Shown piece by piece: positions 1 through 64,000 of a stretch of DNA of 64,000 nucleotides. The notes under the pieces were generated by a model that was not told the DNA's origin, did no database searches, and saw only the letters and a program-made list of their open reading frames with translations. How positions within the stretch are numbered: the stretch's first letter is position 1; the number at the start of each line of letters is the position of its first letter. Source of the DNA: Streptomyces sp. man185 (GTDB lineage Bacteria; Actinomycetota; Actinomycetes; Streptomycetales; Streptomycetaceae); assembly GCA_002551355.1 (NCBI GenBank), contig NTHE01000013.1, positions 1 to 64,000 of the forward strand, written 5' to 3'. The translations under genes were made by a program, and so were the position numbers.

Positions 1-25
1 CCGTGACACAGAACGTGTGTCACGG
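1..25. terminator. Hairpin terminator beyond fxsA
   Basis: A perfect 10-bp inverted repeat (1-10 with 16-25) surrounds a 5-nt loop, GAACG. It lies 26 nt beyond the minus-strand stop of fxsA. It has no T-tract, which is usual for Streptomyces terminators, and could also serve a convergent gene outside the window. Confidence 0.7.
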
Positions 26-50
26 CCCGCGGCTCTTCGGCGTGCGCCCG

Positions 51-659
51 TCAGGGCGTGAGGGGCGGGCGGGTGCCCTGGGGGTCGTCGTCGGGTCCGC
101 CGGGCGCCTGGGAGCCGTCCTCGCGGATGACCTCGCCCTGGACGACCTTCCCGTCCGGCCGGTGCATCCTGGCCTGCTGGAAGGCGTCCGAGAGGCTGCC
201 CGGCGTCGCGGCCCGCATCCGGCTCTCCAGCGAACGCTCCGCGTACCGGCTGATCATGGTCCGCACCGGCGGCACCAGCAGGATCAGTCCGGCCGCGTCC
301 GAGATCAGGCCGGGGATCAGGAGCAGCAGCCCGCCCAGCATCAGCAGCCCGTTGCCCCGGGAGCCCTTGCCGCCCGTGGGGGCGGCCGGTGGCGTGGCGG
401 GAGCGCCGGGCTGTCCCGGCATCTGCTGGAGGGTCTCGGTGAGGTTCTTGAAGGCGCGCCGGCCGGCGCCCTTGATGACCACGGCGCCGAGCACGGCTCC
501 GGCCACCAGGATCAGCAGGAGGGTGAGGCCGCCCGCGGCCGAGGCGACCAGGGTCAGGAGCCAGATCTCCAGCACCAGCCAGGCGGCCAGGGCCAGCGGC
601 AGGAATCTACGGGCGCGCGAGCGCCGGGGACGGGTCGGGGGCGGAGTGCCGGTCGTCAT
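51..659 (-). CDS. fxsA: FxsA family membrane protein
   Basis: A 202-residue integral membrane protein of the FxsA family. In E. coli, overproduced FxsA relieves exclusion of phage T7 by the F plasmid; the role in actinobacteria is unknown. Hydrophobic segments lie at about residues 19-39, 42-62 and 104-132. The family hallmark IPGLISD sits at 115-121 in the third. The N-terminus is basic and Pro-rich, the C-terminal third is soluble and acidic, and a Pro/Gly-rich linker (80-103) is longer than in enterobacterial FxsA. The start is ATG. It lies 90 nt downstream of ppm1 on the same strand. From memory the S. coelicolor counterpart sits beside rbpA. Confidence 0.9.
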   Translation of the reverse strand: MTTGTPPPTRPRRSRARRFLPLALAAWLVLEIWLLTLVASAAGGLTLLLILVAGAVLGAVVIKGAGRRAFKNLTETLQQMPGQPGAPATPPAAPTGGKGSRGNGLLMLGGLLLLIPGLISDAAGLILLVPPVRTMISRYAERSLESRMRAATPGSLSDAFQQARMHRPDGKVVQGEVIREDGSQAPGGPDDDPQGTRPPLTP

Positions 660-749
660 GCCCCCAGTGTGCCCGTACCGGCGTGCAAGCGGCGTAAGGG
701 GGTGATCATGGACCGGCCCCGTCCGCCCCGGTTCGCCGGTCCGGGAGCG

Positions 750-1517
750 TCAGAGGGTCTTGCGGCCCAGGACCTTGTTCGCGCGGGAGGTGATGCCCCA
801 GCCGGTGACCCGCCACAGCGCCTCGACGAGGATGTCCCGGCTCATCTTCGAGTCGCCGATCTCCCGGTCGACGAAGGTGATGGGGACCTCGACCACGTGA
901 TAGCCCGCCTCGACCGCGCGGCGGGCGAGATCCACCTGGAAGCAGTAACCCTGCGAGGCGACCTCGCCCAGTCCGAGGCCGTTCAGCGTCTCGGTGCGGA
1001 AGGCGCGGTAGCCGCCGGTGACGTCCCGGACGGAGAGGCCGAGGGCGAGCCGGGAGTAGAGGCTGCCGCCGCGCGAGATCACCTCGCGGCTCCTGGGCCA
1101 GTTGACCACGCGGCCGCCCGGCACCCAGCGGGATCCGAGGACCAGGTCGGCGCCCTTGAGCGCGGTGAGCAGCCGGGGCAGCTCCTCGGGCTGGTGGGAG
1201 CCGTCGGCGTCCATCTCCACGAGCACGCCGTAGCCGTGCTCGGAGCCCCAGGCGAAGCCGGCGAGGTAGGCGGCGCCGAGCCCTTCCTTGCCCTTGCGGT
1301 GCAGGACGTGGACCTGGCCGTCGGCCGCCGCGATCTCGTCGGCCGCCTTGCCGGTGCCGTCGGGGCTGTTGTCGTCGGCCACCAGGATGTCGGCGTCCGG
1401 GACGGCGGTGCGCACCCGGTCGACGATCGGCTTGATGTTCTCGACCTCGTTGTAGGTCGGAATGATCACCAGAACCTTGCCGAGCGGGCCGAACTGCCTC
1501 TGACCGCCGTCGTTCAC
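750..1517 (-). CDS. ppm1: Polyprenol monophosphomannose synthase
   Basis: A 255-residue GT2 glycosyltransferase that moves mannose from GDP-mannose to polyprenyl phosphate at the inner membrane face, giving the donor for protein O-mannosylation. IIPTYNE is at residues 18-24, DDNSPDGT at 48-55 and the metal-binding DADGSH at 103-108, followed by a GSRW stretch and GGYRAFR. There is no C-terminal membrane domain, so this is the catalytic-only form known in actinobacteria. The start is GTG with AAGGGG 6 nt upstream. From established S. coelicolor work the orthologue is needed for glycosylation of the phiC31 receptor. The next gene downstream is fxsA; the leader is a long gene-free stretch. Confidence 0.92.
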   Translation of the reverse strand: MNDGGQRQFGPLGKVLVIIPTYNEVENIKPIVDRVRTAVPDADILVADDNSPDGTGKAADEIAAADGQVHVLHRKGKEGLGAAYLAGFAWGSEHGYGVLVEMDADGSHQPEELPRLLTALKGADLVLGSRWVPGGRVVNWPRSREVISRGGSLYSRLALGLSVRDVTGGYRAFRTETLNGLGLGEVASQGYCFQVDLARRAVEAGYHVVEVPITFVDREIGDSKMSRDILVEALWRVTGWGITSRANKVLGRKTL

Positions 1518-2001
1518 TACTGCCCCTTAGAGTCCGTACACAGGGGGACACCATATCCAGCGCAGCGGCCGGCAGGACTCGCCCCCACGGGGGAACTGCG
1601 GATCGGGGCCCGGCGCCCTTCGGGCCGACCTGGGACCCGCTGGCTGCGGGTCGACCGAAAGCCGTTGTCTACTGAACGTCCGGGCCCCACCCGGGTCCCA
1701 CCTTCCGTCCGGCTGAACCCTTCCCTCGCCCCCGAGGCGCGGGCGCTGAACCTGGCTGTCAGCGGTGGTGCGCCGGTGCGGCACACCACCCCATGACCCA
1801 GCGGCGTTCGACGACTGCGTGGAGGTTTAACCGGTCGGACGTCCTGTGGTGGACCCGGCCGAACCTACCGGCCCGTGGGCGCTTTCTGTCAACAGCCGTG
1901 CGACCTGCGACGTTTTCCGAAATGGCCTGGTCAGTGCCGAAGGGGCGCAGGTCGTGGACCGGTGATCGGGCCATCGATCGGCGGTACGAAACATCCCGAC
2001 G
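1518..2001. other. Gene-free stretch of 484 bp
   Basis: This lies between the stop of the amidohydrolase gene and the start of ppm1, both on the minus strand. Open frames here lack ribosome sites and family resemblance. One imperfect hairpin (1765-1774 with 1780-1789, one mismatch) could end the amidohydrolase transcript. The promoter of ppm1 must lie here, but no convincing -35/-10 pair is visible. Confidence 0.6.
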
Positions 2002-3648
2002 TCACTCGTTCGGTCGCACGTAGACCGTTTGTCCGAGGACCACGGTCCGCAGGCAGACGGGAAGGTCGGCCCCGGGGGTGAGATCCGGCAGGCCGGGCGT
2101 GCCGGACCGGGGGTCGGTGGACCAGCGGGCGACCCGGTCGTCGGGGGCCTGGACCAGGAGTTCCGCGGTGCGCCAGACGGCGTAGTCGGCCGGGGCGCCG
2201 GGTACCAGGAGGCCCGCGTCGTCGCGGCCGATGGCCCGCCAGCCGCCCCGGGTGTGGGCGGTGAACCCGGCGCGGACCGAGACGCGGTGCTCCGGGGTGC
2301 GGTGGTGGGCGGCGGCCCGCACGGTGCCCCAGGGGTCGAGCGGGGTGACGGGGCTGTCGGAGCCGAAGGCGAGCGGCACTCCGGCGCGCAGCAGCGCCGC
2401 GTACGGGTTGAGAGTGGCGGCGCGCTCGGCACCGAGGCGCTCGGCGTACATCCCCTCCGGGCCGCCCCAGGCGGTGTCGAAAGCGGGCTGGACGGAGGCG
2501 GTGAGGCCCAGTTCCGCGAAGGCGGCGATCGTCTCGGGGGTGAGCATCTCGGCGTGTTCGACGCGGTGGCGGGCGGCCCGGATCCGGTCGAGGCCGAGCG
2601 CTCCGGCGGCGGCCCTGACCCCGTCCACCACGGCGGTGACCGCTCCGTCGCCGATGGCGTGGAAGCCCGCTTGGAGGCCCGCCTCGGTGCAGGCGGTGAC
2701 ATGGGCGGCGATCCGGGCGGCGTCCAGGTGGGCGGTGCCGGTGTGCGGGGCGTCCGCGTACGGCTCGTGGAGGCAGGCGGTGTGCGAGCCGAGGGAGCCG
2801 TCGACGAAGAGGTCGCCGGCCGCGCCGATCGCGCCGAGTTCGCGGATGCGACGGGCGGCCTTCTCGTCCGCGACCTCCTCCGCCCAGAGGCCGAAGACGC
2901 GCGGCCCCGGCCGCTCGGCGGCCAGCGCGAGGAGGGAGGTGAAGTCCTCCTCGTCGGAGATCTCGGGCCCGCCGCACTCGTGGACGCTGCCGATGCCGAG
3001 GGAGGCGGCGTGGTCGAGGGCGGCGCGCTGGGCGGCGGCCCGCTGGGCGGCCGGGAGCGCGTTGTGGGCGGCGGCCCGGACCGCGTGGTGGGCGTCGCCG
3101 GTCAGCGGCCCGTCCGGGTGGTACCCCGTCATCGCGGTGACCCCGGGGACGAGGTCCAGCAGGGCCGTCGTGACGACCGCGGAGTGCACGTCGATGCGCG
3201 GCAGGTACAGGGCCCGGCCGCCGGCCGCCTCGTCGAGTTCGGCACGCGAGGGGTGCCGCCGCTCGGGCCAGCGGGCGGCGTCCCAGCCGTGTCCGAGCAG
3301 GACGTCCCCGGCGGCGCGCCCGTGTCCGAACGCGCGGACGAGGCCGAGCGCCTCGGTCAGCGTGCGGGCGTTCGAGAGGTCGAGCCCGGTCAGGGCCAGG
3401 CCGGTGGCGGTGGTGTGCACATGGGCGTCGGTGAACGCCGGGGTGACCAGGGCGCCTTCGAGGTCGACCACCTCGTCCACACCGCTCGCGAAGGCGTCGG
3501 CGGCCCCCTCGGAACCCACCCAGGCGACATGCCCGCGTTCGACGACCATCGCGGTGGCGAAGGGGTCGGCGGGGCTGTGGACGTCTCCGCCGCGCAACAG
3601 CACGGTGCGGTGGTCGGGGGCGCTCTGGGGGGCGGTGCTCTGGCTCAT
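2002..3648 (-). CDS. Amidohydrolase family 3 (YtcJ/NfdA-like)
   Basis: A 548-residue metal-dependent hydrolase of the amidohydrolase superfamily, group 3. The N-terminal beta-sandwich and first metal motif DAHVH are near residues 73-77. Further on come GSLGSHTA, HAIGDGA, HRVEHAEM and the C-terminal GSDSPV with the metal-binding Asp. The substrate is unknown; relatives act on N-substituted formamides and other amides. It has no signal peptide and is probably cytoplasmic. It starts with ATG 56 nt beyond the stop of an Lrp/AsnC gene on the same strand, so the two may share a transcript. The catalytic motifs look complete. Confidence 0.88.
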   Translation of the reverse strand: MSQSTAPQSAPDHRTVLLRGGDVHSPADPFATAMVVERGHVAWVGSEGAADAFASGVDEVVDLEGALVTPAFTDAHVHTTATGLALTGLDLSNARTLTEALGLVRAFGHGRAAGDVLLGHGWDAARWPERRHPSRAELDEAAGGRALYLPRIDVHSAVVTTALLDLVPGVTAMTGYHPDGPLTGDAHHAVRAAAHNALPAAQRAAAQRAALDHAASLGIGSVHECGGPEISDEEDFTSLLALAAERPGPRVFGLWAEEVADEKAARRIRELGAIGAAGDLFVDGSLGSHTACLHEPYADAPHTGTAHLDAARIAAHVTACTEAGLQAGFHAIGDGAVTAVVDGVRAAAGALGLDRIRAARHRVEHAEMLTPETIAAFAELGLTASVQPAFDTAWGGPEGMYAERLGAERAATLNPYAALLRAGVPLAFGSDSPVTPLDPWGTVRAAAHHRTPEHRVSVRAGFTAHTRGGWRAIGRDDAGLLVPGAPADYAVWRTAELLVQAPDDRVARWSTDPRSGTPGLPDLTPGADLPVCLRTVVLGQTVYVRPNE

Positions 3649-3704
3649 GGGACCAGTCTCGCGCCTGCCGGGACCCGCCGGCCCCGCGACCCCCCCGAGG
3701 CCTC

Positions 3705-4145
3705 TCAGACTCGCGGGGGCCGGGCCTCGTAGGGGGTGGACAGGACGACGGTGGTCCGGGTGGAGACGCCGGCGAGCGTACGGATCCGGGTGAGCAGGTG
3801 TTCCAGCTCCAGCGGGGTCGCCACGCGCACCTTGAGGATGTAGTTCTCGTCCCCGGCGACGCTGTGGCAGGCCTCCAGCTCGGGCACCCCGGCGAGCCGT
3901 TCGGCGATGTCGTCGGGTGCGCTCGGGTCGAACGGCTTCACCGAGATGAACGCGGTGAGGGGCAGCCCGACGGCCTCGGGATCGACGACGGCGGCATAGC
4001 CGCGGATCACCCCCCGCTGCTCCAGCCTGCGGACGCGCTGATGAACCGCCGAGGTGGACAGGCCCGTGGCCTTGCCCAGGTCGGTGTAGCTCATCCGCCC
4101 GTCCTTGACGAGCAACTCCACGATCTGACGGTCCAGCTCCTCCAT
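3705..4145 (-). CDS. Lrp/AsnC family transcriptional regulator
   Basis: A 146-residue one-domain-pair regulator. The N-terminal winged HTH (about residues 2-50, with LGKATGLSTSAVHQRV as recognition region) is followed by a RAM ligand-binding domain (about 65-140) containing the typical GxxxxxL/V strand pattern. The chosen ATG (4143-4145) gives the family's standard N-terminus MEELDRQI; the frame stays open further upstream but that extension has no homology. The ligand is probably an amino acid, unknown here. It lies upstream of the amidohydrolase and diverges from the 4348 gene across 202 bp, the likely site of autoregulation. Confidence 0.9.
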   Translation of the reverse strand: MEELDRQIVELLVKDGRMSYTDLGKATGLSTSAVHQRVRRLEQRGVIRGYAAVVDPEAVGLPLTAFISVKPFDPSAPDDIAERLAGVPELEACHSVAGDENYILKVRVATPLELEHLLTRIRTLAGVSTRTTVVLSTPYEARPPRV

Positions 4146-4347
4146 GCGGATCAACCTATGGCCCCGGACACCGCTCGGCACAGTCGCGGAGGTCACGGAA
4201 CGGCACCTGCGGGCATCATGTGACGAACGCCACAGGATTGCGGGTCGGTAGCGGGCCGTCTCGCGATTACCGGCCATGCGCGACGGGAAGTGCTTGCTGT
4301 GGCCGAGGCCGTGGCGCCTTGTCGGCCCACCCGAGGGGGGAATTTCC

Positions 4348-4746
4348 ATGCAGAGCCTGAAGCTCACCGAACGTACCGAACCGGAGCCTGTCGATCCGGA
4401 CGACGACGGCGGCTTTGACGCGTACGACATGTTCGAGATGGTCCGGGTGATCTGCCCGGACTGCGCCCAGCCCATCGCGCTGCTGGCCGACGAGGACGTC
4501 CTGCCGGAGCACGCCCGGTGCCCCACGCCGTGGAACCCCTTCGTCCTCACCGTCTGCGCCGGAACCGGCCGCGGCGCGAGCGACGCCCGGCCCGCGGACG
4601 AGACGCTGGAGCTCCAGGAGCAGGAGACCGGGCTGCTGCTGACGCTCCCCCAGGGTCTCGACTGGCGGATGCAGCCCTTCTCGCACGCCGGAGGACCCGG
4701 TTCCCGTCCGCTGCGCGTGCCGTGGATGCGGCGCGAGGCCGCCTGA
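4348..4746 (+). CDS. Hypothetical acidic CxxC protein
   Basis: A 132-residue soluble protein of no known family. The first 25 residues are very acidic. A CPDC pair follows near residues 40-43, and single cysteines lie near 62 and 74, so a metal or redox site is possible but not a standard zinc ribbon. The ATG at 4348 has GAGGGGGG about 7 nt upstream; the frame runs back to 4276 without a better start. It diverges from the Lrp/AsnC gene and is followed 24 nt later by a strong hairpin, so it is probably monocistronic. Function unknown. Confidence 0.75.
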   Translation: MQSLKLTERTEPEPVDPDDDGGFDAYDMFEMVRVICPDCAQPIALLADEDVLPEHARCPTPWNPFVLTVCAGTGRGASDARPADETLELQEQETGLLLTLPQGLDWRMQPFSHAGGPGSRPLRVPWMRREAA

Positions 4747-4770
4747 GCGACCCGCCGTACGCCCCGCCCA

Positions 4771-4798
4771 GCACCACGGCGGCCGGCCGCCGTGGTGC
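4771..4798 (+). terminator. Terminator after 4348 gene
   Basis: A perfect 12-bp stem (4771-4782 with 4787-4798) closes a CCGG tetraloop 24 nt beyond the stop codon. Confidence 0.75.
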
Positions 4799-4907
4799 CT
4801 GCGGCTCTCACAGCCCCCGGTCGCCGGCGCCGGGCGCGGGCCGCAGCGAACGAGCGCTCGAATCGGCATGGCAGTGACCCGGGCCCGCCCTGCCGCGTTG
4901 GCCCCGT

Positions 4908-5213
4908 ATGACCATGCTGCACACACCAGTCGGTTCGGGTCGCCGTCGGCTCGCCGCACCCGCCCCCGAAGAATCGGTTCCGCAGCCGGGAACGCTCACA
5001 CAGCCGCTGCCCCGCTCCACGGGGACCTCGCCCATGGGCGCCCCCGCGGACCCACCGATCTTCAGTGCGCTGCTCAGACAGTGGGAGAGCGCAGGCCGGA
5101 CGCTGCCGGGCCGCCGCGACCCGGAGTGGATCCAGGCCGCGGCGCTGCCCGCATGGCCGGAGGGGCCGCTGCGGTTCAGCGCGTCTCGGGACCCGCGAGG
5201 TGGCGGGCGATGA
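4908..5213 (+). CDS. Small conserved hypothetical protein
   Basis: A 101-residue protein, Pro/Arg-rich for its first half, with a more conserved-looking second half (LLRQWESAGRTLPGRRDPEW at about residues 55-74). I recall similar short proteins beside this acyl-CoA dehydrogenase in other Streptomyces, but assign no function. The ATG at 4908 or 4914 could serve; no strong ribosome site is seen. Its last 38 bp overlap the 3' end of the convergent acyl-CoA dehydrogenase gene, so the two transcripts are complementary there. Confidence 0.6.
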   Translation: MTMLHTPVGSGRRRLAAPAPEESVPQPGTLTQPLPRSTGTSPMGAPADPPIFSALLRQWESAGRTLPGRRDPEWIQAAALPAWPEGPLRFSASRDPRGGGR

Positions 5214-6348
5214 CCATGCGCTGGATCTGATTGGTGCCCTCCACGATCTGGAGCACCTTCGCCTCGCGCATCAGCCGTTCGACCGGGAAGTCGAGCGTGT
5301 AGCCGTATCCGCCGAGCACTTGGACGGCGTCGGTGGTCACCCGCATGGCCGCGTCCGTGCAGAACAGCTTCGCCATGGCGGCCTGCCGGGAGAAGGGCTC
5401 CCCCGCGTCGCGCAGCCGCGCCGCCTCCAGATACAGCGCCCGGCCGGCCTCGATCTGGGTGGCCATGTCGGCGAGCATGAACCGCAGCCCCTGGAAGTCC
5501 GCGATGGGGCGGCCGAACTGGCGCCGGTCGGTGGCATAGCGGACGGCCTCGTCCAGGGCCGCCTGGGCCACCCCGATCGCACAGGCGGCGATGCCGAGGC
5601 GGCCGGAGTCGAGCGCGGACAGGGCGATGGCGAAGCCCTGCCCCTCCTCGCCGATGCGCCGGTCGTCGGCGACCCGTACACCGTCGAAGTGGAGCTGGGC
5701 CGTGGGCGAGCCCTTCATCCCCATCTTCTTCTCGGGGAGAGCGGCGTTCAGGCCCTCGGCGTCGCCGGGGACGAGGAAGGCCGTGATGCCGCGGGGGCCC
5801 TCGACGCCGGTACGGGCGAGCACGGTGCAGAAATCGGAGACGCCGCCGTGGGTGATCCACGCCTTGGTCCCGGTGATCACCCACTCGTCCCCGTCCCGTA
5901 CGGCCTTGGTGCGCAGCGACGCGGCGTCGGAGCCGGAGGCGGGCTCGGAGAGGCAGTAGGCACCCAGCAGGCCGCCGGAGAGCATCGCCGGGAGGTGTGC
6001 GGCCTGCTGCTCGTCGGTGCCGTACCCGGCGAGTGCGTGGCAGGCGAGGGAGTGGACGCTGACGCCGAGTCCCACGGTGAGCCGGGCGGCGGCCAGTTCC
6101 TCCAGGACCTGGAGGTAGACCTCGTAGGGCTGGTCACCGCCGCCGTGGGCGGAGCCGTAGGGGAGTCCGAGCAGTCCGGCCTCGGACAGGAGGGTGAAGA
6201 CCTCGCGGGGGAAGACGCCCGCTTCCTCCTCCTCGGCCGCCCGGGGAGCGATCTCCTTGGACACGATGTCGCGGACGAGCGCGACGAGCTGCCGGGACTC
6301 CTCGGTGGGCAGACGGCGTTCCACCGGCTGCGGGGCACGGTCGGACAT
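5176..6348 (-). CDS. acdH: Acyl-CoA dehydrogenase
   Basis: A 390-residue FAD flavoenzyme of the short/branched acyl-CoA dehydrogenase type, which oxidises acyl-CoA to the 2-enoyl-CoA in valine/isoleucine or fatty acid breakdown. The N-terminal helical domain runs to about residue 125. The FAD signature AYCLSEPASGSDAAS is near 130-145 and ITGTKAWITHGG near 160-171. The C-terminal domain has RRQFGRPI, QVLGGYGY and the catalytic Glu region IVEGTNQIQRMVIAR near the end. Length is normal for the family. The assignment to AcdH rests on gene order resembling S. coelicolor SCO1428; substrate range is inferred. Confidence 0.88.
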   Translation of the reverse strand: MSDRAPQPVERRLPTEESRQLVALVRDIVSKEIAPRAAEEEEAGVFPREVFTLLSEAGLLGLPYGSAHGGGDQPYEVYLQVLEELAAARLTVGLGVSVHSLACHALAGYGTDEQQAAHLPAMLSGGLLGAYCLSEPASGSDAASLRTKAVRDGDEWVITGTKAWITHGGVSDFCTVLARTGVEGPRGITAFLVPGDAEGLNAALPEKKMGMKGSPTAQLHFDGVRVADDRRIGEEGQGFAIALSALDSGRLGIAACAIGVAQAALDEAVRYATDRRQFGRPIADFQGLRFMLADMATQIEAGRALYLEAARLRDAGEPFSRQAAMAKLFCTDAAMRVTTDAVQVLGGYGYTLDFPVERLMREAKVLQIVEGTNQIQRMVIARHLAGPETR

Positions 6349-6732
6349 GACGGCGCTCTCCTCCCTGTCGGGCGTTGCGACGGTCGCGCGCTCGGGGTGT
6401 GAGAGGCGCCGCCGGGTGATCTCCCGGAAGAGACCCGGGAAAGACAGACTGCCCAGCCGATCCTGCCCTCCCGGGTCACGGGTGGCGCGGTCATCGGCTG
6501 TGGCGGGTTGAGTATGCCCGATGGGAAGCCTTCCGTCACGGGGGCAACGGGCAGGTCGGAGGCCTGAAGAGGCCGAGAACGATCAGTGAATTGGTCCGAA
6601 CCATTGACCCAACTGGTCTAGTCCTTCTACGGTTCCACTCAACGCCTACCGCGTTCATGTCAAACCGGGCGCAGTCGCCCGGAGTTCGGCCAGCACCCCC
6701 CACGCACCAGCCCTCCCCCACGAGGAGCCACG
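6349..6732. other. Divergent promoter region, acdH / chitinase
   Basis: A 384-bp gene-free stretch. The chitinase side holds the operator-promoter at 6592-6633. The acdH side shows no recognisable box. Confidence 0.6.
6592..6633 (+). promoter_or_regulatory. Chitinase promoter with paired DasR-type boxes
   Basis: Two 12-bp boxes, TGGTCCGAACCA (6592-6603) and TGGTCTAGTCCT (6614-6625), start 22 bp apart and flank a -35 TTGACC (6604-6609). A -10 TACGGT (6628-6633) follows at 18-bp spacing. Each box with its flanks matches the 16-bp DasR responsive element at about 12 positions. In Streptomyces, chitinase genes carry such direct repeats and answer to DasR and chitin/GlcNAc signals. Binding here is inferred. 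Confidence 0.8.
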
Positions 6733-8007
<1,275 letters not shown>

Positions 8008-8016
8008 TCGGCCGCG

Positions 8017-8055
8017 CGGCTGTGGGGGCGGGCCGGCGGCCCGCCCCCACAGCCG
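8017..8055. terminator. Convergent terminator after chitinase
   Basis: A perfect 18-bp stem (8017-8034 with 8038-8055) with a 3-nt loop lies 9 nt beyond the chitinase stop and 44 nt beyond the stop of the opposing small gene. Confidence 0.85.
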
Positions 8056-8099
8056 TTACCGGGCGCTGCAGCAGGCCGTCGGACAGGCGTTGCGGGCCG

Positions 8100-8252
8100 C
8101 TACAGCAGCCCGAGCTGGGTGACCAGCATCGCGAACACGACCACGAAGGCCCAGCCGGCGATGTGCTCCATCAGCTTCGAGCCGCCCTCGGGGCCCCCGG
8201 TGCGCGCACGACGGGCGTGGTGGGCGTTTCCTGCGGCGGTGGTCGCGGTCAT
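8100..8252 (-). CDS. Small single-pass membrane protein
   Basis: A 50-residue protein with a basic, Gly/His-containing N-terminal half and one hydrophobic segment (about residues 31-50) reaching the C-terminus, so probably a tail-anchored membrane peptide. It starts with ATG at 8252 behind a modest GAGCGAG. It is convergent with the chitinase gene and separated from it by the shared terminator. No family recognised. Support is a sensible start, GC-rich third positions and a TM helix; function unknown. Confidence 0.55.
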   Translation of the reverse strand: MTATTAAGNAHHARRARTGGPEGGSKLMEHIAGWAFVVVFAMLVTQLGLL

Positions 8253-8673
8253 GGCGTCTCGCTCTTCGTACGGCTGCGGCTGGGGCTCCCCCGTGACCCG
8301 ACCAGAGTGCCAGCGCCCCGGGCCGTACAGAACGAGATCCCGGTCACGGCGGTGCCGCCCGAGCAGCCAGGGGCGCATCGCTCCCCCAGTACGGCACGGG
8401 AATCGGGCCGAGGCAGACGGCTCGGACCGGAGCACCCTGTGGGCGACGCCACACCGGCCCGGGGCCCGGGCGGCCTCCGTGCGGGAAAAGCCGGTGATCA
8501 CCGCGGAGACGGGGGTAAGCCCGTCGGCGTCGGCCAGTTTTCCGGATCCGGAAACGTACGGGAACTTTTTCGGCCACCTGGCCGACTACTGCCCCATGGG
8601 AAGAGACCGCGGCACCGTCCCCCGGGGCGGGCCCCCCAGCGGGCCTCGCGAAGGGGCTGGCTACCTTGTGTCC
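8253..8673. other. Gene-free stretch with a palindrome
   Basis: Between two divergently read genes. The only notable element is the 16-bp perfect palindrome at 8539-8554. No clear -35/-10 pair is visible. Confidence 0.5.
8539..8554. promoter_or_regulatory. 16-bp perfect palindrome, possible operator
   Basis: TTTCCGGATCCGGAAA is fully self-complementary and relatively AT-rich at its ends. It lies 120-135 bp before the His-rich membrane gene. It resembles a repressor site; the regulator is unknown. Confidence 0.45.
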
Positions 8674-9297
8674 ATGCGTGCACCGGGCGGCCTGCCGAGG
8701 CGAGCGGCCAGGGGCCTGCTCTGCGGCTCGGCATGCCTGTCCCTCGGCGCCGCGAGCCATGTCGCGGCCGGTGGACGACTGCCCGGCGCGGAGGTGCTCG
8801 CGCTCCTGTTCCTCGCCCTGACCGTGCAGGGCGCCCTCTTGTTCGGCGGGCGACTGTCCGGTGGGCAGCGGCGCTTCGACGTCGTGGTGCTGGTGCTCGG
8901 CGGGACGCAGTTCGCCCTGCACAACGCGTTCCACTTCCTCCCGGCCCCCGGCGGAAGCCCGCACCCCGCGCACATGGCCGGGCACGCGCATCACCCGGCC
9001 GGGCCGCCCGTCGGCCCCGGTGCGGCCGCGGGCGCCGGACATGCCACGGACGCCGGGATGATCCTGGCCCACGCGGCGGCCACGCTCGGATCGGCCCTCT
9101 GCGTGCTGTACGGGGAGCGGGTGCTGCGACGCCTCGGGGCGCTGCTCACCCCCCTCGCCGCACTCCGGCCCGCCCCCGCGCTCCAGTGCCCGCCCCGGCC
9201 GCGCGTCGTGCCGCCGGCGGTGGCACGGGTCCGGATCGGGGCGCTCCTCGCCCGGTCCCGGTCCCGGCGCGGGCCGCCTGCGGCGGCCCCGGCCTGA
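8674..9297 (+). CDS. His-rich integral membrane protein
   Basis: A protein of about 207 residues with hydrophobic segments near 12-30, 35-55, 68-85 and 125-145. A His-rich loop (HPAHMAGHAHH, near residues 94-104) lies between the last two, and a basic, Pro-rich tail follows. Such loops often bind Cu, Zn or Ni; this is inference. A GTG six bases upstream (8668) fits AAGGGG (8651-8656) better than the ATG used here. It lies just before a PepSY membrane protein that also has a His-rich loop, so a shared metal-handling role is plausible. No named family recognised. Confidence 0.65.
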   Translation: MRAPGGLPRRAARGLLCGSACLSLGAASHVAAGGRLPGAEVLALLFLALTVQGALLFGGRLSGGQRRFDVVVLVLGGTQFALHNAFHFLPAPGGSPHPAHMAGHAHHPAGPPVGPGAAAGAGHATDAGMILAHAAATLGSALCVLYGERVLRRLGALLTPLAALRPAPALQCPPRPRVVPPAVARVRIGALLARSRSRRGPPAAAPA

Positions 9298-9405
9298 CCT
9301 CTCCTCACCCTGCCCTCGACGCCGGAAGCGACCGGCGTCCATCAGGCATGCGTGCGGGAGCCGTCGGGCGCGCGTCCGCCACCGTCTGCCCTCCGAGGAG
9401 CACCC

Positions 9406-10848
9406 ATGTCCCACAGAACCGAAGCAATAGCGCGACACGACCACGATCCGACCGACACCCCGGCAGGGAGACCGGCCCGCTCCTGGACGGAGGTCCGGCA
9501 TCTCCTGGTCCGGCTGCACTTCTACGCCGGGGTGCTCGTCGCCCCCTTCCTGCTGGTGGCCGCGCTGACCGGGCTGGCCTACACGCTGACGCCGCAGCTC
9601 GACCGGCTCGTCTACGGCGACCAGCTCCGGGTCGAGCGGGTCGGCGACGAGGTGCGCCCCCTCTCCGAGCAGATCGCCGCAGCGCGTGCCGCGTACCCCG
9701 AGGGCGCCCTGGCCTCGGTGATCACCCCACCGGGCCCCGAGGACACCACCCGGGTGGTGCTCGCGGTGCCGGAGCTGGGCGAGAACCAGCGCACGGTGTT
9801 CGTCGACCCGTACACCGCCGAAGTGCGGGGCGAGCTGACCACCTGGTTCGGATCGACGCCGCTCACCACCTGGCTCGACGACCTGCACCGCAATCTGCAC
9901 CTGGGCGACACCGGCCGCCTGTACTCCGAGGTCGCCGCGAGCTGGCTGTGGGTGGCCGTCGCGGGCGGCCTCGTCCTGTGGCTCGGGCGCGCCCGGGGCA
10001 GGCGCGCGAAGTCGGCCCGGGGCGTGCTGCTTCCGGACCGTACGGCCCGAGGGGTGCGGCGGACGCGCAGTTGGCACGCGGCGACCGGGGTGTGGCTGGC
10101 GCTGGGCCTGCTGTTCCTGAGCGCCACCGGCCTCACCTGGTCGAACTACGGCGGCGAGCGGTTCGGGCGGCTGCTGGACGCGGCCAACGGCAACGCCCCG
10201 GCCCTGGACACGGCGCTCCCGGGCGCCGGGTCCCCCGCCGAGGACCACTCGGAGCACGCCGGACACGGCGGTTTTGGGGGCACGGCGGCCGACGCCGACC
10301 CGGCGGACTTCGAAGCGGCTCTCGCGGCGGCCCGGGGCGCGGGCCTCGGCGGGATCGTGGAGGTGACGCCTCCGGCGGACGCGGCGAGCGCGTGGGTCGT
10401 GGCGCAGACCGACAACACCTGGCCGGTGCATTACGACCGGGTGGCCGTGGACACCACGAGTGGCGAGATCACCTCGCGCACCCGCTGGGCCGACCACCCG
10501 GCCCTGAACAAGCTCAGCAAGCTCGGGGTGCAGGGCCACATGGGCGTGCTGTTCGGGGTCGTCAACCAGATCGCGCTGGCGCTCCTGGCGCTCGGCCTGA
10601 CCGGGGTGATCTTCTGGGGCTACCGCATGTGGTGGCAGCGGCGGCCCACCCGGGGCGACCGGTCCGCACCGGTCGGCAGGGCTCCGGAGCGCGGGGCGTG
10701 GCGGCGGATCCCGCTGCCGGCTCTGGTCCTCGGCATTCCGGCCGTGGCCGCCCTGGGCTGGGCGCTGCCGGTCCTCGGGGTGACCCTGGCCGGGTTCCTG
10801 GTGGTCGACGCGGTGGTGGGGACGGTACGCCGACGACGTACCGCCTGA
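9406..10848 (+). CDS. PepSY-associated TM helix protein
   Basis: A 480-residue membrane protein of the PepSY_TM family (PiuB-like), often linked to siderophore-iron or copper reduction and uptake. TM1 follows residue 30 (LHFYAGVLVAPFLLVAALTG). A first PepSY domain (about 75-150) precedes a conserved LHRNLHLGDTGR. TM helices come near 180-200 and 225-245. A His-rich extracytoplasmic loop EDHSEHAGHGG (about 281-291) leads into a second PepSY-like repeat, and C-terminal helices end the protein. The ATG at 9406 has a perfect GAGGAG 5 nt upstream, overruling an upstream ATG at 9352. The metal is not determined. Confidence 0.85.
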   Translation: MSHRTEAIARHDHDPTDTPAGRPARSWTEVRHLLVRLHFYAGVLVAPFLLVAALTGLAYTLTPQLDRLVYGDQLRVERVGDEVRPLSEQIAAARAAYPEGALASVITPPGPEDTTRVVLAVPELGENQRTVFVDPYTAEVRGELTTWFGSTPLTTWLDDLHRNLHLGDTGRLYSEVAASWLWVAVAGGLVLWLGRARGRRAKSARGVLLPDRTARGVRRTRSWHAATGVWLALGLLFLSATGLTWSNYGGERFGRLLDAANGNAPALDTALPGAGSPAEDHSEHAGHGGFGGTAADADPADFEAALAAARGAGLGGIVEVTPPADAASAWVVAQTDNTWPVHYDRVAVDTTSGEITSRTRWADHPALNKLSKLGVQGHMGVLFGVVNQIALALLALGLTGVIFWGYRMWWQRRPTRGDRSAPVGRAPERGAWRRIPLPALVLGIPAVAALGWALPVLGVTLAGFLVVDAVVGTVRRRRTA

Positions 10849-10933
10849 CGGCGGCGGGGTGAGGCTCCCGGGGGCGGAGGCGAGAGCGCCGGTCCCGGGA
10901 GAGTAGCCTCATCGGCCGCACCGGGACCCGGTG

Positions 10934-10958
10934 CCCGGTGACCCGTCGGGCCACCGGG
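10934..10958. terminator. Possible convergent terminator
   Basis: A 7-bp stem CCCGGTG/CACCGGG (10934-10940 with 10952-10958) lies between the PepSY gene and the opposing methyltransferase gene. A second weak stem lies at 10865-10872 with 10894-10901. Weaker than other terminators here. Confidence 0.4.
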
Positions 10959-10966
10959 GCCCGTCC

Positions 10967-11749
10967 TCACTTGCGGCCGACGCCCGCGTACATCGCGACG
11001 TCCGGCGTCGGCGTCCCGGCCCGCCACGCGGAGCACGACACCACTCCGGGCTCCAGCAGCTCCAGGCCGTCGAAGTAGCGTGCGACGGCGTCCGGGGTCC
11101 GCTGCGTGAGCTTCGGAGTGCCGTGCTCGTTCCAGAACGCCACCGCCTCGTCGACGTCCGGCATGTCGGGGTGCGTGACCGTGTGGGACAGGACGAGGTG
11201 GCTGCCGGGGGCGAGCGCGTCCATGAGCCGGCGCACGATCGCGTACGACTCCTCGTCGTCCTCGATGAAGATGACGACCCCGAGCAGCATCAGCGCCACC
11301 GGCTGCGAGAAGTCGAGCGTCTTCGCCGCCGCGGCCAGGATGTCGTCGACGTCCCGCAGATCGGCGTCCAGGTAGTCGATGCGGCCCTCGGCCGTCCCGA
11401 CCAGCAGCGCCTGGGCATGCGCCAGCACGAGCGGGTCGTTGTCCACGTACACGACACGGGCGTCGGGCGCCACGCGCTGGGCCACCTCGTGGGTGTTGTC
11501 GGCGCTGGGCAGCCCCGTTCCGATGTCCAGGAACTGGGTGATGCCCTCCTGCTCGGCCAGGTGCCGCACCGCCCGCCCCAGGAACAGCCGGTCCGCCTTC
11601 GCGTAGGCGCCGATCCCGGGGTGCAGCTCCCGGATCTCGTCACCAGCCGCCCGGTCGACCGGGTAGTTGTCCTTGCCGCCGGTCCAGTAGTTCCATATCC
11701 GGGCGGTGTGCGGCCGGGTGGTGTCGATGCGCGATGCGATGTCATTCAC
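10967..11749 (-). CDS. SAM-dependent methyltransferase (DUF574)
   Basis: A 260-residue member of the S-adenosyl methyltransferase DUF574 family, greatly expanded in Streptomyces; substrates are unknown. Family landmarks are HTARIWNYWTGGKDNYPVD (about residues 14-32), the SAM-binding motif I FLDIGTGLPS (about 73-82), VYVDNDP for the ribose and the YLDADLRD motif. Start GTG (11747-11749) gives the family's usual N-terminus; the nearby ATG at 11758-11760 hits a stop within four codons. It is transcribed alone, upstream of nothing on its strand until the PepSY terminator. Some paralogues flank whiJ-like regulators; no such neighbour is seen here. Confidence 0.88.
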   Translation of the reverse strand: MNDIASRIDTTRPHTARIWNYWTGGKDNYPVDRAAGDEIRELHPGIGAYAKADRLFLGRAVRHLAEQEGITQFLDIGTGLPSADNTHEVAQRVAPDARVVYVDNDPLVLAHAQALLVGTAEGRIDYLDADLRDVDDILAAAAKTLDFSQPVALMLLGVVIFIEDDEESYAIVRRLMDALAPGSHLVLSHTVTHPDMPDVDEAVAFWNEHGTPKLTQRTPDAVARYFDGLELLEPGVVSCSAWRAGTPTPDVAMYAGVGRK

Positions 11750-11816
11750 GCGCTCAACATAGCGCGGCCCTCCGGCAACTCCGTTACGCCGGGGGCGCTT
11801 TGCCCGCGACCAGGTC

Positions 11817-11870
11817 GCCCCGGCCAGGGACGGACCGCCGAAGCCGCGCCGGTCCGTCCCTGGCCGGGGC
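11817..11870 (-). terminator. Strong terminator after C39 protease gene
   Basis: A perfect 20-bp stem (11817-11836 with 11851-11870) encloses a 14-nt loop, starting 38 nt beyond the stop at 11908. It may insulate the methyltransferase promoter. Confidence 0.8.
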
Positions 11871-11907
11871 CACCGGAGAGCCGCCCGGCGGCCCCGGGCT
11901 CGTCCCT

Positions 11908-13290
11908 CTACACCAGGCCGAGCGACCGCAGGACCCGCTGCTGGGAGGGTGCCGGCCGGGCCGGCCAGTAGACGTAACAGACCCCGCCCGACCCGCTTCT
12001 GACCTGGCCGTTCGCGTCGTAGCGCTTGGTCCTGAGCCAGATGTTCTCCCATTCGCGCCGACGGTAGACCCGGCGTACCGCGTCGTTGTCGGGGGACGCG
12101 GGGTCGTTCGCGATGACATCGCCCTCGGGAGTGAAGCCGATGACCGTCATCAGGTGGCCCGACGTGCCGTATCCGGCGCCGGTCAGCTCCTCCTTCAGGA
12201 AGGACTGGGAGGTGATGACCGGGATGCCGGCGCGGATCAGCCGCTCCACGTCGGTGAGCGAGCCGAGCCGGGTGACGACGGCGTTCATGTCGCGGTACGT
12301 GGCGGCGTAGGCGGCGTTGAACGGCCAGTTGCCGCAGCCCGCGTACTGGTAGTCGTAGGTGCTGCGGGCGGCGTGGCAGACCTGGGGGTCGGGCAGCCCG
12401 GGCTTGACCCAGGCGAGGTCCTCAGCGGTGGGGCGGCGGCCCCAGTACTCGATGATCATCTGCGAGGAGGTGGGGCTGCACCACGCCTCGCCGCCGTTGT
12501 CGTACTCGGGGTACTGCCCGATATGGATGTTCTGCGAGTAGCGGGGCACGGGCAGTTCGCGGGCTGGCCCGGGGACGGTCGCGGGCACGGTGAACCGGTC
12601 GGGCACGTCGGAGGCCATCGCGCCGACCCGCCAGACGGTCGGGGTGAGACGGCTGCCCGGGACGCGGTGGAGGGTGAGCCGCAGCCGGTAGGAGACCAGG
12701 CGCACGCCGCTCGCCGGGTCGTCCACCGAGAGGGTGTCCGTCCACACGGAGGTGTGCGGGTCTCCCTGGTCGTCCACGGAGGTGCGGCGGATGTCGCCGT
12801 CGCCCGCCGCCCAGCGGCCCATCACGAACCAGGGGGTCGCGGTGCCGTCCGCGTACCCGCCGCTCAGCTCGACCTGGATCCAGGTGCCGGCCGGGGTACG
12901 GGCGTTCCACGAGGCGATCACCTCGGTGGCGGGGACGGCGGAGCGGTGGACGGGCGAGGTCCAGGTGGCGTAGTCCCAGGCGGCCGCCCTGCCGGTGTGC
13001 GGGTCGGTGTAGTCGGTGCGGCCGGCCGGGGTGGCGATCACCAGGCCGGGGCGGGGGCCGGGGAGCACCCGGGTGCCGTCGCCCGTGCCGCAGCGCCAGT
13101 CGGTGTAGGTGTGCCAGAAGCGGTTGTCCACGGGGGCCTTCGGGGCTGCGGCGGAGCCGGCGGGCGAGGACGGGGCGGTGGACGAGGACGCGGCGGCCGT
13201 CGCGGTCGCGGCGGAGGCCACCGAGCCGGCGCCTGCCGCCGCGGCGATCGCGGCGGTCAGAACGGTTCTGCGCGAAGTCGGACTGGTCAT
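11908..13290 (-). CDS. Tat-exported C39-like cysteine protease
   Basis: A 460-residue exported protein. The N-terminus carries a twin-arginine signal (SRRTVLTAA, residues 6-14) and an Ala/Ser-rich cleavage region to about 50. A beta-rich domain (about 60-250) precedes a peptidase_C39_2 (papain-like fold) domain. Its putative catalytic Cys is in EAWCSPTS, the His in SGHLMTVIGF and the Asp in IANDPAS. Extracellular cleavage of peptides or cell-wall crosslinks is possible; the substrate is unknown. The ATG at 13290 has a GGGGG stretch 7 nt upstream. It diverges from the kinase gene at 13490 and ends at a strong terminator. Confidence 0.82.
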   Translation of the reverse strand: MTSPTSRRTVLTAAIAAAAGAGSVASAATATAAASSSTAPSSPAGSAAAPKAPVDNRFWHTYTDWRCGTGDGTRVLPGPRPGLVIATPAGRTDYTDPHTGRAAAWDYATWTSPVHRSAVPATEVIASWNARTPAGTWIQVELSGGYADGTATPWFVMGRWAAGDGDIRRTSVDDQGDPHTSVWTDTLSVDDPASGVRLVSYRLRLTLHRVPGSRLTPTVWRVGAMASDVPDRFTVPATVPGPARELPVPRYSQNIHIGQYPEYDNGGEAWCSPTSSQMIIEYWGRRPTAEDLAWVKPGLPDPQVCHAARSTYDYQYAGCGNWPFNAAYAATYRDMNAVVTRLGSLTDVERLIRAGIPVITSQSFLKEELTGAGYGTSGHLMTVIGFTPEGDVIANDPASPDNDAVRRVYRRREWENIWLRTKRYDANGQVRSGSGGVCYVYWPARPAPSQQRVLRSLGLV

Positions 13291-13489
13291 GGTCGTGACC
13301 CCCGGTCGGATGCGGAAGGTGGTCTTGCGGATGCCGTTCGGTGCGCCAACTATCCCGGTTCCGGGGCGGATCGGGCCAGCGGTTCGGCAGCCGCCGCCGG
13401 ACCAATATGGGTCTGGACCACTGGCGTGACCTGCGGTGGCACGAGCCACTCCCCGAGGGCGGCCCCGTGCCGGAACGTACCCTGGGGCC

Positions 13490-14071
13490 ATGGACGACCT
13501 GGCCCGCCACGCCGATGACCTCGCCGCACTGCCCCCCTCCTGCGGACCGGTCCGGCTCGTCGCGGTCGACGGGCACGCCGGTTCGGGCAAGAGCACCTTC
13601 GCCGCCCGCCTCGCGGCGGCGCTGGGCGGCGCGCCGGTCCTGCGTCTGGACGATCTCGCCACGCACGACGAGCTGTTCGGCTGGACGGGGCGACTGCGGG
13701 AGCAGGTGCTCTTGCCGCTCGCGCGCGGCGAGCGCGCCCGCTATGCCTCGTACGACTGGACGGAGCGCCGCTTCGGCCCGGCACGGACCCTGGAGCCGGC
13801 CCCGGTGGTGCTGGTGGAGGGGGTCGGCGCGGGACGCCGGGAGGTGCGGCCGTGGCTGGCGGCGCTGTGCTGGATGGAGCTGGACCGGGAGCCGTCCTGG
13901 GAGCGGGGCCGGCGCCGGGACGGAGCCGGGCTCACCGGGTTCTGGGACGGGTGGACGCTCGCCGAGGCGCGGCATTTCGCCGAGGATCCCTCACGGCCCT
14001 ACGCCGACGCGCTGGTACGCCAGTTGCCCGAGGGGTACGCGTGGCTGCCGGGGCCTCACGCGACAGCGTGA
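13490..14071 (+). CDS. P-loop ATP-binding protein, uridine kinase-like
   Basis: A 193-residue P-loop NTPase resembling uridine kinase/phosphoribulokinase. The Walker A motif GHAGSGKST is near residues 29-37. A LRLDDLATHDELFGW segment corresponds to the substrate-binding acidic stretch, and VVLVEGVGAGRRE is the Walker B-like strand. It is shorter than true uridine kinases (about 210) and lacks their full nucleoside-binding loop, so the substrate is uncertain. The ATG at 13490 was chosen because the family's N-terminus starts shortly before the P-loop. Transcribed alone, followed by a 406-bp region with a separate small transcription unit. Confidence 0.8.
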   Translation: MDDLARHADDLAALPPSCGPVRLVAVDGHAGSGKSTFAARLAAALGGAPVLRLDDLATHDELFGWTGRLREQVLLPLARGERARYASYDWTERRFGPARTLEPAPVVLVEGVGAGRREVRPWLAALCWMELDREPSWERGRRRDGAGLTGFWDGWTLAEARHFAEDPSRPYADALVRQLPEGYAWLPGPHATA

Positions 14072-14156
14072 GCGAACCGAAGCGTCACACACGGTAGCCA
14101 GGACGCCCCGCCATACCGAGCAGTCGGAAATCGGCCCGGAAGTGCCCCAACTCTGC

Positions 14157-14186
14157 TTGACCGGGCGGCCTTACTGGTCTTACGTT
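14157..14186 (+). promoter_or_regulatory. Strong consensus promoter
   Basis: TTGACC (14157-14162) and TACGTT (14181-14186) are 18 bp apart, a near-ideal vegetative sigma-factor promoter. Transcription should start at about 14193. Confidence 0.7.
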
Positions 14187-14192
14187 CTCATT

Positions 14193-14246
14193 GTGCGGCT
14201 TTTCGGAGCCCCCGCGGACGCGAAGCCCCCGGTTGTTCCCCCGTGA
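14193..14246 (+). CDS. Possible leaderless 17-residue leader peptide
   Basis: A GTG codon coincides with the predicted transcription start, so it would be translated without a leader. It encodes 17 residues ending PPVVPP, with the TGA in the loop of the terminator at 14220-14259. This geometry resembles an attenuator. It could equally be a noncoding small RNA of about 70 nt. Confidence 0.4.
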   Translation: MRLFGAPADAKPPVVPP

Positions 14247-14259
14247 TCGGGGGCTTCGC
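14220..14259 (+). terminator. Terminator/attenuator before AAA ATPase gene
   Basis: A perfect 12-bp stem (14220-14231 with 14248-14259) with a 16-nt loop. It ends the short transcript beginning near 14193, about 220 nt before the AAA ATPase start. A further -10-like TACGAT lies at 14365-14370. Confidence 0.75.
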
Positions 14260-14477
14260 CCTGTGCTCCCGGCGCCCCTCCGGCGACCACGCAGAGCGAT
14301 TCACTCACCCTCGGTGACCACCCTTGGGGGTCGGTCATCGAGCGGCCTCTCCCCCGTGCGCAGGTACGATGCACCTCGGTGTGGTCAATTCCCTTCCTCC
14401 GCGCCGTGATTCAGCACGCTCCGGTGGGCATGCTGTGCGGGCGGGACATCCTGGGGGCACGGTTTGTGGGGGACCTG

Positions 14478-16382
14478 ATGGACATCGGCACACAGGGCGC
14501 TGGGGCCCCTGCCGACCTCGCCTGGCTGCGTGGCATGGACGCCTACACGATGGGCGCCTACCCGCAGGCCGAGGAGGAGTTCAGAGCCGCGGTGCGGTTC
14601 GATCCCGGCATGGCGGACGGCTGGCTCGGCCTCCACGCGCTGCGGATCGACACCACCACGGCCCTGTTACGCATGTACCGGCACCGCGACCGCTTCGGCG
14701 AACAGCGGGCACGCCACCGGCGTACGCTCAACTCCTGGTACTGGCTGGGCTGGTGGGTTCAGCCGGTGCTGGAGAGTCAGCGCGATCTGCTGCTGGCGCA
14801 CGCCTCGCACTGGCTGGACGGACGCCATGTGCCGGAGCTGGACCGGGCTTTGGCCGGACTGCCGCCGGTGGACGCGGACCCGCAGGTGCGGTTCCTGCAC
14901 GCCTGCCGCTCGTATCTGGTCAAGGACTGGGAGCAGTTGGTGCGCTGCACCGAGCAGCTCGTCGACGATCCGATGCTGGGCATCGAGGCGGGCCTGTTCG
15001 GCGGGATGGCCCGGGTGCGGCTGGAGATGTTCGGGCAGGCGGAGCCGCTGCTGTCGGCCGCGCTGATGCGATGTCGCAGCGAGCAGCCCCAGCGCAAGGA
15101 GCTGCGCTACTGGCTGGCGCGGGCCCATGAGGGCACCGGGCGCAGCGCAGCCGCCCTGCCGCTGTACCGGGCGGTGCACCGGGTCGACCCGGCCTTCATG
15201 GACACCTCCGCCCGGCTCGCCGCGCTCGTAGAGGGCGACGGGTACGACGAGTCGGCGGATCTGGCCGCGGTGACGCTGACCGGTATCGGTTCGGGGGGTA
15301 CGGGGTCGGAGGCGCAGCCGGAGGTCGACGGGCTGCTCGGCACCGATCTGGTGGACGGGCGCGAGTCCTGGCCGTTGGGCGAGGCGGGACTGCTAGGCGA
15401 CGATCCGGCCCCCGGCCCACCCGTCCCGGTCGAGGGGGCCCGCCGCACCAAGACCCGTAAGCCGCCGCCCTTCCCGGCCGGGCCCAGCGATCCCGCGATG
15501 CTGGCCGAGGCGCTGGCGCAGCTGGAGCGGATGGTCGGCCTCGAACCGGTCAAGCGGCAGGTCAAGGCGCTCTCGGCGCAGTTGAACATGGCCCGGCTGC
15601 GGGCCGAGCAGGGCCTCCCCGTGCAGCCGCCGAAGCGCCACTTCGTCTTCTCCGGTCCCTCCGGCACCGGCAAGACCACGGTGGCCCGCATCCTGGGCCG
15701 GGTCTTCTACGCCCTCGGGCTGCTCGGCGGTGACCATCTGGTCGAGGCGCAACGGTCCGACCTGGTCGGGGAGTTCCTGGGCCAGACCGCCGTCAAGGCG
15801 AACGAGCTGATCGACTCGGCGCTCGGCGGGGTGCTGTTCGTCGACGAGGCGTACAGCCTGGCCAACTCCGGTTACAGCAAGGGCGACGCGTACGGCGACG
15901 AGGCGCTCCAGGTGCTCCTCAAGCGGGCCGAGGACAACCGGGACCATCTCGTCGTCATCCTCGCGGGTTACCCGGAGGGCATGGACCGGCTGCTCGCCAC
16001 CAATCCCGGCCTCTCCTCGCGCTTCACCAGCCGGGTCGACTTCCCGAGCTACCGGCCGCTCGAACTCACCGCAATCGGGGGCGTCCTGGCCGCCGAGAAC
16101 GACGATGTGTGGGACGAGGAGGCGGTGGACGAGCTGCGCTCGATCAGCGGCCATGTGGTGGACCAGGGGTGGATCGACGAGCTGGGCAACGGCCGTTTCC
16201 TGCGGACCCTGTACGAGAAGAGCTGCGCCTACCGCGATCTGCGGCTCTCCGGCTATCCGGGCGAGCTGACCCGGGAGGATCTGTCGACACTGCGACTGGC
16301 GGACCTGATGCAGGCGTACGGCGAGGTCCTGTCGGGGCGCGGGCCGGTGGGCCGGGGCAAGCAGGAGCCCGGCGCGGTGTGA
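14478..16382 (+). CDS. TPR-AAA+ ATPase (CbbX/SpoVK/EccA-like)
   Basis: A 634-residue ATPase. Residues about 10-270 form a helical, TPR-like region (for example RGMDAYTMGAYPQAEEEFRA). A Pro-rich, charged linker follows, then one AAA+ domain with Walker A SGPSGTGKTT near 392-401, Walker B GGVLFVDEAYSL near 451-462, and sensor/arginine-finger features (GLSSRFTSRVDFP). The arrangement matches EccA of type VII secretion and CbbX-type remodelers, but no ESX genes are nearby. The ATG at 14478 follows GGGGGA; the frame is open to 14379 without a better start. It probably uses ATP to remodel a partner protein; the partner is unknown. Followed directly by a terminator. Confidence 0.85.
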   Translation: MDIGTQGAGAPADLAWLRGMDAYTMGAYPQAEEEFRAAVRFDPGMADGWLGLHALRIDTTTALLRMYRHRDRFGEQRARHRRTLNSWYWLGWWVQPVLESQRDLLLAHASHWLDGRHVPELDRALAGLPPVDADPQVRFLHACRSYLVKDWEQLVRCTEQLVDDPMLGIEAGLFGGMARVRLEMFGQAEPLLSAALMRCRSEQPQRKELRYWLARAHEGTGRSAAALPLYRAVHRVDPAFMDTSARLAALVEGDGYDESADLAAVTLTGIGSGGTGSEAQPEVDGLLGTDLVDGRESWPLGEAGLLGDDPAPGPPVPVEGARRTKTRKPPPFPAGPSDPAMLAEALAQLERMVGLEPVKRQVKALSAQLNMARLRAEQGLPVQPPKRHFVFSGPSGTGKTTVARILGRVFYALGLLGGDHLVEAQRSDLVGEFLGQTAVKANELIDSALGGVLFVDEAYSLANSGYSKGDAYGDEALQVLLKRAEDNRDHLVVILAGYPEGMDRLLATNPGLSSRFTSRVDFPSYRPLELTAIGGVLAAENDDVWDEEAVDELRSISGHVVDQGWIDELGNGRFLRTLYEKSCAYRDLRLSGYPGELTREDLSTLRLADLMQAYGEVLSGRGPVGRGKQEPGAV

Positions 16383-16421
16383 CCGCCGCGCCGGGGGCGT
16401 CGGCTCCCGGCGCGGCGGTCA
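16380..16421. terminator. Convergent terminator, AAA ATPase / CNNM
   Basis: A perfect 16-bp stem (16380-16395 with 16406-16421) with a 10-nt loop. The left arm includes the ATPase stop codon, and the right arm ends 3 bp from the stop of the opposing CNNM gene. Confidence 0.85.
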
Positions 16422-16423
16422 CG

Positions 16424-17530
16424 TCAGTGCACGAGGGCCCCGGGCGCCGGGAGCTCCGGCGTCCTCGGCACGTCCACCGTGCGGCGGGGCACCGACACCG
16501 CCCGGTGGGCCGGGTCGCGTACCTCCCCCACCAGCGTCTCCAGGACGTCCTCCATCGCGACCAGGCCGAGGATCCGGCCCGAGGCGTCGGCGACCTGCGC
16601 CAGGTGCGTCGCGGCGCGGCGCATCACGGTCAGGGCGTCGTCCAGCGGGAGTTCGGCCCGTACGGTCGCCATCGGACGCCAGATCTGCTGCGGGACCGCG
16701 CGCTCGGCGTCCTCCAGCTCCAGGACGTCCTTGACGTGGAGGTAGCCCATGAAGGGGCCGCCGCCCTCCGCGCAGACCGGGAAGCGGGAGAAGCCGGTGC
16801 GTACCGTCAGCTCCTCGATCCGGCGCGGAGTCACCGACGGGTCGACGGTGACCAGGGACGCCCGCTCCAGCAGGACGTCGGCCACGGGCCTGCTGCCCAG
16901 TCCGAGGGCGTCCTCCAGGCGTGTCGCCGCCTCCGGTCCGAGGAGGCCGGCCTGTCCGGAGTCCTCCACGAGCCGGTTGAGCTGCTCGCTGGTGAAGACG
17001 GCCTCCACCTCATCTTTCGGCTCCACGCCGAACAGCCGCAGCACCAGACCGGCGCAGGCGCCCAGCGCGGTGGTGACCGGGCGGCAGAGCCGGGCGAAGG
17101 CGACCAGGCCGGGGCTCAGCCAGAGCGCGGTCCGCTCGGGTGCCGCCATCGCGAGGTTCTTCGGGACCATCTCGCCGATGACCAGGTGCAGGACGACCAC
17201 GGTCATGAGCGCGAGGGTGAAGCCGAGCGGGTGGACGAGCCCGTCGGGGAGGTGCGCCGCGTGGAAGACCGGCTCCAGGAGGTGGGCGACGGTCGGCTCG
17301 GCGACGGCTCCGAGGGTGAGGGAGCAGACGGTGATGCCGAACTGGGCGGCGGCCATCATCTGCGGCAGGTTCTCCAGGCCGTGCAGGACCGTGCGGGCCC
17401 GGCCCGACCCCTGGGCGGCCAGCGGTTCGATCTGGCTGCGGCGGACCGAGACGAGGGCGAACTCCGCGCCGACGAAGAAGCCGTTGGCCAGCACGAGGAG
17501 GACAGCGAGGAGGAGTTGGAGCAGGCTCAT
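16424..17530 (-). CDS. CNNM/HlyC-type CBS membrane protein, short copy
   Basis: A 368-residue member of the CNNM (DUF21) + CBS family, once called haemolysin C, implicated in magnesium/cobalt efflux. The DUF21 domain (about residues 1-180) has the hallmark LANGFFVGAEFALVSVRRS near 14-32 and a conserved VIGEMVPKN. Two CBS domains follow (about 205-340). The C-terminal CorC_HlyC domain of the longer copy is missing; the protein ends in a Pro/Val-rich tail. It starts with ATG inside the stop codon of the upstream copy (4-bp overlap), so translation is coupled and the two may form a hetero-oligomer. Confidence 0.87.
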   Translation of the reverse strand: MSLLQLLLAVLLVLANGFFVGAEFALVSVRRSQIEPLAAQGSGRARTVLHGLENLPQMMAAAQFGITVCSLTLGAVAEPTVAHLLEPVFHAAHLPDGLVHPLGFTLALMTVVVLHLVIGEMVPKNLAMAAPERTALWLSPGLVAFARLCRPVTTALGACAGLVLRLFGVEPKDEVEAVFTSEQLNRLVEDSGQAGLLGPEAATRLEDALGLGSRPVADVLLERASLVTVDPSVTPRRIEELTVRTGFSRFPVCAEGGGPFMGYLHVKDVLELEDAERAVPQQIWRPMATVRAELPLDDALTVMRRAATHLAQVADASGRILGLVAMEDVLETLVGEVRDPAHRAVSVPRRTVDVPRTPELPAPGALVH

Positions 17531-18885
17531 CGCGTGGCTCCCAGCAGTGCCGGTGCGGCCGGGTCCGGCCGCGGGTCGGGGGCCCGGGTGAACCGGACCC
17601 GTTCGGCGCGATTGTGGCCGACCTGACGGACGGAGATCCGCCAGCCGGGGAGTTCGGCCGCATCGCCGGGGGCGGGGATGCGGCCCAGAAGTCCGGCGAC
17701 GAGCCCGGCGACGGTCTCGTACGGCCCGTCGGGGACGTCCAGGCCGCTGCGGCGCAGGGTGTGGACCCGGCAGCTGCCCTCGGCGTCCCACGCGGGGCGG
17801 CCGTCCTCGCCGGTGGCGGCGGTCAGCTCGGGGCGGCCGGCCCCTTCGGCGTCGTGCTCGTCGCGGACCTCGCCGACGAGCTCCTCGATGATGTCCTCCA
17901 GGGTGACGACTCCGGCGGTGCCGCCGTACTCGTCGACGACCACGGCTATCGGCTGTTCGTGGCGCAGCCGCCGCAGCAGGTGCTCCACCGGCAGGGTGCC
18001 GGGCACCAGGAGCGGGGCGACGGCGATCCGTCCGGCCGGGGTGCGCAGGCGCTCGGCGGCGGGGACGGCGAGCGCGTCCTTGAGGTGGACCATGCCGATG
18101 ACCTCGTCGATGCGGTCCCGGTAGACCGGGAAGCGGGAGAGACCGGTGGCGCGGGTGAGGTTGAGGACGTCCTCGGCGGTCGCGGAGGAGTGCAGGGCGC
18201 TGACCTTCACCCGGGGGGTCATGACGTGCTGGGCGGTGAGACCGGCCAGCGAGAGGGTCCGGACGAAGAGGTCGGCGGTGTCCTGTTCGAGGGCTCCGGC
18301 CTCGGCGGAGTGCCGGGCCAGGGAGACCAGTTCGCCCGGGGTGCGGGCGGAGGCCAGTTCGTCGGTGGGCTCGACGCCCAGGAGCCGCACCAGCCGGTTG
18401 GCCAGCGCGTTGAGGAGCGTGATCACCGGTCGCAGGAGGGCCGCGAAGCGGGCCTGCGGTCCGGCGACGAAGCGGGCCACCTGGAGCGGCCGGGAGACCG
18501 CCCAGTTCTTGGGCACGAGTTCGCCGACGATCATCTGGACGGCGGAGGCCAGCAGCATGCCGATGACGACGGCGACGCCGGACACGGCCCCCGCGGGCAG
18601 TCCGGTGGCGGTGAGGGGTCCGGCGAGCAGCTGGGCGAGGGCCGGTTCGGCGAGCATGCCCACCACCAGGGAGGTGAGGGTGATGCCGAGCTGGGTGCCG
18701 GAGAGCTGGAAGGAGAGTTCGCGCAGGGCGCGGACGACGGTACGGGCCCGTCGGTCGCCCTCGGCGGCGGCTCGTTCGGCGTCGGGTCTCTCCACGGTGA
18801 CGAGCCCGAATTCGGCTGCCACGAAGAATCCGTTGGCGAGGATGAGGAGGAAGGCCGCCGCGAGGAGCAGCAGGGGGGTGGTCAT
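17527..18885 (-). CDS. CNNM/HlyC-type CBS membrane protein, full length
   Basis: A 452-residue paralogue of the next gene. Its DUF21 domain has LANGFFVAAEFGLVTVERP near residues 18-36, several TM helices and VGELVPKN. A CBS pair follows (about 210-335, with VVVDEYGGTAGVVTLEDIIEELVGE), and then a complete CorC_HlyC domain near 350-435. The predicted role is membrane transport or sensing of divalent cations with nucleotide binding at the CBS pair. First gene of a two-gene unit, overlapping its neighbour by ATGA. Tandem CNNM pairs of this kind are common in actinobacteria. Confidence 0.88.
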   Translation of the reverse strand: MTTPLLLLAAAFLLILANGFFVAAEFGLVTVERPDAERAAAEGDRRARTVVRALRELSFQLSGTQLGITLTSLVVGMLAEPALAQLLAGPLTATGLPAGAVSGVAVVIGMLLASAVQMIVGELVPKNWAVSRPLQVARFVAGPQARFAALLRPVITLLNALANRLVRLLGVEPTDELASARTPGELVSLARHSAEAGALEQDTADLFVRTLSLAGLTAQHVMTPRVKVSALHSSATAEDVLNLTRATGLSRFPVYRDRIDEVIGMVHLKDALAVPAAERLRTPAGRIAVAPLLVPGTLPVEHLLRRLRHEQPIAVVVDEYGGTAGVVTLEDIIEELVGEVRDEHDAEGAGRPELTAATGEDGRPAWDAEGSCRVHTLRRSGLDVPDGPYETVAGLVAGLLGRIPAPGDAAELPGWRISVRQVGHNRAERVRFTRAPDPRPDPAAPALLGATR

Positions 18886-19076
18886 GAGGCCGCCGCCTCC
18901 GGGGAAGGGGCGGCGCAGATACTACCGGACGATCCGTCCATTGCTGGAGGGAGTCACTCCTTGGGTCGCAGGAAGTCCCCGCGGGCCCGGGTGGGGCCGT
19001 GGTACGGGCGGGGTGGGGCGCACGGGGCGCCACCGCCCACCAGAGTAGACAAGAAGGCCCCGCGCCGGGCAGGTGC

Positions 19077-19547
19077 TCAGCGGCTGCCGGGGGTGTCGTC
19101 GCCGCCGGCGCCGCGCGTCTCGGCCAGGGAGCGCAGGGAGCGGGCGTCGCGGATGGCCTGCTGCTTGGCCATGCCGGGCTGGATGCCGAGGGCGGGCATG
19201 CTGGTGCCGTCGCTGAGGTCGAGGAAGACCCAGGGGTCGCCGGACCGCAGGTTGACGCGGAGGATCTCCTCCCAGGCCAGCCTGCGGGTCCGGGTGATGT
19301 TGACGACGGTGACCCCGGTGTCGTCGGCGGTGACCCTGGGCCTGCTGAGCAGGGCCAGGACGCCGAGGAAGAGCGCCGCGACGAAGACGAAGCTGGCCCG
19401 CTCCCCCGCGTTGAGCCGCTCCAGCATCAGCGCGATGACGGTGATGACGAGGAACATCGCCGCGCCCACGCTCAGCAGGACCACCCGGGTGAGGGTGGGC
19501 CGGAAGGTGACCGGCAGGGTGGGGAGTTCGGGCCTGGGCGCGGACAT
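19077..19547 (-). CDS. PH domain-containing membrane protein
   Basis: A 156-residue protein with two close hydrophobic segments (about residues 22-42 and 50-68) followed by a bacterial PH-like domain (about 69-125: PRVTADDTGVTVVNITRTRRLAWEEI is its start, with WVFLDLSDG later). Similar proteins are widespread in Streptomyces; function unknown. It is the last gene of the rib-his set, 38 nt beyond hisG, and probably shares its transcript. The C-terminal tail (GGDDTPGSR) is disordered. Confidence 0.8.
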   Translation of the reverse strand: MSAPRPELPTLPVTFRPTLTRVVLLSVGAAMFLVITVIALMLERLNAGERASFVFVAALFLGVLALLSRPRVTADDTGVTVVNITRTRRLAWEEILRVNLRSGDPWVFLDLSDGTSMPALGIQPGMAKQQAIRDARSLRSLAETRGAGGDDTPGSR

Positions 19548-19585
19548 CGGGGTCTTCTCTCGGGAGGTGCGGGCGGCCGGGGCCG

Positions 19586-20434
19586 TCAGAGGCGGCAGGC
19601 GTGGATGGCCGTGGTGAGGATGGCGCGGGCTCCGAGCTCGTACAGGTCGTCCATGATCCGCTGCGCCTCCTTGGCGGCGACCATGGAGCGGACGGCGACC
19701 CAGCCCTCGTGGTGCAGCGGGGAGATGGTCGGCGACTCCAGGCCCGGGGTGAGGGCGACGGCGCGCTCCAGGTGCTCGACGCGGCAGTCGTAGTCCATCA
19801 TCACGTAGGACCGGGCGACCAGGACGCCCTGGAGGCGGCGGAGGAACTGCTGCACCTTCGGGTCGTCGGCGGCGGCGCCCGTGCGGCGGATCACCACGGC
19901 TTCCGACTTCATGATCGGCTCGCCGATGATCTCGAGGCCCGCGTTGCGCATGCTGGTGCCGGTCTCGACGACGTCGGCGATGATCTGGGCGACGCCGAGT
20001 TCGATGGCGGTCTCGACGGCGCCGTCGAGGTGCACGACGGAGGCGTCGACGCCCTCGTCGGCCAGGTGCTTCGCCACGATGCCCTCGTAGGACGTGGCGA
20101 TCGTCATGCCGGCGAAGTCCTTGGGTCCGGTGGCCGTGCCGGGCTTCGTGGCGTAGCGGAAGGTGGAACGCGCGAATCCGAGCTGGAGGATCTCCTCGGC
20201 CTCGGCCCCCGAGTCCAGCAGCAGGTCGCGTCCGGTGATGCCGATGTCGAGGCGGCCCGAACTGACGTAGATCGCGATGTCGCGCGGCCTCAGGTAGAAG
20301 AACTCGACCTCGTTCGTCGGGTCGACGAGGACCAGTTCCTTCGACTCCTTGCGCTGCCGGTAGCCCGCCTCATGGAGCATCGCCATCGCAGGCCCGGAGA
20401 TTGCACCCTTGTTGGGGACGGCGATGCGCAGCAT
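19586..20434 (-). CDS. hisG: ATP phosphoribosyltransferase
   Basis: A 282-residue long-form HisG that joins ATP and PRPP in the first committed step of histidine synthesis, in the cytoplasm. The N-terminal catalytic lobes contain VPNKGAISGPA (residues 5-15), GITGRDLL and the PRPP-binding stretch EIGVAQIIADVVETGTSM. A C-terminal ACT-like regulatory domain (about 210-282) implies feedback inhibition by histidine without HisZ. It lies 50 nt downstream of hisE and away from the main his operon, as in other Streptomyces. Starts with ATG. Confidence 0.95.
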   Translation of the reverse strand: MLRIAVPNKGAISGPAMAMLHEAGYRQRKESKELVLVDPTNEVEFFYLRPRDIAIYVSSGRLDIGITGRDLLLDSGAEAEEILQLGFARSTFRYATKPGTATGPKDFAGMTIATSYEGIVAKHLADEGVDASVVHLDGAVETAIELGVAQIIADVVETGTSMRNAGLEIIGEPIMKSEAVVIRRTGAAADDPKVQQFLRRLQGVLVARSYVMMDYDCRVEHLERAVALTPGLESPTISPLHHEGWVAVRSMVAAKEAQRIMDDLYELGARAILTTAIHACRL

Positions 20435-20484
20435 GAGGTCAGGTTTCCTTTGTGCGAAGGGGTTGTGGGACGGGCGGGGTGTGC

Positions 20485-20757
20485 TCAGAGGTGGGCGTAG
20501 ACGTCGTCGAGCGAGATCCCGCGGGCGACCATCATCACTTGGACGTGGTACAGCAGCTGGGAGATCTCCTCGGCGGCGGCTTCCTTGCCCTCGTACTCGG
20601 CGGCCATCCAGACCTCGGCGGCCTCCTCGACGACCTTCTTGCCGATGGCATGGACGCCCTTGTCGACCAGTTCGGCGGTGCGGGAGGTCGCGGGGTCGCC
20701 CTCGGCGGCCTTGAGCTGGAGCTCGGTGAAGAGCTCTTCGAAGGTTTTGTTGGCCAT
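20485..20757 (-). CDS. hisE: Phosphoribosyl-ATP diphosphatase
   Basis: A 90-residue MazG-fold pyrophosphatase performing the second step of histidine synthesis (PR-ATP to PR-AMP). The helical bundle carries the metal-binding KVVEEAAEV (near residues 41-49) and [11 protein letters not shown]. Length is standard for stand-alone HisE. ATG at 20755-20757. It lies 35 nt after ribH and 50 nt before hisG; the hisE-hisG pair performs steps 1 and 2. Confidence 0.95.
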
Positions 20758-20792
20758 GATGGTCCTCAGAATACGGGGTCGCCGGGGCGCAC

Positions 20793-21278
20793 TCAGCGCC
20801 AGGGTTCGCTGACGGTGCGCAGTGTGGCCGCGGTGGCGACCGCGGCGGTGACCGCTTCGTGCCCCTTGTCCTCGTTGGATCCTTCGAGGCCGGCCCGGTC
20901 GAGCGCCTGCTCCTCGGTGTCGCAGGTCAGTACGCCGAAGCCGACGGGAACACCGGTGTCGACGGTGACCTGGGTGAGGCCGAGGGTGACGCCCTGGGAC
21001 ACGTACTCGAAGTGGGGGGTGCCGCCCCGGATGACCACGCCGAGGGCGACGATCGCGTCGTAACCGCGTCCGGCGAGCACCTTGGCGACGACGGGCAGCT
21101 CGAAGGAGCCGGGGACCCGGAGCAGGGTGGGCTCGTCGATGCCCAGCTCGTGCAGGGCGCGCAGCGCGCCGTCGACGAGTCCGTCCATGACCTTCTCGTG
21201 CCACTGGGCCGCGATCACGGCCACGCGCAGGTCGCCGCAGTTGCGTACGGACAGTTCGGGTGCACCCTTGCCGCTCAT
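20793..21278 (-). CDS. ribH: 6,7-dimethyl-8-ribityllumazine synthase
   Basis: A 161-residue lumazine synthase, which condenses the 5-amino-6-ribitylamino pyrimidine with 3,4-dihydroxy-2-butanone-4-phosphate. Signature stretches: [17 protein letters not shown] (near 23-39), VPGSFELP with the substrate loop, [16 protein letters not shown] with the catalytic His, and [11 protein letters not shown]. Likely forms a 60-mer or pentamer. ATG at 21276-21278, 31 nt downstream of ribBA. Last rib gene of the FMN-riboswitch operon. Confidence 0.95.
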
Positions 21279-21309
21279 GTTTCTCCTGTTGCTGGTGACG
21301 AGGTGTTCG

Positions 21310-22604
<1,295 letters not shown>

Positions 22605-22608
<4 letters not shown>

Positions 22609-23249
22609 GCCGTGGCTCCTTCCAGAGCGGGTGTCCGCGTACGCAGCCACCAGTCGCGCATCCCCCACAGGACGAGGGCGCCGTAAATGACGTAGACGAA
22701 GCCGGAGAAGGCGAATCCGTTGGCGAAGTTCAGCGGGACGCCTACCAGGTCGACGAGCAGCCAGGCGAACCAGAACTCGACCATGCCGCGGGCCTGGGCG
22801 TACATCGCGACGACGGTGCCGACGAAGATGTACGCGTCCGGCCACGGGTCCCAGGACAGCGAGGGGAAGGCGGTGAACAGGCCGCCGACGGCGAGGGTGC
22901 CGAGCGCGGCGGCGCCGATCAGCACGCCGCGCTCGCGCCAGGTGGCGAAGCGGACGGCGATGGAGCCGTCCTGGGCCTGCTGCCTGCCCCGGTTCCAGGA
23001 CCACCAGCCCCACAGGGCGACGACGATGACGACCAGCTGCTTGCCCGCGCTGCCGGAGAGGTGCGCGGAGGCGAAGGCGACGAGCAGGATCACACCGGAG
23101 AGGAGCTGGGCGGGCCAGGTCCAGATGGAGCGCCGCCAGCCGAGGGCCAGGGCGATCAGGCCGATGATGTTGCCGATCATGTCCGACCACTTGATGTGCT
23201 GGCCGAACACGGTGAAGGCCTCGGAGTTGAGCCAGGAGGCGGCGTTCAT
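22605..23249 (-). CDS. ribM: PnuC-family vitamin transporter, RibM type
   Basis: A 214-residue PnuC-fold membrane protein with about 7 hydrophobic segments and the family's aromatic motifs ([27 protein letters not shown]). PnuC usually carries nicotinamide riboside, but copies inside riboflavin operons (RibM of Corynebacterium and S. davaonensis) import riboflavin. Its place between ribE and ribBA, overlapping both by 4 bp, strongly suggests riboflavin. No energising partner is encoded nearby, fitting facilitated diffusion with metabolic trapping. Control by the upstream FMN riboswitch is expected. Confidence 0.87.
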
Positions 23250-23854
23250 CGCGGTTCCTGTCCGGCCCGCTCGCCGAGCATGCGCTCGACGTACTTGGCG
23301 ATGACGTCCACTTCCAGGTTGACCGGGTCGCCGGGCTGCTTGTGGCCGAGCGTGGTCAGGGCGAGGGTGGTGGGGATGAGGCTGATGGTGAAGTAGTCGG
23401 TCGCCGCGTCCACGACGGTGAGGCTGACGCCGTCGACGGTGATGGAGCCCTTCTCCACGACGTACCGGGTGAGCTCGGGCGGCAGGGAGACCTTGACGAT
23501 CTCCCAGTGCTCGGAGGGGGTGCGCTCGACGATGGTGCCGGTGCCGTCCACATGGCCCTGGACGAGGTGTCCGCCGAGCCGGCCGCCGAGCGCCATCGGG
23601 CGCTCCAGGTTGACCCGGGAGCCGGGGGCGAGCGCGCCGAGGCTGGAGCGCTTCAGCGTCTCGGCCATCACGTCGGCGGTGAATTCCCCGTCGCCGGTGT
23701 CCACGACGGTGAGGCAGACCCCGTTGACCGCGATGGAGTCGCCGTGCTTGGCGCCCTCGGTGACGACGGGGCCGCGCAGCCGGAAGCGGGAGGCGTCGGC
23801 GAGCTGCTCGACGGCGGTGACCTCACCCAGTTCTTCGACAATTCCGGTGAACAC
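23246..23854 (-). CDS. ribE: Riboflavin synthase (alpha subunit)
   Basis: A 202-residue riboflavin synthase, which dismutates two lumazines to riboflavin plus the pyrimidine precursor. Two homologous lumazine-binding barrels lie at about residues 1-95 and 96-195. The N-terminal [12 protein letters not shown] and the repeated VNGVCLTVV / VDGVSLTVV pairs are visible. The start is GTG, directly abutting the TGA of ribD with no gap; its stop overlaps the start of ribM. Normal length for a homotrimeric enzyme. Confidence 0.95.
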
Positions 23855-24949
23855 TCAGTTTCCCTTCCGAGCAGGGGCGGGGACGGCGGTGACGCGCAGA
23901 TCGGGGCCGATCGGCACGGCCTCGGTCACATCGAGGCGCAACGCCTCGGAGATCGTGGAGATTCCGGCGTCCGCGAGGGCGGTGGGGCCGGCTCCGAGCA
24001 GGACCGGGGCGAGATAGCCGACGACCTTGTCGACCTTCCCGGCGGCGACGAACGCGCCGGCGAGCGTGGGCCCGCCTTCGAGGAGCACGGAGCGGACGCC
24101 CCGGGTGTGCAGGGCGTCGAGGAGGGCGTCGAGGTCGAGGCCGGTGGCGGCGCGGGGCAGCCGCAGGACGGCCGCCTCGGGAAGGTGGTCGGCCGGGGCG
24201 TCGCCGGAGACGGCGATCAGGGTGGGCGCGGTGGCGTCCAGGACCCGGGCGCCGGGCTTGACGGCGGTGGCGTTCGTGTCGACGACGACCCGCAGCGGCT
24301 GGGTGGCGCCGTCGACTCCGCGTACGCCCAGCTGGGGGTCGTCGATGCGGGCGGTGCCGGAGCCGACGAGCACGGCGTCGGCCTCGGCGCGCAGCCGGTG
24401 GACGTCGGCGCGGGCCTCGGGCGAGGTGATCCAGCGGCTGGTGGCGTCGGCGGCGGCGATCCGGCCGTCGAGGGTGGCGGCGTACTTCCACAGGACGTAC
24501 GGACGTCCGAGGCGCACCGAGGTCAGCCAGGCGGCGTTGCCCGCCTCGGCCTCGTCGGCGAGGAGGCCCTGCTCCACCTGGACCCCGGCCGCGCGCAGGG
24601 TGGCGCCGCCGCCGGTGGCCTGCGGGTTCGGGTCGCCGACCGCGTACACGACACGGCTGATCCCGGCGGCCAGGAGGGCCTGGGCGCAGGGGCCGGTGCG
24701 GCCGGTGTGATTACAGGGTTCGAGGGTGACGTAGGCGGTGCCGCCACGGGCCCGGTCGCCGGCCGCGCGCAGCGCGTGGACCTCGGCGTGCGGCCCTCCG
24801 GCGCGCTGATGGAAGCCTTCACCGGCCACGGCTCCGGCGGCGTCGGTGATGACACAGCCGACGACCGGATTGGGGCTGGTGGAGCCGAGACCGCGCGCGG
24901 CGAGCGTGATCGCTCGGCGCATGGCGGTGGTGTCGGCTGCGGTGTCCAC
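23855..24949 (-). CDS. ribD: Bifunctional RibD deaminase-reductase
   Basis: A 364-residue bifunctional enzyme for steps 2 and 3 of riboflavin synthesis. The N-terminal zinc deaminase (about 1-145) has HAEVHAL and PCNHTGRTGPC for zinc binding. The C-terminal NADPH-dependent reductase (about 150-355) has RVVVDTNA and LLEGGPTLAGAF. The start is GTG at 24949 with a perfect AGGAGG 5 nt upstream; an internal ATG at residue 10 lacks a site. First gene of the FMN-riboswitch operon, with a leader of about 300 nt. Confidence 0.93.
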   Translation of the reverse strand: MDTAADTTAMRRAITLAARGLGSTSPNPVVGCVITDAAGAVAGEGFHQRAGGPHAEVHALRAAGDRARGGTAYVTLEPCNHTGRTGPCAQALLAAGISRVVYAVGDPNPQATGGGATLRAAGVQVEQGLLADEAEAGNAAWLTSVRLGRPYVLWKYAATLDGRIAAADATSRWITSPEARADVHRLRAEADAVLVGSGTARIDDPQLGVRGVDGATQPLRVVVDTNATAVKPGARVLDATAPTLIAVSGDAPADHLPEAAVLRLPRAATGLDLDALLDALHTRGVRSVLLEGGPTLAGAFVAAGKVDKVVGYLAPVLLGAGPTALADAGISTISEALRLDVTEAVPIGPDLRVTAVPAPARKGN

Positions 24950-25124
24950 CGGGTCCTCCTGCCTCTTCGGGCACGGACTCCGGGGCCTGTCGATGACGAC
25001 AGATAGAGCGGATCACCTGCGGAAACGCCGAGAACCCGAGAACGGGAAACGCCAGGAACGCACGGTGTCCGGGAGATTCCCGGCCATGCGTCCGCCGACG
25101 GCGGCGTACCGATGACAACCCGCC

Positions 25125-25251
25125 GCGCACTGCCTCCCATCCGGACTTTAACCGTCGGTCCAGGAATTTCACCTGGTCAACCGGCCGCTGGCTGCGGACG
25201 GGTCGCGGACTGTAACCGCCGGTTCGGAATTGCACCGACCCCGGAGTGCGC
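25125..25251 (-). promoter_or_regulatory. FMN riboswitch (RFN element)
   Basis: Read on the minus strand, stem P1 pairs AGTGCGC of 25125-25131 with GCGCACT of 25245-25251. Between them are the conserved blocks GGTCGGTGCAATTCCGAACC at the 5' side and AGTCCGGATGGGAG at the 3' side, the classic RFN consensus. It precedes ribD by 175 nt. The stretch between holds small hairpins (CCGGGA/TCCCGG and TGTCG/CGACA types) and an AGGAGG, but no U-tract terminator. Control by ribosome-site masking is therefore likelier. Confidence 0.93.
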
Positions 25252-25390
25252 TGCTACTGGTACGGAACCAGTCTGCCACGGACGCCTCTCGGCCATGCGA
25301 GTGAGCACTGTGGGCTGGGTCACAGGAGGCATGGCGCATTCCTGCCGGGACGAACGCGACAACGTAGTCATTCACGAAGTCGAGGCTTAA

Positions 25391-25432
25391 AGGTCCATAC
25401 CTATTGACGCACTGGTCTAGTCCTCTTAATCT
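25391..25432 (+). promoter_or_regulatory. Second chitinase promoter with paired boxes
   Basis: Boxes AGGTCCATACCT (25391-25402) and TGGTCTAGTCCT (25413-25424) start 22 bp apart around a -35 TTGACG (25404-25409). A -10 TAATCT lies at 25427-25432 with 17-bp spacing. The downstream box is identical to that of the 6733 chitinase. DasR-type control is inferred. Confidence 0.8.
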
Positions 25433-25543
25433 CTGCGTCACCTCCGAGGTTCGGTCCCACGGTGGGCGCACACCGGGACCCCGACAGACCCACCCCTTTT
25501 CAGCCACTTGTGTTCTGCCGACCTCCCCAGGAGGAACGACCAC

Positions 25544-27901
25544 ATGCTGTCCCCCACCCGAGCGAGAGCCACGCTCCTCGCCGCCGGCGCCGCCGTCGCC
25601 GGACTGCTGCTGAGCTCCCTCGCCGCCACCCCTTCGGCGGCCGCCACCGACCACGAGTCATGTCGCCCGGACGGGCTGTACAAGACCCCCGGTGTCACCA
25701 CCCCCTACTGCACCGTCTACGACGCCGACGGACGCGAGAAGATGGGCGCCGACCACAAACGGCGCGTGATCGGCTACTTCACCAACTGGCGTACCGGCAA
25801 GGACGGCAAGGACGCCTACCTGGTCCCGGACATCCCGTGGGACAAGGTCACGCACCTCAACTACGCCTTCGCGCACGTGGATGGCTCCAACAAGCTCTCG
25901 GTCGGCCCGGACAGCGCCGACAACGCCTCCACGGGGATGACCTGGCCCGGTGTCGCAGGCGCGGAGATGGACCCGGCGCTCCCCTACAAGGGGCACTTCA
26001 ACCTGCTGACGAAGTACAAGAAGCAGCACCCGAACGTGAAGACCCTGGTCTCCGTGGGCGGTTGGGCCGAGACGGGCGGCTACTTCGGCCCCGACGGCAA
26101 GCGCGTCGACTCGGGCGGCTTCTACTCGATGGCGACCAACGCCGACGGGTCGGTCAACCAGGCGGGCATCAACACCTTCGCCGACTCGGCCGTCGCCTTC
26201 ATCAAGAAGTACGGCTTCAACGGCGTCGACATCGACTACGAGTACGCGACCACGATGAAGGACGCGGGCAACCCGCTGGACCACACGCTGGCCAACGGCC
26301 GCCGCGCGGGCCTGGTCAAGGGCTACGACGCCCTGATGAAGACGCTGCGCGAGAAGCTCGACCGCGCGGGCGAGACCGACGGCAAGCACTACCTGCTGAC
26401 CGTCGCCGCCCCCTCCTCCGGCTACCTCCTGCGGGGCATGGAGACGTACCAGATGCAGAAGTACCTGGACTACGTCAACATCATGTCCTACGACCTGCAC
26501 GGCGCCTGGAACGAGTACGTCGGGCCCAACGCCTCGCTGTTCGACGACGGCAAGGACAACGAGCTGGCGCAGGCGGGCGTCTACACCACCTCGCAGTACG
26601 GCGGCCTCGGCTACCTCAACACCGACTGGGCCTACCACTACTTCCGCGGCTCGATGCCGGCCGGCCGGATCAACATCGGCCTGCCCTACTACACCCGCGG
26701 CTTCAAGAACGTGCAGGGCGGCACCGACGGACTGTGGGGCAAGGCGGCCACCACCGACTGCCCGGCGGGCGCGGGGCTGACCAAGTGCGGTGACGGCGCG
26801 GTCGGGATCGACAACCTGTGGCACGACAAGGACACCAACGGCAGGGAATCGCCTGCCGGTTCCAACCCGATGTGGCACGCGAAGAACCTGGAGAAGGGCA
26901 TCGTCGGGGACTACGTCACCGACTACGGCTTCCCCGCGAACACCCAGCTGACCGGCACGTACGCCCGTAGGTACGACTCCACGCTGGTCGCTCCGTGGCT
27001 GTGGAACGCCCAGAAGAAGGTGTTCCTGTCCACCGAGGACGAGCAGTCGGTGAAGGCCAAGGCCGACTACGTCGTGGACCAGGGCATCGGCGGCACGATG
27101 ATCTGGGAGCTGGCGGGCGACTACCGGTGGAACGCGGCCAAGGGCCAGTACGAGACCGGCTCGACGCTGACCACCGCGATGTACGACGCGTTCAAGTCGG
27201 CCACCCCGTACGGCGCGAAGCGCGCCACGACCGCCCTGCCGACCGAGGCGCTCAACATCGACGTCTCCTTCGGGCAGTTCCCGCTGGGCGACTCCAACTA
27301 CCCGATCAGCCCCAAGCTGAAGATCACCAACCGGACCCAGGCCACGCTGCCCGGCGGTACGGAGTTCCAGTTCGACTACTCCACCTCCGCCCCGGCCAAC
27401 GCCAAGGACCAGTCCGGCTTCGGCACGACGATCATCCGCAGCGACCACACGGCGGCCAACAACATCGGCGGCCTCAAGGGCGACTACAACCGCGTCTCGC
27501 TGAAGCTCCCGGCCTGGCAGAGCCTGGCCCCCGGCGCCTCGGTGGAGCTGGACTTCGTCTACTACCTGCCCACCTCCACCCCGTCGAACTGGACGGTGAC
27601 CTTCGGCGGGAAGTCCTACTCCCTCGCCGGTGACCTGGCCCGCGGCACCACCGTCGTCGAGCCCGGCACCGGGACCAATCCCACGCCGACCCCGACGCCG
27701 ACCGGGCCCACGCCCACCCCGTCCCCGACCCAGCCGGGCGGCAGCTGCTCGGCCCCGGCGTGGAACGCGGCCACCGAGTACGGCAGCGGCTCCACCGTCA
27801 GCCAGGACGGCCGTCAGTGGAAGGCCTCCTGGTGGACGAAGGGCGAGAAGCCCGGCACCACCGGTGAGTGGGGTGTCTGGAAGGACCTCGGGGCCTGCTG
27901 A
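25544..27901 (+). CDS. Multidomain secreted GH18 chitinase
   Basis: A 785-residue exported chitinase. Signal peptide about 1-34 ending in ATPSAAA. The long GH18 barrel starts at RVIGYFTNW (about residue 77); [10 protein letters not shown] is the SxGG strand and GVDIDYE (227-233) puts the catalytic Glu at 233. Large insertions near 290-480 suggest a processive ChiA/ChiI-like cleft. A beta-sandwich domain (about 565-705) is followed by a Thr/Pro linker (about 708-733) and a C-terminal CBM5/12 chitin-binding module with paired Trp ([23 protein letters not shown]). The ATG at 25544 follows AGGAGG by 9 nt. From gene order it resembles S. coelicolor SCO1444. Confidence 0.9.
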
Positions 27902-27914
27902 TCCCTCGTGTGCC

Positions 27915-27959
27915 GTCCGGCCCGGCGTGAGCGGTTCCCCCGCTCACGCCGGGCCGGAC
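27915..27959 (+). terminator. Terminator after second chitinase
   Basis: A perfect 20-bp stem (27915-27934 with 27940-27959) with a TTCCC loop, 13 nt beyond the stop. Confidence 0.85.
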
Positions 27960-27981
27960 CGCGCTCTGGCAGGCTGGCCCC

Positions 27982-28728
27982 ATGACGACGATCCTGGTCA
28001 CCGGCGCCACCGGAACCCTCGGCCGGCAGGTCGCCGAGCGGCTGCGCACCGAAGGGGCCGATGTCCGCGGCCTCAGCCGCCGCTCGCCCTCGTACGCCGT
28101 CGATCTGCGCGACGGCAAGGGCCTCGACGCGGCGGTCGAGGGGGCGGATGTGATCGTCCACTGCGCCAGCACGCCGCGCGGCGGCGACGACCGGGCGGCG
28201 GGGTTCCTCATCAACGCGGCGAAGCGGGCCGGGACGCCGCATCTTCTGTACATCTCGATCGTGGGCGTGGACCGGCTGCCGCTGGGCTACTACACGGTCA
28301 AGCACCGGGTCGAGCGGATGATCGAGGACTCCGGGCTCGGCTCGACGATCCTGCGGACCACGCAGTTCCACGACCTGGCGCTGCGCATCCTGTCCGGGGC
28401 GGCCAAGCTGCCCGTGCTGCCGGTGCCCGCCGGTGTGTCGCTCCAGCCCGTCGACAGCAGCGAGGTCGCCGGCCGACTGGCCGCCCTGGCGCTCGGCGGA
28501 CCGGCGGGCCGGGTGCCCGACCTGGGCGGACCCGAGGTCCGGGAGCTGACCGACCTGGCCGGGGCGTTCCTGCGGGCCACCGGCCGCAGGCGGCGGGTGG
28601 TTCCGGTCCGGCTGACCGGCAAGGCGTACGCGGGCTACCGGCGCGGCGACCATCTGGCTCCCGAACACGCCGTGGGGACGGTGACGTTCGAGGAGTTCCT
28701 CGACCGCCGCCACCGGCGCCCGGACTGA
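27982..28728 (+). CDS. NmrA/SDR-like NAD(P)-binding protein
   Basis: A 248-residue atypical short-chain dehydrogenase (NmrA-like, SDR_a5 type). The Rossmann motif ILVTGATGTLGRQVAERL (residues 4-21) binds NAD(P). There is no canonical YxxxK pair; instead YYTVKHRVERMI occurs near 105-116, where Tyr and Lys are 4 apart, so activity is possible. The C-terminus has the family's SLQPVDSSEVAGRLAALAL. It may be an oxidoreductase or a redox-sensing regulator; substrate unknown. Starts 22 nt beyond the chitinase terminator, so probably transcribed on its own. Confidence 0.78.
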   Translation: MTTILVTGATGTLGRQVAERLRTEGADVRGLSRRSPSYAVDLRDGKGLDAAVEGADVIVHCASTPRGGDDRAAGFLINAAKRAGTPHLLYISIVGVDRLPLGYYTVKHRVERMIEDSGLGSTILRTTQFHDLALRILSGAAKLPVLPVPAGVSLQPVDSSEVAGRLAALALGGPAGRVPDLGGPEVRELTDLAGAFLRATGRRRRVVPVRLTGKAYAGYRRGDHLAPEHAVGTVTFEEFLDRRHRRPD

Positions 28729-28772
28729 ACCGACGCCGTCCGGCCTGCGCCACCGGGCCCGAGCCGACGCCG

Positions 28773-28807
28773 CCCGCCGGCCACCCGCGGGTGTCCGGTC
28801 CGGCGGG
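28773..28807. terminator. Possible convergent terminator
   Basis: An 8-bp stem CCCGCCGG/CCGGCGGG (28773-28780 with 28800-28807), with a nested ACCCGCGGGT palindrome in its loop, lies between the NmrA-like gene and the stop of the ROK gene. Confidence 0.5.
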
Positions 28808-29998
28808 TCAGCCCTCCGGGGCGAACAGCGCGTCCTGCGCCGCGTCCCGGGCGGTGATCAGCGCACCGCGCAGCACGGCCCCGTCGCCCAGCGAACCGGC
28901 GCGGACCTCCGTGCGCAGGGGCGACATCGTGGCCAGCCGTTCCTCGACCCGGGCGGCGAGCGCGGCACCGCCCGCATGGCCGACGGCCCCCGCGAGCAGG
29001 ACGCAGCCGGGGTCGAGCACCGAGACGACGGCGGCGGCGCCGAGGGCGAGACGGTCGGCCACGTCCTTCAGGAAGGGCTCGCCCGCCTCCCCCGCCTCCA
29101 GAGCGGCCCGCACCGCGTCCACGGCGGCCGCCTCCTCGCCGCCCTCCGCCACCGCGCCGAGGTCCACGAGTCCGTGCGCGGCGGCGAGTTCGCACAGCGC
29201 GACCGAGCCCGCCAGGGAGTGGAAACCGCCCTCGCAGTTGACCGCCGATGGCAGCCCGCTCACCCCGGGGACGGGCAGGAAGCCGATCTCTCCCGCGCCA
29301 CCGGACGCCCCCTGACGCAGCTTGCCGTCCAGCATCACGGCGGCCCCGATTCCCAGGCCGAGCCAGAGGAGGACGAAGGTCTCCCGGTCGCGGGCGGCAC
29401 CGTCCCGGTGTTCCGCGACGGCCGCGAGGTTGGTCTCGTTCTCCACCAGGACGGTGGCGGGAAGCCGCCGCTGGAGCTCCCGGACCAGGCCCCGGTGCCA
29501 GGCGGGCAGGCCGGAGCTGTCGCGCAGTTCGCCGGTGGCGGGGTCGATCAGCCCCGGCGCGCCGACCCCGACGCTGTGCAGGGGTACCGCCCCGGCGGCG
29601 CGGGCGGCGCGCTCCAGGAGGGCGGCTGCCCGCTCGACGGCGGGGTCGGTGCGGGTGTCGCTGCCGATGGGCAGCGTGTCCTCGGCGAGCGTGGCCCCCA
29701 GCAGGTCGGCGACGACCACGCTGACGCTGCCGAGGCGCACGTCGAGGGCGGCGAGATGGGCCCGGTCGGCGACGATCCCGTACAGCTTGGCGTTGGGCCC
29801 GCGACGGACGGCTCCGGACTCGCCGACGACCTGGATCAGGCCGGCGCTCCGGAGCCGTTCGACGAGGTCGGCGACGGTGGGCCGGGAGAGTCCGGTCAGC
29901 GTCTTGAGCTGGGTGGCCGTCAGTGGGCCGTCCTGCTGGAGCAGTCGCAGGGCGAGCCGGTCGTTGATGGCCCGAGCCGTGCTCGGGGATGCGGGCAT
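28808..29998 (-). CDS. ROK family transcriptional regulator
   Basis: A 396-residue ROK (repressor, ORF, kinase) protein. The N-terminal winged HTH (about residues 8-60: TATQLKTLTGLSRPTVADLV) is followed by an actin-like sugar-kinase fold with DVRLGSVSVVVADL and SVGVGAPGLID. The usual zinc motif CxCGxxGCxE is degenerate (VNCEGGFHS, with one Cys), and the phosphate-binding motif lacks typical kinase residues, so it is probably a pure regulator. ATG at 29996-29998 with AAGGA upstream. It diverges from an MFS gene across a dyad operator, so it likely represses that gene and itself in answer to a sugar. Confidence 0.87.
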   Translation of the reverse strand: MPASPSTARAINDRLALRLLQQDGPLTATQLKTLTGLSRPTVADLVERLRSAGLIQVVGESGAVRRGPNAKLYGIVADRAHLAALDVRLGSVSVVVADLLGATLAEDTLPIGSDTRTDPAVERAAALLERAARAAGAVPLHSVGVGAPGLIDPATGELRDSSGLPAWHRGLVRELQRRLPATVLVENETNLAAVAEHRDGAARDRETFVLLWLGLGIGAAVMLDGKLRQGASGGAGEIGFLPVPGVSGLPSAVNCEGGFHSLAGSVALCELAAAHGLVDLGAVAEGGEEAAAVDAVRAALEAGEAGEPFLKDVADRLALGAAAVVSVLDPGCVLLAGAVGHAGGAALAARVEERLATMSPLRTEVRAGSLGDGAVLRGALITARDAAQDALFAPEG

Positions 29999-30059
29999 AC
30001 CGGGATCCTTCCAGATCGTCGCCCCGCCGCCTTCCGGGGCCGCGAAGTATCCACTATTT

Positions 30060-30078
30060 ATCAGGCAGGGTTCCTGAT
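30060..30078. promoter_or_regulatory. Dyad operator between ROK and MFS genes
   Basis: ATCAGG (30060-30065) and CCTGAT (30073-30078) form an inverted repeat with 7-bp spacing, inside the only AT-rich patch (30052-30085) of the divergent region. It is a likely target of the ROK protein. Flanking ACTATTT and AGTTTA may supply -10 elements in both directions. Confidence 0.6.
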
Positions 30079-30156
30079 AGTTTACGCCACGCATCGTCGC
30101 GCGGGAGCGCCGGGACGGCCGGCATCCGAGGATTCCCAGGGGAGGGACACGACGGC

Positions 30157-31383
30157 ATGACGAACGACTCGACCGTCACGGTCTACAGCACACAGCAGGT
30201 CAGGCGGGCGCGGATCGCCGTCGCCGCGGTCTTCACCGTCCACGGGGCGGTGACCGGCAGCTTCGCGACCCGGGTGCCGTGGATCCAGGACCACGCCGGG
30301 GTGAGCGCGGGACAGCTCGGCCTGGCGCTGGCCTTCCCGGCGATCGGCGCGTCGATCGCGATGCCGCTGGCCGGCCGGATCAGCCATCGGTTCGGGGCGC
30401 GTACGGCGCTGCGGGGGCTGCTGGCGCTGTGGACACTGGCGCTGATCCTGCCCGCGCTCGCACCGAACCTGCTCACCCTCTGCGCCGCACTGTTCGTCTA
30501 CGGGGCGACGGCGGGGATGTCGGACGTGGCGATGAACGCCCTGGGCATCGAGGTGGAGAACCGTCTCGACAAGTCGATCATGTCGGGCCTGCACGGCATG
30601 TGGAGCGTGGGCGCGCTGATCGGTTCGGCGGCGGGCACCGTCGCCGCGCACACCGCGACCGACGCCCGCCTGCACCACACGATCGCCGCCCTGGTGCTCA
30701 CGGCGCTGGGACTGATCGCCTGCCGGGACGTCCTCGACCTCCGGAGGAGCCCGGAGGAGGAGCCGCCGCCGCGTTTCACCCTGCCGCCGAAGTCGGCCCT
30801 GATCATCGGGGCGATCGGGTTCTGCGCGGTGTTCGCGGAGGGCGCGAGCCTGGACTGGTCGGCGGTCTACCTGCGGGATGTTCTGGACAGCTCGGACGGA
30901 CTGGCCGCCGCGTCCACCACGGCGTTCACCCTGACGATGGCGTTGGCCCGGATCGCCGGGGACCGGATCGTCGACCGGTTCGGCGCGGTCCGCACGGTGC
31001 GCACCGGTGGGCTGATGGCGACCGCGGGCGGGCTGCTGGTGGTGTTCGCGCCCTCCCCGGCGGCCGCGATGTGCGGCTTCGGGCTGCTGGGCCTCGGCGT
31101 GGCGGTCGTGGTCCCGCTGGCCTTCGCCGCGGCGGGGCGCAGCGGGCCGAACCCGAGTCAGGCCATCGCGGGCGTCGCCACCATCACGTACACGTCCAGC
31201 CTGATCGCCCCCTCCGCGATCGGCTCACTGGCCGAGGCGACCTCGCTGGTGGTGTCGTTCGGCGTGGTGACGGTGCTGGCCTTCGGCCTGGTGCTGGGCG
31301 CCGGGGTGCTGCGGTCGGCCGACCGAAAGGTCACCGGCTCGGCGGTCGCCGGCGGCGCGACGAAGAGCGCCGCCGGGAGCTGA
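30157..31383 (+). CDS. MFS transporter
   Basis: A 408-residue major facilitator with about 12 hydrophobic segments and the cytoplasmic loop motif GRISHRFGARTALR between TM2 and TM3, repeated as GDRIVDRFGAVRTVR between TM8 and TM9. It is of the YbjJ/FucP-like group; substrate probably a small sugar or sugar-derived compound, inferred from its divergent ROK regulator. The ATG at 30157 follows GGGAGG. The C-terminal tail is short and soluble. No enzyme gene accompanies it. Confidence 0.83.
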   Translation: MTNDSTVTVYSTQQVRRARIAVAAVFTVHGAVTGSFATRVPWIQDHAGVSAGQLGLALAFPAIGASIAMPLAGRISHRFGARTALRGLLALWTLALILPALAPNLLTLCAALFVYGATAGMSDVAMNALGIEVENRLDKSIMSGLHGMWSVGALIGSAAGTVAAHTATDARLHHTIAALVLTALGLIACRDVLDLRRSPEEEPPPRFTLPPKSALIIGAIGFCAVFAEGASLDWSAVYLRDVLDSSDGLAAASTTAFTLTMALARIAGDRIVDRFGAVRTVRTGGLMATAGGLLVVFAPSPAAAMCGFGLLGLGVAVVVPLAFAAAGRSGPNPSQAIAGVATITYTSSLIAPSAIGSLAEATSLVVSFGVVTVLAFGLVLGAGVLRSADRKVTGSAVAGGATKSAAGS

Positions 31384-31585
31384 CGGGGGCCCCGGGAGGG
31401 GACGGCGGGCGCGCGTGAGGCACGGCATCGGCGTACGGCCGGGGCGGCGGCGCGCGACGGGTGACCTCCGCGCGGCCGCAGCGCGCGCCACTACTACCAT
31501 GGCGCTGATCTTTTCCGCAGGTGAACACCGAACAACCGGGTCGCAGACCGGCCGGCGCACCGAGCAGACCTTCAGGGAGCAACCA

Positions 31586-32977
31586 ATGAGTCTCGGCGTG
31601 CGCTGGACCTTGCACGGCGACGGGAAGACACCCGCGCCCGGGGCGGTGGTGCGCCCCGACGAGCGGCTCTCCTGGCCCCGTACGTTCGGACTCGGCGCCC
31701 AGCACGTGGTGGCGATGTTCGGCGCGTCGTTCGTCGCCCCGGTCCTGATGGGTCTGGACCCGAACCTCGCGATCATGATGTCCGGCGTCGCGACCGCGAT
31801 CTTCCTGCTGGCGACCAAGGGCCGGGTGCCCAGCTATCTGGGCTGTTCGCTCTCCTTCGTCGGCGTCGCGGCCACGATCCGGGCGAGCGGCGGCGACGTC
31901 GCCACCATCACGGGCGCGGTGTTCGTGGTCGCGGTGGCCCTGTTCCTGGTGGGTCTCGCCGTGCAGCGCTTCGGCGCGCGGATCATCCACGCGGCGATGC
32001 CGCCGGTGGTGACGGGCGCGGTCGTGATGCTGATCGGCTTCAACCTGGCGCCGGTGACCGCGTCGACGTACTGGCCGCAGGACCAGTGGACGGCGCTGGC
32101 GGTGATGCTGTTCACCGGCCTCGCCGTGGTGTGCCTGCGCGGGTTCCTCTCCCGGATCGCGATCTTCCTGGGGCTGGTCTTCGGGTACGTGCTGTCCTGG
32201 GTCCTGGACCTGGCCTTCGGCAGGATCCACTCCCCGCTGGGCGGCGGCGCGGCCACCGACCACTGGCGTCTGGACCTGTCCGCCGTCGGCAGGGCCGACT
32301 GGATCGGGCTGCCGACCTTCCACGCCCCGGCCTTCGAGTGGTCCGCGATCCTGGTGGCGCTGCCCGTGGTGATCGCGCTCGTCGCGGAGAACGCCGGGCA
32401 TGTGAAGGCCGTGGGCGAGATGACCGGCGACTCGCTGGACGACAAGCTCGGCACCGCCATCGCGGCGGACGGCGCGGCGTCGATGCTCTCCACCGCCGTG
32501 GGCGGGCCGCCCAACACCACGTACTCCGAGAACATCGGCGTGATGGCCGCGACCCGCGTCTACTCCACCGCGGCGTACTGGGCGGCGGCCTGCTTCGCGC
32601 TGCTCTTCGGCCTGTGCCCGAAGTTCGGCGCGGTCGTCGCCGCGATCCCGGGCGGGGTGCTCGGCGGGATCACCGTGATCCTGTACGGGATGATCGGCCT
32701 GCTCGGTGCGCAGATCTGGCTCAACGGCCGGGTGGACCTGCGTAATCCGCTCAACCTCGTGCCGGCCGCCGCGGGCATCATCATCGGCGTGGGCGGGGTC
32801 AGCCTGAAGATCACCGACAACTTCGAGCTGGGCGGCATCGCGCTCGGCACGATCGTCGTGATCACCGGCTACCACGTGCTGCGGGCCTTCGCCCCGGCCC
32901 ACCTCAAGACCCAGGAACCGCTGCTGGACTCGGGCACTTCGGCGTACGACGAGAAGCCGGGTCCCGAGAAGAGCTGA
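31586..32977 (+). CDS. UraA-type uracil/xanthine permease
   Basis: A 463-residue nucleobase:cation symporter of the NCS2 family. It has about 14 hydrophobic segments. The QHVVAMFGASFVAPVL motif lies in TM1, and GGPPNTTYSENIGVMAATRVYS (about 311-332) closely follows the E. coli UraA signature, which favours uracil over xanthine. VIALVAENAGHVKAV contains the substrate-binding Glu of TM8. It imports uracil with protons. ATG at 31586 with AGGGAG 6 nt upstream; longer versions starting further upstream lack support. A monocistronic gene, convergent with the cellulase gene 24 bp away. Confidence 0.87.
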   Translation: MSLGVRWTLHGDGKTPAPGAVVRPDERLSWPRTFGLGAQHVVAMFGASFVAPVLMGLDPNLAIMMSGVATAIFLLATKGRVPSYLGCSLSFVGVAATIRASGGDVATITGAVFVVAVALFLVGLAVQRFGARIIHAAMPPVVTGAVVMLIGFNLAPVTASTYWPQDQWTALAVMLFTGLAVVCLRGFLSRIAIFLGLVFGYVLSWVLDLAFGRIHSPLGGGAATDHWRLDLSAVGRADWIGLPTFHAPAFEWSAILVALPVVIALVAENAGHVKAVGEMTGDSLDDKLGTAIAADGAASMLSTAVGGPPNTTYSENIGVMAATRVYSTAAYWAAACFALLFGLCPKFGAVVAAIPGGVLGGITVILYGMIGLLGAQIWLNGRVDLRNPLNLVPAAAGIIIGVGGVSLKITDNFELGGIALGTIVVITGYHVLRAFAPAHLKTQEPLLDSGTSAYDEKPGPEKS

Positions 32978-33001
32978 GCCGTACGGGGAGCCGCCCGGGG
33001 T

Positions 33002-34204
33002 TCAGCCGGTAGCCAGGGCGTGGGCGTACTCCGGGGTGAAGGAGCCCGCCGCGCCCGAGCAGCCGTCGGACTCCCCCGGCAGCTTCACCCACAGGTACGC
33101 GTCGATCCGGGACTCGCCGGTCCGGGTCGTCGGGGTCTGCCCCAGTGCGCGCCCCGCCGGATCGCACCACTGACCGGCGGCGGGTGCGCCGTTGCCGTTG
33201 CGGCTGGTGTCGATGACCGCGCCGAGGGCGGCCGGGCCTCCGAGTGCGGCGAGGACCCGGCGGGCATAGGCGGCCTCGTCGGCGGTGCGGTGGAAGTTGG
33301 AGACATTGGTGAAGATGCCGTCGCCGTCGGCGGCCGCTCCGGCCGCCCTCAGCGCGGCGGCCTGTTTCGCGGGGGCGTGCCAGCCCGAGTGTCCGCCGTC
33401 GAAGTAGACCCGGGCCCGCGGGTTCGCGGTGCGCAGGGTGCGTCCCGCGCGGGCCAGCGAGGCGAAGCGGGCCGCGCGACCGGAGGCGCTGAGGCAGTCG
33501 GCGAGGGCGATGGCGTCCGGCTCCAGGATCACGATCGCCGCTCCCGCGCCGAGCCCCTGGGCGAACTCCCGTATCCACGCGTCGTACGCGGCGAGGTCCG
33601 GGGCGCCGCCCTTCGACGCGCCGCCGCAGTCCCGGTCGGGTATCGCGTACGGGACGAGCACCGGGGTCCGGCCCGCGGCGGCCGCGCCCCGGGTGACCGC
33701 GCGGACCTGCCCGGCTATCCCGCCCGGGTTGTGGGCGGCGAACCAGACGGCCGCGGGCCGCGCGGCGATCCGGGACTCGATGACCGGGCGGCGCGGGTCG
33801 TCGGGGTTGGCCCGCACCCAGTCCAGGACCTGCGAGTGCGGGTGCCGGAACAGGCGGGTGCGGGGTGCCGGGGCGGGAGCCGTCGGCCGGGAGGGCTCGG
33901 CTGTGGGGGCGTCGCGCGGAGGGGTGGTGGTGCGCACGGGGGACGGGGCTGGAGCGGGGGCTGCCGAGGAGGCGGACGGGGCGGGGGCCGGGGGCGTCGG
34001 CAGGGCGGGAAGCGGCTGGAGGACCGGCGGGGGCGCCGGCCGGGGGCGGGCGGTGTCGCGCCGGTCGTCGTGACCCGCGTCGAGCAGCCCGGCCGTGGCC
34101 CCGATCGCCACCACCGCCGAGGCGACGGCCAGCAGGGCGTGGCGGCGGGACGCGCGGCGGCGTTCGCGGTGAGCGGTGCAGCGGCGTATGCGGGTGCCCG
34201 GCAC
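33002..34204 (-). CDS. Glycoside hydrolase family 6 cellulase
   Basis: A 400-residue GH6 enzyme acting on beta-1,4-glucan by inversion. A basic N-terminus and one hydrophobic segment (about 21-41) act as signal or anchor. A Pro/Ala/Thr-rich linker (about 48-115) precedes the catalytic domain. Its motifs are WFAAHNPGG, VPYAIPDRDCGG with the first catalytic Asp, ILEPDAIALADC with the acid Asp, VYFDGGHSGW, IDTSRNGNG and LWVKLPGESDG. There is no carbohydrate-binding module and the linker is N-terminal, so it may remain membrane-bound. GTG at 34202-34204 with AAGGGG 8 nt upstream. Probably an endoglucanase. Confidence 0.85.
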   Translation of the reverse strand: MPGTRIRRCTAHRERRRASRRHALLAVASAVVAIGATAGLLDAGHDDRRDTARPRPAPPPVLQPLPALPTPPAPAPSASSAAPAPAPSPVRTTTPPRDAPTAEPSRPTAPAPAPRTRLFRHPHSQVLDWVRANPDDPRRPVIESRIAARPAAVWFAAHNPGGIAGQVRAVTRGAAAAGRTPVLVPYAIPDRDCGGASKGGAPDLAAYDAWIREFAQGLGAGAAIVILEPDAIALADCLSASGRAARFASLARAGRTLRTANPRARVYFDGGHSGWHAPAKQAAALRAAGAAADGDGIFTNVSNFHRTADEAAYARRVLAALGGPAALGAVIDTSRNGNGAPAAGQWCDPAGRALGQTPTTRTGESRIDAYLWVKLPGESDGCSGAAGSFTPEYAHALATG

Positions 34205-34300
34205 TCCTCGATCCCCTTTTCCGGCACCGTTGTTCGCCCGTTCCGATGAAACTCGGGCCGGTCGGCGCCGTGGCGAGCCTATGGCTGGGACGCTCCGCGC

Positions 34301-35011
34301 ATGACGCAGATCGAGCAGTCCGCACTCCCGGCCGGCGTCGGCGACCCGCCGACGGGCGACCCCCCGGTGATCGAACGTATGCGGGAATTGCGTTCCCGGT
34401 GGCCGCACGGGGACGGGGTGGCGGTGTTCAACGCGGCCTATCTGGAGGTCGTCGAGCGGGCCGACCCGGGCCTCGGCAGGGGCGGCTTCGACGACCGGGA
34501 AGCCGCGGCCCTGCTGGGCCTGCGCTGCGCCGAGCGCTATATGTCGGCCGCCGAGACGGCCGCGGGGGGCGGGCAGCCGCCGGAGTGCTGGCGTCCGTTG
34601 CTCCCTTACCGCCGCCGCCCCGGCGTACGTCCGCTGCAGTTCGCGCTGAGCGGTCTGCAGGCGCACGTCGGCCACGATCTGGTCCTGGCGGTGGTGGACA
34701 CCTGTCGTACGCTCGGCTGCGCTCCGCCGGACCTGGAAGGGGAGTTCGAGCGCGTAAGCGATCTCCTCGCGTTGCTGGAGGAGCGGATCCACGAGGATCT
34801 GATGCCGGGCCCCGACCTCCTGCAGATCGCGGATCCGCTGACCCATCTGGTCAGCTCCTGGAGCCTGGAGCGGGCCCGTGAGGCGGCCTGGTCGGCGGTC
34901 CTGGTGCTCTGGCGGCTGCGCGGATTCCCTTCGCTGGCCGAGGAGTTCAGGCAGCGGACCGACGCGGGCGCGGGCCTGGTGGGGCGGCTGCTGCTCACCC
35001 CTTGCCGCTGA
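34301..35011 (+). CDS. DUF5995 family protein
   Basis: A 236-residue soluble protein that I match to DUF5995 by its pattern: AVFNAAYLEVVERA (about 43-56), a FDDREAAALLGLRCAERYM stretch, CWRPLLPYR, and LQFALSGLQAHVGHDLVLAVVDTC with the conserved His pair. The fold is predicted all-helical, and the conserved His/Asp residues could bind metal. Function unknown. It starts with ATG and diverges from the GH6 gene. It is convergent with the DavB-like gene, 43 bp away, with no strong hairpin between. Confidence 0.78.
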   Translation: MTQIEQSALPAGVGDPPTGDPPVIERMRELRSRWPHGDGVAVFNAAYLEVVERADPGLGRGGFDDREAAALLGLRCAERYMSAAETAAGGGQPPECWRPLLPYRRRPGVRPLQFALSGLQAHVGHDLVLAVVDTCRTLGCAPPDLEGEFERVSDLLALLEERIHEDLMPGPDLLQIADPLTHLVSSWSLERAREAAWSAVLVLWRLRGFPSLAEEFRQRTDAGAGLVGRLLLTPCR

Positions 35012-35054
35012 CGCCCGCGTCGGGCCCCCGCCCCCCGCGCCCGGACCCTCCGGC

Positions 35055-36749
35055 TCAGTCCTCCGGAAGCTCGACCGGCGCGATCTCGTCGAAGACGTCG
35101 CCGGGGCCGGGGTTGGTGCCGTCCGTCGCCCCGCCGAACTGGTGCATGACGCCCCACACGGCGTTCAGCGCGGTCTGCACGGCGCCCTCGGCCCAGCCGG
35201 CCGTCCAGGAGATGTCGTCCCCGGCGAGGAAGATCCCCCGCTTGTCCTCGGGCAACCGGTCCTGCATGAAGTGCGTGAACAGCCGCCGCTGGTAGCGGTA
35301 GTGGCCGGGCAGGTTGGCCTTGAACGCGCCCATGAACCAGGGCTCGTTCTCCCAGGAGACGGTGACCGGGTTGCCGATGATGTGGCTGCGGACGTCGACG
35401 TTCGGGTAGATCTCCCCGAGCGACTTGAGCATGACCTCCATGCGCTCCTTCGGGGAGAGCGGCAGCCACTTCAGACTGTCGTCGCACCAGGTGTAGGAGA
35501 GGCAGATGACGGCGGGCTTGTCCGGCCCGTCGTCCAGGAGGTACGTCCCCCGGGTCATCCGGTCGGTGAGCGTCATCGACATCGTGTCGCGGCCGGTGGT
35601 CTCGTCCTTGTCCAGCCAGAACGGGCGGTCGACCGGCACGAACAGCTTGGACGACTCCATGTAGTGGGTGCGCTCCATCGCCGTCCAGTGGTCGATCGGG
35701 AAGAGCGCGTCATCGCAGTCGATCTTGGAGAGCAGCAGCCAGGACTGGCCGGTGAAGACCGCGGCCCGGAAGGTGCGGATGTCACCGGTGGCGTCGGTGA
35801 CCGTGATGCGGTTGCCCGCGGTACGGGTCAGCCGGGTCACGGCTTCGCGCGGCTCGCCCTCGTGCAGGGTGGCGAGCGAGGTGCCGAGCGGCCAGTGGAC
35901 GATCTTCTGCGGCTCGCGGTCCCACAGGCGCAGCGGGAGCTGCTGGCTGCCGCCGACGATGCCGCGGTGGTGGTCGTCGGCCTCGGTGTAGACGACGCGC
36001 AGGATCTCCAGGATCGAGTTGGGGAAGTCGGTGTCCCAGCCGCCGGTGCCGAAGCCGACCTGGCCGAAGATCTCGCGGTGCCGGAAGGACTTGAAGGCCT
36101 CGGACTCGCAGAGGAACCCGTAGAAGGTCTGGTTGTCGAGCCGCTCGACGAGCTGCGACCAGATCTCCCGGATGCGCGGGACGTCGCGCTCGCGCAGCGC
36201 CCGGTTCATGTCGGAGAAGTCGGCGCCCTCCTCCAGACAGGCGCTCCAGGCCTCGGCGACGTCGCGGTAGACCTGCGGCAGGTCGTCGATGGTCTCGGCG
36301 TAGTGCGACTCGCCCTTGAGGTCCACGACGGTCGAGGGCGTGGCCGGCGAGAGCGGGTTGGGGAAGGGCTGCGTTTCCAGGCCCACCAGGTCGATGTAGT
36401 GCTGGAGCGCCGTGGAGGACGGCGGGAAGCGCATCGCGCCCATCTCGGCGGTGAGCGCGGGGTCGCAGCCGTCGAAACCGACGGTGCGCAGCCGGCCGCC
36501 GATCCGGTCGGCCTCGTAGACGACGGGCTTGAGGCCCATCTTCATCAGCTCGTACGCGGCGATGATGCCCGAGAGACCGCCGCCGATGACGGCGACCTCC
36601 TGGCCGTGCTCGGTCGCCGGTATCTGACCGAGGCCCGCGGGGTGGGCGAGGAAGTCGTCGTACGCGTACGGGAAGTCCGGCCCGAACATGGTGATCGGCG
36701 GGGCGGCCGCGTCGGTGTGCTGGACGGCGTTGGGCACCGTGGACGTCAT
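35055..36749 (-). CDS. davB: DavB-like L-lysine 2-monooxygenase
   Basis: A 564-residue flavin amine oxidase-fold enzyme. Compared from memory with Pseudomonas DavB it shares near-continuous blocks: FGPDFPYAYDDF (22-33), VAVIGGGLSGIIAAYE (52-67, FAD GxGxxG), GGRLR (84-88), GQVGFGTGGWDTDFPNS, the Trp/Gly-rich AGDDISWTAGWAEGAVQ near the C-terminus and NPGPGDVF. DavB oxidatively decarboxylates L-lysine to 5-aminovaleramide. Close relatives take Phe or Trp, so substrate is inferred. The nitrilase-type amidase gene just upstream (48-nt gap) would hydrolyse the amide, which supports a Dav-type pathway. Confidence 0.82.
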   Translation of the reverse strand: MTSTVPNAVQHTDAAAPPITMFGPDFPYAYDDFLAHPAGLGQIPATEHGQEVAVIGGGLSGIIAAYELMKMGLKPVVYEADRIGGRLRTVGFDGCDPALTAEMGAMRFPPSSTALQHYIDLVGLETQPFPNPLSPATPSTVVDLKGESHYAETIDDLPQVYRDVAEAWSACLEEGADFSDMNRALRERDVPRIREIWSQLVERLDNQTFYGFLCESEAFKSFRHREIFGQVGFGTGGWDTDFPNSILEILRVVYTEADDHHRGIVGGSQQLPLRLWDREPQKIVHWPLGTSLATLHEGEPREAVTRLTRTAGNRITVTDATGDIRTFRAAVFTGQSWLLLSKIDCDDALFPIDHWTAMERTHYMESSKLFVPVDRPFWLDKDETTGRDTMSMTLTDRMTRGTYLLDDGPDKPAVICLSYTWCDDSLKWLPLSPKERMEVMLKSLGEIYPNVDVRSHIIGNPVTVSWENEPWFMGAFKANLPGHYRYQRRLFTHFMQDRLPEDKRGIFLAGDDISWTAGWAEGAVQTALNAVWGVMHQFGGATDGTNPGPGDVFDEIAPVELPED

Positions 36750-36797
36750 GGGGTACGGACTCCTTGCGCGGTACGGAAGTTCGGGGAGGAGGCGGGC

Positions 36798-37595
36798 TCA
36801 GGCGAGGGAGCCGTAGAGGCCGGGGCGGCGGTCGTTCAGATACGGGTTGGCGGCGCGCGATGCGGCCAGGAACTCCGGGTCCACCTCGCCGATCACGAGT
36901 TCCTCGCCGCGTCCGGCGCGGGTGCGGACGGTGCCGTCGGGGCCGGCCAGGCAGCTGAGCCCGACGAACTCGAACTCGCCCTCCGGGCCGGTGCGGTTGA
37001 CGTACGCCACGTACATCTGGCTCTCGAAGGCCCGTACGGGGACAACGGATTCGGCGACGAACTGGAAGGGGTGCATCTGCGCGGTGGGCACCAGCAGCAG
37101 ATCGGTGCCGGCCAGGGCGTGCGCCCGTACGTTCTCCGGGAACTCGACGTCGTAGCAGATCAGCAGGCCGATACGGATGCCGTCCAGGTCGGCCTGGACG
37201 ACGGTCCGCTCGCCGGGGGTGAACCACTCCTGCTCGAAGCAGCCGAACAGGTGGGTCTTGCGGTAGTTCGCGAGCCGTGCGCCGTCGGGGCCGATGAGCT
37301 GGGAGGCGTTGAAGATCCGCTCCCCGTCGCGCTCCGGGTAGCCGTAGAGGACGGCGAGGCCGTGGCGTACGGCGATCTCGGCGACGGCCTTCGCCCCGGG
37401 TCCTTCGGCGGGCTCGGCCAGTACGGGCACGGCGTCGCCGATGGCGTATCCGGTGAGGAACAGCTCGGGCGCCACCAGCAGCCGGGCTCCCGCGCCGGCG
37501 GCCCGGGCGGCGGCCTCGTCGAGCGCCTTCAGGTTCTCGGCGACGGCGCCGGGCCGTCCGGAGCTCTGGAGCAGGGCGGTGCGCAACGACGGCAT
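36798..37595 (-). CDS. davA: DavA-like 5-aminovaleramidase (nitrilase family)
   Basis: A 265-residue carbon-nitrogen hydrolase with the full Glu-Lys-Cys triad: Glu44 in APELFLTGY, Lys113 in NYRKTHLFG and Cys147 in LLICYDVEFPE. Length (DavA is about 264) and motifs agree with delta-aminovaleramidase, which turns 5-aminovaleramide into 5-aminovalerate plus ammonia. Other linear-amide substrates are possible, but the adjoining DavB-like oxygenase argues for this one. It starts with ATG 183 nt after the Lrp/AsnC gene. That gap holds three phased GTTGCG repeats, so it probably has its own regulated promoter. Confidence 0.82.
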   Translation of the reverse strand: MPSLRTALLQSSGRPGAVAENLKALDEAAARAAGAGARLLVAPELFLTGYAIGDAVPVLAEPAEGPGAKAVAEIAVRHGLAVLYGYPERDGERIFNASQLIGPDGARLANYRKTHLFGCFEQEWFTPGERTVVQADLDGIRIGLLICYDVEFPENVRAHALAGTDLLLVPTAQMHPFQFVAESVVPVRAFESQMYVAYVNRTGPEGEFEFVGLSCLAGPDGTVRTRAGRGEELVIGEVDPEFLAASRAANPYLNDRRPGLYGSLA

Positions 37596-37676
37596 GGCTG
37601 ACCTCGGGCGGTGCGGGCGGGGTGGGGAGACGTATCGAAGGTACGTGGCCCCGATCGGCCCCGACAAGGCGCGAGT

Positions 37677-37735
37677 GTTGCGCGTCGACCGTTGATTCGT
37701 TGCGCGGGTAGGGCTTGGTGCGGCGAATCGTTGCG
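37677..37735. promoter_or_regulatory. Phased GTTGCG repeats before davA
   Basis: GTTGCG occurs at 37677-37682, 37699-37704 and 37730-37735; starts are 22 and 31 bp apart, i.e. about two and three helical turns. The last two extend to GATTCGTTGCGCGG and GAATCGTTGCGTGG. This suits an oligomeric Lrp-type protein wrapping DNA. The Lrp/AsnC gene next door is the obvious candidate; inference. Confidence 0.55.
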
Positions 37736-37778
37736 TGGAGCATCACCGCAGGTCAGCAGGGTGATGTGCGCCACTGCC

Positions 37779-38237
37779 TCAGGCCGGTGGGGCCTCCGCC
37801 GAGTAGCGCCGCAGCAGCGGGGAGAGCACCAGGACGGACTTGGTCCGCTCGACGTACGGCTCCCCCGCGATGCGTTCCAGGACCTGCTCGAAGTGGCGCA
37901 TGTCGGCGGCGAAGACCTGCACGACGGCGTCCGCCTCCCCGGTCACCGTGGAGGCCGAGGCGACCTCCGGGTAGCGGGCGAGGCCCTGCTTGATGGCGTC
38001 CGGGGAGGTGTTGCGGCTGCAGTAGATCTCGATGAACCCCTCGGTCTCCCAGCCGAGCGCCGCCGGGTCGACCCGCACGGTGAAGCCGGTGATCGCACCC
38101 TCGGCGCGCAGCCGGTCGACCCGGCGTTTCACGGCGGGGGCGGAAAGGCCGACGATCGCGCCGATGTCGGCGTAGGAGCGCCGGGCGTCTTCGGCGAGGG
38201 CGTGGACGATGCGTTCGTCGAGGTCGTTCAGGCGCAC
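37779..38237 (-). CDS. Lrp/AsnC family regulator of the dav cluster
   Basis: A 152-residue Lrp/AsnC regulator: HTH at about 2-55 (DIGAIVGLSAPAVKRRVDRL) and a RAM domain at about 66-145. Start GTG (38235-38237) gives the typical VRLNDLDERIVHAL N-terminus; the open frame upstream to 38324 has no homology. Sandwiched between the aldehyde dehydrogenase and davA genes on the same strand, it likely senses lysine or an intermediate and controls both flanking promoters. Confidence 0.88.
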   Translation of the reverse strand: MRLNDLDERIVHALAEDARRSYADIGAIVGLSAPAVKRRVDRLRAEGAITGFTVRVDPAALGWETEGFIEIYCSRNTSPDAIKQGLARYPEVASASTVTGEADAVVQVFAADMRHFEQVLERIAGEPYVERTKSVLVLSPLLRRYSAEAPPA

Positions 38238-38279
38238 GTCGGGCGGTTCACTTCTCTGCGGTGGGTCGGCTGCGGGGGC

Positions 38280-38303
38280 GGGAGGCGGACGGTGCCGCCT
38301 CCC
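38280..38303 (-). terminator. Possible terminator, aldehyde dehydrogenase
   Basis: A 9-bp stem GGGAGGCGG/CCGCCTCCC (38280-38288 with 38295-38303) with a 6-nt loop lies between the aldehyde dehydrogenase stop and the regulator start. Confidence 0.5.
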
Positions 38304-38367
38304 GCGGTAGTCGCAGTAGACCATGAGCCGCCGTCGCGGGCGTGCTCGGCGCAGTGGAGGTGGCCGG

Positions 38368-39825
38368 TCAGAAGGGGAACTGCGAGCGGCCGTGCTGGAT
38401 GGAGATCCACTTCTGGGTGGTGAAGGCCTCGATCATCGAGTCGCCGTTCAGCCGGCCGAGGCCCGAGCTCTTCTCGCCGCCGAAGGGAACGATCGGCTCG
38501 TCGTGGACGGTGCCGTCGTTGATGTGGATCATGCCGGTGTGGATGCGCTGCCCGATCCGCACACCGCGCTCGATGTTGCCGGTGTGGACGGCGCCGCTGA
38601 GGCCGTACGGGGTGTCGTTGGCGATGCGGACGGCCTCGTCCTCGCCGTCGAAGGGGATCAGCAGGGCGACGGGCCCGAAGATCTCCTGCCGCAGGACCGG
38701 CGAGTCGGCGGCGAGGCCGGTCAGGACGGAGGGGCTGACGAGGTTGCCGTCGGCGCGGCCGTGCAGGAGGGCCGTCGCCCCGGCGGCCACGGTCTGGTCG
38801 ACGAGCTTGGAGACGGACTCGGCCTGCGAGGAGTTGATCAGCGGGCCGATCTGGGTGGCCGGGTCGGCGGGGTCGCCGACGGTGAGGGATGCGACCTTGG
38901 CGACGAACTTCTCGGTGAACTCCGCCTCGACGGCGCGGTCGACCAGGATGCGGTTGGCGGCCATGCAGACTTGGCCCTGGTGGACGTACCGGCTGAAGAC
39001 CGCCGCGTCGACGGCGTAGTCCACGTCCGCGTCGTCGAGCACGATCAGGGCGCTGTTGCCGCCGAGTTCGAGGACGGCCTGCTTGAGGTTCTGGGCGCAG
39101 ACGGTGGCGACATGGCGGCCGACCTTGTCCGAGCCGGTGAAGGAGATGACCTGCGGCACGGGGTGCTCCAGCAGGGTGTCGCCGATCTCCGCGATGTCGG
39201 TGATCACGACGTTCAGCAGCCCGGCGGGCAGTCCGGCGTCCTCGAAGATCTTGGCGAGCAGGGTGCCGCCGCAGATCGGGGTGTTCTGGTGCGGCTTGAG
39301 GACGACGGCGTTGCCGAGGGCCAGCGCGGGCGCGACGGACTTGAGGGAGAGCAGGAAGGGGAAGTTGAACGGGCTGATCACGCCGACGACCCCGACGGGC
39401 ACGCGGTAGACGCGGTTCTCCTTGCCCTCGGTCGGCGAGGGAAGGATCTGTCCGGCGGGGCGCAGGGCCAGCTGGATCGCCTCGCGGAGGAACTCCTTGG
39501 CCAGGTGCAGTTCGAAGGCGGCCTTCAGCCGGGTGCCGCCGAGTTCGGCGACGATCGCTTCGCCGATCTCCGGCTCGCGCTCCTCGACGAGGCGCAGCGC
39601 CTTCTCCAGGACGGCCCGCCTGCTGTACGGGTTGGTGTCCGCCCACGCCTGCTGGGCCCGCTCGGCGGCGCGGTAGGCCTGGTCGACCTCGTCGGCGGTG
39701 GCGACCGGGATCGAGGCGAGCTTCTCCCCGTCGAACGGGTTGAAGTCGATGATGTCCCAGGACCCCTTCCCCGGCCTCCACTCGCCGTCGATGTACTGGT
39801 GGGCCAGGTCAGTGAAGAAGGACAT
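38368..39825 (-). CDS. Aldehyde dehydrogenase (benzaldehyde/vanillin DH type)
   Basis: A 485-residue NAD(P)-dependent aldehyde dehydrogenase with all key residues: Asn154 in SPFNFP, Lys177 in LKPHQ, general base Glu253 in LELGGNSA and nucleophile Cys287 in GQVCMAANR. Sequence style (SPFNFPFLLSLKSVAPALALGNAVVLK) is closest to aryl-aldehyde dehydrogenases rather than the glutarate-semialdehyde type expected next in lysine breakdown, so its link to davBA is uncertain. It starts with ATG downstream of a striking inverted repeat (39857-39903). Catalyses aldehyde to acid in the cytoplasm; the substrate is not defined by sequence. Confidence 0.87.
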   Translation of the reverse strand: MSFFTDLAHQYIDGEWRPGKGSWDIIDFNPFDGEKLASIPVATADEVDQAYRAAERAQQAWADTNPYSRRAVLEKALRLVEEREPEIGEAIVAELGGTRLKAAFELHLAKEFLREAIQLALRPAGQILPSPTEGKENRVYRVPVGVVGVISPFNFPFLLSLKSVAPALALGNAVVLKPHQNTPICGGTLLAKIFEDAGLPAGLLNVVITDIAEIGDTLLEHPVPQVISFTGSDKVGRHVATVCAQNLKQAVLELGGNSALIVLDDADVDYAVDAAVFSRYVHQGQVCMAANRILVDRAVEAEFTEKFVAKVASLTVGDPADPATQIGPLINSSQAESVSKLVDQTVAAGATALLHGRADGNLVSPSVLTGLAADSPVLRQEIFGPVALLIPFDGEDEAVRIANDTPYGLSGAVHTGNIERGVRIGQRIHTGMIHINDGTVHDEPIVPFGGEKSSGLGRLNGDSMIEAFTTQKWISIQHGRSQFPF

Positions 39826-39856
39826 GAGATCCCTTACCGCAGAGAGGCAGGCAGCT

Positions 39857-39903
39857 GAGTGCGCTTCATATTACTTATATCGCAACAGAGTTGAAGCGCA
39901 CTC
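39857..39903. promoter_or_regulatory. Operator-promoter of aldehyde dehydrogenase gene
   Basis: Two perfect 12-bp arms, GAGTGCGCTTCA (39857-39868) and TGAAGCGCACTC (39892-39903), flank a 23-bp AT-rich core. On the minus strand the core contains TTCAAC and TAATAT, 16 bp apart, as likely -35/-10, and also a GTTGCG. A repressor bound at both arms would cover the promoter. Confidence 0.65.
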
Positions 39904-39927
39904 CCGGCCACCTCCGGGAGCCCCGGA

Positions 39928-39973
39928 AACGACCCCGCCCCCTCCGCGGAGCGCCGGAGGGGGCGGGGTCGTT
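39928..39973 (-). terminator. Terminator after GuaB1-type gene
   Basis: A perfect 19-bp stem (39928-39946 with 39955-39973) with an 8-nt loop, 15 nt beyond the stop at 39989. Confidence 0.85.
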
Positions 39974-39988
39974 GCGGTGAATGCGGGA

Positions 39989-41587
<1,599 letters not shown>

Positions 41588-41737
41588 TTACCCACGGACC
41601 CTACCCGAACGGGATTCGAATCATTCGTGATCACCATCCCTGGACCGGGTGACAAGGGGTCAGGTAGCTTCAAACCCGCAGGTCTCGGGGGTGTCGGAAG
41701 CGTCGATCCGGCTCGTCGGCAACCCTGGGCACACCGT

Positions 41738-42841
41738 ATGACCGGAGAGGATCCCGATCCGCCTGTGGACAGCGAACTGCCGGACATCTACTGCCCGTTT
41801 CCGCAGCGGACCAATCCGCACGTGGGACACACCCGGGGGCATCTGGACGCCTGGACCAGAGAGACGGGTCTGGTCCACCGCGAGTCCGCGAGGAACCGAT
41901 TCGAACAAGCCGATTTCGGGTCGTTCGTCGGCATGGTCTACCCGACAGCCGACGAGGACCACCTCGATCTGGTGGCCGACTGGTTCGTCTGGCTCTTCCT
42001 GGTCGACGACCAGCTCGACGACGGCCACCTCGGCCGTTCACCCGACCGAGTGAGAGACGTCGTCGACCGGATGCGCGCGGTGGTCGACGGCTCCGCCCCC
42101 GAGCCGCTGCCGGGGGAAGAGGTCCCGGCCGCCGTGACCGCCCTGGCCGACCTGTGGAAACGTACGACGCCGAATGCCGCCCCGCACTGGCGGACGCGGT
42201 TCGCCTGGCATCTGATCACCTACCTCACGACGGCCACGACCTGGGAGGCGGGCAACCGCGCCGAGGACGTGGTGCCCTCGGAGGAGACGTACATCACCAA
42301 GCGGCGGCACACCGGGGCCATCCACGTCTGCATGGACCTCATAGAGATCGTGGCGGGCATCGAGGCCCCGGAGTCGCTCCACAACGACCCCCGATTCATC
42401 ACCGCCCTGGAAGCCGCGTGCAACCACGTGTGCTGGGCCAACGACGTGTACTCCTTCGAGAAGGAGCAGGTGCTCGGCGAGATCCACAACCTCGTCCACC
42501 TGGTCCGCCACCACCGGGGTCTCGGGGAGCAGCAGGCGCTGGACCACGTCGCGGAGCGCCTCGCGATGGAGACCGAGCGGTTCCTGACCGCCGAGGACGA
42601 GCTGCTGGAGCTGTATCCGGAGCTGTCCGGGCTGCTGGTGCCCTACCTCGACGGGATGCGGAGCTGGATGCGCGGCAACCTGGACTGGTCGCGCCAGACC
42701 CCGCGCTACAACCCCGCCGACGTGGGGCAGTACGAGGAGCCCGAGGAGTATCTGGAGGAGACGGTGCTGGGCGTACCGCCCGCGCGCACCGAGACGGTCA
42801 CCCCCGCCCCGTGCGCGGCGAAGGCCCCTCCGGCGGGCTGA
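41738..42841 (+). CDS. Class I sesquiterpene synthase
   Basis: A 367-residue bacterial class I terpene cyclase that folds farnesyl diphosphate into a sesquiterpene. The Asp-rich metal motif DDQLDD is at 90-95 and the NSE triad NDVYSFEKE at 235-243 (Asn235, Ser239, Glu243). CPFPQRTNPH near residue 20 is typical, as is the RY-type C-terminus (RYNP). The product cannot be read from sequence. The locus recalls the (+)-epicubenol synthase gene of S. griseus, a low-confidence guess. No oxidase, prenyltransferase or regulator adjoins it. ATG at 41738 has a weak ribosome site; the AT-richer 280-bp upstream region contains no clear promoter. Confidence 0.87.
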   Translation: MTGEDPDPPVDSELPDIYCPFPQRTNPHVGHTRGHLDAWTRETGLVHRESARNRFEQADFGSFVGMVYPTADEDHLDLVADWFVWLFLVDDQLDDGHLGRSPDRVRDVVDRMRAVVDGSAPEPLPGEEVPAAVTALADLWKRTTPNAAPHWRTRFAWHLITYLTTATTWEAGNRAEDVVPSEETYITKRRHTGAIHVCMDLIEIVAGIEAPESLHNDPRFITALEAACNHVCWANDVYSFEKEQVLGEIHNLVHLVRHHRGLGEQQALDHVAERLAMETERFLTAEDELLELYPELSGLLVPYLDGMRSWMRGNLDWSRQTPRYNPADVGQYEEPEEYLEETVLGVPPARTETVTPAPCAAKAPPAG

Positions 42842-42844
42842 GCG

Positions 42845-42894
42845 AACGCGCCGAGGGCCGGACACCGCGTGCGGTGTCCGGCCCTCGGCGCGTT
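42845..42894. terminator. Convergent terminator, terpene synthase / SorC
   Basis: A perfect 23-bp stem (42845-42867 with 42872-42894) with a CGTG loop lies between the stops at 42841 and 42905. The strongest terminator in the window. Confidence 0.9.
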
Positions 42895-42904
42895 CCTGAC
42901 GGCG

Positions 42905-43954
42905 TCACTCCCCGTCGGGATCCGCCCGCTCCAGTGCCGGGCGGACGCCCGCGGCGGACTCGGTGAGCAGATAGTCGGCCGCGGCGGTGTCCGTGACCAG
43001 GCTGGTGACCAGGCCGGAGCGCAGCACCGCGCCGATCGCCGCCGCCTTGCGCTGGCCGCCCGCGATCGCGACCACCTCGGGGATCCGGCGCAGCCGGTCC
43101 GCCTCCACGGTGATGCAGCGCTCCCCGAGGTCGCGGCCGACCCGGCGGCCGTCGGAGTCGAAGAGGTGCGCGGACATCTCGGCGGCGACGCCGAGCGAGG
43201 CGTAATGGGCGCGCTCCGCGTCCGAGAGCATGTCGTGGACCGTGGAGATGCCCGGCTCCCAGGAGCCGATGGAGACGGCGGCGACCGTCACCTTGTCGAA
43301 GTACTCGAAGGCGCGGGCGATGCCCGTCTGGTCGCGCAGCGCGGCGGCCGTCGCGGGGTCGGGCAGCAGCATCGGTGCATAGATGGGGTGCGCCTCGCCG
43401 CCGGAGACCTGGGCCGCCCGGCGGACCGCCTCGACCGAGCCGCGCTCGGCGGTGCCCGCGTCGTACACCCCGGTGAGCTGGACGACCGTGCAGGGCGGGA
43501 GCCGGTCGAGGGCGGCCGCCATGTGGATGGTGGAGCGGCCCCAGGCCAGGCCGAGCACATCGCCCTCGGCCACCAGCTCGCCGAGCAGGTCGGCCGCGAC
43601 CTCGCCCAGGTTCTCCGGGTCGGGGGCGTCGTCCTGTTCCTCGGCCGGGGATTCGACGACCACCGCGTGCCGCAGCCCGTAGCGGGCGCGCAGGGCGTCG
43701 GAGCGTTCGGCGTCCAGCTCGGCCGGGACCCGGATCTCGATGCGTACGAGATCGCGTTCGAGGGCGGTCTCCAGGACCCGGGCCACCTTGAAGCGGCTCA
43801 CGCCGAACTCCTCGGCGATCTGGATCTTGGACTTGCCCTCCAGGTAGAACCGGCGGGCCATGGCCGCCGCCTGCACCAGCTCCGCGGGTCCCATCCGCAT
43901 GGCTGACCGACCCGCCGAGATGCCAGACACCGCGATCTCCTCACTGCTGTTCAC
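42905..43954 (-). CDS. SorC-family sugar-binding regulator
   Basis: A 349-residue SorC/DeoR-family regulator. The N-terminal HTH (about 30-65: KSKIQIAEEFGVSRFKVARVL) precedes a sugar-phosphate-binding domain of the SorC type (about 80-340, with GDVLGLAWGRST, VVQLTGVY and IAGGQRKAAAI). The effector is probably a phosphorylated sugar. Start GTG at 43952-43954. It lies downstream of rpe on the same strand (79-nt gap), hinting at pentose phosphate metabolism; target genes are unknown. Confidence 0.85.
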   Translation of the reverse strand: MNSSEEIAVSGISAGRSAMRMGPAELVQAAAMARRFYLEGKSKIQIAEEFGVSRFKVARVLETALERDLVRIEIRVPAELDAERSDALRARYGLRHAVVVESPAEEQDDAPDPENLGEVAADLLGELVAEGDVLGLAWGRSTIHMAAALDRLPPCTVVQLTGVYDAGTAERGSVEAVRRAAQVSGGEAHPIYAPMLLPDPATAAALRDQTGIARAFEYFDKVTVAAVSIGSWEPGISTVHDMLSDAERAHYASLGVAAEMSAHLFDSDGRRVGRDLGERCITVEADRLRRIPEVVAIAGGQRKAAAIGAVLRSGLVTSLVTDTAAADYLLTESAAGVRPALERADPDGE

Positions 43955-44033
43955 ACGCCCGATACGCCGTTCATCCTGTCAGATCCGGCGATCCTTGATC
44001 GGCCCTGTCGGACCGCGTTCATCTGCCCTTGGT

Positions 44034-44717
44034 TCAGTGGCCGCATGCCCAGGGGGCGACGGCCGTGACCGCGTCCGCCTGCGCCCGCAGCTCGCGGACG
44101 GCCGCCGCCGGGTCCGCCGCTCCGTAGACCGCGGATCCGGCCACGAAGACGTCGGCGCCGGCTTCGGCGCACCGCTCGATGGTGGTGGCCGAGACCCCGC
44201 CGTCGACCTGGAGCCACAGTTCGAGACCGTGCTTGCTGATCAGCTCCCGGGTACGGCGGATCTTCGGCAGCATGATGTCCAGGAAGGCCTGCCCGCCGAA
44301 GCCCGGCTCGACCGTCATGATCAGCAGCATGTCCAGCTCGGGGAGCAGGTCCTCGTACGGCTCGATGGGCGTCGCCGGCTTCAGAGCCATCGAAGCGCGC
44401 GCCCCCTTCGCCCGGATCTCCCGCGCCAGGCGCACCGGAGCCGCCGCGGCCTCCGCGTGGAAGGTGACGGACCCGGCCCCCGCTTCCACGTAACTCGGGG
44501 CCCAGCGGTCCGCGTCCTCGATCATGAGGTGGCAGTCCAGCGGGGTGTCCGTGGCCTTGCTCAGCGCCTCGACGATCGGCACGCCGAGGGTCAGGTTGGG
44601 CACGAAGTGGTTGTCCATGACATCGACGTGGAGCCAGTCCGCGCCCTCGACGGCCTTCGCCTCCTCGGCGAGACGCGCGAAATCGGCGGACAGGATGCTG
44701 GGGTTGATCTGCGCCAT
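44034..44717 (-). CDS. rpe: Ribulose-phosphate 3-epimerase
   Basis: A 227-residue TIM-barrel epimerase interconverting ribulose-5-P and xylulose-5-P in the pentose phosphate pathway. Motifs: [10 protein letters not shown] (near 6-15), [14 protein letters not shown] with metal His/Asp, [18 protein letters not shown] and LQVDGGV. Length is typical. ATG at 44715-44717. 148 nt after rsmB; the gap has an AT-rich patch (about 44790-44835) with a short AATGTGC direct repeat. Confidence 0.94.
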
Positions 44718-44865
44718 GACCCAAGCCTGCCACGTCTGAGGCCGGTTCCCCGCCTCGATGCCCTTCGAAGCCTCACACGGCCATCACAGTCCGCACATTC
44801 TGCACATTTTGCCAGCGCTTTACTTTTCTTTTGCCGTACGGGCAGACCCGCTGACGCGGCGATAT

Positions 44866-46299
44866 TCAGCCGGTCCGGCGCAGCAGAGCCAGATACATCG
44901 CATCGGTGCCGTGCAGATGCGGCCAGAGCTGGACGTCGGGGCCCTCCCCCAGTGCGGGCACCCCGGGCATCAGCGGACGGGCGTCGATCCACTCCGCCTC
45001 CACCGGCTCGCCGCCCCGGCCCTTCAGCACGTCCTCGACGACCACCCGGGTCTCCGCGAGATGCGGCGAGCAGGTGGCGTAGCCGACCACGCCGCCGACC
45101 CGCACAGCCTTCAACGCCTCGCGCAGCAGGCCGCGTTGGAGCGGGGCGAAGGCCTCCAGGTCCTCGGCGCGGCGGCGCCAGCGGGACTCCGGGCGGCGGC
45201 GCAGCGCGCCCAGGCCCGAGCACGGCACGTCCATCAGGATGCGGTCGAACGTGCCGGGCAGCCACGGCGGACGGGTGCCATCGGCGGTGATCACCTGGTA
45301 CGGGCCGGGGTTGCCGGCCAGCGCCCGCTCGACGAGCCGGGCGCGGTGCGGCTGCTTCTCGGCGGCGAGCAGGGTCGCGCCGCGCTCGGCGGCAAGCGCC
45401 GCGAGCAGGGCGGCCTTGCCGCCCGGGCCGGCGCAGCCGTCCAGCCAGCGGGCGTCGCGGCCCTCGACGGGTGCGGCGGCCAGGGCGGCGGCGACGAGCT
45501 GACTGCCCTCGTCCTGGACGCCCGCCCGGCTCTCCTGGACGGCCTCCAGCGCGCCGGGCTCGCCGCCCTCGGCCATCCGGACGGCGTACGGGGACCAGCG
45601 GCCGGGCAGGGAGTTGTCCTCGCCGAGGGCCTTGACCAGCTCGTCGGTGGTGGAGCGGCCGGGGCGGGCGACCAGGGTCACCTCGGGCCGCTCGTTGTCG
45701 GCTTCGAGGAGGTCCTCGATGCCCGCCCGGCCGCCGCCCAGGGCGTCCCAGAGGGCAGTGACGATCCAGCGGGGGTGGGAGTGGACGACGGCGAGGTGAT
45801 CCTCGGCGTCCTCGTCGTACGGCGGGGCGACCTTCTCCACCCAGCCGTCGAGGTCGTGCGCGGTGACCTTGCGCAGCACCGCGTTGACGAACTTCGCACG
45901 CCCCTCCCCCAGCACCACCCGGGCCAGCTCCACACTGGCGGAGACGGCCGCGTGGGTGGGGATACGGGTGCCGAGCAGCTGGTGGACGCCCATGTTCAGG
46001 ACGTCGAGGACCGGCGGGTCGACCTCGCGCAGCGGCCGGTCGATGCAGGCCGCCACGATCGCGTCGTACGTGCCCTGGCGGCGCAGCGTCCCGTAGACCA
46101 GCTCGGTCGCCAGCGCCGCGTCCCGGCCGTCGAAGTCACCCTTGGCGCGGGCCTTCTTCAGCAGCGGCGGCAGCACGAGGTTGGCGTAGGCGTCGCGCTC
46201 GTCGACAGCCCTCAGCGCCTCGAAGGCGAGGAAACGGACCGGGTCCTTCTGCGGACGGCGGTGGGGCCTGGCGGGACGGCGACGCGGCTGGTCGTTCAC
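44866..46299 (-). CDS. rsmB: 16S rRNA m5C967 methyltransferase
   Basis: A 477-residue RsmB/Sun protein. An N-terminal NusB-like RNA-binding domain (about 20-165) precedes a SAM-dependent RNA cytosine-5 methyltransferase domain. Its two catalytic cysteines are in DVPCSGLGALRRRPE and YATCSPHLAET, and the SAM-binding site in DGCAGPGGKAALLAAL. Methylates C967 of 16S rRNA. Preceded by an acidic/basic N-terminal tail of RRRPARPHRRP type, common in actinobacteria. It follows fmt after 191 nt, the usual fmt-rsmB-rpe order. Confidence 0.93.
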   Translation of the reverse strand: MNDQPRRRPARPHRRPQKDPVRFLAFEALRAVDERDAYANLVLPPLLKKARAKGDFDGRDAALATELVYGTLRRQGTYDAIVAACIDRPLREVDPPVLDVLNMGVHQLLGTRIPTHAAVSASVELARVVLGEGRAKFVNAVLRKVTAHDLDGWVEKVAPPYDEDAEDHLAVVHSHPRWIVTALWDALGGGRAGIEDLLEADNERPEVTLVARPGRSTTDELVKALGEDNSLPGRWSPYAVRMAEGGEPGALEAVQESRAGVQDEGSQLVAAALAAAPVEGRDARWLDGCAGPGGKAALLAALAAERGATLLAAEKQPHRARLVERALAGNPGPYQVITADGTRPPWLPGTFDRILMDVPCSGLGALRRRPESRWRRRAEDLEAFAPLQRGLLREALKAVRVGGVVGYATCSPHLAETRVVVEDVLKGRGGEPVEAEWIDARPLMPGVPALGEGPDVQLWPHLHGTDAMYLALLRRTG

Positions 46300-46490
46300 G
46301 TGAAAGGTGCTCCGCTGATGGTGAGAGGGGCGAACTCTCCCAGCGTACGTCGCTCTCCCCGCGCGCCCGAACGGCGGCCCGGGCCCCTGCTATCGCGGTC
46401 CCGGGCATCTCGAACGCCGTCGCGGGCTCCCTCGAGCGCCGCGTCCCGGGGCCCCACGCGCCCCGCTACACGCCCAGCAGCTCGCTCGCT

Positions 46491-47423
46491 CTACAGGCCC
46501 AGCAACTCGCCGTGGGCGATCCGGACGCCGCGCGCCCAGTCGGCTCCCCGCATCGGCTTCTTGCCCTGCGGCTGGACCCAGAGCAGCTCCACCGCGTGCG
46601 AACCGGTGCCCACGTACACGTTGTTCTTGGCGGCCGACAGCTCGCCGGGGGCCAGGTCCGTACGGTCCAGAACCGGCACGGCCTGGATCAGCTTGAGCCG
46701 CTCGCCGCGGAACAGGGTCCAGGCGCCGGGGGCCGGGGTGCAGCCGCGCACCACCCGGTCGACCCGCAGGGCGGGCGCGGACCACTGGATCCGGGCGTCC
46801 TCGACGGTGATCTTCGGGGCCAGGGTGACGCCGCCGTGGGGCTGGGGCACGGCGTGCAGCGTGCTGTCCTCGATGCCGTCCATCGTGGCGGCGAGCAGCC
46901 CGGCCCCGGCGAAGGCGAGCCGGGTGAGCAGGTCGCCGCTGGTGTCGGTGGGGCGGATCTCCTCGGTGAGAACGCCGTAGACAGGGCCGGAGTCCAGGCC
47001 CTCCTCGATCAGGAAGGTCGACGCGCCGGTCACCTCGTCCCCGGCCATCAGGGAGTGCTGCACGGGGGCAGCGCCCCGCCAGGCGGGCAGCAGCGAGAAG
47101 TGCAGGTTGACCCAGCCCCGGGCGGGCACGTCGAGGGCGACCTTGGGCAGCAGGGCCCCGTAGGCGACGACCGGGCAGCAGTCCGGGGCGATCTCGCGCA
47201 GCCGGGCGAGGAACTCCTCGTCCCGGGGCCTGGCGGGCTTGAGCACCTCGATCCCGGCCTCCTCCGCCCGCTCGGCCACCGGGCTCGCGACGAGTCGGCG
47301 GCCCCGCCCGGCGGGGGCGTCGGGACGGGTCACGACGGCGGCCACCTCATGGCGGTCGGAGGCGATCAGGGCGTCCAGGGCGGGGACGGCGACTTCGGGG
47401 GTGCCGGCGAAGACGAGCTTCAT
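46491..47423 (-). CDS. fmt: Methionyl-tRNA formyltransferase
   Basis: A 310-residue enzyme that formylates initiator Met-tRNA with 10-formyl-THF. [19 protein letters not shown] is the start, [15 protein letters not shown] is the catalytic Asn/His region, and [21 protein letters not shown] follows. A C-terminal tRNA-binding OB-like domain covers about 205-300. The ATG at 47421-47423 gives the standard N-terminus. First gene of the fmt-rsmB pair; in many Streptomyces def and priA lie just upstream, here a plus-strand gene intervenes. Confidence 0.95.
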
Positions 47424-48296
<873 letters not shown>

Positions 48297-48424
48297 CCGT
48301 ACGCCGCCCCTCTGCCCCACCGTGCCGGTCGCACGGCGGGGCAGTCTCCTGTCCGGGTCCACGGCCCGCAGGGGGCTCCGCCGACGCCGGGCCCATCGGC
48401 TCGACGGGTGGCAGCCCCGCCGGC

Positions 48425-50569
48425 TCAGCCGATGTCGGGCGGGTCGATCCTGATGCGTATCGGCTCGTTCGCGCCCTTGGCCGTACGGGTCGCGAGCGCC
48501 GTCTTCAGGGCCCGGGCGAGCGCCGCTCCACGCCCCGGGACCACCCGGATCAGGACACGCTCCCAGGTCTCGCCCGGCGGCGCGTCCCCCGGCCTGCGGG
48601 CTCTCCCGGGCGCGGCCGAAGGGACCGGCACCGGCCCCAGGATCTCCGCCTCCGGCGGCAGCCCCGCGGTCTGCAGGAACGCGGCCAAGGCCTCGGGCGG
48701 GCCGGTCGCCGAGGCCATCCGGGAGACCGGCGGGAAGCCCAGCTCGGCCCGCTCCGCCAGCTCCCGCCGGGCGAAGCCCGCCGGGTCCCAGCGGACCAGC
48801 GCCTGCACCGCACGCTCCGTCGGCTCCGCCACGATCACCACCGTGCCGCCCTCCTCCTGCCCCCGCACCAGCGAGCCCACCGCCAGCCACCGGCGCAGCG
48901 CCTCCTCCCCCGCGCGCAGATCGGGCCGCCCGAGCATGGCCCAGCCGTCCAGGAGCAGGGCCGCCGCATACCCGCCCTCGGCGACGGGCTCCGCGCCGGG
49001 CGTGGAGACGACCAGGGCCGGGGCGTCCGGCACCGCGTCGAGGATGTGGTCGCGGCCCGAGGTGCGGACGGGCACGGCGGGGAAGGCCCGGCCCAGCTCC
49101 TCCGCGGTCCGGCGGGCGCCGACGATCCGGGCCCGCAGCCGGGTGGAGCCGCACTCCGCGCACTGCCAGGCCCGCTCGGCCTGCCCGCACCAGGCGCAGT
49201 CCAGATCCTGCTGGTCCGGGGCTTCGAGAGGGCCCGCGCAGTGCCGGCAGCGGGCGGGCGTGCGGCAGCGTTCGCAGGCGAGGCGGGGGGCGTACCCCCT
49301 GCGGGGCACCTGGATCAGCACCGGGCCGGTGCGCAGGCCGTCGCGCACGGCCCCCCAGGCGAGGCTGGGCAGCCGGGCGGAGCGGGCGGCGCCGTCCCGG
49401 GCCAGCTCGCCGTCCCCGACCGTGCGGATGAGGGGTGCGGCCCGGCGCAGCCGCTCGCGGTCCGCGAGGAGCGGCAGCGCCCAGCCGCTCTCCACGAGCT
49501 GGGCGGCCTCGACCGTGCAGCTGATCCCGCCGAGCAGGAAGCCGCAGCGGCCCTGTGCCGCCCGCAGCTCCAGGACCTCGCGGACGTGCGGGAAGGGGGC
49601 GTTGTCGTCGCTGTGGCTGGAGTCGCCGTCGTCCCAGACGACGACGAGCCCGAGGTCCTGGACGGGGGCGAACATGGCGGCACGGGTGCCCACGACCGCC
49701 CGCACCGAGCCCCGGCGTACCGCGAGCCACTGGCGGTAGCGCTTCTCGGGGCCGGAGTCGGCGGTCAGCAGGGCGTGCCGACCCGTGCCGAGCGCTTCGG
49801 TCAGTGCCGCGTCGACCCGCCCGGCAGCGCGCCCGTCCGGGACGACGACGAGTGCGCCGCGCCCGGAGGAGAGCGTCGCCGCGACGGCCCCGGCGATCTC
49901 GGCGGGCCAGTGCGGTCCCGGCAGGGCTGTCCACACGGCGCGCGGCGCGCCGCCCTCGGCCAGTGCGCGCAGGAAGGCCGGGCCCTGGCCGTACCGCTCC
50001 CAGGTGCCCGGTTCCGGCGGCCGGGGCGGGGGCAACGGGTCCGGGGAGGGCTTGGACTCCGCGCGGCCGTTGCGGGGCGGGACGGCGAGCTGGAGGACGT
50101 CGGCGAGGCTGCCCGCGTACCGGTCGGCGACGGCGCGGCAGAGGGCGAGCAGCTCGGGCCCGAGGACCGGCTCCGGGGAGACCACGGAGGCGAGGGCCGC
50201 CAGCGCTCCCGGGTAGTCGGAGTCGGCGCGGCGCTCGACGATGAAGCCGTCGATCAGGCCGCCGCCCTCGCGCCGCCCGCCCTGGACGTTGCGCCCGCCG
50301 GCCCCGAACCGGACCCGCACCCGGACACCCGGCTGGGCGTCGGCGTCCAGCTCCTGGGGGACCGCGTAGTCGAAATACTGGTCGAGGTGGAGGACGCCCT
50401 TGTTGACCAGGACGCGGGCGACGGGCAGTTCCCCGGCGAGGGCCGCGCCCCGCCAGGTACGCGGCTTGGCGCGCGGCACCTTAGCCCGGCGCACGGTCTC
50501 CCGGATCAGCGCAAGCTGCTCCGGGGCCCCGGCACCGGGTTCGGCGGACTGCTCGTTCTCGCTGCTCAC
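48425..50569 (-). CDS. priA: PriA-like protein without helicase motifs
   Basis: A 714-residue primosomal N' protein. The N-terminal DNA-binding domain (ARVLVNKGVLHLDQYFDYAVP) and the zinc-binding insert (CERC, CRHC, CAWC and CAEC pairs, encoded about 49135-49290) are kept. The Walker A GxTGSGKTE of true PriA is absent (a PGPHWPAEIAG stretch stands there) and DEEH is replaced by WDDGD (about 49625-49650). It is therefore probably not a helicase, as noted for actinobacterial PriA generally. It may still bind forks as a replication-restart scaffold. GTG at 50567-50569 has TAGGAA 8 nt upstream. 113 nt after metK. Confidence 0.88.
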   Translation of the reverse strand: MSSENEQSAEPGAGAPEQLALIRETVRRAKVPRAKPRTWRGAALAGELPVARVLVNKGVLHLDQYFDYAVPQELDADAQPGVRVRVRFGAGGRNVQGGRREGGGLIDGFIVERRADSDYPGALAALASVVSPEPVLGPELLALCRAVADRYAGSLADVLQLAVPPRNGRAESKPSPDPLPPPRPPEPGTWERYGQGPAFLRALAEGGAPRAVWTALPGPHWPAEIAGAVAATLSSGRGALVVVPDGRAAGRVDAALTEALGTGRHALLTADSGPEKRYRQWLAVRRGSVRAVVGTRAAMFAPVQDLGLVVVWDDGDSSHSDDNAPFPHVREVLELRAAQGRCGFLLGGISCTVEAAQLVESGWALPLLADRERLRRAAPLIRTVGDGELARDGAARSARLPSLAWGAVRDGLRTGPVLIQVPRRGYAPRLACERCRTPARCRHCAGPLEAPDQQDLDCAWCGQAERAWQCAECGSTRLRARIVGARRTAEELGRAFPAVPVRTSGRDHILDAVPDAPALVVSTPGAEPVAEGGYAAALLLDGWAMLGRPDLRAGEEALRRWLAVGSLVRGQEEGGTVVIVAEPTERAVQALVRWDPAGFARRELAERAELGFPPVSRMASATGPPEALAAFLQTAGLPPEAEILGPVPVPSAAPGRARRPGDAPPGETWERVLIRVVPGRGAALARALKTALATRTAKGANEPIRIRIDPPDIG

Positions 50570-50613
50570 AGCTGAATTCCTACCAGAGAGCACTGACAGT
50601 CGCGGGAGCACGG

Positions 50614-50655
50614 CAGCGGGGCCCGGCCACCGCGCTCGGTGTCCGGGCCCCGCTG
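50614..50655 (-). terminator. Terminator after metK
   Basis: A perfect 13-bp outer stem (50614-50626 with 50643-50655) contains an inner CACCG/CGGTG stem (50628-50632 with 50637-50641). It starts 27 nt beyond the metK stop and precedes priA. Confidence 0.8.
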
Positions 50656-50682
50656 TCGCTTACCGCTGATGCCCTACGGCCC

Positions 50683-51891
50683 TCACAGACCCGCGGCCGC
50701 GCGCAGCGCGTCCACGCGGTCCGTGCGCTCCCAGGTGAAGTCCGGCAGCTCACGGCCGAAGTGGCCGTAGGCAGCGGTCTGGGCGTAGATCGGGCGGAGC
50801 AGGTCGAGGTCCCGGATGATCGCGGCCGGGCGGAGGTCGAAGACCTCGGCGATCGCGTTCTCGATCTTCTCGGTGTCGACCGCGGCGGTGCCGAAGGTCT
50901 CGACGAAGAGTCCGACGGGCTCGGCCTTGCCGATCGCGTACGCGACCTGGACCTCGCAGCGCGCGGCGAGACCGGCGGCCACCACGTTCTTCGCGACCCA
51001 GCGCATCGCGTACGCGGCGGAGCGGTCGACCTTGGACGGGTCCTTGCCCGAGAAGGCGCCGCCACCGTGGCGGGCCATGCCGCCGTAGGTGTCGATGATG
51101 ATCTTGCGGCCGGTGAGGCCGGCGTCGCCCATCGGGCCGCCGATCTCGAAGCGGCCGGTGGGGTTCACCAGGAGGCGGTAGCCGTCGGTGTCCAGCTTGA
51201 TGCCGTCCTCGACGAGCTGCGCGAGCACGTGCTCGACGACGAACTCGCGGATGTCGGGCGCGAGCAGCGAGTCCAGGTCGATGTCGGAGGCGTGCTGCGA
51301 GGAGACGACCACCGTGTCCAGCCGGACCGCCTTGTCACCGTCGTACTCGATGGTGACCTGGGTCTTGCCGTCGGGACGCAGGTAGGGGATGGTCCCGTTC
51401 TTGCGCACCTCGGACAGCCGCCGGGAGAGGCGGTGCGCGATGTGGATCGGGAGCGGCATGAGCTCCGGGGTCTCGTCGCAGGCGTAGCCGAACATCAGGC
51501 CCTGGTCGCCCGCACCCTGCTTGTCGAGCTCGTCCTCATCGCCCTCGACCCGCTTCTCGTACGCGGTGTCGACGCCCTGGGCGATGTCCGGCGACTGGGC
51601 GCCGATCGACACCGAGACGCCACAGGAAGCACCGTCGAAGCCCTTTTTGGAGGAGTCGTAACCGATCTCCAGAACCTTGTTGCGCACGAGGTTGGGGATG
51701 TCGGCGTAGGCCTTGGTGGTGACCTCGCCCGCGACATGCACCAGACCGGTGGTGATCAAGGTCTCGACGGCGACGCGCGAGGAGGGGTCCTCGCGCAGGA
51801 GCGCGTCGAGAATCGTGTCGCTGATCTGGTCAGCGATCTTGTCGGGGTGACCCTCGGTGACGGATTCCGAGGTGAAGAGACGGCGGGACAC
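50683..51891 (-). CDS. metK: S-adenosylmethionine synthetase
   Basis: A 402-residue MetK, which makes SAM from methionine and ATP; tetrameric, cytoplasmic. Motifs: [12 protein letters not shown] (near 14-25), [16 protein letters not shown] (near 125-140) and the phosphate loop [16 protein letters not shown]. Length is normal. ATG. In Streptomyces extra MetK activity stimulates antibiotic production. It is separated from coaBC by 199 nt that hold a 5'-terminal hairpin (51934-51965) and a -10-like TAAACT. Confidence 0.96.
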
Positions 51892-51933
51892 ATCGCTCCC
51901 TGGGGTTGCAGCGGCTGCTGGCTGATCATGGGT

Positions 51934-51978
51934 GGTACGTCCGAGAGCTGCGCTCGGCGCGTACCGTTGGCCAGTTTA
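51934..51978 (-). promoter_or_regulatory. metK promoter region and 5' hairpin
   Basis: On the minus strand a -10-like TAAACT (51973-51978) is followed 7 nt on by a two-part hairpin. The outer stem is GGTACG/CGTACC (51960-51965 with 51934-51939) and the inner stem CCGAG/CTCGG (51953-51957 with 51941-51945). The hairpin would sit at the transcript's 5' end. No -35 seen. Not a recognised SAM riboswitch. Confidence 0.4.
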
Positions 51979-52090
51979 TCGGTCACATCCGGCGGCCGGG
52001 CCAGGTGTCTCGCCCTTTGGGAGGTTCGTGACGTGCGCCACACAGGACACCAGTAGGACAATCCACCCTTCTTGGCCGTCATTTCGGGGC

Positions 52091-53335
52091 TTATGGGGTG
52101 ATTTCGTTCGCCCGGAGGGTTGATGATGAATTCGGCTGGAACCTGACGGAAACCAGATCCCAGACCGTGTCGGCAAGCGATTCCTTGGGGCCGTACGGCA
52201 CCGGCGTCTCCCGGCCGTCGGCGGCGAGGACGACCGCCTCGTTCTCCTCCGAGCCGAAGGTCCTGCGCTCCCCCACCTCGTTGACCACGAGAAGGTCGCA
52301 GCCCTTGCGGCGGAGCTTCGCACGGCCGTTGGCCAGCACGTCGTCGGTCTCGGCGGCGAATCCGACGACGATCTGGTCCGGCCGTGCCCGCTCGGCGGAG
52401 ACCTCGGCGAGGATGTCGGGGTTACGGACCAGGGTGACGGTGGGCGCCTCCTCGCCGTCCTTCTTCTTGATCTTGCCGGTGGCGTACTCGGCGGGGCGGA
52501 AGTCGGCCACCGCGGCCGCCATCACCACGACGTCCGCGTCGGGGGCGGCCTTCAGCACGGCCTCGCGCAGCTGGACGGCCGTGCCGACCCGCAGGACGTC
52601 GGCCCCGGCCGGGTCGGGCAGCCCCGTGTTGGCCTCGATCAGGGTGACCCGGGCCCCCCGGGCCACCGCGGTACGCGCCAGCGCGTAGCCCTGCTTGCCG
52701 GAGGAACGGTTGCCCAGGAAGCGCACCGGGTCGAGCGGCTCACGCGTGCCGCCGGCGCTGATCACCACATGGCGGCCCGCGAGGTCGGGTTCGGCGACCC
52801 CGCGTGCGAGCACCCGGCGGCAGACTTCGAAGATCCCGCCCGGATCGGGCAGCCGGCCCTTGCCGGTGTCGACGCCGGTGAGCCGCCCGACGGCGGGCTC
52901 GATGACGACGGCGCCCCGGCGGCGCAGGGTGGCGACGTTCTCCTGGGTGGCGGGGTGCTCCCACATCTCGGTGTGCATGGCGGGGGCGAAGACCACCGGA
53001 CAGCGGGCGGTCAGGAGCGTGTTGGTGAGCAGGTCGTCGGCGAGCCCGTGGGCGGCCTTGGCCAGCATGTCCGCGGTGGCCGGGGCGACCACGACCAGGT
53101 CGGCGCCCTGCCCGATCCGCACGTGCGGGACCTCGTGGACGTCCTGCCAGACCTCGTCGGAGACCGGGTGGCCGGAGAGCGCCGACCAGGTGGCCGCTCC
53201 CACGAAGTGCAGCGACGCGGCGGTCGGGACGACCCGTACGTCGTGGCCGGACTCGGTCAGCCGGCGCAGCAGCTCGCACGCCTTGTAGGCGGCGATACCC
53301 CCGCTGACCCCCAGGACCACCTTCGGCTTGTCCAC
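52091..53335 (-). CDS. coaBC: CoaBC: PPC decarboxylase / PPC synthetase
   Basis: A 414-residue fusion for coenzyme A synthesis. The N-terminal FMN-dependent CoaC domain (about 1-185) has GVSGGIAAYKACELLRRL, the His and Asn motifs (PHVRIGQGADLVVVAPATADML, APAMHTEMW). The C-terminal CoaB ligase (about 186-410) has SAGGTREPLDPVRFLGNRSSGKQG and VMAAAVADFRP. GTG at 53333-53335 with GGGAG 6 nt upstream is preferred over GTG at 53350. It follows rpoZ after 149 nt, with the rpoZ terminator between. Confidence 0.94.
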   Translation of the reverse strand: MDKPKVVLGVSGGIAAYKACELLRRLTESGHDVRVVPTAASLHFVGAATWSALSGHPVSDEVWQDVHEVPHVRIGQGADLVVVAPATADMLAKAAHGLADDLLTNTLLTARCPVVFAPAMHTEMWEHPATQENVATLRRRGAVVIEPAVGRLTGVDTGKGRLPDPGGIFEVCRRVLARGVAEPDLAGRHVVISAGGTREPLDPVRFLGNRSSGKQGYALARTAVARGARVTLIEANTGLPDPAGADVLRVGTAVQLREAVLKAAPDADVVVMAAAVADFRPAEYATGKIKKKDGEEAPTVTLVRNPDILAEVSAERARPDQIVVGFAAETDDVLANGRAKLRRKGCDLLVVNEVGERRTFGSEENEAVVLAADGRETPVPYGPKESLADTVWDLVSVRFQPNSSSTLRANEITP

Positions 53336-53428
53336 TGCGTCTCCCCGCACTCGGCAACGTCACAGCAACGTGTGGGTCCCATGCTGCCTCACCGCGTGGA
53401 ACGCGTTCACCCGGCCCCGGACACACCT

Positions 53429-53457
53429 CAGGCCCGGCGGACGGGCCGCCGGGCCTG
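53429..53457 (-). terminator. Terminator after rpoZ
   Basis: A perfect 12-bp stem (53429-53440 with 53446-53457) with a 5-nt loop, 27 nt beyond the rpoZ stop. Confidence 0.8.
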
Positions 53458-53484
53458 GAGTGAAGGTGCCTTGGTGCCGCTGCG

Positions 53485-53757
53485 TTACTGCGCGGGGCCC
53501 TCGATGGCCTCGGAGGTCAGCAGACCGGCGTTGATCTCGCGGAGCGCGATCGACAGCGGCTTCTCGTGCACGTGGGTGTCGACGAGCGGACCGACGTACT
53601 CAAGGAGGCCTTCACCGAGCTGCGAGTAGTACGCGTTGATCTGACGGGCGCGCTTGGCCGCGTAGATCACCAGGCTGTACTTCGAGTCGGTGGCCTCGAG
53701 GAGCTCATCAATCGGCGGGTTGATGATGCCCTCGGGCGTGGTGATGGAAGAGGACAC
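53485..53757 (-). CDS. rpoZ: RNA polymerase omega subunit
   Basis: A 90-residue omega subunit that aids assembly of the beta' subunit. Conserved [28 protein letters not shown] (near 11-38) contains the family's helix. GTG at 53755-53757 with GGAAGG 6 nt upstream. Shorter or longer starts lack a site. 60 nt after gmk on the same strand, the usual gmk-rpoZ order. Confidence 0.95.
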
Positions 53758-53817
53758 TCTCTGCCTTCCGAAGGGGGTGTAGATCAAAGATCAGGGGATC
53801 TGAACGATCACGGAGAT

Positions 53818-54411
53818 CTAAGCCTGAAGCATCAAGGCTAGCAGCTCGCGTGCCACGTCCTCGACGGAGGTGTTGACGAGCGTCGTATCGAACTCGGCCT
53901 CGGCGGCCAGTTCGACCTTGGCGGCGGCGAGCCGGCGCTCGATGACCTCGGGGGCCTCGGTGCCCCGGCCGGTGAGCCGGCGCACCAGTTCCTCCCAGCT
54001 CGGCGGGGCCAGGAAGACCAGACGCGCGTCGTCCATCGACTGGCGGACCAGCCGGGCGCCCTGGAGGTCGATCTCCAGCAGGACCGGTTCGCCCGCCTCC
54101 AGGCGGTCCAGCACGGCGCGCCGGGGCGTGCCGTAGCGGTTGCCCGCGAACTCGGCCCACTCCAGCAGTTCGCCGTTGGCGACGAGCTTGTCGAACTCCT
54201 CGTCGTCCACGAAGAAGTAGTGCACGCCGTTGCGCTCCCCGGGGCGCGGCTTTCGTGTCGTCGCCGACACGGAGAGCCAGACCTCGGGGTGCACGGTGCG
54301 CATATGAGCGACGACCGTGCTCTTGCCGACCCCCGAGGGGCCGGAGAGCACGGTCAGCCGCGGACGTACGTCCGGGGGTACGGGGGACGTCCCCCGGGAT
54401 GTTGCAGCCAT
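53818..54411 (-). CDS. gmk: Guanylate kinase
   Basis: A 197-residue kinase that phosphorylates GMP to GDP. P-loop [10 protein letters not shown] at about 23-32. GMP-binding [21 protein letters not shown] at about 53-73 and [13 protein letters not shown] further on. Normal length. ATG. In the order mihF-gmk-rpoZ-coaBC, 38 nt after mihF; probably transcribed with it. Confidence 0.95.
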
Positions 54412-54449
54412 GGGGCGATTATCCAGGTTCTCAGGAGTGCCTGAGAACG

Positions 54450-54773
54450 TCAGGCGGGGCTGCCGCCGAACTCACGCTCCAGGGATGCGATCTGGTTGGA
54501 GCCAAGACCCCTGACCCGGCGGCTCTCGGAGATGCCGAGACGCTCCATGATCTGCTTGGCGCGGACCTTGCCGACGCCCGGCAGGGATTCCAGCAGTGCG
54601 GAGACCTTCATCTTCCCGATGACGTCGTTCTCCTGGCCCTGCTTGATGACCTCGTGGAGGGAGGCGCCGGAGTGCTTGAGTCGATTCTTGACCTCGGCCC
54701 GCTCCCGGCGAGCCGCGGCGGCCTTTTCGAGCGCGGCTGCGCGCTGTTCAGGGGTAAGGGGCGGAAGAGCCAC
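54450..54773 (-). CDS. mihF: Actinobacterial integration host factor (sIHF/mIHF)
   Basis: A 107-residue nucleoid-associated protein, the same length as S. coelicolor sIHF. It binds and bends DNA via a helix-two-turn-helix ([22 protein letters not shown] near 65-86) after an N-terminal basic helix rich in Ala/Lys/Arg. Affects nucleoid compaction, sporulation and antibiotic production in S. coelicolor. Start GTG at 54771-54773 with GAGGTG 8 nt upstream. Head of the mihF-gmk-rpoZ group, with its own promoter likely at 54883-54911. Confidence 0.95.
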
Positions 54774-54882
54774 GCCTACGTCACCTCGGATGTCGATCTG
54801 TCGGATACGGACCGGCGGGGAAGCTGGACGCCACCCCACCAGGTGAGCGACGAACACACTGTGCTCGGCCGCTCTTCGACGG

Positions 54883-54911
54883 AGACTAGCGGCAAGGGCC
54901 GCTGTAGTCAG
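54883..54911 (-). promoter_or_regulatory. Candidate mihF promoter
   Basis: CTGACT (54906-54911) and TAGTCT (54883-54888) read on the minus strand with 17-bp spacing, giving a leader of about 100 nt. Confidence 0.45.
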
Positions 54912-54924
54912 CGAGAACAGACGA

Positions 54925-54958
54925 AAAGTCCTGGTCAGCTGTGGCCGACCAGGATTTT
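54925..54958 (-). terminator. Terminator after pyrF
   Basis: A 12-bp stem including one G-T pair (54925-54936 with 54947-54958) with a 10-nt loop. It is followed on the minus strand by a CTTTT stretch, about 60 nt beyond the pyrF stop. It ends the pyr operon before the mihF promoter. Confidence 0.7.
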
Positions 54959-55019
54959 CCCGACATATCGACCAGGTTTCTCGTCAGTAATTCGTCAACA
55001 CGCTGTAAACGTGTCAGGG

Positions 55020-55855
55020 TCAGCTGCCGGATACGGCCCGGCGGACCTCGTCCGCGAACCGCTCGGCGGCTTCGCGCAGCCCGGACGCGTCCGGACCGTG
55101 GCGCAGCACGCCCCGGCTCACGCTCGGCACCACGTTGCCGACCGCGTCGCCGAAGACCGCCGGAAGATCCGCGGGGGTCGCCCCCTGGGCGCCGATGCCG
55201 GGCGCGAGGAGCGGCCCGTTGATCGCCAGGTCCGCCCCCGCGTCGCCGAGCGTCGCGCCGACCACCGCGCCGACGGAGCCGAGCGGAGTCGCTCCCTCGT
55301 TCTCCGCCGCCATGTGGTCGAGCATCAGCTGGGCGAGCGAGCGGCCGTCGGCGGCCGTGGCCCGCTGGACCTCGGCGCCCTCCGGGTTGGAGGTGAGGGC
55401 GAGGACGAAGACGCCCGCGCCGGAGACGGCGGCGGCGTCCAGCGCCGGGCGCAGCGAGCCGAAGCCCAGGTACGGGGAGACCGTCACCGCGTCCGAGAAG
55501 AGCGGCGAGTCCTTGTCCAGGTAGGTCGCGGCGTAGGCGGCCATGGTGGAGCCGATGTCGCCGCGCTTGGCGTCCATGAGGACGAGCGCACCCGCCGCCC
55601 GGGCCTCCTCGACGGCCTTCTCCAGGACGGCGACGCCGCGCGAGCCGAAGCGCTCGAAGAACGCCGACTGCGGCTTGAGGACGGCGACCCGGTCGGCCAA
55701 CGCCTCCACGACGGTCCGGGTGAAGCGCTCCAGGCCGGCGATGTCGTCGTTCAGCCCCCAGGAGGTGAGCAGCGAGGCGTGCGGGTCGATGCCGACGCAG
55801 AGCGGCCCGCGGGTGTCCATGGCGTGGCGCAGGCGGGCGCCGAAGGGTTCGAGCG

Positions 55856-55859
<4 letters not shown>
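55020..55859 (-). CDS. pyrF: Orotidine 5'-phosphate decarboxylase (type 2)
   Basis: A 279-residue type 2 OMP decarboxylase giving UMP. GIDPHASLL is near residues 23-31 and the catalytic VLMDAKRGDIGSTMAAY near 93-109. It is longer than the type 1 enzymes (about 240). GTG start inside the pyrD stop (4-bp GTGA overlap), so coupled translation. Last gene of the pyr operon. Confidence 0.95.
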
Positions 55860-56968
<1,109 letters not shown>

Positions 56969-57012
56969 GGAGAGATGTCCTCGGTGCTCGGGGTGCTCGA
57001 CGGGGCTCGCAA

Positions 57013-57044
57013 AGAGGGGGACACCGTTTCCGGTGTCCCCCTCT
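57013..57044 (-). terminator. Hairpin between carB and pyrD
   Basis: A perfect 14-bp stem (57013-57026 with 57031-57044) with a TTTC loop lies 8 nt beyond the carB stop. It is followed by CTTTG on the minus strand. It is a strong internal terminator or processing site within the pyr cluster. Confidence 0.75.
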
Positions 57045-57052
57045 CCGGGCGG

Positions 57053-60353
<3,301 letters not shown>

Positions 60354-60361
<8 letters not shown>

Positions 60362-61493
60362 GCTGGCCCTCCATCAGGGAAACGAAGCGGTCGAAGAGGT
60401 ACGCGGCGTCGTGCGGGCCCGCGGCCGCCTCGGGGTGGTACTGGACGCTGAAGGCGGGCCGGTCCAGGAGCTGGAGGCCCTCGACCACCTGGTCGTTCAG
60501 GCAGACGTGGGAGACGTCGGCGCGACCGAACTCGGTGTCGGAGACCTTGTCGAGCGGGGCGTCGACGGCGAAGCCGTGGTTGTGCGCGGTGACCTCGACC
60601 TTGCCGGTGGTGCGGTCCTGCACCGGCTGGTTGATGCCTCGGTGGCCGTACTTCAGCTTGTAGGTGCCGAAGCCGAGCGCGCGGCCGAGGATCTGGTTGC
60701 CGAAGCAGATGCCGAAGAGCGGGGTGGAGCGCTCCAGCACGCCGCGCATGAGGGCGACCGGGTGGTCGGCGGTGGACGGGTCGCCTGGGCCGTTGGAGAA
60801 GAAGACGCCGTCGGGCTTCACCGCGTACACCTCCTCCAGGGTGGCGGTGGCGGGCAGGACGTGCACCTCGATGCCGCGTTCGGCCATCCGGTGCGGGGTC
60901 ATGCCCTTGATGCCGAGGTCGATCGCGGCGACGGTGAACTTCTTCGTGCCGATCGCGGGAACGACGTAGGCCTCCTTGGTGGCGACCTCGGTGGAGAGGT
61001 CGGCACCGGTCATCTCCGGGGCCTGGCGGACCTTGGCGAGGAGGGTGCCCTCGTCGGGGATGGCCTCGCCGGAGAAGATCCCGACGCGCATCGCGCCGCG
61101 CTCGCGCAGGTGGCGCGTGAGAGCACGGGTGTCGACGCCGCTGATACCGACGACGCCCTGGGCCGCCAGCTCCTCGTCGAGCGAGCGCTGCGAGCGCCAG
61201 TTGGAGGGCTTGCGGGCGGGGTCGCGGACGACGTAGCCGGAGACCCAGATGCGGCCGGACTCGGGGTCCTCGTCGTTGACGCCGGTGTTGCCGACGTGCG
61301 GGGCCGTCATGACGACGACCTGGCGGTGGTACGAGGGGTCGGTCAGCGTTTCCTGGTAGCCGGTCATGCCGGTGGAGAACACCGCTTCGCCGAAGGTCTC
61401 CCCCACGGCCCCGTAGGCACGGCCGCGGAAGGCGCGACCATCCTCCAGGACGAGTACGGCGGGGGTCTGTGCCCCCCGGGTGGAGAGGGTCAT
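60354..61493 (-). CDS. carA: Carbamoyl phosphate synthase small subunit
   Basis: A 379-residue glutamine amidotransferase. N-terminal CPSase_sm domain ([16 protein letters not shown] from residue 12), then a class I GATase with Cys in [14 protein letters not shown] and His/Glu in [12 protein letters not shown]. Supplies ammonia to CarB. ATG at 61491-61493 overlaps the stop of the preceding unknown gene (ATGA), and its end overlaps carB. Confidence 0.96.
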
Positions 61494-62101
61494 CGTGCGG
61501 TGCCTTCCGTAGGGGTGGTGCTGGTGAGTTCCGCGGCGGCCGGGGCGCCGGCGAGCCGGTTGACGGCGTCGACCCAGGCCTGGTGCTCGGCGGCGCGGTC
61601 GGAGCGGAAGCCGGAGTCGATCATCGTCTCGCCGTGCTCCCAGGTGATGATCAGCAGGCCGCCCTCGGGGAGGACCTTCCCCGCGAGCGCCTGGTCGAGG
61701 CGGGCCTCGCGCAGGGCGTCGGCCGGGATGAAGAAGTCGGCCGCTCCGGGGCGTACGACGTCCAGGCCGCGGGCGGTGAGCGTGAGCTCGGTACGGCTGC
61801 GGGTGCCGAGGCCGTGCGCGACGATCCGGTCGAGCCACTGCCCGGCGGTGGTGGAGGCGTGGTAGCGCCCCTGGAGCGTCAGCAGCGTCTCGTCGTCGGC
61901 GAAGCCCTCGGGGGTGGCCGGCAGCTCCGGCAGATCGGACTGGAGGCTGGCGCGCCACTTCCAGCCCTGGCGCATCAGCCAGTAGACGAGGGCGACGAAG
62001 ACGAAGAGGCCGACCACCCAGGCGATGCGGGCGGCCCAGTCCGTCACTTCCGCCGACTTCTGTTCGGCGGCCAGCTGGTACAGGGGGGTAAGAGTTGTCA
62101 C
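61490..62101 (-). CDS. Unknown membrane protein in the pyr operon
   Basis: A 203-residue protein with one strong hydrophobic segment (about 26-45: [20 protein letters not shown]) and a soluble remainder. The pattern [34 protein letters not shown] then [28 protein letters not shown] looks like a PH-like domain, but no family is certain. GTG start overlaps the pyrC stop, and its stop overlaps the carA start. So it is translationally tied on both sides, as in S. coelicolor (SCO1485 by order). Function unknown; perhaps a membrane link for the pyrimidine enzymes. Confidence 0.8.
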
Positions 62102-63384
62102 GCGAGCTTCCCGTCGACGACCGTGGCACGGCCCCGCAGGAAGGTGTGGGTGACGCGGCCCGGCAGCTCACGGCCCTCGTAGGGGGTGTTGCGGCTGCGG
62201 GACGCGAAGCCCGCGGGGTCCACGGCTCCACGGTATGCCGGATCGACCAGAGTGAGGTTGGCGGGCTCACCCGCCGAGACGGGGCGGCCGTGTCCGTCGA
62301 GCCGGCCGATGGCCGCCGGGCGGAAGGACATGCGGTCCGCGACGCCCGCCCAGTCCATCAGGCCGGTGTCCACCATCGTCTGCTGGACGACCGAGAGCGC
62401 GGTCTCCAGGCCCACCATCCCCATGGCGGCCGCGGCCCACTCGCAGTCCTTGTCCTCGTGCGGGTGCGGGGCGTGGTCGGTGGCGACGCAGTCGATCGTG
62501 CCGTCGGCGAGGGCCTCGCGAAGGGCCAGGACGTCGGCCTCGGTGCGCAGCGGCGGGTTCACCTTGTAGACCGGGTTGTAGGTGCGGACCAGCTCGTCGG
62601 TGAGGAGGAGGTGGTGCGGGGTGACCTCGGCGGTGACGTTCCAGCCCTTGGACTTGGCCCAGCGGACGATCTCCACGGAGCCGGCGGTGGAGAGGTGGCA
62701 GATGTGGACGCGGGAGCCGACGTGGGCGGCGAGGAGCACGTCGCGGGCGATGATCGACTCCTCGGCGACGGCGGGCCAGCCGCCGAGCCCGAGCTCGGCC
62801 GAGACGATGCCCTCGTTCATCTGGGCGCCCTCGGTGAGGCGGGGCTCCTGGGCGTGCTGGGCGACGACGCCGTCGAAGGCCTTCACGTACTCCAGGGCGC
62901 GGCGCATGATCACCGCGTCGTCGACGCACTTGCCGTCGTCGGAGAAGACCTTCACCCCGGCGGCGGAGTCGTGCATCGCGCCCAGCTCGGCGAGCTGCTT
63001 GCCCTCCAGGCCGACGGTGACGGCGCCGACGGGCTGCACGTCGCAGTAGCCGGACTCCTTGCCGAGCCGCCAGACCTGCTCGACGACGCCGGCGGTGTCG
63101 GCGACGGGGAAGGTGTTGGCCATCGCGTGGACGGCGGTGAAGCCGCCGACGGCCGCGGCCTTGGTGCCGGTGAGGACGGTCTCGGAGTCCTCGCGACCGG
63201 GCTCGCGCAGATGGGTGTGCAGGTCGACCAGGCCGGGAAGCAGGATCTGCCCCTCGGCCTCGATCACGGTGGCGTCGGCGGCGTCGATGCCGGTGCCGAC
63301 CTCGGCGATGGTCTCGCCGTCGATCAGGACGTCCCTGGGCTCGCCGCCGAGGATCCGCGCGCCGCGGACAATGATCTTGCTCAT
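62098..63384 (-). CDS. pyrC: Dihydroorotase (type I)
   Basis: A 428-residue metal-dependent dihydroorotase. The metal motif is [13 protein letters not shown] near residues 57-69; the carboxylated-Lys equivalent falls in [10 protein letters not shown]; later come [16 protein letters not shown] and ATDHAPH with the catalytic Asp. ATG at 63382-63384, 2 nt after the pyrB stop. Its stop overlaps the next gene by 4 bp. Ring-closes carbamoyl aspartate to dihydroorotate. Confidence 0.95.
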
Positions 63385-63386
63385 GG

Positions 63387-64000
63387 TTACTTGTTCTCCT
63401 CGGTACGGGCGGGGGCGGCGGACAGCGCGGTGTCGGAGCCGCCGAGCAGCAGGTAGAGCACGGCCATGCGGATGGAGACGCCGTTGGCGACCTGCTCGAC
63501 GACCGTGCAGCGGTCGGAGTCGGCGACCTCGGCGGTGATCTCCATGCCGCGGACCATCGGGCCGGGGTGCATGACGATGGCGTGTTCGGGCATCTTCGCC
63601 ATCCGCTCGCCGTCCAGGCCGTAGCGGCGGGAGTATTCGCGCTCGGTCGGGAAGTAGGCGGCGTTCATCCGTTCGCGCTGCACACGCAGCATCATCACCG
63701 CATCGGACTTCGCCAGCACGTCGTCGAGGCTGTAGCTGACGTCGCAGGGCCACTTCTCGACGCCCACGGGGACGAGGGTGGGCGGGGCCACCAGGGTGAC
63801 GTGCGCGCCGAGCGTGGTCAGCAGGTGGACGTTGGAGCGGGCCACGCGGCTGTGCAGGATGTCGCCGACGATCGTGATGCGGCGGCCGTCCAGGTCGCGG
63901 CCGAGCCCGGCGTCGGGGCCGACGAGCCGGCGGCGCATCGTGAAGGCGTCCAGCAGGGCCTGGGTGGGGTGCTCGTGGGTGCCGTCGCCGGCGTTGACCA
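63387..64000 (-). CDS. pyrB: Aspartate carbamoyltransferase, 5' part off window
   Basis: The C-terminal 203 residues of PyrB, which joins carbamoyl phosphate and aspartate. The frame runs off the window end; [19 protein letters not shown] is visible just inside. [13 protein letters not shown], the [22 protein letters not shown] loop (240s-loop-like) and [12 protein letters not shown] are present. A GTG/ATG inside this frame is not its start. Stop is 2 nt before pyrC. Confidence 0.95.

Follow-up and report, generated by a model that had tools for sequence, protein, structure and literature searches.

The promoters of two GH18 chitinase genes, one of ChiD type and one of ChiI type, lying in the 64-kb window of Streptomyces DNA (the whole stretch that was analysed), very probably carry dual DasR operators (dre pairs) set into sigma-70-type promoters. 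The operators are predicted here, and DasR binding to the same boxes is known from S. coelicolor. We take the two-turn spacing between the boxes of a pair to result from the anchoring of each box to a promoter element and not from a box-to-box ruler.

Organization of the chiD and chiI promoters

The features of both promoters and of their surroundings were listed in Table 1. Two 12-bp dre-type boxes with starts 22 bp apart were found at 6592-6633 and again at 25391-25432, the downstream box is identical in the two promoters, and both precede chitinase genes, all as the original prediction had stated; a GH18 domain was detected in the product of each downstream gene. Both pairs thus stand where dre sites are expected, upstream of chitin/GlcNAc genes. 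The -35 had been placed exactly between the boxes; TTGAC does sit there, but it is not centred, being 0 bp (chiD) or 1 bp (chiI) from box 1, with box 2 following after 4 bp (chiD) or 3 bp (chiI). Since these gaps differ, the register of the two promoters is off by 1 bp, with a -35/-10 spacer of 18 bp in one and 17 bp in the other, and the gap and spacer figures recur in most orthologs. The predicted position of the chiD -10 is backed by its distance from box 2, which is always 2 bp in the majority of chiD orthologs.

Table 1. Positions of promoter elements, genes and neighbouring features in the 64-kb window. Scores are for 16-mers against the leave-out dre matrix.
Feature	Positions	Strand	Remarks
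Upstream dre box (box 1), chiD-type promoter, TGGTCCGAACCA	6592..6603	.	16-mer at 6590 scores 17.3
-35 hexamer TTGACC, chiD-type promoter	6604..6609	+	Gap to box 1 of 0 bp
Downstream dre box (box 2), chiD-type promoter, TGGTCTAGTCCT	6614..6625	.	Inside the -35/-10 spacer; 16-mer at 6612 scores 18.6
Probable -10 hexamer TACGGT, chiD-type promoter	6628..6633	+	18-bp spacer; 2 bp after box 2
Secreted GH18 chitinase, ChiD-type, 424 aa	6733..8007	+	PF00704, E 5.3e-73
Strong dre-type box, AGTGGTCCAGACCCAT	13407-13422	-	Upstream of C39-like peptidase gene (ORF from 11908, - strand)
FMN riboswitch RF00050	25123-25253	-	99.3 bits
Upstream dre box (box 1), chiI-type promoter, AGGTCCATACCT	25391..25402	.	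16-mer at 25389 scores 19.2
-35 hexamer TTGACG, chiI-type promoter	25404..25409	+	Gap to box 1 of 1 bp
Downstream dre box (box 2), chiI-type promoter, TGGTCTAGTCCT	25413..25424	.	3 bp after the -35
Probable -10 hexamer TAATCT, chiI-type promoter	25427..25432	+	17-bp spacer; 2 bp after box 2
GH18 chitinase, ChiI-type, 785 aa, ChiC-type domain	25544..27901	+	CBM5/12 match weak, below the curated cut-off
ROK-family protein with winged-helix domain	28808-30094	-	One gene past chiI
Streptomyces-metK RNA RF03063	51896-52013	-	127.5 bits

The ChiD-type and ChiI-type proteins share 26% identity over the common domain, and the promoter flanks fail to align. A recent duplication of gene plus promoter was therefore ruled out. 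Acyl-CoA dehydrogenase, PepSY protein, riboflavin genes and NAD-binding protein are the direct neighbours of the two genes, and the ORF lists around both showed no two-component system beside either gene. The ROK-family protein past chiI is a candidate sugar regulator, the FMN riboswitch adjoins the chiI promoter and precedes the riboflavin genes, which are on the - strand, and a Streptomyces-metK RNA was also recorded in the window.

The match to dre in both promoters is above chance. A matrix was built from the S. coelicolor sites given in PMC4398421 with the chiD and chiI entries excluded (leave-out matrix), and because it was symmetrised, a one-strand scan serves both strands. The four chiD and chiI boxes are the top four positions of the window (17.3-20.7), followed by a fifth at 13407 (17.0) and a sixth at 11.5, and by this matrix all four agree with the palindromic 16-bp dre consensus. 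With the full matrix, 5.5 sites per Mb scoring at least 12 were found in 2 Mb of order-1 random sequence. A plain search allowing three mismatches gave 152 matches against 74.5 expected by shuffling, which was too loose, and the matrix was used instead. The fifth-ranked position is the third strong dre-type site of the window; 27 of the 30 genus loci examined for this C39-peptidase gene have a related box, after which ATATTGG usually follows, and ACCAATATTGGT then makes a palindrome of its own.

Searching the 8.07-Mb genome with a generic two-box pattern gave 10 forward and 9 reverse matches, against one on each strand for a reversed control pattern. Further matches lie at chiC, another GH18 gene, a GH19 chitinase gene and a PTS permease gene, and the chiC match adjoins a response-regulator gene. 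The flanking ORFs of the 19 pattern matches were listed, and five places or arrays among them (C104, C111 twice, C115:157893 and a tandem repeat on C159) appear unlike chitin promoters. The last of these (L011-L013, G000:C159:87472-87544) consists of tandem 21-bp repeats with GGTCCGGACC, which match the dre pair pattern and are minisatellite-like. Elsewhere in the genome (L153, G000:C148:110822), TGGTCTAGTCCA stands upstream of a gene for a putative chitin-binding LPMO, recognized by eye from its HGYI start.

Relation to known DasR operators

A DasR ortholog is encoded in this genome, as a UTRA protein (G000:C99) gives a full-length match to S. coelicolor DasR (9i0v, 4zs8) with E 1e-144. The dual dre operators of chiD and chiI are already known from S. 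coelicolor, where Table 1 of PMC4398421 lists actggtctagtcctcc at -96 and aatggtccgaaccatt at -118 for chiD and actggtctagtcctct at -53 and attggtccatacctat at -75 for chiI; the upstream chiD box of the window, TGGTCCGAACCA, is among those listed for chiD. According to the same source, DasR binding to these boxes was found by EMSA and ChIP-chip signals were obtained, which, together with the dre matches found here, bears out the earlier designation of the operators as DasR-type. The pairs of S. coelicolor chiD (SCO1429) and chiI (SCO1444), as tabulated, agree with ours in box spelling (except at the first base of box 1 in chiI), in the 22-bp spacing and in the genes concerned, and differ in the species and in the distance to the start codon. 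From operators, domains and order we infer that the two genes are orthologous to S. coelicolor chiD and chiI; judged by chiI identity, this genome comes closest to the S. griseus/globisporus/anulatus group. Besides chiD and chiI, the main text of PMC4398421, the DasR paper, showed no SCO142x-144x entries.

Both promoters also have the make-up of direct-repeat chitinase promoters, with two repeats of 12 bp that overlap the -35 or lie on either side of it. The chitinase promoter repeats of Delic and of Ni and Westpheling are reportedly 12 bp long as well. As summarized in the review PMC6097792, short direct repeats occur in chitinase promoters and mutations in them led to deregulated chitinase (Delic 1992; Ni and Westpheling 1997), and the short repeats of both promoters here resemble those described in that summary.

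On the proposed mechanism, a DasR dimer on box 1 would abut the -35 on its upstream side, another dimer on box 2 would fill the -35/-10 spacer, and together they would cover the region required by polymerase. We infer that polymerase blocking is most likely the mechanism. When inducer is absent, DasR would hold the chitinase gene down; chitin products would then shift the sugar-phosphate pool, DasR occupancy would drop or be overridden, and induction would follow. Repression at the -35, as originally proposed, is favoured by the positions of the boxes, but simple repression is incomplete, as the 2015 DasR paper describes chi transcription without notable change in a dasR mutant when chitin is absent, and other inputs have been proposed. 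In one paper DasR is cited as required for maximal chi expression, and a two-component system is one further input at chiC.

Conservation of the two boxes across the genus

A genus sample of 71 genomes supplied 30 chiI, 46 chiD-group and 44 chiC loci, and a second set held 80 named chiI loci. Among the 46 chiD-group loci, four (L101-L104) resemble chiC in boxes and register and were excluded from the chiD parsimony; their chiC assignment is also backed by an adjacent chiC-type gene in L102 and L104, and comes from the promoter alone in L101 and L103. The GH19 sample comprised 30 loci among the matches listed, nearly all top-ranked, in which paralogs may be mixed. Changes in each box were counted by Fitch parsimony on gene trees.

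The downstream box appears to be constrained beyond what base reading by DasR would demand, as judged from sequence comparison. In chiI (79 loci, L295 being excluded from the 80 named loci because its pair is absent) 18 changes were counted in box 1 and none in box 2, the flank upstream having 28 per column, and box 2 reads TGGTCTAGTCCT in all 79 promoters with a pair (80 examined). The counts for box 1 and box 2 were 17 and 1 in chiC (44 loci) and 14 and 6 in chiD (29 of the 30 loci with coding sequence that were drawn on), and the last base accounts for four of these six. One-sided sign tests, which treat changes as independent and were picked after the pattern had been seen, gave 4e-6 for chiI, 7e-5 for chiC and 0.06 for chiD. 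In chiC, moreover, the centre of box 1 is CA in 21, TG in 22 and TA in one of the 44 loci, while the centre of box 2 is CA in all 44. As CA and TG are one step read on opposite strands, the flip in box 1 is compatible with a two-fold symmetric dimer. Among known systems, the Bacillus NagR operator (GntR/HutC family) is one of the closest; in the part of PMC4333415 consulted, it has GGT...ACC half-sites with two arginines per half-site, like dre, although the crystallised operators are single sites and those here are paired boxes. In the NagR-DNA crystal described there, G-7, G-5 and G-4 are the only bases contacted, and the protein reaches the centre via the backbone alone. In the single-box C39-peptidase promoter of the window the centre varies across 27 loci. 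The locked box 2 of chiC, the NagR contacts and this varying centre together point to the additional constraint, and it is not obvious how a symmetric DasR dimer would account for a box 2 that is both frozen and orientation-locked at its centre.

These same observations (the unequal counts in the three GH18 families, the CA of chiC box 2 beside a flipping box 1, the few bases read by NagR in the consulted text, and the varying single-box centre) make it possible, if only tentatively, that box 2 serves a second, asymmetric reader besides DasR, which could be a contact of polymerase with DasR, a further regulator or an oriented multi-dimer complex. Several points weigh against such a reader. The part of the review PMC6097792 that was consulted names no other protein known to bind the repeats specifically; GH19 promoters (25 of the 30 loci among the matches listed) lack the asymmetry, with 13 changes in box 1 and 20 in box 2 (sign test 0.15 in the opposite direction); the chiI core promoter is conserved as a whole, with 5.0 changes per column downstream of box 2 against 12.0 in the upstream flank; stronger selection on one dominant high-affinity DasR site could mimic the pattern; and the test was chosen after the data had been seen. 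The narrower proposal that GH18 box 2 is a composite site for DasR and an orientation-sensitive reader, which would explain a frozen box 2 next to a drifting and flipping box 1, is in our opinion somewhat more doubtful still.

Box spacing in chitinase promoters

The original prediction held that the strict geometry implies a need for helical phasing. In the genus sample a pair was found in 29 of 30 chiI promoters (28 at 22 bp, one at 21), in 45 of 46 chiD-group promoters (26 at 22 bp, 19 at 21; 25 and 16, with one promoter lacking a pair, when L101-L104 are set aside) and in all 44 chiC promoters (42 at 21 bp, one at 22, one at 19). Among the named chiI loci 79 of 80 have a pair, 76 at 22 bp and three at 23. 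Every pair found has TTGAC between its boxes, including all 45 chiD-group pairs from the 46 promoters.

The spacing mostly tracks the distance between the promoter elements. In nearly all chiD orthologs box 1 is 0 bp from the -35 and box 2 is 2 bp from the -10, and a box spacing of 22 goes with a -35/-10 spacer of 18, and 21 with 17; since the -10 hexamers were chosen by a simple score, the gaps to the -10 are approximate. Two chiD loci combine 22 with a spacer of 17, the -10 being picked 1 bp nearer, and two of the chiC-like loci L101-L104 score 21 with 18. The three named chiI cases at 23 bp have a spacer of 18, as do 11 of the 76 at 22 bp, with the -10 picked 1 bp further on, and the sole 22-bp chiC case also has 18. 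In the remaining exceptions, the chiI promoter at 21 and the chiC promoter at 19, the change is located between box 1 and the -35. As the gaps between box and promoter element are near constant and the spacing follows the spacer, the boxes follow the promoter elements and not each other.

GH19 chitinase promoters hold the same sandwich at 16 bp in 18 and at 17 bp in four of the 30 loci among the matches listed, the others being at 23, 33 and 40 bp in three and without a pair in five; a 16-bp spacing puts the boxes roughly on opposite faces of the DNA. The GH19 chitinase promoter of this genome (L003, G000:C80:67291-70316) likewise has TTGAC sandwiched by two dre boxes, as in chiD and chiI, and differs in its 16-bp spacing, where TTGACA takes up the whole gap. 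Three boxes, at 0, 15 and 35, were found in a sister genus. The GH19 spacing and this triple indicate that a two-turn ruler is no requirement for such operators.

Cooperative binding of two DasR dimers on one DNA face, with 21-22 bp (two turns) selected for phasing, is therefore unlikely. The GH18 families alone would fit a two-turn ruler, as 117 of the 120 promoters in the genus sample are at 21 or 22 bp and the spacing of chiI, chiD and chiC is narrow within each family and never near 16, but the shifts are uncompensated (chiD 21/22 and chiI 22/23 track the promoter spacer), 22 of the 30 GH19 promoters among the matches listed are at 16-17 bp, and the sister genus has its triple. Whole turns kept independently of promoter spacing, as expected of a phased operator pair, were not found, and helical phasing as a requirement was rejected. 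Very unlikely, finally, is the view that the shared 12-mer TGGTCTAGTCCT is a functionally unconstrained trace of a promoter copied between neighbouring genes, which is suggested by the 19 kb between chiD and chiI here, their closeness in several genomes and the sharing of box 2 by chiD and chiI even though the ChiD protein is nearer to ChiC (76% identity) than to ChiI (26%), but which is opposed by identity that ends at the box, by unalignable flanks and a register off by 1 bp, and by a box frozen genus-wide in chiD and chiI beside an upstream flank with about 12 changes per column, so that an ancient copy since held by selection would be needed.

Implications for chitinase regulation

Taken as dre pairs anchored to their promoters, the two elements confirm for a further Streptomyces an operator type that is already well studied and add a comparative rule, namely that the boxes are anchored to the -35 and the -10 and not to each other. 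Our literature search found no description of the anchoring or of the frozen box 2, which is weak evidence of absence as the search was limited and most subscription papers fell outside it; we regard the frozen downstream box as a modest new lead. The frozen, orientation-locked box 2 is an anomaly that bears on why DasR occupancy alone fails to set chitinase expression, and if a composite box 2 were true, its second input might supply the chitin-specific signal, so far missing, by which DasR is overridden.

Follow-up and report, generated by a model that had tools for sequence, protein, structure and literature searches.

The adjacent nitrilase-type amidase and FAD oxygenase genes of the analysed window, a 64,000-nucleotide stretch of the Streptomyces sp. 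man185 genome, probably encode a 4-guanidinobutyramide amidase and an arginine 2-monooxygenase, and would form a chromosomal pair for arginine catabolism that almost all Streptomyces share. What is observed is the pair itself with its catalytic residues intact, its position in the tree, its neighbourhood and co-occurrence, and the conserved boxes. We infer its substrate and products from the tree position, the ureohydrolase neighbours in relatives and the pocket pattern, with which the amidase tree agrees; the paralogues in polyketide synthase (PKS) loci and the ureohydrolase co-occurrence also counted in favour. The FAD enzyme would convert L-arginine and O2 to 4-guanidinobutyramide, CO2 and H2O by oxidative decarboxylation, and the amidase would release NH3 from the amide to give 4-guanidinobutyrate. 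An unlinked guanidinobutyrase (G000:C84:62371-63297) would then form GABA and urea, and a GABA aminotransferase (G000:C111) would take GABA toward succinate. A wider proposal, for which the chances seem evenly balanced, sees in these core genes the set missing from the S. griseus route of the 1960s and gives them an Lrp of their own that senses arginine or a pathway intermediate through three helically phased operator boxes; starter-unit enzymes for polyketide clusters primed with arginine would have come from the same family.

The window strain belongs to the Streptomyces griseus group, and its oxygenase is 98% identical to those of S. durocortorensis, S. globisporus and S. parvus. The sequence-only reading of this DNA had described genes for an aldehyde dehydrogenase, an Lrp/AsnC regulator, an amidase and an oxygenase; all four are present and placed as it noted, on the minus strand at 35055-39825 (Table 1), with a gap of 48 nt between the last two. 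Pfam matches were obtained for the nitrilase (CN_hydrolase, E = 6e-49), the oxygenase (Amino_oxidase, E = 5e-53) and the dehydrogenase (Aldedh, E = 3e-157), and the regulator carries HTH_AsnC and an AsnC ligand domain. The nitrilase Glu/Lys/Cys residues, which had been called intact, lie within PELF, KTH and CYD motifs.

Table 1. Features of the locus, in window coordinates.
Feature	Position	Strand	Details and basis
FAD amino acid monooxygenase, proposed arginine 2-monooxygenase (EC 1.13.12.1)	35055..36749	-	564 aa; homology, tree, pocket
Nitrilase-superfamily amidase, proposed 4-guanidinobutyramide amidase	36798..37595	-	265 aa; Glu44-Lys113-Cys147
Promoter-like -35 (TTGTCG) and -10 (TACCTT), 18 bp apart	37638..37668	-	predicted; conserved in Streptomyces
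Box 3 (CGCAACACTC), adjoins the -35	37673..37682	-	conservation
Box 2 (CGCAACGAATC), proposed Lrp site	37694..37704	-	conservation
Box 1 (CGCAACGATTCGCCG), proposed Lrp site, 31 bp upstream of box 2	37721..37735	-	conservation
Lrp/AsnC-family regulator, probable activator of the pair	about 37779..38237	-	GTG start, 152 aa
Perfect 10-bp inverted repeat between the dehydrogenase and Lrp genes; terminator-like, no T run	38279..38304	-	read directly
Aldehyde dehydrogenase, 4-hydroxybenzaldehyde-dehydrogenase-like; outside the unit	38368..39825	-	485 aa

The best solved relative of the oxygenase is L-AAO/MOG of Pseudomonas sp. AIU 813 (PDB 3WE0; E = 2e-239; 325 of 550 residues, or 59%, identical), which was used as a stand-in for P. 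putida DavB and is the sole characterised lysine-type member of the tree. Asp238 of that enzyme, the binder of the basic side chain, is kept in the window oxygenase (Asp241), as are Arg102 (Arg107), Tyr416 (Tyr419), Trp418 (Trp421), Phe473 (Phe476) and Trp516 (Trp519). Full-length homology, the FAD motif, the aromatic cage and Asp238 place the protein among the basic-substrate flavin L-amino acid monooxygenases of the AIU 813 family, with which it shares the fold, the FAD site and the plug loop VGFGTGGW. The AIU 813 enzyme uses Lys, Orn and Arg (PMC5832979), and Asp238 therefore indicates a basic substrate rather than lysine specifically. The two proteins fall on different tree branches and differ at or near the pocket, where the AIU 813 branch has Ser237, Cys/Leu/Phe254, Gln258, Ser/Ala417, Met419, Pro514 and Ala515, while the Streptomyces enzymes have Thr, Ala, His, Thr, Cys, Ala and Gly; from AIU 813 to the window oxygenase the changes include S237T, C254A, Q258H, M419C, P514A and A515G. 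The Streptomyces residues agree with those of guanidinobutyrase-linked enzymes at most of the seven positions, and the pocket contrast between the AIU 813 branch and the remaining enzymes is consistent. These differences are no more than suggestive as to the substrate, Asp238 being common to both types, and the argument drawn from them partly restates that from the tree. A second Streptomyces oxygenase copy (L160, 8831-10468), 62% identical to that of the window and accompanied by an amidase of its own, has Asp238 replaced by Asn; the D238N form of AIU 813 is inactive, which suggests a different, perhaps uncharged, substrate for this copy.

In the oxygenase tree the Streptomyces clade (support 100/100) is sister to an actinobacterial family (99/94), and both then join two guanidinobutyrase-linked lineages (93/93). 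The AIU 813 branch is separate from Streptomyces (100/100), so that the window oxygenase lies outside the branch of the characterised lysine enzyme, where a DavBA member would be sought. The oxygenase of L152, a locus with a guanidinobutyrase, falls with the AIU 813 branch (100/99), which means that the arginine and lysine types are not clean separate clades, and the root of the tree is uncertain, the Trp monooxygenase outgroup having a very long branch. The amidase tree gives the same split (support 0.997), with the window amidase outside the branch of lysine-type amidases.

The neighbourhoods of related oxygenase genes point in the same direction. The Tsukamurella operon runs ureohydrolase, amino acid permease, amidase, oxygenase. 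A ureohydrolase gene no more than 10 kb from the oxygenase also occurs at L146 and L152, in a genus of the same order represented by four genomes (L106, L164-L166), and at L159, a PKS-linked Streptomyces copy; the chance expectation is roughly 0.4% per genome. For the ureohydrolase of L146 and the window genome's own, the best solved match is the guanidinobutyrase 3NIO and not agmatinase (two tested); NCBIfam labels these proteins agmatinase, and the guanidinobutyrase assignment thus rests on structure match and context. As expected of an arginine route, a guanidinobutyrase is encoded in the window genome, and in relatives its gene is linked to that of the oxygenase. Further genes of L152 encode an aminotransferase, a dehydrogenase of the succinate-semialdehyde type and a thiamine-diphosphate enzyme akin to 5-guanidino-2-oxopentanoate decarboxylase. 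Lysine-type relatives, unlike the window pair, have aminotransferase/dehydrogenase neighbours: in L156, whose oxygenase is 80% identical to AIU 813, the order is oxygenase, amidase, GABA aminotransferase, aldehyde dehydrogenase, and L157 has a GABA aminotransferase neighbour. No guanidinobutyrase match was found in the genomes of these two loci. The actinobacterial L156 run (4638-10098) is a complete DavBATD-like candidate in its own right. L157 (7114-13737), which combines its lysine-type oxygenase with a short gene of weak (30%) Lrp similarity, the GABA aminotransferase, an acyl-CoA dehydrogenase and LysR, is possibly a lysine-to-glutaryl-CoA cluster.

Oxygenase paralogues 61-64% identical to that of the window are found in PKS loci that also encode an AMP-ligase and a VinK-like acyltransferase, as one would expect of a marginolactone cluster. 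Such clusters use an arginine monooxygenase, an amide hydrolase and a CoA ligase (PMC5082578, PMC4737276) and have been located by probing with an arginine oxidase gene (PMC4737276). Compared by description, the marginolactone (azalomycin, desertomycin) arginine monooxygenase belongs to the same family and has the same proposed conversion of arginine to 4-guanidinobutyramide, and an amidase partner accompanies several PKS-type copies (L153, L154). The window copy differs in being core chromosomal, with neither a PKS cluster nor a CoA ligase.

Of 248 Streptomyces genomes, 242 encode the oxygenase, so the route is not an unusual second one confined to a single strain; in the Streptomyces loci examined, the amidase gene immediately precedes it. 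Across the class sample of 394 genomes, a ureohydrolase accompanies the catabolic-type oxygenase in each of the 21 genomes outside Streptomyces that encode it, against a background of 65/328 without the oxygenase, counts drawn from related genomes that are not phylogenetically independent. The five oxygenase genomes without a ureohydrolase are two of lysine type, two with PKS-linked copies and one distant, ligase-linked case. Among Streptomyces, the ureohydrolase is also gone in five of the six genomes without the oxygenase, compared with 2/242 of those with it (Fisher p = 2e-8). This joint loss was rejected as independent evidence: every genome with the loss falls in a single clade of the GuaB1 tree, and the loss therefore counts as one event. 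That clade has lost the oxygenase, the ureohydrolase and the Lrp orthologue together and has kept GuaB1, the Lrp neighbour in other strains. The missing oxygenase of genome G477 looks like a contig-end artefact. No guanidinobutyrase lies in the same locus as the Streptomyces pair; that of the window genome, on contig C84, stands beside a thiamine-diphosphate enzyme. This couple (L162, 6360-9031), a guanidinobutyrase-like gene directly followed by a relative of 5-guanidino-2-oxopentanoate decarboxylase, recurs in L152 and may form a second arginine branch by way of 2-ketoarginine.

The sequence-only reading took the pair for a lysine-catabolic DavBA system, and its architecture, a basic-amino-acid oxygenase with an amidase, is indeed that of DavB/DavA. 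Breakdown of lysine to 5-aminovaleramide, 5-aminovalerate and then glutarate would fit the 59% identity of the oxygenase to the lysine enzyme of AIU 813 and its retained Asp238, as well as the 55% identity of the amidase to that of the lysine-type operon L156, and the GABA-type aminotransferase of the genome could serve 5-aminovalerate. Nevertheless, we consider this route unlikely: both enzyme trees place the pair outside the AIU 813 branch and its lysine-type amidases, the pocket pattern is that of guanidinobutyrase-linked homologues, relatives sit with a guanidinobutyrase, and no CsiD glutarate hydroxylase was found in the window genome. Lysine breakdown in Streptomyces proceeds mainly via cadaverine. 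Judged by these comparisons, the DavBA assignment is probably wrong in its substrate, while its pair architecture, associated Lrp and aryl-type dehydrogenase stand. A shade less probable again is a broad monooxygenase whose substrates in vivo include both arginine and lysine, and ornithine as well, together with an amidase taking both amides and an Lrp sensing basic amino acids; AIU 813 sets a precedent by accepting all three, each contacted by Asp238, but in related genera the guanidinobutyrase linkage argues for a single main substrate. An aromatic amino acid monooxygenase that forms an auxin-type amide from Trp or Phe would belong to the same superfamily, and the oxygenase-amidase pairing recalls IaaM/IaaH. 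However, the second solved match of the oxygenase, Trp 2-monooxygenase 4IV9 (E = 3e-61), is only 35% identical and has Val at the Asp238 position. Comparison with the DavB stand-in and with Trp 2-monooxygenase, in line with the check proposed earlier, puts AIU 813 much closer; on identity and Asp238 this function was rejected, and its chance is negligible.

Arginine as the substrate also has to be weighed against opposing observations. The nearest characterised enzyme, AIU 813, prefers Lys and Orn over Arg, and the Streptomyces pair is without a guanidinobutyrase alongside. The main point against comes from S. lividans, which is said to have no arginine monooxygenase and required 4-guanidinobutyramide for azalomycin (PMC5082578). 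If S. lividans carries the gene, as most Streptomyces do, this would argue against arginine use, at least in the conditions of that study.

The association of the Lrp gene with the pair, also proposed from the sequence, is borne out by comparison. In Streptomyces the Lrp gene lies upstream on the same strand wherever both were found, at a distance of 187-9051 bp, and an orthologue (59-62% identical) occurs near the oxygenase in all seven sampled loci of another actinobacterial family, in a differing arrangement, so that the association is not mere synteny. The 95 Streptomyces sequences upstream of the amidase have GCAAC boxes in common, typically three, 31 and 22 bp apart (31-bp spacing in 87/95, 53-bp in 86/95), directly ahead of the TTGTCG-18-TACCTT promoter-like pair. 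In the other family, the box occupies the same place at three of the seven loci, two of these with the 31-bp spacing. Conserved upstream sites and conserved Lrp-gene linkage are what an Lrp-controlled operon should display. Lrp binding and the direction of control are what we infer from this arrangement: the protein would bind the boxes immediately upstream of the -35 and probably activate transcription, the three-turn spacing beside the -35 suggesting cooperative binding and activation. The pattern CGCAACGAWTC has six sites in the 8.07-Mb genome, two of them upstream of the amidase; none of the four further sites is at the guanidinobutyrase, and they did not reveal a regulon.

The S. griseus enzyme (EC 1.13.12.1) yields 4-guanidinobutyramide, and the arginine catabolic route of this species was reportedly described by van Thoai and Olomucki in the 1960s. 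The route is cited in PMC2242806, with van Thoai 1966 as source. The window pair comes from the same species group and has the same proposed chemistry. Our literature search found no gene assignment for the S. griseus route and, by S. coelicolor gene number, nothing on the enzyme. If correct, the arginine assignment would supply genes for an activity described sixty years ago and correct the lysine (DavBA) annotation to which sequence identity by itself leads in Streptomyces. It would also provide a candidate pocket signature to tell arginine-type from lysine-type enzymes, and would be relevant to marginolactone starter-unit supply and 5-aminovalerate engineering.

The aldehyde dehydrogenase, described earlier as aryl-aldehyde-like, is indeed nearest to 4-hydroxybenzaldehyde dehydrogenase. 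It adjoins the pair only in the griseus group and is thus outside the conserved unit, contrary to its earlier inclusion in the cluster; on the same two grounds it was rejected as a DavD. As noted before, the locus has no DavT/DavD-type aminotransferase/semialdehyde dehydrogenase pair, whereas L156 does. A single operon of four genes is not supported, given the variable gaps and the hairpin after the dehydrogenase gene, an inverted repeat suggesting that the dehydrogenase forms a separate transcription unit. Upstream of the dehydrogenase gene, the AT-rich segment 39826-39900 contains an operator-like GCGCTTC...GAAGCGC inverted repeat.
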